Source: Sulfurimonas sp. (GTDB taxonomy: Bacteria > Campylobacterota > Campylobacteria > Campylobacterales > Sulfurimonadaceae). Taken from it: a DNA stretch of 37,911 bases. The stretch covers positions 1-37,911 of the forward strand of contig JALWLL010000091.1 in assembly GCA_026996295.1 (NCBI GenBank). Reading direction: 5' to 3'. Shown piece after piece: positions 1 through 37,911 of this stretch (its first letter is position 1; each line of letters starts with the position of its first letter). The position numbers were made by a program, and so were the translations under genes. Below the pieces are notes generated by a model, which saw only the letters and a program-made list of their open reading frames with translations, made no database searches and had not been told where the DNA came from.

Positions 1-753
1 GAGGAGGTTGAAGAGGAGGTTGTAGTTGTTGTCATAGAAAAAGATGATGACAACGATGGTATCATCAACGCTGATGACAAATGTCCAAATACTCCACAAG
101 CTACAAGAGTAGATGACAATGGATGTGCTCTTGACTCAGACAAAGACGGCATAGCAGACTCCCGTGACAAATGTCCAAATACGCCAAAAGATACAGTAGT
201 GGATGCACAAGGGTGTAAACTTATCCTCGATGATGATAGAGACGGTGTTTTGAATAATACCGATCAATGCCCTAACACACCGTTAGGCACACAAGTAGAT
301 CCACAAGGTTGTCCTTTAAATCTTGATCTAGATAATGATGGTGTGTTAAACGCTCAGGATAAATGTCCTAATACTCCAGATGGTTACTCTGTTGATGCTG
401 ATGGTTGTGTACAAACACTTAACTTACAAATCAACTTTGAAAACGCTTCTTACAATGTAGATGCACAGTCTCAAAAAAATATTGAAAAGTTTGCAAAGTT
501 CTTAAAAGATTCTCCGGCTTACAATGTTGAGATCATTGGTTATACAGACAGTATCGGTCGTGAATCAAGCAATAAAAAACTTTCTCAAAAACGTGCAGAT
601 GCAGTGAGAAAACTTCTTATCGCGGATGGTGTTGAAGCAGGCAGAATCACGGCTATCGGTCTTGGTGAGATCAATCCTGTTGCAAGCAATAAAACTGCAG
701 AAGGTCGTGCTCAAAACAGACGTATTGAAGCTAAACTTATCAAAACAAAATGA
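1..753 (+). CDS. OmpA-family outer membrane protein with thrombospondin type 3 repeats (5' end outside window)
   Basis: Frame 1 is open from base 1 ([32 protein letters not shown]...). Four DxDxDG...D(K/Q)CPNTP repeats are followed by an OmpA C-terminal domain ([25 protein letters not shown]...[12 protein letters not shown]...NRRIEAKL). The 199 start in the ORF track is internal. Confidence 0.93.
50..410 (+). repeat. Protein-level tandem TSP3 calcium-binding repeats (about 30-32 aa period)
   Basis: [17 protein letters not shown] / [17 protein letters not shown] / [17 protein letters not shown] / [17 protein letters not shown]. Confidence 0.85.
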
Positions 754-1325
754 TAGATATACCCTGTGTTATATTTGCAGGCGGTAAAAGCAGCCGCATG
801 GGAGAGGACAAATCTCTTCTCCCCTTTGGCTCCTATGACACACTAACGCAGTACCAACTGGCAAAACTCTCTGACATTTTTTCAAAAGTCTATATTTCAT
901 GCAAAGACAAAAGCAAGTTTGATTTTCAAGCCAACTTCATTGAAGATATCGATACTGATGGGCTCTATGCACCTACAGCAGGTTTTATTGCTGCATTTGA
1001 AAAACTAGAAGATGAACGTTTTTTTGCTATCAGCGTAGATGCTCCCTTTATCAGTTCGTACGAGATCACACAACTTTTACAAATGGACAGCCCCAAGAAT
1101 GATGCCACTATAGCAAAAACTTCTTTTGGCATACAACCACTCTGTGGGATCTACCACCGCTCTCTAGCTCCAAACTTTTTAACAATGCTTCATGAGAACA
1201 ACCATAAACTCGGACTTTTACTCAAAAATGCAAAGACACATTTTGTTCATTTTGAAAATGATGCTGCGTTTTTAAACATCAACCATCCCCAAGAATATCA
1301 AGAAGCGATACAACTGATACAATAA
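750..1325 (+). CDS. mobA: Molybdenum cofactor guanylyltransferase MobA
   Basis: N-terminal nucleotidyltransferase motif [21 protein letters not shown]; later ISVDAPFIS and [10 protein letters not shown]; overlaps the upstream stop by 4 nt (ATGA). Confidence 0.92.
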
Positions 1326-1400
1326 TCTTCCTGCTATTTCTTTTGATCTTCTTTTGTTCTGCTATAATAATAAAAACACAAAAGATCAACAGAGGAACAT

Positions 1401-1874
1401 ATGAACTTAACCCATCTAGATGAGAACCAAAGACCAAAAATGGTTGATGTATCAGACAAAGATAAAACTACAAGAGTAGCAGTGGCGAGTGGTATTATAC
1501 AGATGTCCCAAGAAGCATACGATGCTATCGTAAGTGAAAAAACTAAAAAAGGTCCTGTGCTTCAAACTGCTGTTATTGCTTCGATCATGGGGGTCAAAAA
1601 GACGAGTGATCTGATCCCTATGTGCCACCCGCTCAATCTCAGTGGCATCAACTGTGATGTGGAGGAGCTCTCTGATCTTCCGGGCTTTAAACTCACAGTT
1701 ACGGCAAAGCTAACAGGTCAAACAGGGGTTGAGATGGAAGCACTTACCGGAACAAGTATCGGTCTTTTAACTATCTACGATATGGTCAAAGCAATCGATA
1801 AAGGGATGGTTATAAAAAATGTTCAGCTTGAGAAAAAATCAGGAGGCAAAAGTGGAGATTATAAACGATTCTAA
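1401..1874 (+). CDS. moaC: Cyclic pyranopterin monophosphate synthase MoaC
   Basis: [66 protein letters not shown] are MoaC hallmarks. Confidence 0.97.
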
Positions 1875-2121
1875 GGAAAAACTTGAACTTACCTATCCTT
1901 GTTCATGGACTTATAAACTTATAGGGCATGAAAAAGAGGCGATTCAAAAAGCGATACATGAGGTGATTATTGAGAGAGAGCATACACTTACGCACTCAAA
2001 TGCGAGTAAAACAGGTAAATATGTCAGTATGAATCTTGATCTTATCATCCAGAATGAAGATGAAAGAAACTTCATCTATCAGGCACTCAAAGATCATGCA
2101 AACATCAAAATGGTACTTTAA
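1852..2121 (+). CDS. DUF493 / HP0495-family small protein
   Basis: [39 protein letters not shown]... is typical of the family. GTG start at 1852 preferred over 1819 because AGGAGG lies about 6 nt upstream; the start overlaps the moaC 3' end. Confidence 0.8.
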
Positions 2122-2134
2122 AAAAGGATCTGCT

Positions 2135-3193
2135 ATGGATTTAGAAAAACTGCAAGAAGATATAAAAAACTCATATAACACACAACTTCCGAGTGTTGAT
2201 GAAAGGATCAGCGAGACGCTCAAGCATCTGCAAAGCAAATGGCAACTTGAACCCCAAGAGATGAGTCTGCACGAGATCAAAACCCTTACAAACACCGTGC
2301 TCGATGTTGAAACACAAAGACTTCATGATGAAGTAGATGCCCTGCTTGCACAAAAAGAGCAAATAGAGCGATCTCTTGAGAGAAAAGCCGATGATCTCCA
2401 ACAGGCAAAATACAAAGTATTTAATGCATTTGAAGCTCACATAGGAGATGATGAGCAGGTAGTCTCTAAACTCCATCAAATAAAACTCCAGTCTATTGAT
2501 CTTTATGACCTGCTTGGTGAGATGGTGGAATCTGCCATCATTACCGCACTTGAAAAAGACAAGGACGGCAACATAAGCGACACGACCGAAGAGATTATCA
2601 AAGAGATCACCTATGAAGCGATCAAAGAGGGTTCCCTCAACACTATACGCATAAGAAAGATACTCTCTACCATTTTACAGTCTGCTGTTGATATAGCCGA
2701 AGCGTCCCCAAACAGAGCCCAAGAGATACTCAGTGCTACACTTAGAGGGATGAGAAGCGGTCTTGTTCACTCGATTGACAGGTTTAAAAAACGCTTAGCC
2801 TTTATGCCGGTTGAAGCCAAACATATTCTCATAGAAGATTATGACACCATTATGGAAGATCTCAATCAAACTGATGTACTTTTCTCCCAAGTGATCCAAA
2901 CCAAAGCAAACGAAAGTTCTAAAAATACACGAGAACTCCTTCTTAAAATCAATCAGGATATGCATTATGATCTTGAGGAACTGATCCATATCTCCAAAGA
3001 AGCGGCTGACATTATGCGTGAAAGATTCTCAAGCTTTGCAAAAAATGCCGTTAAAAAAGGGGAAGAAGCACTTCATTCTCCAGCAGCAAAAGAAGCAAAA
3101 CGGATGGGGGTAGAGGCTTGGAGCCTCGCTAAAAATGCACTTGGCAGTGCTATTAAATCTGCAAAGGATGCCATAGATACTAAAGAAAAATAA
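2135..3193 (+). CDS. Predicted alpha-helical cytoplasmic protein of unknown function
   Basis: Open frame. ATG at 2135 (MDLEKLQEDIKNSYN) preferred to the track start at 2036, which would overlap the upstream gene by 86 nt. Rich in predicted coiled-coil/helix. Confidence 0.75.
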   Translation: MDLEKLQEDIKNSYNTQLPSVDERISETLKHLQSKWQLEPQEMSLHEIKTLTNTVLDVETQRLHDEVDALLAQKEQIERSLERKADDLQQAKYKVFNAFEAHIGDDEQVVSKLHQIKLQSIDLYDLLGEMVESAIITALEKDKDGNISDTTEEIIKEITYEAIKEGSLNTIRIRKILSTILQSAVDIAEASPNRAQEILSATLRGMRSGLVHSIDRFKKRLAFMPVEAKHILIEDYDTIMEDLNQTDVLFSQVIQTKANESSKNTRELLLKINQDMHYDLEELIHISKEAADIMRERFSSFAKNAVKKGEEALHSPAAKEAKRMGVEAWSLAKNALGSAIKSAKDAIDTKEK

Positions 3194-3302
3194 TCCTTTA
3201 ATATTGCTTATCAAAAAATAATCACATTAACAAAATTTATTTATCTTAATGTGATAACAAATAGTGTATAATCTTTTCATTATTTTTTGACAAGGTATCA
3301 TA

Positions 3303-4922
3303 GTGATCAAATTTACATCAATTCTGCACATCTTATTTCCAGCCATTCTCTCCTTCTTGCTTCTTGGTTGTCAGGGGGAAAGCACCAACAACACGGACAC
3401 AACATCCAACGATTCTCAAAGTATCTCTACCTACGAAGGTCTTGTCCTTTATGCAGAGAACTTACCTGTGAGTTCTTATAAACTCAAGCCGATAGATGAT
3501 GCCTCTTTTAATGCTCTCTCTATCGCAGAGCAAAAAAAAGTTGCCGATAAACTTCTAAGTACTCTTTACTTTGGTATGCCCGAGGAAAAGATGCAGGAGA
3601 TGCTGGCTTCTCAAACTTTCATAAGCACAATCGAGAAACAGATACAACAAAGCAGCAACGATCTTAGTGCTGTAGAAGAGCGTTTAAATGACAATGGAAG
3701 CGAAGATGAGGAATTTTACTTCTCTACCTATCCAAGCGGAACAGCAGAGGTTGCCAAAATTTTAGCCCGTTTTTATGCGCTTAAGGATCTCGATAAGAAT
3801 TACATCGATTATTGGAGTGCATATATACTCACATCAACTATCATGTTTTCTCCGGCATATGAGCTTGACTCCTCTCATGCTCCAAATATAGATAGAGTCT
3901 ATAGTAACTTGGTACGAGGCTTTAGAGAAGATTATACCGCCGGATATATCACATTTGTGCATATGGTCAGTGATGATAACTGGAGAAGATTTAGAAGTCC
4001 CGAAGATAATGGTCGTGAGATGATGGAGATTTTTTTGCAAAACTTTAATGACACACTTGTTCCTATCGCGGCAAAAGCATTACAAAACTGGAAACTCAGT
4101 AGTGATAATGACACCCTTGTAATAGGGCTTGATGAGAACACGGAGCCTTTGGAACTTTTTGGAACAACCATTACGGACGGGTTTGATTTTTATAGAGAAC
4201 TTGTAAAGTCACCTGAGTTTATTCCAGAAGTCAGTTCAAGACTTGTAGATATCTACTTTCCCGATTTTTCTGCAATACAAAAAGCTGCTGTTGTCTCAGA
4301 GATAGCTGCCAGCCATCCACAGACATGGCAAGATATCTTGCTTCAGATAGTTTTTTCAAAAACATACCTCTTAGAATCTGAAAGAGTAAAAAGTGCCGAA
4401 GAGCTGTTCTTCTCACTCTCCAAAAAAATGCACTTTGAACATCGTCGTGGTTTTTTCAGCGATTTTGCGAGAGCTCTCACTGAAATGAATCAAGCCTCTA
4501 TGAAATACAAACTTGGTAAATATACCGAAGTGCCACTTGATACACAATCTTTTATGGTTTATCATAAATATATAAGAGAAAACCTTTTTATACGTGATAA
4601 AAGAGACTGGAGTTGGGGATGGAATCCCGAGAAGTTGATACCTGATACTCTTTTTGACAGCATTGCGGCATATCAACATAAAGAGATGCTCCACAAGCTG
4701 ATCAACCATCTTTTTTTGTCCACGGTTGCAAGAGAGGCTGATGAAGAGGAGTTAAAACTTTTTGATGAACATATGCTAGATAGTGAAACACAAACATATA
4801 TTCCGGCATACAGGATATTTAGAGATGATGGAGAAACATATGAACGCACCCAGGCGTCCATAATCATTTTAGATTATCTCTCAAGACTCTCGGAAGTTTA
4901 CCAATACCAAAAGGTGCAATAA
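3303..4922 (+). CDS. Large lipoprotein of unknown function, likely partner of the downstream DUF1501 protein
   Basis: GTG start; signal peptide with lipobox FLLLGCQGEST; stop/start overlap (TAATG) with the next gene. Confidence 0.75.
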   Translation: MIKFTSILHILFPAILSFLLLGCQGESTNNTDTTSNDSQSISTYEGLVLYAENLPVSSYKLKPIDDASFNALSIAEQKKVADKLLSTLYFGMPEEKMQEMLASQTFISTIEKQIQQSSNDLSAVEERLNDNGSEDEEFYFSTYPSGTAEVAKILARFYALKDLDKNYIDYWSAYILTSTIMFSPAYELDSSHAPNIDRVYSNLVRGFREDYTAGYITFVHMVSDDNWRRFRSPEDNGREMMEIFLQNFNDTLVPIAAKALQNWKLSSDNDTLVIGLDENTEPLELFGTTITDGFDFYRELVKSPEFIPEVSSRLVDIYFPDFSAIQKAAVVSEIAASHPQTWQDILLQIVFSKTYLLESERVKSAEELFFSLSKKMHFEHRRGFFSDFARALTEMNQASMKYKLGKYTEVPLDTQSFMVYHKYIRENLFIRDKRDWSWGWNPEKLIPDTLFDSIAAYQHKEMLHKLINHLFLSTVAREADEEELKLFDEHMLDSETQTYIPAYRIFRDDGETYERTQASIIILDYLSRLSEVYQYQKVQ

Positions 4923-6283
4923 TGACAAGAAGAAATTTTTTAAAAACAACGAGTGCTGTTACTGCAGGATTGTTGCTACCACATTCTGCTTATGCTGACA
5001 CTATCGATCTGAGTAAGGTAACATTTGATCAAGAGATCTATGAAAGCAATAATGCACAAACAATTATGATCTTTCTTTACGGCGGTGCTTCTGAACTAGC
5101 CGGAAATATCACAAATCTTCAAGAGATAAAACCTGAATCACAAAGCAGCTACGATAACTACTTTGGTGACATAACAGCCACAACAGACGGCTTTTGGCAA
5201 GAAGCCGGAGGCTCTATCATGCAAGAGCTTGTGGACAATCAGGAGATGAATGTGTTTAGAACCTGCTTTTCAAAAATCCGTGATGAACAAAACAATAAAT
5301 CTCACGACAGCTGCGTACATCAAAACCAAACAGGCACCATGAGTAATGAAGCTGCAGCCGGAGTATTTACGAACATCGCAAAAGTTCTTTACCAAAAAGG
5401 GGTCATAGATGAAAACTCCAAACTCCCTTTTATCACCATGGAAGGGGACTCTACCTTTTTTGCAACACCAACATACTCACTCGAGACATTTTTAAAGGCC
5501 AATGCCTTTGATGCTGATCTGAACAATCCTTATGAGAGACGCTATGATGATCAATGGTACTACTATACAAGAGCAGAAAGAGATGCAAATCCCGATAACT
5601 ATAGAGATAGCAGGGCTTCTTTGGATATTGCTATGGACTCACTTGCACAAAATAAAAATAATAGTGGAAAGATCAAAGACAATTTTGACAAGCGTGTGGA
5701 ACTGCAAAACTTTATAAACGGTATCAAAGATGCCACAGTTCCAGATATTGCTACCCCTTACAGGGATAACTATTTTGCCGATAAACTTCAAAGCGCTATT
5801 AAAATACTTGTCAAAAATCCAGATACAAAAGTTATCTCCCTTGGCAGTGGAGGACTTGGCGGTTGGGATGATCATAGTGAGGGAAGAGAGTATAGAGACA
5901 GGATGCAAGATCTCTTTGAGGCGCTCAAAAGTGCCATGGAGCATATCAAAGCAGAGAACAAAGAAGGCAATATCAACATAGTTATCTGGGGAGACTTCGG
6001 ACGTGGAGTTAACCTTAACAACTCTCTTGGCTGGGATCACGGAAATTTACAAAATGTATATATGCTTGGCGGTAGAAACTATTTTAACCATCTTGGTGTT
6101 GTCGGTGAGACAAAACTTGTCAAAACAGGTGAAGTAAACCGTCTTTACCTACAACCTGCAGAGAACTCCTATTGGTTTGAACCAGCGAGTGTTGCGGCAA
6201 CGCTGTATAAGATATATGGTATCACCAATCCCCAATATCTTACCGGTGGCCACGGAAGTATAGAAGCCGGCTTGTTCACTTAA
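4922..6283 (+). CDS. Tat-exported DUF1501-family protein
   Basis: Twin-arginine signal MTRRNFLKTTSAVTAGLLLPHSAYA; IMIFLYGGASELAGN, GSGGLGGWDDHSEG, VIWGDFGRGVNLNNSLGWDHGNLQNVYMLGG match the DUF1501 layout. Confidence 0.8.
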   Translation: MTRRNFLKTTSAVTAGLLLPHSAYADTIDLSKVTFDQEIYESNNAQTIMIFLYGGASELAGNITNLQEIKPESQSSYDNYFGDITATTDGFWQEAGGSIMQELVDNQEMNVFRTCFSKIRDEQNNKSHDSCVHQNQTGTMSNEAAAGVFTNIAKVLYQKGVIDENSKLPFITMEGDSTFFATPTYSLETFLKANAFDADLNNPYERRYDDQWYYYTRAERDANPDNYRDSRASLDIAMDSLAQNKNNSGKIKDNFDKRVELQNFINGIKDATVPDIATPYRDNYFADKLQSAIKILVKNPDTKVISLGSGGLGGWDDHSEGREYRDRMQDLFEALKSAMEHIKAENKEGNINIVIWGDFGRGVNLNNSLGWDHGNLQNVYMLGGRNYFNHLGVVGETKLVKTGEVNRLYLQPAENSYWFEPASVAATLYKIYGITNPQYLTGGHGSIEAGLFT

Positions 6284-6305
6284 GCTTCAAACCTGCACTT
6301 CTTCA

Positions 6306-7403
6306 TCACATATCTCTAGCGAGTGTAAATACATGGCTAAACTCCTCTTGATAGGAAGCACACCTGTCACACACAGGATCTCCTCCACGGTAGGGGTAGG
6401 GGCACCTGCACTCTACACACATAACCATCTCATAGTGAACCAGCTCTTCACCTCTGTCATAAGCAACATTTACAAGATCTATTCCCGGAAGCGTTGCTAT
6501 GGCATCGGTTTTACAGATATGATCACAAATGCCACATGCTATACAATTGCCTGTATTAAAATTAATCCCCTGCTTATCTTCTGTTGGCAGTAGCGCTTGT
6601 GTCGGGCAAAACTGGATACAGTCTCCACAGTTCGTGCACGATTCAAAACTAATCGCCTTTTGAGCAAACAGATCAAAGTTACTTTCATGAGAAGTGTAAG
6701 ATAACTTAGACAAATTTCGCTTTAAAGCTTGTTTTAAATGCAAAAACTTTAAGGGCAAAGCACTTGTATTTGGATCCTTTTGATATGCTGCGGTCATTGT
6801 CAATGATGTTGTGGACTCCTCTTGTGCCGATTCTTTTACTTTTGTAAAAGCAGCTTTAAACAGTGCCCGTCTGCTATTGTCCTCTTTAGGTCTCTGCTCA
6901 AGAGTTTCTACAGTGCCATCAACACCACAAAGAGAAAAAAAGTTATTTGCTTTTGCTATCTCATCACGGATAAATTTCTCAACTTTTTGTTCTGTATTGA
7001 GAGCACACTCCCCACAATGACTCAAATCACATTGAGGCATCTCATCGCTATCAAGACCCATAGCGATATAATGGTGTGCATCAAAAACCCCTAAACAGGT
7101 TGTTGTTTTTTTGCAAGAGAGCAGTTTTTCCTTATTGTCCTTAAAAGCTACAGTATAAGCATTTGGATCAAATCCTGCGATACTAAGCGCTTCTGTCGGA
7201 CAAGAACCTACACATGCAGCACACTCTATACACTCATTGCAAAAGAGTGTCAGCTTATTCCTGACAATATGAAAAGCTCCCTGTGGACAAATATCAACAC
7301 AGAGCCGGCACGCATTATGGTAGTAATCATTTCTTATGCAGTTCACTCCACTGTAAGAGAAAAGCTCACTTTTTTGAACAAATGTTATACTACTCATACA
7401 CAT
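6306..7403 (-). CDS. Cytoplasmic polyferredoxin (multiple 4Fe-4S clusters plus C-terminal Cys motifs)
   Basis: CRLCVDICPQG, CNECIECAACVGSCPTEA, CTNCGDCIQFCPTQA, CIACGICDHICKTDA, then CVECRCPYPYRGGDPVCDRC; no signal peptide. Confidence 0.85.
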   Translation of the reverse strand: MCMSSITFVQKSELFSYSGVNCIRNDYYHNACRLCVDICPQGAFHIVRNKLTLFCNECIECAACVGSCPTEALSIAGFDPNAYTVAFKDNKEKLLSCKKTTTCLGVFDAHHYIAMGLDSDEMPQCDLSHCGECALNTEQKVEKFIRDEIAKANNFFSLCGVDGTVETLEQRPKEDNSRRALFKAAFTKVKESAQEESTTSLTMTAAYQKDPNTSALPLKFLHLKQALKRNLSKLSYTSHESNFDLFAQKAISFESCTNCGDCIQFCPTQALLPTEDKQGINFNTGNCIACGICDHICKTDAIATLPGIDLVNVAYDRGEELVHYEMVMCVECRCPYPYRGGDPVCDRCASYQEEFSHVFTLARDM

Positions 7404-7965
7404 CTTCCTCTAATGAAGCACAATACTCATAGTCTGCTACTATAAATTCTGTAATAAAATCGCATATCTCTCTGTAAAAAGGGGTAATTGCCATCGATTT
7501 CATTCCTATCATATAAGGGACAACCCAGTTAAAAAGATGCTCTTGCAAAAACCTGAATTGAGGTTTTTGTTCACCTCTAAAAATAAGCGTTTGCATAAAA
7601 GCAAGTTCAATAGAGAGATGATCAGGTGCCATCAGTTCTGTTTGATCCATATTAAGCTCAAAGCCGTTTTGATAGTAGAAATTCATTACAGGATTTTGTA
7701 GTCCAACAAGCGTTTCATTTTTTGCATCAAGCACAAAAGACTCTACAGCTTGGGTGTTGACCACAAACATTGATGAAAAATCTTCATTTAAAGCATCTAA
7801 AATCGTTGCATCATCATGAGTGGCAAACCATTGAACACTCTCACTTCCAAGAAGTTCAAGAAGTTCACTGTTACCCCTAAGATCGCTGATATATCTTTTA
7901 TCGGGTGCTGATGCCATTGTTCTTGATAAAAATGCATATATATAGAGTCTATACTCTTTGTTCAT
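7390..7965 (-). CDS. TorD/DmsD-family molybdoenzyme maturation chaperone
   Basis: All-helical, about 190 aa, MNKEYRLYIYAFLSRTMASAPDKRYI...PDHLSIELAFMQTLI; overlaps the polyferredoxin gene and lies near a molybdoenzyme operon. Confidence 0.8.
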   Translation of the reverse strand: MNKEYRLYIYAFLSRTMASAPDKRYISDLRGNSELLELLGSESVQWFATHDDATILDALNEDFSSMFVVNTQAVESFVLDAKNETLVGLQNPVMNFYYQNGFELNMDQTELMAPDHLSIELAFMQTLIFRGEQKPQFRFLQEHLFNWVVPYMIGMKSMAITPFYREICDFITEFIVADYEYCASLEEDVYE

Positions 7966-8063
7966 CTGTAATCCTATAGTGTATAATATTTGGGATTTTT
8001 ATCATAACTTCACTTATATGCAAGTACATCTGTAAAGTTCATTAAAGAGTGTAGCAGAAGTTA

Positions 8064-8100
8064 TAAGAAAAACACCTCTTAAAGCCCTAAGGCTTTAAGA
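8064..8100 (-). terminator. Rho-independent terminator closing the molybdoenzyme operon
   Basis: Perfect 10-bp stem TCTTAAAGCC-[loop]-GGCTTTAAGA at 8077-8100 immediately after the stop at 8101; minus-strand continuation GGTGTTTTTCTTAT supplies the U-tract. Confidence 0.8.
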
Positions 8101-8595
8101 TTATAAACAACCTTTAAAGAATGACTTCTTAGGCGGTGGTGGCGCTTTAAATTCTTTCGCTACTATTGTATTTGTAGCAGGGTCATATTCACCAATAATA
8201 GTGACATCATTACGGTTGATACCCTCATCGATCTCATGTGTAGGTATAGCTGAAACATCCAGTTTGTATGTTACTCCGTCTTTGTGTGAGTAGAGTACAA
8301 TCTGAACATCTTTTTGAACACCCGGTTCAGCTGTTCTAAAACATCCATCACTGCCACATGCATAATTTTCAAGATAACAATCTGTAAAAGCACCCTGTGC
8401 AGCACAAGAGTCTATAGTTAAGAAACCTTGCTTTTCAATATGCGCAAGCTCAGGTTGCTCTTCTACCTTGCTCTGAACCTTTTTTTCAACTTCAGCTTTA
8501 GAAACAGGGGCAACCTCTGAACTTGTAGTACAACCACTCAATCCAAATATGACGCCAAGCACTAAAACAGAAGAGATTAAACGTATCTTTTTCAT
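8101..8595 (-). CDS. Cys-rich lipoprotein of unknown function in molybdoenzyme operon
   Basis: Lipobox GLSGCTTS; several further Cys (CAAQGAFTDC, ACGSDGC, terminal KGCL); abuts the gamma-subunit gene. Confidence 0.75.
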   Translation of the reverse strand: MKKIRLISSVLVLGVIFGLSGCTTSSEVAPVSKAEVEKKVQSKVEEQPELAHIEKQGFLTIDSCAAQGAFTDCYLENYACGSDGCFRTAEPGVQKDVQIVLYSHKDGVTYKLDVSAIPTHEIDEGINRNDVTIIGEYDPATNTIVAKEFKAPPPPKKSFFKGCL

Positions 8596-9794
8596 TATTC
8601 AACCTCCGCTTTAAGAGTTTTTAAATATGCCACGATATTATCAATATCGCCTGACTCCATCCATGAAAAGTCCGGCATTGTAGATACTCTTTTGCCATTT
8701 TCAAGATTATACCATGCATAATTGCTGTGAGCGTTTCTGTTATAACCAGGAACAACCACGGCAGAAGGCTTCATTAAAGACTCTTTTATATAATCAACGG
8801 TAGCATAACCACCAATGTTTGTAAGAGATGGTCCCATCAAATTTGCAGCATCATTTGATGTCATCTGATGACATGATGTACAGTTCGCCGCTGCGATCTC
8901 TTTCCCTTTTGCTGCATCACCTTCAGGTTCTTTTGTAAGTGCTTTGAGCAACTCTTCTCCACTGCTTTTACCATCAAGCTCAACTGCCAGCCAAGGGGTA
9001 AGATACTTTAGTCCATTACGACCCATTTTTGCACCGTCCCAAACAGCAAATGCAACCGGAATAACACCTGCATCAAGATTAACATAGTCATCTTTAAGTG
9101 CTCGAGAAAGTGTACCTTCCCACCCTTTGCCGACATAGCCTATACGAGAATATGAATCGTTACTTCCATCTTTGATCTCTGTCATTGAACGGAAACCTTC
9201 ACTTACAAAACTTCTCTCATAGTCGTTGCTCGCGAGTTTTTTTACACTTTTTTTGAACTTTGCAAGATCTTTACCAAAAAGATCTGTTTGATTAGGGTTT
9301 ACCTGATGGGCAACATCCCCCTTTCCGTTAGGTTCAAAAATACCCATAGCCTCCTTTTGAAGATGGATAACAACAGGACGACCCTCAGAACCCATACCTA
9401 TGTATGGAAGCTGTGTCGGGTTAGAGTACTCAGAAGCAAACTGCACGGCAAAACCATCTGAATACACATCTGTCGCATATCCCTTTTGGATATTTTTCGT
9501 TCCATCAGGCCACTTGATCATAAATGCAATTTTTGAGCCATTGTACACCGCAGCAACTTCTGCTTGTATAGCTTTGTTGCCTGCATTAAGTTCATTTGCT
9601 TTTTTATCATTGAACTCTATACTGGTTTGAGGATATAAAGTAATCTTTGAGAACTGTTTATTGTTCCAAACACTGGATTTGTAATTGACCTTATCTAAAT
9701 TATCATCAACTTCAACTGCCAATATAACCGAGCTTGCAGCTAAAGCTGAAGCCATAATACCGGCTGCTAAAAATGTAGTTGCTAATTTTTTCAT
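8595..9794 (-). CDS. Type II DMSO reductase family gamma-like heme-binding subunit fused to a mono-heme cytochrome c domain
   Basis: Signal peptide; N-terminal region resembles ethylbenzene-dehydrogenase-type heme-binding domain (VWNNKQFSKITLYPQTSIEFND...IAFMIKWPDGTKN...FAVQF); C-terminal GKEIAAANCTSCHQM...MGPSLTNIGG..YNRNAHSNYAWYNLENGKRVSTMPDFSWM cytochrome c. Confidence 0.82.
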   Translation of the reverse strand: MKKLATTFLAAGIMASALAASSVILAVEVDDNLDKVNYKSSVWNNKQFSKITLYPQTSIEFNDKKANELNAGNKAIQAEVAAVYNGSKIAFMIKWPDGTKNIQKGYATDVYSDGFAVQFASEYSNPTQLPYIGMGSEGRPVVIHLQKEAMGIFEPNGKGDVAHQVNPNQTDLFGKDLAKFKKSVKKLASNDYERSFVSEGFRSMTEIKDGSNDSYSRIGYVGKGWEGTLSRALKDDYVNLDAGVIPVAFAVWDGAKMGRNGLKYLTPWLAVELDGKSSGEELLKALTKEPEGDAAKGKEIAAANCTSCHQMTSNDAANLMGPSLTNIGGYATVDYIKESLMKPSAVVVPGYNRNAHSNYAWYNLENGKRVSTMPDFSWMESGDIDNIVAYLKTLKAEVE

Positions 9795-10918
9795 TAATGA
9801 TGTCCTCCTGCACTTGAATGACCACCGAAGAAGTTCATTTTATGAGTTGGTTTTGTATATTTTCCAGCTATATAACGGTTATCTACCGGTGCCAATGGAT
9901 GCTGAGAGTTCTCACGAGCAACCTCTTGGTAGTAGTTGTTATCTAAACGGAACATATCTGAGTGTTGGTATGCGATCAAAATATCCATAAGTTCACTCTC
10001 TCCCGTCTCTTTACGTTTTTTCATCTCTGCTTTGAGTGTTTGTATAGAGGCATGTACTTCCGGGCCAAAAAGTTTTTCAAGCTCTTCGATCGGAAGACGG
10101 GTAGAACCCTCTATAATCTTACCATCAGCATCAAATTTTGCCGGTGATTCGGTTGGTGGCACATAGTACACATTTGGTTGTGTACCATAATCTGTTCTCA
10201 GACCCAGCGCCACTTTGTACTTATGAACAAGTTTATACACTTGAGAATCTTCGTCATCCAAAAAACCGACAAAACGGATACGACCGACACACTGTTGTGC
10301 ACACGCCGGTGGAAGCCCCTGCTCAATTCTTGGAAAACACAAGATACACTTCTCAGATTTTGAGATCTTCGGATTGAAATAGATCTTTTTATAAGGACAT
10401 CCCGCTATACAATAGCGATACCCCTGACATCTGTCTAAATCAACCAACACAACACCATCTTGCTCACGCTTAAAGATAGCATCACGAGGACAAGCACTCA
10501 AACACCCCGGGTTTGTACAGTGATTACAGATACGAGGAAGGTAGAAAAAGTAGTTGTCCTGTGGAAAGACACCTGCACCCTCATCTTCATCCCAGTTTGG
10601 ACCCCATGTAGGTTCTACATTTGGCTCAAATGATGCACCCTCTTTGAGTGCATCATAGTTGTAATCCCAAGGTACCCCATAATCCGCTTCCAAATTTGGA
10701 ATAATTCCGGGTTGAAGATCACCCGCCTCATCAAAACCACCACCAAGCTCCATCCAGTTTTTAGGATACCCTGTACCCGGATATGTCTCAACATTATTCC
10801 AATACATATACTCACGACCGTTACGGTTGGTCCATTGGGTTTTACATGCTACAGTACATGTTTGGCACCCGATACATTTGTTCAGGTCCATAACCATTGC
10901 TAATTGTCTTTTTGACAT
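9794..10918 (-). CDS. NarH/EbdB-like iron-sulfur beta subunit
   Basis: CIGCQTCTVACKTQW, CNHCTNPGCLSACPRDAI, CQGYRYCIAGCPYKKIYFNPKISKSEKCILCFPRIEQGLPPACAQQCVGRIRFVG. Confidence 0.92.
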   Translation of the reverse strand: MSKRQLAMVMDLNKCIGCQTCTVACKTQWTNRNGREYMYWNNVETYPGTGYPKNWMELGGGFDEAGDLQPGIIPNLEADYGVPWDYNYDALKEGASFEPNVEPTWGPNWDEDEGAGVFPQDNYFFYLPRICNHCTNPGCLSACPRDAIFKREQDGVVLVDLDRCQGYRYCIAGCPYKKIYFNPKISKSEKCILCFPRIEQGLPPACAQQCVGRIRFVGFLDDEDSQVYKLVHKYKVALGLRTDYGTQPNVYYVPPTESPAKFDADGKIIEGSTRLPIEELEKLFGPEVHASIQTLKAEMKKRKETGESELMDILIAYQHSDMFRLDNNYYQEVARENSQHPLAPVDNRYIAGKYTKPTHKMNFFGGHSSAGGHH

Positions 10919-10927
10919 CTATGCTCC

Positions 10928-13828
10928 TTAAACTTTTGCTTTTTCATAATTTACGGCGCCATCATATGCGTACTGATTACCGTCCCAAAGACCACCAAAT
11001 TTCAGGTGACCCCAACCATCTGCCATCTCAAGCAGGTTTAGCGATGTAGGCACAACTTCATTGTGACCTTTGTTAAATTTATACATATATGGTTCCCATC
11101 CATGCTCCATTACCAAGCCATCAGCAGGTGATGAAGATGAAAGTTTCGCCATCGCGAAGAACTCTCCGAGATTGTTGTAAACACGAATCGTATCTCCATC
11201 TTTAATACCTTTGGCTTCTGCAACCTTACGATTGAGTGCAATTGCAGGAACACCACGTTGTAAACGAAGCAGTGTGCGAGATGTTTTATAGTTAGAGTGG
11301 ATCGACCATCTGGCATGTGGAGTCATCAGCACATACGGATACTCTTTGCGTTGTGGACGGATCCCCTCCATACCTGTATTTGTCGCGGCACCCATTTTAA
11401 TGAACATCGGATGATCTATATAAAAAGTTTGACGACCGGTAACCGTGTCCAATCTTTCAAATTTGTAAATATGGTTCTCCATAGAACTGTATGGTTTATC
11501 TGAATACAGCGGTGATGACTTTGCAGCCTTTTCATTGATAAGCAAGAAACCACCCATTTTATACATCTTCTCTATTGTCCAAGGCTGATACTGATCACAC
11601 TTCTCTAGCGCTGCTTCGAGTGCCATTTTATCAGTACCGAGATACACCTCACCCTCACCTTCTGATTCTGCATCTGTGTTCGTATATTCTTTGTGGAAGA
11701 TACTCAAGTCATGATAGCCCGGTTTTGCATAACGCACATCATCTTTGACTTTTGCCTTTGCAATATTTTCAGGGCGATTAGCGATCTCTTCGAGTTTTTT
11801 CGCCAGGAGTGTAAACATACTCCACTCATCCATAGACTCACCGATATTTTTAATATTTGCAACCGGATATGCCAAGTTTGTAAAACGGTGATAACCCGGA
11901 GATGTACGAAGATCATATACTTCATAGTGAGATTTCGCTGGAAGTAGTACATCTGCATACTGTGCAGCTTCACTCATTCTGTAATCTACATACGCATAAA
12001 AGTCCATTCTTCCTAAAAATGCTTTACGGTATTCATTCCCTTTATTACGTCTGAATGTTGAATCTGCAACAATCAATGCAGTTGTCGGCAACCACCAAGG
12101 TTTTACAACATTACCATGATCACTACTCAAGTTGGCACCGCCATTTTTACCGGCATCAAGCATCTCCTGAAGTACTGTCATATACTCTTTTTTACTCATC
12201 CCGTTTTGGGCACGCTTGACATCTTCATCTTGAAAATACTCATCGAAAGTTTTCATCCCGTTGCCGTTCATAAACTCACCGACAAAACCGGAACCAAAAC
12301 GTGGAGCATATTTACCGCTAAATCCTGAAAGTGCTCCAAGTCCGGCAAGCTGGAACTCATTTTCAGTATTCAATCCGCCATATGGTCCCATGCGACCCGT
12401 AAGACCACAAATAGAAGATATATTCCAAATGGTCATCATACCGTTGAAGTACTTATTGAGTGAGAAACCGGTAGTGATCTCAACAACCTTTGGCAATGCG
12501 ATATCGCGCGCTAGTTGTTTCACTGTATCTGGATGAACCCCTGTTATCTCCTGCGTTGTCTCAGGCGCAAATTTTGCAGCTGATTTTTTAAGCATTTCAA
12601 AAACAGTGGTTACCTCTCTTGTATGACCGTGAACATCGGTGATAGTAAAAGTACCCTCTAGTGCCGGAACAACATCTTTTGGAAGACGCAAAGAACGATT
12701 TTCATGCGTTTCTGTACCCGGCATAAGATAAGGCTCACCGCTAGTGGTGTTCATGCAGTAAAACTGCTCACCCCACGCATGGTGCTCCTCTTTATCTTCG
12801 GTATGTTCCATATCGGTACGACGGATCATCTGTTGCGTTTTGACATCTACTAGCATCGGAAGGTCAGTATAAAGCTTCATAAATTCAGGCTTATAGAGTT
12901 TTTCTTCCAAGATTGTCTGTATAACACTCATTGCCAAGATATTATCACTACCCGCTTTGATCGGGATCCAAAGGTCAGCTGATTTTGCCGTTGCGTTGAA
13001 TTCCGGAGTGATGACAATGATTTTTGCACCATTATACTTTCCTTCCCATACAAAGTGAGCATCCGGGATACGCGAAACAGAAGGGTTACCACCCCACATA
13101 ACAGCTGTGTCAACCGTGTACATAAAGTCCCACGTACAACCAACATTACCCTCACCATACGCAATAGCGGCACCGGAGAACATATCTCCAAGATAAGATG
13201 ACGGATAGATACGGTTTGCGCCCAGTTGTGTAGAAAAACGAAGCACTGAACCACGACGACCCTCAGTTAAAAGACCGGTACCGGCATGAACCATCAACTT
13301 ATCCGGCCCACGCTCCGGATCTGTCAGCGTATCGAAAATATTTTGACAAATTTTCTCAGCAGCCTCATCCCAGCTCACTCGTTTCCATTTCCCCTCACCA
13401 CGCTCACCGGTACGAACCATTGGGTAAAGGATTCTATCTTTTTGGTACATCACTTGCGAGTGCTGAACACCTTTGTTACATCCACGAGGGTTAAAATCAG
13501 GTATTTTAGCATTGATCACCGGATATCGGGCTGATTGGTTTTCACGGGTGATAACACCATTGTGAGACCAAACTTCCCATGCACAGTTTCCTTGACAATT
13601 TACACAGTGGTAAGCAAAACCGTGCTCCTCTTTTTTACCATAAGTAAAAGAGAACTCATTTCTATACATCTCTTCTGTGTAGCTTGTGTTTGGGTAATCA
13701 TTTTTACCGTTTTCAACACTTATTACATCTGTTTTCGCAAAAAGGCTGCCTTGAGAAGCAACCAACGCAGCAGTCATCCCTGAAACTTTAAGGAAATTTC
13801 TACGCTTATTATTCATAACTTTTGTCAT
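10928..13828 (-). CDS. Tat-exported molybdopterin oxidoreductase alpha subunit, type II DMSO reductase family (substrate unknown)
   Basis: Tat signal RRNFLKVSGMTAALVASQGSLFA; FS0 motif H-x3-C-x3-C...C (HCVNCQGNC...PRGC) as in NarG/type II enzymes; SSYLGDMFSGA places a candidate Mo-ligand Asp. Confidence 0.9.
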   Translation of the reverse strand: MTKVMNNKRRNFLKVSGMTAALVASQGSLFAKTDVISVENGKNDYPNTSYTEEMYRNEFSFTYGKKEEHGFAYHCVNCQGNCAWEVWSHNGVITRENQSARYPVINAKIPDFNPRGCNKGVQHSQVMYQKDRILYPMVRTGERGEGKWKRVSWDEAAEKICQNIFDTLTDPERGPDKLMVHAGTGLLTEGRRGSVLRFSTQLGANRIYPSSYLGDMFSGAAIAYGEGNVGCTWDFMYTVDTAVMWGGNPSVSRIPDAHFVWEGKYNGAKIIVITPEFNATAKSADLWIPIKAGSDNILAMSVIQTILEEKLYKPEFMKLYTDLPMLVDVKTQQMIRRTDMEHTEDKEEHHAWGEQFYCMNTTSGEPYLMPGTETHENRSLRLPKDVVPALEGTFTITDVHGHTREVTTVFEMLKKSAAKFAPETTQEITGVHPDTVKQLARDIALPKVVEITTGFSLNKYFNGMMTIWNISSICGLTGRMGPYGGLNTENEFQLAGLGALSGFSGKYAPRFGSGFVGEFMNGNGMKTFDEYFQDEDVKRAQNGMSKKEYMTVLQEMLDAGKNGGANLSSDHGNVVKPWWLPTTALIVADSTFRRNKGNEYRKAFLGRMDFYAYVDYRMSEAAQYADVLLPAKSHYEVYDLRTSPGYHRFTNLAYPVANIKNIGESMDEWSMFTLLAKKLEEIANRPENIAKAKVKDDVRYAKPGYHDLSIFHKEYTNTDAESEGEGEVYLGTDKMALEAALEKCDQYQPWTIEKMYKMGGFLLINEKAAKSSPLYSDKPYSSMENHIYKFERLDTVTGRQTFYIDHPMFIKMGAATNTGMEGIRPQRKEYPYVLMTPHARWSIHSNYKTSRTLLRLQRGVPAIALNRKVAEAKGIKDGDTIRVYNNLGEFFAMAKLSSSSPADGLVMEHGWEPYMYKFNKGHNEVVPTSLNLLEMADGWGHLKFGGLWDGNQYAYDGAVNYEKAKV

Positions 13829-13844
13829 ACTGTAAACCTCTTCC

Positions 13845-15041
13845 TTATCTTTTTAACGGTAAGTTCATATCATTACCCCAAACATCCCAACTACCTGTAA
13901 ACACCTTAATGTTTTTATATCCAAGAAGTTTTAATGCTGTTATGTGTTCAGAGCCACGACCTGCACCAACCATGCAATATGCATAGATTGTTTTATCTTT
14001 ATCCACACCATATTTTTCATATACTGCTTTCAACTCTTGCGCTGACTTGAATGATTTTTTATTTTTTAAGTCAGAGATTTTATTCCATTCGATAAACTTT
14101 GAACCGGGTATATGACCGCCACGGGCAACATTGTCCATTTTGCGCTCACCGATGATCTCACTCATTGCGCGTGAATCGATAATCACATACTGAGAGTTTT
14201 CTCCATTTTTGAGGATATCTTTCATTGCATGTACCACTTCCTCTTTTGCGGCGATATTTGTAAAGTCAATGTTGTTTTTATCTATCTTGTAGGTTCTTGG
14301 TGTCACATGTTCTTCACCTTTAACCACCATAAGATCTTTTTCCATTGCTTTCATTTTTTTCTTAAGCTTTTTGATCGTTTTATTACTTTGTGCTACAATT
14401 GCTTTGAGTTCAGCTATCTCTGCATCACTCAACTCTATCTTGCCTTTTTTGGCTTTTTTAAGTTTTTTCTTTGCAGGTTTTGCTTTTCTTTTTACTTTTT
14501 TCGCTTCAGCTTTTACAGCATCGTACTTGATCTGCGCCGGATCAATTTTCATAATTGCTGCGCGACCACCATTGAGTATTTTAATATTTTTGTGTCCATA
14601 ACTTGTAAAGAAAGAGTAAACACCCGTAGCATTTGGTCCTTTAAAATCATCATAAGCTATAATCATAGTATTGTTATCAATACCTTTTGAGCCTATGTAC
14701 GCTTCTGCATCATCAATACATCTGTATAAAGGTGCACAATGCATTGTTCCGGTAATATCTGAATGATGCAAATGGTGCGCATACATCGATACCGATCCTT
14801 TTATGTGTCCAAGCTTATATACATCTTCTGTATCACCGGAAACAAACATAACATTATCTTTGCCTATTAATTTTATAGCTTCCTCTGCAGAAATCAAAAT
14901 ATCTTCGTTGGCATACCCTTTTTGTACCGCAGCCATCTCTGCTTCAGCAGATCCCAAGATATTTCCATTTTCACTAGCTATTATAAAAGGTGTAAATGTT
15001 ACTGTTGCTGCAACAACTAATGTCTTTAGCAATTTTTTCAT
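13845..15041 (-). CDS. Exported tandem rhodanese-domain sulfurtransferase with Lys-rich linker
   Basis: Signal peptide MKKLLKTLVVAATVTFTPFIIAS; two rhodanese-like domains; C-terminal loop AYCMVGAGRGSEH carries the candidate catalytic Cys; linker KKVKRKAKPAKKKLKKAKKGK...KTIKKLKKKMKAME. Confidence 0.85.
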   Translation of the reverse strand: MKKLLKTLVVAATVTFTPFIIASENGNILGSAEAEMAAVQKGYANEDILISAEEAIKLIGKDNVMFVSGDTEDVYKLGHIKGSVSMYAHHLHHSDITGTMHCAPLYRCIDDAEAYIGSKGIDNNTMIIAYDDFKGPNATGVYSFFTSYGHKNIKILNGGRAAIMKIDPAQIKYDAVKAEAKKVKRKAKPAKKKLKKAKKGKIELSDAEIAELKAIVAQSNKTIKKLKKKMKAMEKDLMVVKGEEHVTPRTYKIDKNNIDFTNIAAKEEVVHAMKDILKNGENSQYVIIDSRAMSEIIGERKMDNVARGGHIPGSKFIEWNKISDLKNKKSFKSAQELKAVYEKYGVDKDKTIYAYCMVGAGRGSEHITALKLLGYKNIKVFTGSWDVWGNDMNLPLKR

Positions 15042-15371
15042 TCGTGCTCCTTATTTAATTTTATAGCCCAATACAGTCTACAAGCAAAACAACCACTCAT
15101 AGCTATTTGAATTATATTTTAACGAAATTACCTCTTCATTATAGGCTCTCGACTCTTACGCAAGTATTAAATCACAAAAATATCACACAACTTCATTACC
15201 AAACGAAACACACTCATCTATTTATATATTTAACATTAAATTCTATGATTAATTCATTTTTTTTACTTTTAAAAACCACTCTTAAATTTAATAATTAGAA
15301 TCAACTTTTAGAGTACAAAAAGTAATTGTTCGATATATTATCACAAATTAATTACGCTAAGTAGGTACAAC

Positions 15372-15977
15372 GTGTTAGAACATCATATAGATAATGCAAT
15401 AAACAATAAAGATACAGATACGCTCATAGAAGCTTTAGATGACAGAACACTTGATATTGAAAGTGTTAAAAAAATCTACTTCTCATTTAAAGACCATAAA
15501 GAACTTGTTGGACAGGTAGCAATGAATCTGAGTTTGAGAACCTCTGTTTATAACAGAGATAAAGAGTATAGTGAAACGATGGTGGAACTTTTACGAGATC
15601 TTGCTGTCAATGAAGCAGATATGGGTGCACGCTGGGCGGTTGCTAAAAACCCTCATACCCCACAGGATGTACTGAGTACATTAGCACAAGATGATGTCAA
15701 TCTCGTGCGAGCCCTTGTTGCCACAAACCCAACGACACCCCCTTCAATACTCGAAAAATTTTTCAGCGATGAAAAAATCGTTAGAGACGGTCTCTCGGGC
15801 AACCCGGCAACACCGGTTAAAATTTTAAATATCTTGGTCAATGATGCAGACAAAATGGTGCGGATGAGACTTGCAGAAAATAGTGCTGCCCCCAAAAAGA
15901 TACTAGAAGAGCTTCTTAAAGATGCAGATGAAAATGTTGCAAAAGCAGCAGAAGCTAACTTAAAGGCAAGAGAATGA
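15372..15977 (+). CDS. LRV/HEAT-like alpha-solenoid repeat protein
   Basis: About four 25-26 aa repeats: ARWAVAKNPHTPQDVLSTLAQDD / RALVATNPTTPPSILEKFFSDE / RDGLSGNPATPVKILNILVNDA / RMRLAENSAAPKKILEELLKDA; GTG start; no Cys. Confidence 0.75.
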   Translation: MLEHHIDNAINNKDTDTLIEALDDRTLDIESVKKIYFSFKDHKELVGQVAMNLSLRTSVYNRDKEYSETMVELLRDLAVNEADMGARWAVAKNPHTPQDVLSTLAQDDVNLVRALVATNPTTPPSILEKFFSDEKIVRDGLSGNPATPVKILNILVNDADKMVRMRLAENSAAPKKILEELLKDADENVAKAAEANLKARE

Positions 15978-16351
15978 AAGAGCATCAAAAAAGCATGAAA
16001 AGTAGATTTACAGCTTTAGAGAACCACTTCTTAAATACCTTTTTCTCCGGTATCTATATCAGTGCCAAAGAGTTCTTAGAAGTTGCCAAAGAGGTTGGTC
16101 TTGATTTGAGTATGAATTCAAGAGAGCTTCTTATCAAAGAGCTTCTCAACAAGAGTGATGAACAGGGCTCCTTAGAGCAAACCATAGCACTTCTAAATGC
16201 GCTACTGCAACAAAGAGTTGAGAAGTACAATGAACTCAGCCGTGATTACCCCGGCGCAAACATGCCCCTTGCTCAGCTCTCACAAAAAGCAAAAGCTACA
16301 AAATCTTTGCTTGCACAAAAAACCCAAAGGAGTCCTTATGAACTCTCATGA
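15974..16351 (+). CDS. Small conserved hypothetical protein
   Basis: ATGA overlap with upstream gene; overlaps the mrp start; collinear operon. Confidence 0.65.
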   Translation: MKEHQKSMKSRFTALENHFLNTFFSGIYISAKEFLEVAKEVGLDLSMNSRELLIKELLNKSDEQGSLEQTIALLNALLQQRVEKYNELSRDYPGANMPLAQLSQKAKATKSLLAQKTQRSPYELS

Positions 16352-17378
16352 TCTTAAAAACTCTCTTAGTGAACTAAAATATCCGGGTATCCACAAAACG
16401 ATTGGGGAGTTAAAACTTCTAGGAGATATGAAAGTTGTAGATTCTGTTGCACATATAGAGCTATTAACTGTTAGTGATGAGTCTTACCTCAACCTAAAAA
16501 AACTGATCGAGCAAAACTATAGTGAGCACTTTACAAGCCTCAATATCACTAAGAAAAATTTGGCTAAAAAAGATATGAACTATGGTCACTCCCAAGCTCC
16601 AAACAACCGTGCACCTTATGCAAAAAACATTATTGCCGTTACAAGCGGTAAAGGTGGTGTTGGCAAATCAACTGTAAGTGTGAACCTTGCGATCGCTCTT
16701 GCACAAAAAGGGTTTAAGGTTGGCATCTTGGATGCCGATGTGTACGGACCAAATATTCCGCGTCTTACCAATACCGATATGGAGAGAATCAAGTGGAATG
16801 ATGATGACAAAATCATCCCTGCCCAAAACTACGGTCTTAAAATCATGAGTGTTGCACTCACCACACCAAGCATGGATACCCCTCTTGTTTGGAGAAGCTC
16901 GGTAGCTGTCAATGCTCTTATCCAATTCTTAGAAGATGTCGCATGGGGTGAACTTGACTTTATGGTGATCGATATGCCTCCGGGAACGGGTGATGTTCAA
17001 CTGACCATGGCTCAAGAGCTTCCAATCAGTGCCGCCGTCCTTGTAACCACACCTCAACTCGTTGCAACCGATGATGTAAGTCGTGCAGTTATGATGTTTA
17101 AAGATATCAATGTTCCTATGGCTGGCGTAGTCGAAAATATGAGCTTTTTTATAGCACCAGATACAAAGAATCGCTATGATATATTTGGAACCGGTGGCGC
17201 AGAGAAAATAGCAAAAAAATATAATATAGCCTATTTAGGGGGTATCCCTTTGGATATGCAGATACGTGAAGCTTCTGACAAGGGTGAACCACCTGTTGCC
17301 CTTGGCAATAGTGAACAAAAGAAATACTACAAAGATATTGTAGAAAATATCTTGCAAAACTCAGCGTTTACACTCTGA
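16338..17378 (+). CDS. mrp: Mrp/ApbC-family P-loop iron-sulfur carrier ATPase
   Basis: ITSGKGGVGKSTVSVNLA-type deviant Walker A (VTSGKGGVGKSTVSVNLAIALAQKG), DADVYGPNIPRL, VIDMPPGTGDVQLTMAQ, GGIPLDMQIREASDKGEP; N-terminal DUF59-like region. ATG 16338 preceded by AAAGGAG; 16197 in the track is too early. Confidence 0.93.
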   Translation: MNSHDLKNSLSELKYPGIHKTIGELKLLGDMKVVDSVAHIELLTVSDESYLNLKKLIEQNYSEHFTSLNITKKNLAKKDMNYGHSQAPNNRAPYAKNIIAVTSGKGGVGKSTVSVNLAIALAQKGFKVGILDADVYGPNIPRLTNTDMERIKWNDDDKIIPAQNYGLKIMSVALTTPSMDTPLVWRSSVAVNALIQFLEDVAWGELDFMVIDMPPGTGDVQLTMAQELPISAAVLVTTPQLVATDDVSRAVMMFKDINVPMAGVVENMSFFIAPDTKNRYDIFGTGGAEKIAKKYNIAYLGGIPLDMQIREASDKGEPPVALGNSEQKKYYKDIVENILQNSAFTL

Positions 17379-17393
17379 TTACTCTTTGGATTT

Positions 17394-17423
17394 AAGCTGT
17401 GCATAGAGTTTTTATGCAAGCTT
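17394..17423. terminator. Possible hairpin between convergent mrp and aroC
   Basis: AAGCT(G)TGCATA ... TATGCAAGCTT stem with one bulged G; no clear T-tract. Confidence 0.35.
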
Positions 17424-17455
17424 CCATTGAGCTTCTATCAGAAAAAAACCACTCC

Positions 17456-18529
17456 TTAATTGTAATACTTAAGAACACCTTCCATATTTGAGCCCATATT
17501 TAAAAGCAGCATATCAGCTATAACCAAGGCACTCATCGCTTCACACACAACTGTTCCGCGAATTGCTACACATGGGTCATGTCGTCCTTTGAGTGCAAAA
17601 TCAACCTCTTCATCATGAGTGGTTATCGTGCGTTGCTCTTTAAATATAGAGGGAGTTGGCTTAAAATAAACATTCATCACTATCTCATCGCCATTAGAGA
17701 TACCACCTAAGATACCTCCCGAATGATTCGTCACAAATCCATCTTTTCGTATCTCATCATTGTTTTGAGAGCCCAATGCACTTGCGCTTACAACACCATC
17801 ACCAATCTCAACAGCCTTGACTGCATTGATTCCCATCATGGCATCGGCTAAAATCGCATCAAGTTTATAGTAAAGCGGTTGACCAAGACCCCTTGGTGCA
17901 CCTTTGATCACAACACGAGCAACCCCGCCAACAGAATCGTGATCATTTTTGGCTTTGAGTATCGCCTCTTTTTGTACCTCTTCCCGGGTGCTGTCTAAGG
18001 CATAAATAATACTTGTTTTAGCATGTTCATAGTTGTAGTGTTGTGCCTTGATACCTGCTATTTCACTGATACCGCTTTGTACAGATATACCTAATTCCTG
18101 TATCATAAGTTTTGCTACAGCACCGGCTGCAACCCTTGCTGCTGTCTCTCTTGCAGATGAGCGTCCGCCGCCGCGGTAGTCACGTATGCCATATTTATGA
18201 AAATAGGTAAAATCGGCATGACCCGGACGAAACACATCTTTGATGTTTGAATAATCTTTAGACTTCTGATTTGTATTGTAAATCACCATAGCTATCGGCG
18301 TTCCCGTTGATTTACCCTCAAAAACACCACTGAGTATCTCTACCTTGTCAGCCTCTTTTCTTGCCGTTTCAAACTCACTCTTACCCGGCTTTCTTCTATC
18401 GAGTTCTGACTGAATATACCCCTCATCTATCTTTAATCCCGCAGGAACTCCATCAAGCAGACACCCTATAGCTGTTCCGTGGGATTCACCAAAAGTACTA
18501 AACCTGAGTTTTTGACCGAAACTGTTCAC
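17456..18529 (-). CDS. aroC: Chorismate synthase
   Basis: MNSFGQKLRFSTFGESHGTAIGCLLDGVPAG; RPGHADFTYFHKYGIRDYRGGGRSSARETAARVAAGA; HDPCVAIRG. Confidence 0.98.
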   Translation of the reverse strand: MNSFGQKLRFSTFGESHGTAIGCLLDGVPAGLKIDEGYIQSELDRRKPGKSEFETARKEADKVEILSGVFEGKSTGTPIAMVIYNTNQKSKDYSNIKDVFRPGHADFTYFHKYGIRDYRGGGRSSARETAARVAAGAVAKLMIQELGISVQSGISEIAGIKAQHYNYEHAKTSIIYALDSTREEVQKEAILKAKNDHDSVGGVARVVIKGAPRGLGQPLYYKLDAILADAMMGINAVKAVEIGDGVVSASALGSQNNDEIRKDGFVTNHSGGILGGISNGDEIVMNVYFKPTPSIFKEQRTITTHDEEVDFALKGRHDPCVAIRGTVVCEAMSALVIADMLLLNMGSNMEGVLKYYN

Positions 18530-19213
18530 CTATCTATCCTTCTTTAATAGTTCTAATGCCTGTTTTGCAGCCTCTTGCTGCGCTATTTTTTTGCTTTTTC
18601 CAACAGCTCTGGCATACTCTTTCTCCTCTATGATCACAGCTATTTCAAACTCTTTTTTGTGATCAGGTCCACGGCTTGCTATCACCTTATACTCAGGAGT
18701 GAGTCCAAAACGTGCCTGTGTGAGCTCTTGAAGAGTTGTTTTAAAATCTCTAAAAAGGGAATCAAGAGAGATATCTTTATAGTTTTTTTCCAGAAGTTTG
18801 ATCGCTATCTCTTTAACGGTTTGTAAACCTGCCTCCAAATAGATGGCACCGATCACCGCTTCAAAAGCATTAGAAAGAAGTGAGGGTTTGTCTCTACCTC
18901 CATTGTTCTCTTCTGCGTTTGAGAGATAGATATAATCACCCAGATCTATGCTTCGGGCCAACTTGTCAAAACCATCTTCATTGACCAATGAGGCTCTGAT
19001 CTTTGAGAGCTTACCCTCATCAGAGTTCTTAAACTTGAAAAAAAGATATTCACCGACGATCAAGTCAAGTACCGCATCACCCAAAAACTCCAGTCTTTCG
19101 TTGTCATAGGATTGCTTAAAACTTTTATGTGTCAAAGCTTCTATAAGAAGCTTTTTATCTTTAAACCTGTACTCAAGTACATCTTCTAAAACTTCTATAT
19201 CTTTACTACTCAT
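18530..19213 (-). CDS. rnc: Ribonuclease III
   Basis: [35 protein letters not shown]-terminal dsRBD ([35 protein letters not shown]). Confidence 0.97.
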
Positions 19214-19659
19214 TGTTCCCTCTTGTGTGCTTGAAGCAGATCTTTTGCTTTTTGTGCTTCATCTCTTGCGATCTGATCACACCTTTCATTCTCTTCATGT
19301 CCGTTATGACCTCTCACCCAGATACCGTTTATTTTATGCCCCTGAGAAACTTTCATATACTCTTGCCACAGGTCTGGGTTTTTTACTTTTTTAAAGCCTC
19401 TTTTGATCCAGTTTTGCAGCCATTCATTCATCCCTTTGATCACGTATGAAGAGTCTGATACCACATCCACTTCACATGGCTCTTTGAGTGCTCTGAGCCC
19501 TTCTATGACCGCTAAAAGCTCCATCCTGTTGTTTGTGGTATGCTCCTCCTTGCCGGAGATGATCTTCTCTTTATCGCCATAACGCAAAATCGTCCCATAG
19601 CCACCGGGGCCCGGATTGCCAAGTGCACTGCCATCACTGAAAAGAGTTATTTTCTTCAC
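19210..19659 (-). CDS. rnhA: Ribonuclease HI
   Basis: [68 protein letters not shown]. Confidence 0.97.
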
Positions 19660-20680
19660 TAAAATCCCTATGGTAATCTTTACACAAAATAAATTCTACT
19701 CTAGATGTATCAATAGAGTGACAATGGCTGCAACGATTGAACGAAAACGGAAACACCTGCTTACAGTTGTCACATATATATTCAAAGCTCAACGTAGCAT
19801 TGACACTCGAGTTGAGATTTATCAATATATCAAACTCAAACACCGAACTCTCAGTGGTCTTTGAGATATCACCACGGGCACTGTAAAGCTCTCTGAGATA
19901 GCCATTTTGTAAAATTATATCTAAATCCAAATCTTTTTTGTCCACATGCCATAAAATATCGGCTAAGAGTTCACTTTTTGAACTGTCAAAATTCTGCCAT
20001 GCAAGCTTTGGATCGATCCGAAACAAAAACTCAAACACAAGGTATGTAAGCTGTCCTGTTTTTTTATAGATCTTTAGAAGCCTTTGCGCTTTGTCTTCAA
20101 CACTTAGGTTTGTGTCGTTGAGAAGTGCCAATGCTTTTAAATAGATACTGTCTTTGCTGATATCTTTGTCAAGTTCATCAAGGGGTTCTAAAACTTCCAA
20201 AGCTGATGTATAATCTCTCATATATTCATAGACCAAAAGCAAATAGTGCAAAGCCTGAGGTGTACGAGGATTATTTTTTAATATCTCTAAAAATATCTGT
20301 TTTGCACGCTCTAAAAAACCCGCTTTAAAGTAGGTCTTCCCAAGCAGAAACATTGTCTCTCTGTAGTTGGCTTTATTGCCGAGTTTTAGCAGTTCATTGT
20401 ATATCTCTATACATTTTTCATAATCACCGTTTTTAAAATATGAACTCGCCAAAAGCAACCATGACTTTTCAGAAAGCTCCCCCTTGGCTATGAGTACTTT
20501 AAGCTCATTTTGGGAAGGAAGTGTACGAAACTGTCGCAAAAATTTATCGAGATGTCTATAATCCTCTTGTCTTTTGTAGCGTCCCCACCAGTAGGAAAAA
20601 AATGTTATGACAAAAATCAGTGCAAAAAAGATGATGATAGAAAAAAGGGGATCGCGAAATTCAATAAAAAAGGTATTCAT
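19634..20680 (-). CDS. Membrane-anchored TPR protein, LapB-like, with C-terminal zinc-ribbon-like motif
   Basis: One N-terminal TM; TPR units; C-terminal CDNCKQVFPFSFNRCSHC. Confidence 0.75.
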   Translation of the reverse strand: MNTFFIEFRDPLFSIIIFFALIFVITFFSYWWGRYKRQEDYRHLDKFLRQFRTLPSQNELKVLIAKGELSEKSWLLLASSYFKNGDYEKCIEIYNELLKLGNKANYRETMFLLGKTYFKAGFLERAKQIFLEILKNNPRTPQALHYLLLVYEYMRDYTSALEVLEPLDELDKDISKDSIYLKALALLNDTNLSVEDKAQRLLKIYKKTGQLTYLVFEFLFRIDPKLAWQNFDSSKSELLADILWHVDKKDLDLDIILQNGYLRELYSARGDISKTTESSVFEFDILINLNSSVNATLSFEYICDNCKQVFPFSFNRCSHCHSIDTSRVEFILCKDYHRDFSEENNSFQ

Positions 20681-20686
20681 TGACTG

Positions 20687-21154
20687 CTATCCATAAACAA
20701 CAATGCCATAGTCGTTCTTAAGATTATAAAAGGTGGCATTTGCATCAAACTCAAGATCTTTTATACGTCCAAGCTGCACTATGGAGTTTTTTCCAACCTT
20801 GATACCAAACTCCGTAAAAAATTTTTTGATATTGACAAACTTTATATCTTCTACGTATTTGTACTCAAACTCTTTGTAAAGTTTCATCTTTTCATAAGAA
20901 AATATATGTTCGTTGACATGAAGTCTGTCAGAAGCATACTTGATCGGCAGATGACCGGAGAGGTCTGTCAAAACAGGTTCGATATAATCATACTTTTTTG
21001 GAAGTGTATTTTTTTGCACAAAAATATACTTGTTGTTAAGTTTCAAGTTGGGAGTATCTCTCCAATATTTATACAAAGGGTTTGAGACTCCCAGTTTCGA
21101 GGAGACCTCACGCCAGAGCCAATAAGAATTTAACGTATTTGGAAGATGTGACAT
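20687..21154 (-). CDS. Hypothetical protein
   Basis: Open frame collinear with the TPR gene; no motif recognised. Confidence 0.6.
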   Translation of the reverse strand: MSHLPNTLNSYWLWREVSSKLGVSNPLYKYWRDTPNLKLNNKYIFVQKNTLPKKYDYIEPVLTDLSGHLPIKYASDRLHVNEHIFSYEKMKLYKEFEYKYVEDIKFVNIKKFFTEFGIKVGKNSIVQLGRIKDLEFDANATFYNLKNDYGIVVYG

Positions 21155-21242
21155 TCTCTGCTAGCCCCCTTTTTACATAAATTATATAATTTTTTTTTGA
21201 CACTGCCCTTAAAATAACTTCTTTAGAGCACTTTGTTTACAC

Positions 21243-22307
21243 TTAAAAAGTGGCAGTGACCACCTTTGTTACTATAAATCCTCCAACCACAAGCCATACA
21301 AACATACTTCCGGCTGTATAAAGTGGCGCAAGACCAAGACCTTTAAACTTTGCAAAGATCGTTCCCATACCAAGAGCAGTCATAGCCATTGTAAGCAAAA
21401 ATGTATCTATTTCATTGATTACAGAGACTATATTATGTGGCACAAGATCAAGCGAATTAAACCCTGCCATACCTATAAAATAGACTGCAAACCAAGGGAT
21501 AGTCAGTGTTAAACCGCCTGCCTCCCCGCCGGCTTTTTTTGCTTGCATAGAAAGATAAAGACCAAGAATGATAAGCATAGGCGCTATCATAATAACACGG
21601 GTCATTTTCACAATGACCGCAGAGTTTGCCATAACCTCAGGAGCACCGGCAACAGAAGCCGGAACCGCTACAACCTGTGCTACCTCATGAATAGTACCCC
21701 CTACATAAATTCCAAACTGCTCGGGAGTCATATGCAAAAATCCTGTTGCAGGCTCTATAATGGAAGCATACAAAACAGGGTATAAGAACATAGAGATGGT
21801 ACCAAAGAGAACAACCATACTTACAGCGACCGCTGTTTTATGCCCCTCAGCTTTAAGCACAGGTTCTGTTGCCAAAACTGCTGCCGCACCACAAACAGAA
21901 GCACCTGATGCGGTGAGCATAGAAGTATCTCTGTCCATTTTAAAAAACTTTATTCCCAAATATGTTCCAAGTAAAAATGTTGTCGAAAGCATGATAAGTG
22001 AAACCATAAAACCACTCATTCCTACTTCCATAATCTGCTGAAATGTTATGCGAAAACCGTAAAACACAATAGCAAAACGCAGAATTTTCTTTCCTGAGAA
22101 AGTAATACCGCTACCCCATGCACTTGGGATATGATTATGTAAGGTATTTGCATAAAAAATACCCATAACAATACCGATAACAAGGGGGGAGATACCTAAA
22201 CTTTTTATAAAGCTTATTTGAGAGATCATCGTTGCAGCTGCAGCAAAAATAGCTACAAAAATAATCCCACTTATTGTCCCTTGTCTATTTTGTGCTGAAA
22301 ATGGCAT
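21243..22307 (-). CDS. YeiH/UPF0324-family membrane protein (putative sulfate exporter)
   Basis: About 10 TM segments; GIVMGIFYANTLHNHIP, ILRFAIVFYGFRITFQQI, ASGASVCGAAAVLATEPV, HEVAQVVA. Confidence 0.88.
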   Translation of the reverse strand: MPFSAQNRQGTISGIIFVAIFAAAATMISQISFIKSLGISPLVIGIVMGIFYANTLHNHIPSAWGSGITFSGKKILRFAIVFYGFRITFQQIMEVGMSGFMVSLIMLSTTFLLGTYLGIKFFKMDRDTSMLTASGASVCGAAAVLATEPVLKAEGHKTAVAVSMVVLFGTISMFLYPVLYASIIEPATGFLHMTPEQFGIYVGGTIHEVAQVVAVPASVAGAPEVMANSAVIVKMTRVIMIAPMLIILGLYLSMQAKKAGGEAGGLTLTIPWFAVYFIGMAGFNSLDLVPHNIVSVINEIDTFLLTMAMTALGMGTIFAKFKGLGLAPLYTAGSMFVWLVVGGFIVTKVVTATF

Positions 22308-22350
22308 CTATATCCTTTTACATTGAATAGCTAATTATATCAAAATAGTA

Positions 22351-25300
22351 TCACTTTACTTCTATTTTGAGCTCATTTTTTACTAATTTTTCATTTTCTT
22401 CATCAGAAACACCAACTTCTAGAAGCTTAATTCTTGTAGGTTCTATGTTTTTTGCATTGATCAAATAGCTTTGAATTGCTTGTGAGCGTTGTTGTGCCAA
22501 ACCTTCAAGTTCCTCTTTTGAGACAGGTTGTATCTTAGTGCATTCCTTCATAAGTGCACTTTTATAAGCTCTTTGAAGTGTCTCATCTTTATATTTTTCA
22601 CTCAACTCTTTTTGTATTGTAAGAGGTTTATCATCTTGTTTTGCGTCATAATAAATTTTCTCCAATAACGCCACACTCATTGCACTCTGATAATTTTTTG
22701 CATCTTTGGCTCCGCTGAGTGCTAGTACTTTTTTCATCAGTTTTTCTTTTTGCAACGCTTTTGTATCACTCAGCGTATCATAACGCCCGCCCACGCCTAA
22801 AGCGATCTTTGGTCTCTTGAGAAGCATTTTAGCAATAGAATCAAGTTTCTCCCGCTCAGGAGGCAGGATAGTTTTATCCCCCGGTTCAAACTCGGCATAC
22901 TCAAGATCTGCTCCATCCATACCCATCATGGAAGCCAAAAACCTAAAGGGCGAACTCACTGCTTTGACAACCAAATTTCCAAGTGTCTTCCAAACAAGTG
23001 CACCATACTTAAAGTCCGGTTCATCAACATTGCCTTTGACCGGCATATCAATATCAATCACCCCTTCACTGTCTTCTAAAAGCGCGACAACAAAGCCTAA
23101 AGGAAGCTTGGTAATATTCTCATCCTCTATCTCATCACCGAGCTTAATATTTTTAATGATTATGCTGTTTTCACCCAGAAGTTCCGAGTCAAGTATCTTA
23201 TAGCCAAGATCAAGATAAAGCTTCCCTTCATCTATTTTATAGCCGGCAAAACTTGCACTGTAACCACTGAAGGAGTTTAATGCTAGATTTTTAAAATTAA
23301 AGTTTATATCTGTGTACTCTTTAGGATTGGAGGCATTGAGTGAACCTTTAAGTTTTGTCGAACCATACTGATCGACCACCCCGTCTATCTCTACATAGCT
23401 GGTCTCACCCGGTATGGTAGAGATCGCATAGACGGCACCGTTTAGATCATGGATATTTGTTTTGAACGCAAGAGGCAAAGAGAGGTCTGCAAACTGTGCA
23501 CTTCCGTTATGCACGTTAAGTTTCATAATCTTTGCGGGAAATACTTTCTTAGGTTGTTCCTCTTCAACGTCTTTGTTTGCCTCTTGTGTCGTTTTGGTTT
23601 GTTTCATCAATGAAGCAAAGTTCAACTGTTTATCTTTATATACAATGGCATTGACATAAAATGAGTCAAGATCAACCTCATTTATAAAGAGCTTATTTGG
23701 AAAAAGCTCTAAAGTAAAAGGAGTAAGGGCAAGCTTAGAAAAAGAGAGCAAAGAGGTGTTGTCTCTCGTGTCATTTAAAAAGAGCTCTTGAATATTCATA
23801 GAGCCATTCACAAGAAGATCAGGCTTATGTTGTGATGGCATATACTCTATCTTATTTTTTATATTGAGATAGCCATCAGCAATATTGACATATGCCATCT
23901 TTTCTACGTAAGGGCTCAATGCTTTTAGGGAGAGATGTTGCAAATTCAGCTCCCCTTTGTACTTCAGAGGTGTATGTCGCACTTTACCCTTGGAAGTCAG
24001 AATACCATCGCCGTTTATTCGTAAGTGTGTGTCATATCTCAGCCAGGTGTTAGCACTTGAGTTTATATCATATGCATTTATAGTGAACTTCTCAATCTTA
24101 TGAATAAGTGGCGGGAGGAATGTTTTATCTGTAAATTGTATGTTACTCTCACTAAGAGCAAACTGTTGCAAAAATAGTGTATAAGCTCGCTCTTGCTCTG
24201 TCTTTTGCTGTTTTTGTGTAGTTTGCAGTGCTTTATTCTCTTTAGCAACGATCAAGTTCTCCACATTGAGCGTAGTATCTTTGCCTTTAGTGATGGCAAC
24301 ATCCAGTTGATCCAACAATATCTTGTGAATCTCTATATTTTTAGTTTGTGTATCAAGATCTATTCCTGAAACATTAAAACTTTGAAAACTCAGAAGATCA
24401 CTCTGAGTATCTCGCTGTTTTACAATAAAATCCTCAACTTCAAAGTTCGCCCCCACCACTTTACTCACTAGCATTTGCTCTTTTTCCTGCACACTTACAT
24501 TGGCATCAAAACCAATAACTGCATTCTCTAAAAGAACATTGTAGGTGCTTAGGTTGGCTCTTGCTATCTCATCTATATAAGGGTTATAGTGCACAACATC
24601 AAACCCCCTGCACTTCACAGAGGATCTAAGATCTAAAACATGTTGCTTGATACTCCCTTGAAGATCACAAAGAAAATCTTCATTGATCTTTGTATCAAGC
24701 TGATAGGAAAAAGGCTCATCTCCGGCAAGGCTTAGATGCTGTATATACACATTTAATTCATCGATTCTTGTATCGACCTCAGGACTAACCCCCTTATCAT
24801 AAAAATCTACCTGTATATTCTCTAGTGCGATATCATCAACAAGCACTTTCCATGGATTTGAAGTATTACCCTCAGAAGCTTGCTTTTGTTGTGTTTGCTC
24901 ACTTTGCTGTACGCTCTCTTCATTTTTTAAATACTCCACCCAGTCTATCGTGTGATTGGTATCTCTTTTTACTTTCACAGATAAAGCATCCAAAGCGATT
25001 GTGCCTATATGAACATCTTGAAGCATTGGCATAATTGTTGTGTTGTAGAGGTAAAAACTTTTAAGATTTAAGATATCTTTATATTTATCTTTTGGCTTGA
25101 TTCTGAGTTTCTCCAAATAGAGTGTAAGATTTTCTATTTTTGTAGCATTGAGCTCATCCATATTGAAACTATAGTCCGTGTAAAAAGAGAGTTTTCCATC
25201 AGCTATTTCAAGTTTTAAAGAATCTTGCAAATACCTCCATTGTGTGTAAAGTTTACTCGCTTCAAAATTCAGGCTGCCCTCCATCTTAAATGGAGCAACC

Positions 25301-25929
25301 CCTGTGATCTTACTTTTCAGATCCACAAAGCCGCCATCACCCAAAGCTGAATACAACCTCAAAGAGCTATCACTGCCGTTAAAGTCATCCGTATCAATAT
25401 TTTGAAGCTCAAACCCTATACGCTCAAATGAAAAATCAAACTTGCTTTTATGAGTATAGTCTTCGTACCTAAGCACCCCATCTACTATGGCCACCCTGTC
25501 TAAAATGATCCGTGGAAGTTTTGTGGTTTGTGTCTTTTGTGTATCTTCTGAAGTGTTGTTCTCTTTGAGAATTTGAGTAAAGTTCAATGTTTTGTCTTTA
25601 TTGTAGATCAGCGATATTTTCGGCTCTTGTACAACAAAACTTTTTACATGGATAGCTGAGCGTAAAAGAGAAAGCACTTCAAGATTAAGCGTTAAAGATT
25701 TGACAGACAGTAAATGCTGTTGTTCTCTTGAGTACAAATCGATTCCAGAGACTTTAAGTCCAAAAGTAAAGGGGTTAAAATATATATCTTCTATGCTAAT
25801 ATTTGCTTTTGTTTGCTCAGAAACTCCGCTGACAATCTGAGATTTTAACACATAAGGAAGTACAAAAAAGCCCAATATAGCGTAAAGCAGTACCATATAC
25901 AATATGATTTTTTGAATTTTTTTTAACAA
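22351..25929 (-). CDS. DUF748/AsmA-like giant envelope protein
   Basis: N-terminal TM, long beta-rich body, LDLGYKILDSELLGENSIIIKNIKLGDEI and LPLGFVVALLEDSEGVIDIDMPVKGNVDEPDFKYG, OmpA-like tail QQRSQAIQSYLINAKNIEPTRIKLLEVG. Confidence 0.82.
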   Translation of the reverse strand: MLKKIQKIILYMVLLYAILGFFVLPYVLKSQIVSGVSEQTKANISIEDIYFNPFTFGLKVSGIDLYSREQQHLLSVKSLTLNLEVLSLLRSAIHVKSFVVQEPKISLIYNKDKTLNFTQILKENNTSEDTQKTQTTKLPRIILDRVAIVDGVLRYEDYTHKSKFDFSFERIGFELQNIDTDDFNGSDSSLRLYSALGDGGFVDLKSKITGVAPFKMEGSLNFEASKLYTQWRYLQDSLKLEIADGKLSFYTDYSFNMDELNATKIENLTLYLEKLRIKPKDKYKDILNLKSFYLYNTTIMPMLQDVHIGTIALDALSVKVKRDTNHTIDWVEYLKNEESVQQSEQTQQKQASEGNTSNPWKVLVDDIALENIQVDFYDKGVSPEVDTRIDELNVYIQHLSLAGDEPFSYQLDTKINEDFLCDLQGSIKQHVLDLRSSVKCRGFDVVHYNPYIDEIARANLSTYNVLLENAVIGFDANVSVQEKEQMLVSKVVGANFEVEDFIVKQRDTQSDLLSFQSFNVSGIDLDTQTKNIEIHKILLDQLDVAITKGKDTTLNVENLIVAKENKALQTTQKQQKTEQERAYTLFLQQFALSESNIQFTDKTFLPPLIHKIEKFTINAYDINSSANTWLRYDTHLRINGDGILTSKGKVRHTPLKYKGELNLQHLSLKALSPYVEKMAYVNIADGYLNIKNKIEYMPSQHKPDLLVNGSMNIQELFLNDTRDNTSLLSFSKLALTPFTLELFPNKLFINEVDLDSFYVNAIVYKDKQLNFASLMKQTKTTQEANKDVEEEQPKKVFPAKIMKLNVHNGSAQFADLSLPLAFKTNIHDLNGAVYAISTIPGETSYVEIDGVVDQYGSTKLKGSLNASNPKEYTDINFNFKNLALNSFSGYSASFAGYKIDEGKLYLDLGYKILDSELLGENSIIIKNIKLGDEIEDENITKLPLGFVVALLEDSEGVIDIDMPVKGNVDEPDFKYGALVWKTLGNLVVKAVSSPFRFLASMMGMDGADLEYAEFEPGDKTILPPEREKLDSIAKMLLKRPKIALGVGGRYDTLSDTKALQKEKLMKKVLALSGAKDAKNYQSAMSVALLEKIYYDAKQDDKPLTIQKELSEKYKDETLQRAYKSALMKECTKIQPVSKEELEGLAQQRSQAIQSYLINAKNIEPTRIKLLEVGVSDEENEKLVKNELKIEVK

Positions 25930-26004
25930 AATAAACTCCGTAACACTTGTTTTGTAAGTTTACACTATTGTCTTTTAAAAGAGGGTTAGATTTTTTTACC
26001 TGCA

Positions 26005-26024
26005 AATCCGGCATATGCCGGATT
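26005..26024. repeat. Perfect 20-bp palindrome 3' of ccoG, candidate hairpin
   Basis: AATCCGGCAT/ATGCCGGATT, 6 nt after the ccoG stop. Confidence 0.6.
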
Positions 26025-26030
26025 GATAAA

Positions 26031-27467
26031 CTATTTTGCGTTTTTAATGATATCTGCTCTTGGGAAAGTAAATGTTGATTTTCTAAAAACAACGATTGTA
26101 TCTTCATGATCTAAAGCATATGCACGAATAGTGATCGGAATAATCGTATCGTGTCTGTCGTCGTTTGCCAGCATATCATATGTTCGAAGCACTACGATCT
26201 TTTTCTTTTTGATTCCAGGTACGGCCGTAAACGCTCTGGAAGGTTTTGCGATCTCAATCGTTCCGTTGATATCTTTTGGCAGAATAACCTCAAAATAATA
26301 CTTATGTTTTTCATTTTCAGTATTTTGAAGTAAGAACTCATACGCATTATCCACACGAACTCTGCCGTCTGGCATCTTCTTCACAGCATATAAACGGTTT
26401 TCTTTGTTGATATTTAAAAGCATATGCTCTTTTGTACTTCCCATCATCCCCAAAATAACCGCAAGACCAACAAGTAGAGCAATATAAGCAAGAACTTTAG
26501 GGCGAAAATATTTTGTTTTTCCTTTTTGGTCTATGATCTCATAATCACTTGACCAAGTAATAAGAGAAGGTTTACCGAGTTTTCCCATAACCGTTGTACA
26601 GGCATCAACACACTCTAAACAGTTGATACACTCAAGCTGAAGCCCCTTACGAATATCGATATGGGTCGGACATACAGTCACACAAGACTCACATGCTGTA
26701 CACTCGGCATTTGGCTCAACCGCTTGAAGATCTTTTTGTTTTGTGAACTGTTTATGTTTATGTTCATCATAGATATGTCCCCCTCTGTGTGGGTTATATA
26801 GTGCCATAACAGTGTGTTCATCATACAAAACAGACTGGACTCTTGAGTATGGACATACATAGATACAAAAATTCTCCTTTAAAAAAACGATGTCGTATAT
26901 TAAAAATGCCGCAATTCCGATAATAGAGCCTATCAGCGTCCAGTGTTCAGTCGGATTTGACAAATACGCAAAGAAATCTTCAGGCGGAACAAAGTACCAT
27001 AAAAAGTCAGCAGCTGCAATAAGTGCCAGAATGGTCCACAAAAGGATGGCAATAGCTTTTTTCACCTTATTTTCAGGCTTGCTCATATCGGGCTCTTGCT
27101 GTTTATTTTTAATGCGTTTACGAAGTTTTAAAAGTTTTGTCTCAATAAGATCACGATAGATGACACGAAATGTTGTTTGGGGACACACCCATCCACAAAA
27201 CACACGCCCACCCATAACCGTCATACCAAAAATACCCAAGAACATAATCATAAGTAAAAATGGCATCAGGTAAAGCTCTTGCATATCAAACTGTACAAAA
27301 GCAAGATGAAGCTTAAGCTTATCAAAACTTAAAAGGAAAAAATGATTTCCATTCACCGTAATCCATGGCAAGACCAATGCAACTACTGTGACAAATGCAT
27401 ATAAGTAATAGCGTTTCACTCTCCATGGAGTTGGGATCTTAAACCCCTTTTTTTTCTCTGCACTCAT
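26031..27467 (-). CDS. ccoG: Cytochrome c oxidase accessory protein CcoG (RdxA/FixG family)
   Basis: TMs plus GRVFCGWVCPQTTFR, FCIYVCPYSRVQSVLYDEHT, CTACESCVTVCPTHIDIRKGLQLECINCLECVDACTTVMGK. Confidence 0.96.
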   Translation of the reverse strand: MSAEKKKGFKIPTPWRVKRYYLYAFVTVVALVLPWITVNGNHFFLLSFDKLKLHLAFVQFDMQELYLMPFLLMIMFLGIFGMTVMGGRVFCGWVCPQTTFRVIYRDLIETKLLKLRKRIKNKQQEPDMSKPENKVKKAIAILLWTILALIAAADFLWYFVPPEDFFAYLSNPTEHWTLIGSIIGIAAFLIYDIVFLKENFCIYVCPYSRVQSVLYDEHTVMALYNPHRGGHIYDEHKHKQFTKQKDLQAVEPNAECTACESCVTVCPTHIDIRKGLQLECINCLECVDACTTVMGKLGKPSLITWSSDYEIIDQKGKTKYFRPKVLAYIALLVGLAVILGMMGSTKEHMLLNINKENRLYAVKKMPDGRVRVDNAYEFLLQNTENEKHKYYFEVILPKDINGTIEIAKPSRAFTAVPGIKKKKIVVLRTYDMLANDDRHDTIIPITIRAYALDHEDTIVVFRKSTFTFPRADIIKNAK

Positions 27468-27494
27468 TAATTTTTCTCTCCCGTTATATTTTTG

Positions 27495-28130
27495 TTATTC
27501 TGGACATGTAATTTTGTCAATTACATCTTTTTGCGTATTTTTTGGCAGTTCCGGCAGTAATGAGCCGTGTGCAACCTGTTTAAGTTCTCTTGATTCTATA
27601 TAATCTTTCAATGAACTTCTGCTCACATTCAAAAGCCTAGCCATCTCACTCACACTTTTTTTCTCTTTTATATATCCAATGATCTCATTGATATATTTAT
27701 CAAATTTGGAGTTTGATCTACTTCCTTTTGGTCTGCCGACAACTTTTTTTGATTCGTTCTGTATAGTTTGACGAAACTGATCGATCAAACTCAAAACCAA
27801 CATCACATTGCTCTGAGGAGATATTGTAATAGATTGTTTTATAAAATGAACAGTATACTCATTTTTCAATAAACAACTAATCATTTGAATAATATCTTCC
27901 ATATCAGTACTCAGTACCCAGACATCTGAAATCAGAAGTGTACTTCCGACATGTTGACGAAAATATTCTGCAACATCAGGTCTTTGTGCTAAACGTTTGT
28001 TTTGTGAAGTTTGATCGATAAATTCATCATCTATTTGTAGGTTGTTTGACAATGCATATGCATTGATCAGCTGAAGCTGTTCATGTATAGCATCAAAATG
28101 TTTATCTGGACGTATATAAGCAAGTACCAT
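27495..28130 (-). CDS. Degenerate serine-recombinase/resolvase-fold protein with C-terminal HTH, probably a DNA-binding regulator
   Basis: Resolvase-like layout with AYIRPDKHF in place of YARVST and ISDVWVLSTD in place of LDRLGRS; C-terminal VGRPKGSRSNSKFDKYINEIIGYIKEKKSVSEMARLLNVSRSSLKDYIES HTH. Confidence 0.8.
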   Translation of the reverse strand: MVLAYIRPDKHFDAIHEQLQLINAYALSNNLQIDDEFIDQTSQNKRLAQRPDVAEYFRQHVGSTLLISDVWVLSTDMEDIIQMISCLLKNEYTVHFIKQSITISPQSNVMLVLSLIDQFRQTIQNESKKVVGRPKGSRSNSKFDKYINEIIGYIKEKKSVSEMARLLNVSRSSLKDYIESRELKQVAHGSLLPELPKNTQKDVIDKITCPE

Positions 28131-28164
28131 AATAACGACTAAACCTCTCTCTTATGTGAATTTC

Positions 28165-28223
28165 ATCGTCATTATACTATTTACTGACGATATAAGTCAA
28201 GTATTTTTTGCTTTATTTCGTCA
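28165..28223. promoter_or_regulatory. Candidate operator cluster: ATCGTCA...TGACGAT inverted repeat plus third TTCGTCA
   Basis: ATCGTCA 28165-28171, TGACGAT 28185-28191, TTCGTCA 28217-28223, overlapping the promoter. Confidence 0.6.
28171..28200 (-). promoter_or_regulatory. Sigma70-type promoter of the resolvase-like regulator / ccoG unit
   Basis: Minus strand TTGACT (28195-28200) - 18 nt - TATAAT (28171-28176). Confidence 0.75.
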
Positions 28224-28249
28224 AAATTAATATAAATTATGATTTTTAT

Positions 28250-28281
28250 AATACAATGCATAAACTATTATGCATTGTATT
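28250..28281. repeat. Perfect 14-bp inverted repeat with 4-nt loop
   Basis: AATACAATGCATAA-ACTA-TTATGCATTGTATT, just 3' of the TraF-like gene stop. Confidence 0.7.
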
Positions 28282-28289
28282 TGTATCTG

Positions 28290-29492
28290 CTACCACCCAA
28301 TACTTAGCTTAGCCATATATCTTCTATCCGGGATATCGACACTGCCTGTACCCACTTGTTCCTGGTATGTTGCAAAGTTGAGTTTGAGCAGTGTAAGTTC
28401 CAAATCGATCCCTGCCGTATAAGCACCCTGATACAACCCGCCACTTATGGCAGTTGAGAAGTATGTGGAATCAATAAGTCCAACATTTACACCCAGGCGC
28501 AGTCTCTTTGTAAAGTCAGACTCACTGTAGTCTGTGTACTTGACAACATTACCCTCATCGTTATACTCATACAGACGAACTTTGTTTGCTTCAAACAGGT
28601 CAACATAATCAACAGCGATAACAAGCTTGTCAACATAATCAACATCAGGAGAGATCGATGCGCCAATATTTACAGTCATAGGTTGCCCGCCGTAATTATC
28701 ATCCATATCCATAGGTCCAATGTTTAAAATACTCAGACCGAGTGCAGGATTCCAAGAGCTCCCTTGAAACGGGTAGTATTTTACACCGATATCCAGCCCC
28801 ATACCTGAAGATGTTTCTTCATACTTATCTCGCAGCTGCTCTCCTATATCGTCACCATTGGTCAGCTCACTTACACCCAAGGCACCCTCGTACGATGTTT
28901 GTTGGATATATTTTAAACCCAAACCAACATCCAAACGGCCTATTTTTGTATGGTATGGTTTTGCGAAACCTAAAACAACTCCACCATATACACGTGATGA
29001 TGTCTCCAAAAGACCACCGTTGGAACTACCGTTAGCATGTGTGACATAGTTTATATCTGCCGCAGCCAAAATACCTATGCTCCATGCAAACGCATCAGAG
29101 TTTTTAGATAGCGCACTATAGTTATCAACACCTATGTGAAAATAATCCCCTGCATACTCTTGAAGCACGGCAACCACTTCCGCATCGTCACCACTGTCTG
29201 AAGCGGTGTTGATATCATCTACAAAGGTTTGTGTTTTCTCGCTTGAAGAGACACCGATACCCAACAAATCAACAACAAATCCATGCTCTTTTTTTATACT
29301 CGCAAGACCGGCAGGGTTTGAAAAAACAGAGGTTGAGTAGCCGCCAACTGCAACATTTGCACCTCCCATCGCCATGATTCTAGGATCTTTGTAAAGATAG
29401 GCATGCTCACCATACATTGCCATGAGCGAAGTTGTTGCACCAAGAAGTGCCAAAGATATAATTTTTTTTGTTTTTGTATTCATTGCCTGCAC
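28290..29492 (-). CDS. TraF_2-like outer membrane beta-barrel protein
   Basis: Signal peptide; MAMGGANVAVGGYSTSVFSNPAGLASIKKEHGFVVDLLG; many amphipathic strands; C-terminal aromatic/W. True start may be the second Met (MNTKTKK, 29483). Confidence 0.72.
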   Translation of the reverse strand: MQAMNTKTKKIISLALLGATTSLMAMYGEHAYLYKDPRIMAMGGANVAVGGYSTSVFSNPAGLASIKKEHGFVVDLLGIGVSSSEKTQTFVDDINTASDSGDDAEVVAVLQEYAGDYFHIGVDNYSALSKNSDAFAWSIGILAAADINYVTHANGSSNGGLLETSSRVYGGVVLGFAKPYHTKIGRLDVGLGLKYIQQTSYEGALGVSELTNGDDIGEQLRDKYEETSSGMGLDIGVKYYPFQGSSWNPALGLSILNIGPMDMDDNYGGQPMTVNIGASISPDVDYVDKLVIAVDYVDLFEANKVRLYEYNDEGNVVKYTDYSESDFTKRLRLGVNVGLIDSTYFSTAISGGLYQGAYTAGIDLELTLLKLNFATYQEQVGTGSVDIPDRRYMAKLSIGW

Positions 29493-29497
29493 TCCTG

Positions 29498-30508
29498 TTA
29501 GTTTTGTGTATTGATATAGTTGATGATATCATCGATAGTGATTGTTTCATTTGCATCCTGATTGATCTCTGATTTAAAATTATCAATATCACTCGCCAAA
29601 TCACTGCCTGTACCACCTACGCCGGCAATAACAGCATCAAATCCACCATTGAGGATATCCACCAAAAGTACTTCTGTAGTAAGGTTCTGATCTCCCGTTT
29701 CATCAACAGGGCACACATAATAACCTGGCGCTTTTGTATCAAAAGTCATAGTGGTATTTCTATCTGCAAAACTATCAAGAGGACAGTATCCATTTGTGAT
29801 AACAGTAGAACCCGGAGTAAATGTTGTTTTTAAGTAATCAAATGAGTTACCGTTTACTGTCATAAAAAATGTTGTGTATGTGCTGTTACTCTCAACAAAA
29901 GTCACATCGGAGTCAACTCCCTTTGTACACTCTGCAGGGACAGTGCCATCATAAGCATACTGCATCGCACATGCTGAAGCTGTCAGCTCATCATCACTTG
30001 TGTTATCTGCCAAACTCGCCACATCTCCAAGGTAACCAAGGGTAACTGTAGCTCGCATACTCTCTGAGAGTCCTGTGTATAAACATATATCTCTTTGAGA
30101 ATCGGTTAAGGTTGCATTGGTGTCGCTACAGGCATCACCCACAACTTGTTTATAAGCATCACTCGATTTTCCAAGATATTCTAACGCCTTAGGATTACTT
30201 GCCGTTTTTTCATCAACACTGTTGGCAAAACTTGCAAAAGCATCACTATCATTATTATCATTACTATCTGCGATAATCGTTATAAGGTCAGAAAGACTCA
30301 AGCCTGCTGCTCCCATATATGCGGAACCCAAAGCTATATATTCACTTTGTGTATCTGCACTACCTTCCAGTCTTGCGATTACACCCAGATAATCACCATC
30401 ATCAAGCATCTGCTGTATTTCAAGCTGAGATTCAGCATCACTCTCTCCACATCCGCTAAAAATTAAACCTGCACATACAAATGATGTTGCCAATATTTTT
30501 TTTATCAT
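29498..30508 (-). CDS. Cys-rich lipoprotein of unknown function, paired with the TraF-like barrel
   Basis: Lipobox GLIFSGCGES; 5-nt gap to the barrel gene. Confidence 0.72.
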   Translation of the reverse strand: MIKKILATSFVCAGLIFSGCGESDAESQLEIQQMLDDGDYLGVIARLEGSADTQSEYIALGSAYMGAAGLSLSDLITIIADSNDNNDSDAFASFANSVDEKTASNPKALEYLGKSSDAYKQVVGDACSDTNATLTDSQRDICLYTGLSESMRATVTLGYLGDVASLADNTSDDELTASACAMQYAYDGTVPAECTKGVDSDVTFVESNSTYTTFFMTVNGNSFDYLKTTFTPGSTVITNGYCPLDSFADRNTTMTFDTKAPGYYVCPVDETGDQNLTTEVLLVDILNGGFDAVIAGVGGTGSDLASDIDNFKSEINQDANETITIDDIINYINTQN

Positions 30509-30561
30509 ACATTCCCCTTTATCATAATTTTATCACGAAATAATTATACCATAAACTTTTT

Positions 30562-32724
30562 TTATCTATACTCTTCAAGCATTTTATCTAAAACGATAAA
30601 GAGCTCTTTTGAGCTTTTTTCTGTTCTCTCAAAAAGATTAATAATCTTATCGGCATTCTCTAAAGAACCACTATTTACATACTTTGGAAGTTCTCTCATG
30701 CTTTCATGCACCTCTTTATGAGGTTTATCGACTTGTTTATATGCTGAGGTTGATGCAAATACTGCTTTACCTTCACCGCTGTACCATTGACCAAATCTAC
30801 ACTCTGTAGATGTTGAGAAGTGCTGGTCCCTTTTATTTTTAAAGACCGTTTCGTAACCTGAAAGCTTGTACACGGTGTGATCAATCTTAGCAAGATTGAC
30901 AAAAAGCTCATGCGATATTTTTATATTTGAGTTCTGTATCTCATGGGAACTCTCCACGAGCGCATAAAGACTACTGTTGAATTCATCAAGTTTTTCCAAT
31001 GAAGTTGTAACCTCTGCTCCCATCTGCTCAGAAAACTCCTGCATAGCAGAGGAGTTTTGTTTGAGCAGGTTTATGTTGACTTCAACCTCACTCGTTGCCT
31101 TTTGCGTACGCTCTGCCAATTTTCTCACCTCATCGGCCACAACGGCAAAACCGCGTCCATGCTCCCCTGCACGAGCCGCTTCTATCGCAGCATTGAGTGC
31201 AAGTAGATTCGTCTGATCTGAAATATCTTTGATCAATGCAATCACATTTGTAATTTCATTAACACTATTGTTAAGCTGTTGTGAATTTTCTTGACTTTCA
31301 GCCATTTTCTGAGAAATACTTTCCAAAGAACTCCCCATGGTTGCTGTTGATTGTTTGACATCACTCACGACCTGCTCTGTTTGAGAACTTTTCTCATTAA
31401 TCGTGTTGAGTGCTTCCATGTTATTGGAGATACCCTTTTGCACATCACTAAGACCCTCTGATGCACCATCTGTAAGTAAGGCTGTCAAAGCAAGTGTCAA
31501 TCTGTTTTTTTCTAACTGCTCAGCACTCTCCTGGGCATGTTTTTTTGATTCTTCTAAGGCATTATTTGCTTGTACTATCGCTTCATAAGCGACTTCAATA
31601 GTATGATTTGCCGCACTTTGAATAGATGCTATCTCATCATTGCCCCTTACACTTATACGTTTTGAGAAGTCTTTTGAAGCAACAATATCATCAAGCTCTT
31701 TTTTAAACAAAGAGATTCTTTGTGTCAAATTACGAGAAACTATATAACCAAAAAATATAACAAAAATCATCACAAGCATATTTACTGAAATACTCACTAT
31801 CATATTTCTTTTTGCTGTGCTCTCTAAATGGATGATCAACTCTAAAATAGAACCAGAAAGGTGTTCTTCCACTTTTTTCAGCAGATTTATTTTTTGTGTT
31901 ATGGTCTCAAACCAGTAAGAAGCATCGACTCCAAAGCCACCATTTATTCGATCGAGTGCAATTTGTCTCATTCTTGCTACCTCTTCAACAGGCTTGCCCA
32001 CTAGGGTGTTTTTATAAAATGCAGCATTTTGCGGTGTCGCTAAAAATAAAAATCTACCCATATAGGTATCTTGCTCAACCATCAGCTTAATGAATTTTGC
32101 ATAAAATCCCGGAGGAAACATATCTTTGGCAAAGGTTCCCGTCATAACGGCTCTCTCTATCCCCGCTCTCTCTTTTGAGTACAAAAAATTAACAAAAGCA
32201 TTTAAAGCAGTGCTCATTTTTTGATCGGAACTCATTTTAGCTATATATGCCACAGTATCTAAAAATGCTCCATTAAGCGGTGTATAATAACCTACAGTCT
32301 GAGGAACACTATATTCTAGAGCACTCACTTTAGTTCTGACGCTACTGAGCTTTGAGAGCCTTTGCATAGCATCTTGCATCTGCTCACCCATAGATTTTGG
32401 ATACTTGCTGAAATCTACAGTTTTATAAAACGCCTCCATCTCTGCTCTTGTTTTGTCTGTATCTTTTCTAATCTCCAAAAGTGTTTTAGCAAACTTTTTT
32501 CCCTGTGAACCGATAAAACCGGCGGAAGCACCCCTCTCTTTTTGTGTATTATGGATCATAGCACCTATTTTTGTAGCTAAAATCGTCATCTCTTCTATAT
32601 TTCTTAGCTCTTGTGTTTTTTTGTAATTGTCATAGCTTATCATACTTACCAAAATAAATATCACAACCATAGGTATAAATACCATCAATGCCATCTTTAT
32701 CTTTATGGACATATTATCTAACAT
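30562..32724 (-). CDS. Methyl-accepting chemotaxis protein with NIT (nitrate/nitrite-sensing-type) domain, HAMP, MCP signalling and CZB-like domain
   Basis: [20 protein letters not shown] (NIT); signalling hairpin [45 protein letters not shown]-terminal KIDHTVYK...CRFGQWY...PHKEVHE (CZB H/C/H/H pattern). Confidence 0.9.
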
Positions 32725-32733
32725 GAGTTTCCT

Positions 32734-32742
32734 CCCCCCCCC
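32734..32742 (-). repeat. Homopolymeric tract C9 (G9 on coding strand) beside the MCP ribosome-binding site
   Basis: Minus strand reads GTAGGGGGGGGGAGGAAACTCATG. Confidence 0.85.
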
Positions 32743-32919
32743 TACAAATAACCTTATCTAATAAAAATTTTCTTTTCAAATTGTATCATAAAGATATCAA
32801 ATTTTAAATTTCATCTCTATGTTTCTGAAACTAAAAAGTGCTAAACAAATAAAAAGCGTTTCTTATGCTCCTTTTCGTTAAAATTCACCTTATTTATTTT
32901 CACATAAAAGATTTTCTAT

Positions 32920-35900
32920 ATGACAACACAAGAGTACATCTTAGAAACCATCAAAAAACGCCCCCTTATCATTGATGGGGCTATGGGAACGCAACTGCAA
33001 CAACGTGATGATAAGATTCCAAAAGAGGCTTGGGAGGGAAACGAAGGGTGCAATGAGTTACTAAACGTAACAGCACCTGATGTTTTAAGTGAGATTTTTC
33101 ACGCTTATCTCAAATCTGGAGCTGATTTTATAACAACAAACACTTTTGGTTCCTTTTCTTGGGTGCTCGATGAGTATCAAATCGGCCATCGAGCATATGA
33201 ACTCACCCATGCCGGTGCAGCGTTGGTAAAACAAGCATGTGAAAAGTTCTCAACACCGCAGCAGCCACGTTTTGTTTTAGGCTCAGTAGGTCCCGGAACA
33301 AAACTGCCATCACTTGGACATATCACTTATGATGAAATGTTTGAAGGTTACACCCAGTTTTGTGAAGCCCTTATCGATGGCGGGGTAGATATTTTCCTAC
33401 TTGAGACCTGCCAGGATCCCCTCCAAATCAAAGCAGCACTCCATGCCTGCGAGGAAGCGAACAAACGAAAAGGAGTGCACATTCCTATCATGGTCTCTGT
33501 TACCATAGAACTTAGCGGAACTATGCTCATAGGAACAGATGCTGCGACCATTACTACCATACTTGAGCCTTTTGATATCTTGAGCCTTGGATTTAACTGT
33601 GGAACAGGACCTGAGCAGGTACTCAAACATGTAAAAACATTGAGCCAACTATGGCATAAACCCATAAGCATCCATGCAAATGCGGGACTTCCACAAAACC
33701 GTGGTGGCTACACCTATTATCCGATGGGACCCGATGAGTTCACACAGAAGCAACGTGAGTTTTTAAACTATGACGGTGTCAGTTTTCTTGGTGGATGTTG
33801 CGGTACAACGCCTCAACATATCCGCGCACTAGTTGATAGCACACACAACATAACACCAAAACCCCCTTCTGGAAGTGTAGAGAACTCTCTTGCTTCACTT
33901 TTCTCAACAGTGCCCCTTATGCAAGAGCCGGCTCCGCTTCTTATGGGTGAGAGAAGTAATGCTACAGGTTCTAAAGCATTTCGTGAACTGCTTTTGGCAG
34001 AAGATTATGAGGGAACCCTCTCGGTTGCTCAACAGCAGGTTCGGGCGGGTGCCCATGTGATAGATGTCAATGTCGGCTTTGCAGGACGTGATGAGACCAA
34101 AGATATGAACGCAGTTATGGGGATGTACAACCAAAAAATCTCTATACCGCTTATGCCTGATTCCACGCAGGTCAAAGGGCTTGAAACCGCACTTAAAAAT
34201 ATTGGTGGCCGCCCCATACTCAACTCTGTAAACCTTGAAGACGGTGAAGAAAAATTTGACGAGGTGTGTGCACTTGCTAAAAAATTTGGAACCGCACTGG
34301 TATGTCTTACGATCGATGAAGTTGGTATGGCAAAAACCGTAGAGCATAAACTTGAAGTTGCCCAACGCATCATTGAACTTGCAACTTCACGCCATGGACT
34401 CAAAAAAGAGGATCTTGTTTTTGATGTGCTAACCTTTACGCTTGGAAGCGGTGATGAGGAGTATCTTGATGCCGGCATCAACACCATTGAAGCTATTCGT
34501 GAACTTAGAAAAAGACATCCGGAAGTGGGAACCACACTTGGACTCTCAAACATCTCTTTTGGACTTGATAAAGATGCAAGACCATATCTCAATTCCATGT
34601 TCCTGCACCACTGTTTGGAAGCAGGACTGACCTCAGTCATCATCAATGTAAAACATATTATCCCCATAAATAAAATAAGCAAAGAGGATCAGGAAGTTTG
34701 TAACAACCTCATCTTTAACCGTACAGAGGAACCACTTTTTGAGTTTATTGAGCATTTTAGCACCAAAGAAGCTATTGATACAGAGGCAGATGATGCAGAG
34801 TATCTGGCAATGAGTGATGAGCAAAAGATTGCCAAGCTTCTTATGGATGGTGACAAAGAGAGGATGATACCCCTTGTCGAAGAGGTTCGCCACCGTATCG
34901 CTCCCGAGAAGATAGTCAATGAGATACTTATAGATGCGATGAAAGTAGTAGGGGAACTTTTTGGATCTGGACAGATGCAGCTTCCTTTTGTGCTTCAATC
35001 AGCTGAGACCATGAAAAAAACAGTCGATCATCTCAACCCTTATTTGCCAAAAGTTGAAAAAGAGGTCGATACCACTCTTGCACTTGGCACCGTCAAGGGC
35101 GATGTTCATGATGTTGGAAAAAACCTTGTAGATATTATCCTCTCAAATAACGGCTTTAAAGTTGTCAATCTTGGAATCAAGGTGGAGCTTGAGAGCTTCT
35201 TGCAGGCAATGAAAGATGGACATATCAGTGCACTTGGGATGAGTGGACTCCTTGTAAAATCGACGCAGGTGATGAAAGAAAACCTCGAAACCCTTAAAGC
35301 ACAAGGGGTTACAATACCTATACTGCTAGGGGGAGCTGCTCTCACCCGTAGTTTTATCGATGATTTTTGTCGCCCTGCTTATGATGGACCGATCTTTTAC
35401 TGTAAAGATGCTTTTGACGGGGTAACCGCTATGAGCCGCATAGAAGCAGGAAACTTTGACACCGATCTACACGGCAAAGATACACAGGAAAAAGCAACAA
35501 AAGAAAAAAAAGAGGTGATTATTCCACCTTTTTCTGAGATAAAAATGCCCTCACGTGATATAGATATTCCTACCCCTCCATTTTGGGGAAGACGAGAGTT
35601 GAAACTCACTCCCCAACAAGTGGAGATGGCATTTGATTGGATCAATCATAAACTTCTTTTTAAATCACGCTGGGGATACACCTCTAAAGGGATGAGTAAA
35701 GAAGCGTATCAAAAACAACTTGACGAAGTAGTTTGGCCCGCCTATGAAAAGCTCAAAGCAAGATTTTTGGATGAGGGGCTTTTTGAGCCCACTATTCTTT
35801 ATGGATACTGGCCGTGCCGGAGCGATGACAACACTTTGCTGATTTTTGATGAGAGCGAGGGGTATCATTCACAAAGCGAAGTAAACCGCGAACCTTTAGA

Positions 35901-36405
35901 GCAGGTAATGGGTCGAGCGATCAAGCAGTTTACTTTTCCAAGACAGTCTAAAAAGCCACACCGTGCTTTGAGTGACTTTTTCCACTCGCAAAGACATGAT
36001 GTTATAGCGCTTACCTGTGTAAGTGCAGGCGAAAAGCTCTCTGAGGTAGAGCGTGAGATCTATGAGCGTGGTGATTATACTGAGTATTATCAGTTTCACG
36101 GTTTAGGGGTTGAACTCGCTGAGGCACTCGCTGAAATAGCCCATAAACAGATAAGGCTTGATCTTAATATAAGCGAGGGGGAAGGAAGCAAACTCAGTGA
36201 TGTGCAAATGAACAAATATCGAGGAGCACGCTACTCTTTTGGGTATGCAGCTTGTCCTGATCTAGAACTTAACCGTCCCCTGTTTGATCTTCTCAAGCCT
36301 GAAGAGTTCGGTATAGAACTCAGTGAGACATTTCAGATCCATCCGGAACAGTCAACTTCTGCTTTGGTAGTGCACCATCCAAATGCTACATATTACAATG
36401 TCTAG
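32920..36405 (+). CDS. metH: Cobalamin-dependent methionine synthase
   Basis: LIIDGAMGTQLQ; FLGGCCGTTPQHI Zn site; pterin domain; GDVHDVGKNLVDIILSNNGF B12-binding; C-terminal activation domain. Confidence 0.97.
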   Translation: MTTQEYILETIKKRPLIIDGAMGTQLQQRDDKIPKEAWEGNEGCNELLNVTAPDVLSEIFHAYLKSGADFITTNTFGSFSWVLDEYQIGHRAYELTHAGAALVKQACEKFSTPQQPRFVLGSVGPGTKLPSLGHITYDEMFEGYTQFCEALIDGGVDIFLLETCQDPLQIKAALHACEEANKRKGVHIPIMVSVTIELSGTMLIGTDAATITTILEPFDILSLGFNCGTGPEQVLKHVKTLSQLWHKPISIHANAGLPQNRGGYTYYPMGPDEFTQKQREFLNYDGVSFLGGCCGTTPQHIRALVDSTHNITPKPPSGSVENSLASLFSTVPLMQEPAPLLMGERSNATGSKAFRELLLAEDYEGTLSVAQQQVRAGAHVIDVNVGFAGRDETKDMNAVMGMYNQKISIPLMPDSTQVKGLETALKNIGGRPILNSVNLEDGEEKFDEVCALAKKFGTALVCLTIDEVGMAKTVEHKLEVAQRIIELATSRHGLKKEDLVFDVLTFTLGSGDEEYLDAGINTIEAIRELRKRHPEVGTTLGLSNISFGLDKDARPYLNSMFLHHCLEAGLTSVIINVKHIIPINKISKEDQEVCNNLIFNRTEEPLFEFIEHFSTKEAIDTEADDAEYLAMSDEQKIAKLLMDGDKERMIPLVEEVRHRIAPEKIVNEILIDAMKVVGELFGSGQMQLPFVLQSAETMKKTVDHLNPYLPKVEKEVDTTLALGTVKGDVHDVGKNLVDIILSNNGFKVVNLGIKVELESFLQAMKDGHISALGMSGLLVKSTQVMKENLETLKAQGVTIPILLGGAALTRSFIDDFCRPAYDGPIFYCKDAFDGVTAMSRIEAGNFDTDLHGKDTQEKATKEKKEVIIPPFSEIKMPSRDIDIPTPPFWGRRELKLTPQQVEMAFDWINHKLLFKSRWGYTSKGMSKEAYQKQLDEVVWPAYEKLKARFLDEGLFEPTILYGYWPCRSDDNTLLIFDESEGYHSQSEVNREPLEQVMGRAIKQFTFPRQSKKPHRALSDFFHSQRHDVIALTCVSAGEKLSEVEREIYERGDYTEYYQFHGLGVELAEALAEIAHKQIRLDLNISEGEGSKLSDVQMNKYRGARYSFGYAACPDLELNRPLFDLLKPEEFGIELSETFQIHPEQSTSALVVHHPNATYYNV

Positions 36406-37910
36406 CGTCTTCTATAACTAAGAGCTTCTAGAAGATGCTCTTTTTTTATGCTGTGACTACCCTCAAGATCAGCTATAGTTCGACTCACTTTTTGAACTTT
36501 TTTTATACTTCTAAACGATAATGAAAATCGCTCAGTAGCAATTTCAAGTGTTTCTTGCGCATCCCTATCCATGATACAAAAATCTTCAAGTTCCAGATCA
36601 TCAAGCTTTGCATTGAACTTTTTTTGCCCCCTTTGATGTGCAAATATATGTGCCTCAACCACCTTTTTGTGAAGTTGTTTGGATGAGTAGCTTGCTGTGT
36701 CTTGGGAGTTAACATTTTGCATAACAACATTAAGATCTATTCTGTCTAAAAAGGGATCAGAAAGTCTGTTTTTATAGCGCTGAATTTCAAGCTCATTGCA
36801 TCTGCACTCTTTGTTTTCATCTAAAAGGTTTCCGCATTTACAGGGGTTCATCGCTGCGACAAAAAGAAAATCACTCGGATACTCCACTTTTGCATTGACA
36901 CGAGAGATCCGTATTTTATTATCCTGCATAGGTTCGCGAAGTGCTTCAAGGATACTCTTTGAGAAGTGTGGCAGCTCATCGAAAAAAAGCAAACCCCTGT
37001 GTGCAAGACCCACCTCTCCTATCTGTGCTCTAAAAGAGCCGCCGCCAAAGATACTCGCTAGTGTAGATGAATGGTGTGGTGAGCGCATATTTCTGTGTGG
37101 CTTAAAATTCGGTTCATCCATATCCAGGACCTGCAGTTTTGCCGTTTCTAAGATCTCATCTGTTCGCATGGGTGGAAGTATATAGCGCAGACGTTGCGCT
37201 ATCATACTTTTACCACAGCCGGGACTTCCCTCAAAAAGTATGTTATGAAAACCTGCTGCAGCTATAAGTGCCGCGCGTTTTGCCACCTCCTGACCTTTAA
37301 CATCAATAAAGTCATATAGATACTCTTTGGTGTAGTAAAACCTTTCCCCCTCTAGTTCATAAAAAGGGTACTCTATTTGCGATGCTTGGGAAGTGGGAGT
37401 AAGATGCTCCTTATTTTTCAGCAACTCAATCGCTTCTTGCAAATTTTTAACACCATAAAATTCTATGTTTGGAATTTTTAACAACTTCTCTAAAGCTGCA
37501 TAAGGAACGATAGCTTTTTTTATAATATTTTGATTTGCAAGAGAAAGTAGAAGCGGGTAAAGGTGCACATTTTCTTTTACATCCCCGTTGAGTCCCAATT
37601 CACCAAAAACAAACCACTCACTGAGATCATCTTCGATCTCACTTGAAGCTATGAGAAGTGCTATACTCAGATCAAACTGACTTCCCTCTTTTTTTACATC
37701 ACTTGGGGCTAGGTTAATGGTTATACGCTTTGGAGGAAAAGAAAAATCATTACATAAAAGTGCCGATTTCACCCGCTCTTTTGCTTCTGTGATAGATGCG
37801 CTTGCCATGCCAACGATGCTAAAAGAGGGTAAGCCTTTGGTTAGGGTGGACTCAACTTGAACCACTTTTGCATCTATACCCTCATATGTTGCACACAAAA
37901 CTTTTTTCAT
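36402..37910 (-). CDS. YifB/ComM-family Mg-chelatase-like AAA ATPase
   Basis: LPSFSIVGMASASITEAKERVKSAL; FEGSPGCGKSMIAQRLRYILPPM; GLLFFDELPHFSKSILEALREPMQ; MNPCKCG. Confidence 0.95.
   Translation of the reverse strand: MKKVLCATYEGIDAKVVQVESTLTKGLPSFSIVGMASASITEAKERVKSALLCNDFSFPPKRITINLAPSDVKKEGSQFDLSIALLIASSEIEDDLSEWFVFGELGLNGDVKENVHLYPLLLSLANQNIIKKAIVPYAALEKLLKIPNIEFYGVKNLQEAIELLKNKEHLTPTSQASQIEYPFYELEGERFYYTKEYLYDFIDVKGQEVAKRAALIAAAGFHNILFEGSPGCGKSMIAQRLRYILPPMRTDEILETAKLQVLDMDEPNFKPHRNMRSPHHSSTLASIFGGGSFRAQIGEVGLAHRGLLFFDELPHFSKSILEALREPMQDNKIRISRVNAKVEYPSDFLFVAAMNPCKCGNLLDENKECRCNELEIQRYKNRLSDPFLDRIDLNVVMQNVNSQDTASYSSKQLHKKVVEAHIFAHQRGQKKFNAKLDDLELEDFCIMDRDAQETLEIATERFSLSFRSIKKVQKVSRTIADLEGSHSIKKEHLLEALSYRRR
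36420..36447 (+). terminator. Probable metH terminator lying inside the 3' coding end of the convergent yifB/comM-like gene
   Basis: AAGAGC-TTCTAGAAGAT-GCTCTT followed by a run of T (ends TTTTTTT), 15 nt after the metH stop. Confidence 0.6.
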
Positions 37911-37911
37911 A

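Follow-up and report, generated by a model that had tools for sequence, protein, structure and literature searches.

A resolvase-like gene upstream of ccoG

The window (the whole stretch of Sulfurimonas sp. DNA analysed here, 37,911 nucleotides) contains on its reverse strand a gene for a resolvase-like protein, followed after a gap of 27 nt by ccoG on the same strand, an arrangement already described in the first-pass annotation. By family, the ccoG product is a membrane [4Fe-4S] protein and cupric reductase of cbb3 oxidase assembly; cupric reductase activity of CcoG has been reported, and its loss in C. jejuni halves cbb3 activity (PMC8267372). The features of the unit and of the encoded protein are listed below.

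27495..28130, (-) strand: resolvase-like gene, putative regulator; ORF with ATG start, 211 aa
28104..28106, (-) strand: Asp9 codon, catalytic-serine column in the Sin alignment
27873..27875, (-) strand: Cys86 codon; Cys in 65/65 orthologues
27504..27506, (-) strand: Cys209 codon; Cys in 65/65 orthologues, in the weakly modelled C-terminal tail
26031..27467, (-) strand: ccoG (TIGR02745, E=1e-137), downstream gene in the same unit
Residues ~1-125 of the 211-aa protein: resolvase-fold domain with a dead active site
Residues 132-137: GRPKGS arm
Residues ~142-181: helix-turn-helix (HTH)
C-terminal tail: final residues I-T-C-P-E

Agreeing with the fold and C-terminal HTH recognised earlier, the protein passes the family cut-off of Pfam Resolvase (PF00239, E=1.2e-7), and an AF2 model derived from 65 orthologues (pLDDT 82) has its best PDB matches among the gamma-delta, Tn3 and Sin resolvases (Foldseek, E 2e-7 to 1e-3). 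The first 36 PDB matches are serine recombinases without exception (36/36), with IS607 TnpA and other serine transposases among the weaker ones. The nearest curated model, NCBIfam NF009949 for Mpi-type DNA invertases, is matched weakly, at 46 bits for a cut-off of 272, through the GRPKGS arm and HTH region; unlike these invertases, the protein lacks the catalytic residues, and no invertible segment was seen here. The first-pass annotation was mistaken on one point, as the long linker helix (helix E) is shortened rather than retained, with ~14 columns of intact invertases absent from the orthologues.

Loss of the active site and conservation of the DNA-binding region

Residue columns were mapped through the alignment with Sin and a family alignment of the 65 orthologues, which represent nine or more families of a single order. 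The nucleophile column (gamma-delta S10, Sin S9) falls on residue 9, an Asp in this protein, and is occupied by Asp in 29 orthologues, Lys in 13 and other residues in the rest, but by Ser in none (0/65). Arg is likewise absent from all 65 orthologues at both columns of the LDRLGR arginines (gamma-delta R68 and R71). Replacement of the catalytic Ser by Asp and loss of the two arginines, first noticed in this single protein, are thus borne out, the missing nucleophile and arginines being common to the whole set. Other active-site residues survive: R7 (gamma-delta R8) in 59/65 orthologues, and R50 (gamma-delta R45) and Q18 in 65/65.

Across the orthologues the invariant positions cluster in the arm and HTH, beside C86, C209, Q18 and R50. 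Arm and HTH are near-invariant as a whole, with GRPxG, S139, S141 and D144 in the arm and R171, S173, D176, S180 and R181 in the HTH fully invariant. Cys86 and Cys209 are the only conserved cysteines, and the sole ones in 38/65 orthologues; the tail carrying Cys209 has a pLDDT of about 50–67 in the AF2 model and its placement is of low confidence.

Distribution, inheritance and linkage to ccoG

Strong matches (E below 1e-21) occur in about 120 of the 299 sampled genomes of Campylobacterales. Judged from sequence comparison, the gene is inherited vertically and under purifying selection: the ccoG-linked proteins form a single clade (SH-aLRT 99) within which most taxonomic families cohere, and dN/dS is 0.016–0.12 across seven close pairs. 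The linkage to ccoG, which the first-pass annotation had named together with the dead site as something to follow across relatives, is well kept, ccoG lying immediately downstream on the same strand at 68/71 loci. Of the three unlinked loci, one (L052) is truncated where its contig stops, and the other two are in family f17 genomes, where ccoG is truly not adjacent and the orthologues (L027, L073/L299) have also lost the C-terminal tail, Cys86 and Cys209. One family f17 orthologue is convergent with SCO1-like and PCuAC-like genes.

Sixteen Sulfurimonadaceae genomes lack the resolvase-like gene and retain ccoG with the same flanking genes; in Sulfurimonas without it, the gene is simply absent between metH or omp and ccoG. 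In family f20, a pseudogene remnant precedes an intact ccoG (L075 and L164, G163), marking a recent loss.

A conserved candidate operator at the promoter

The region upstream of the gene carries a near-consensus promoter and two copies of an inverted repeat.

28185..28223, (-) strand: candidate operator O1, TGACGAaataaagcaaaaaatacTTGACTTataTCGTCA, with half-sites at 28218-28223 and 28185-28190
28195..28200, (-) strand: -35 hexamer TTGACT, adjoining an O1 half-site
28171..28176, (-) strand: -10 hexamer TATAAT, its last base common with an O2 half-site
28133..28171, (-) strand: candidate operator O2, TGACGAtgaaattcacataagagagaggtttagTCGTTA, with half-sites at 28166-28171 and 28133-28138

We consider TGACGA-N26/27-TCGTCA, which falls within the stretch 28130-28290 named by the first-pass annotation, to be the probable operator of the resolvase-like protein on the strength of its conservation. 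With up to two mismatches it is found upstream of the gene at 62/71 loci, against 0.7 expected from dinucleotide shuffles of the 71 upstream regions, and with up to one mismatch at 50/71. The half-sites are spaced 32–34 nt start to start, other spacings being empty or nearly so among the 71 loci, and the 33-nt spacing is common to all families. An earlier reading of the operator as ATCGTCA-N13-TGACGAT around the -10 was rejected, because this motif arises where two 39-bp sites stand back to back, and the 33-nt spacing is universal.

The promoter TTGACT-N18-TATAAT (28200-28171) agrees with consensus at 11/12 positions and is bracketed by O1 and O2. In most families the downstream half-site of O1 abuts a -35-like TTGACTT. 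O2 spans the -10/start region and ends just short of the ATG; in Sulfurimonadaceae this second, downstream site lies 52 bp from O1, and several families keep the upstream O1 only.

The operator beyond its own promoter

Genome-wide scans were made by pattern matching. A stricter pattern, TGACGA-N17-TNGACTT-N3-TCGTCA, run over 34 genomes, recovered two units at 0–1 mismatch, that of ccoG and another encoding a single-span protein of 62–73 aa (small-TM) and an M48 peptidase; at up to two mismatches it was absent from all 14 searched genomes without the resolvase-like gene. A W-rich pattern (up to one mismatch) was present in 29/35 Sulfurimonadaceae with the gene versus 1/16 without, and this lone match falls inside a coding frame. 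The operator is thus missing in 15/16 gene-less relatives that retain ccoG, and was found upstream of the small-TM gene in none of the six gene-less genomes that retain the latter (0/6). Loss of the operator together with the gene amounts to ~4 independent changes, of which ~3 agree and none contradicts, too few for significance.

Elsewhere the operator lies upstream of SLAC1/TDT transporters (G016 L172, G034 L318), a rhodanese (G302/G227, L174/L180), an SQR-like flavoenzyme (G302, G326 and G227; L175, L321 and L319), a DUF6858 gene (G060 L179) and a FeMo-Co-domain and small-TM pair (family f17, L110, L115). Genes of the same kinds follow ccoG in other families: FeMo-Co, small-TM, SQR-like and rhodanese genes in f18, SQR-like and DUF6858 genes in f4 and f6, an SQR-like gene in f5 and f22, and a SLAC1/TDT gene in f20. 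This match between ccoG-operon genes and genes with dispersed operators argues more strongly than any other evidence for a real operator and for the gene set as a regulon. Several predicted members carry the operator in just one to three genomes, and single-genome targets could individually be due to chance; their recurrence in ccoG operons supports them.

The small-TM protein (L105:1615-1824 and relatives) has the motif EPxLxxIxDYxxLKGEKKxVVW and matches no Pfam family; its gene always precedes the M48 peptidase gene in the Sulfurimonadaceae loci read, and lies downstream of ccoG in f18. DUF6858 (PF21651; L287:3757-4149, L179:2114-2506) gains a context from the ccoG operons of f4/f6 and the operator in G060. 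In family f17, the operator is instead located ahead of a FeMo-Co-domain gene whose product has a tail rich in His and Cys.

Proposed mechanism and alternatives

The first-pass proposal of a domesticated, non-catalytic DNA-binding regulator is strongly supported by the loss of the nucleophile, the HTH, dN/dS, vertical inheritance, ccoG linkage and the operator. On this comparative evidence, the protein very probably regulates ccoG and the operator-bearing targets listed above by binding DNA. We suggest that this domesticated resolvase works as a one-component transcription factor under its own control, and that it is probably a repressor switched by two cysteines; we hold this composite reading to be likely.

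A serine resolvase or invertase would have been captured once, by the ancestor of many Campylobacterales families, and turned into a transcription factor. As Tn3 TnpR binds res and already represses its own promoters (PMC7157771), losing catalysis and keeping repression would be a short step. A dimer would contact TGACGA-N27-TCGTCA with its arm and HTH. O1 of Sulfurimonadaceae overlaps the -35 and spacer, and O2, five helical turns away, the stretch between the -10 and the ribosome-binding region; the protein, once bound, should thus keep RNA polymerase out, leading to autorepression of the regulator-ccoG unit and repression of the other targets. Since O1 and O2 together cover the promoter, we infer autorepression, and a repressor is in our judgement the probable form of the regulator. 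Typical resolvase dimer sites are 28 bp long. It speaks against the proposal that the 39-bp operator is ~11 bp longer than this, which the shortened linker does not explain.

With less certainty, a thiol switch formed by Cys86 and Cys209 would release or change DNA binding; it is suggested by the invariant cysteine pair together with the sulfur-flavoured targets, and we rate its chances as about even. Sulfide, polysulfide or persulfide, or else a related redox stress, would be the likeliest cue, given that the SQR-like enzyme, rhodanese and SLAC1/TDT join ccoG among the recurrent targets. A sulfur signal is a tentative element of the model, to be held more loosely than the switch. Copper is sequestered by sulfide, which also inhibits haem-copper oxidases; a link between the reduction of copper and the handling of sulfide would therefore be sensible. 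It may even be, though we think it improbable, that the recombinase scaffold serves as a reactive-sulfur/redox cysteine sensor controlling copper reduction and sulfide-handling genes, with paired O1/O2 dimers reusing the synapse as a repression clamp.

The first-pass annotation, which mentions neither the invariant cysteine pair nor the operator, had placed the output in cbb3-oxidase/copper maturation. This stands insofar as ccoG is the constant target, but the targets also include SQR-like, rhodanese, SLAC1/TDT, DUF6858, FeMo-Co and small-TM/M48 genes, a set no less indicative of sulfur/redox physiology than of copper. The same evidence bears on a copper sensor, in which the two cysteines would bind Cu(I) and ccoG would be tuned for cbb3 oxidase assembly. 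Two cysteines could bind Cu(I), and ccoG, the one constant partner, encodes a cupric reductase whose loss in C. jejuni halves cbb3 activity (PMC8267372); however, copper ATPases or chaperones are not among the other targets, and in the loci examined no operator lies near other cco genes. We therefore regard the copper sensor as unlikely, and the presumed ligand as more probably a sulfur or redox signal than copper by itself.

An activator or architectural (looping) protein, with O1 and O2 dimers paired as in a resolvase synapse, has a similarly small chance of being correct. The 52 bp between the sites, about five helical turns, the tetramers formed by serine recombinases and the retention of just the upstream O1 in several families would fit it, but in Sulfurimonadaceae the half-sites run into the -35 flank, the spacer and the -10, a placement that normally blocks polymerase, and a near-consensus promoter does not need an activator. 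Much less likely is an operator owned by some other transcription factor, with the dead recombinase merely a member of that factor's regulon: the operator is assigned from sequence and co-loss events are few, but it is missing in 15/16 genomes without the gene, and HTH and half-site are co-conserved over several families.

A recombinase using another nucleophile, with the operators as crossover sites, would account for the persistence of R7, Q18 and R50 and for paired inverted repeats resembling recombination sites, but is scarcely credible with Ser and both Arg absent from their columns in all 65 orthologues and a promoter orientation relative to ccoG that is uniform at every locus, no inverted version occurring among the 71. 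Hardly more plausible is a CcoG assembly partner with a relic HTH, as the tight ccoG linkage would allow, given that the arm and HTH are the most conserved part and that 16 Sulfurimonadaceae genomes keep ccoG without the gene.

Relation to known systems and significance

The putative repressor resembles Tn3/gamma-delta TnpR and Sin in its fold, C-terminal HTH and paired inverted half-sites at its own promoter, and differs from them in the lost nucleophile and LDRLGR arginines, the shortened linker helix, the 39-bp sites, the two invariant cysteines and a chromosomal location with vertical inheritance alongside ccoG. IS607 TnpA and the serine transposases share the serine-recombinase domain in an unusual arrangement, but are catalytic and mobile, with an N-terminal DNA-binding domain. 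SqrR and CstR are autoregulated, two-cysteine, sulfur-responsive repressors that target rhodanese, SQR and transporter genes. BigR has two cysteines, binds the -10 region and responds to sulfide/polysulfide (PMC5823870), and the analogy suggests that it may be a functional counterpart of the resolvase-like protein. Common to all three and the present protein are two conserved cysteines, rhodanese/SQR/transporter targets and the make-up of a small autoregulated repressor, the last two presumed in our case; unlike these ArsR- or CsoR-fold proteins, ours has a serine-recombinase fold and its sulfur signal is putative.

In the open-access literature we found nothing relevant on a ccoG-resolvase pairing, Sulfurimonas resolvase regulators or non-catalytic serine-recombinase regulators, and no chromosomal, vertically inherited, catalysis-free recombinase family devoted to regulation; such a case is also absent from the parts we consulted of a review of co-opted mobile elements (PMC8987985). 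Repressor activity of resolvases is old knowledge from Tn3, and the new side would be a regulation-only chromosomal family. If our reading is right, a transcription factor goes unrecognised under the routine annotation 'recombinase family protein' in some 120 of the 299 genomes sampled from the order, and a testable operator and gene set become available for asking how sulfur or redox state is linked with respiration and the handling of copper in sulfur-oxidising Campylobacterota.

Other observations

Weak matches in family f9, with Ser replaced by Asn, were considered as diverged orthologues and rejected, as the tree separates them and their neighbours are rplI-hslV-hslU, not ccoG. This f9 gene (L078, L079, L081, L082, L084, L028, L087, L090) encodes a resolvase fold in which Asn occupies the nucleophile position and LNVFGR replaces LDRLGR; it lies upstream of rplI-hslV-hslU (with another gene between in L078), divergent from ubiX/coaD/tmk-like genes, and is perhaps another domesticated recombinase. 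Elsewhere in the window, positions 6306-15041 hold, by eye, a molybdoenzyme cluster with DMSO-reductase-type large, Fe-S and cytochrome-like subunits and a TorD-like chaperone, beside which lies a rhodanese-like protein (13845-15041, also by eye).
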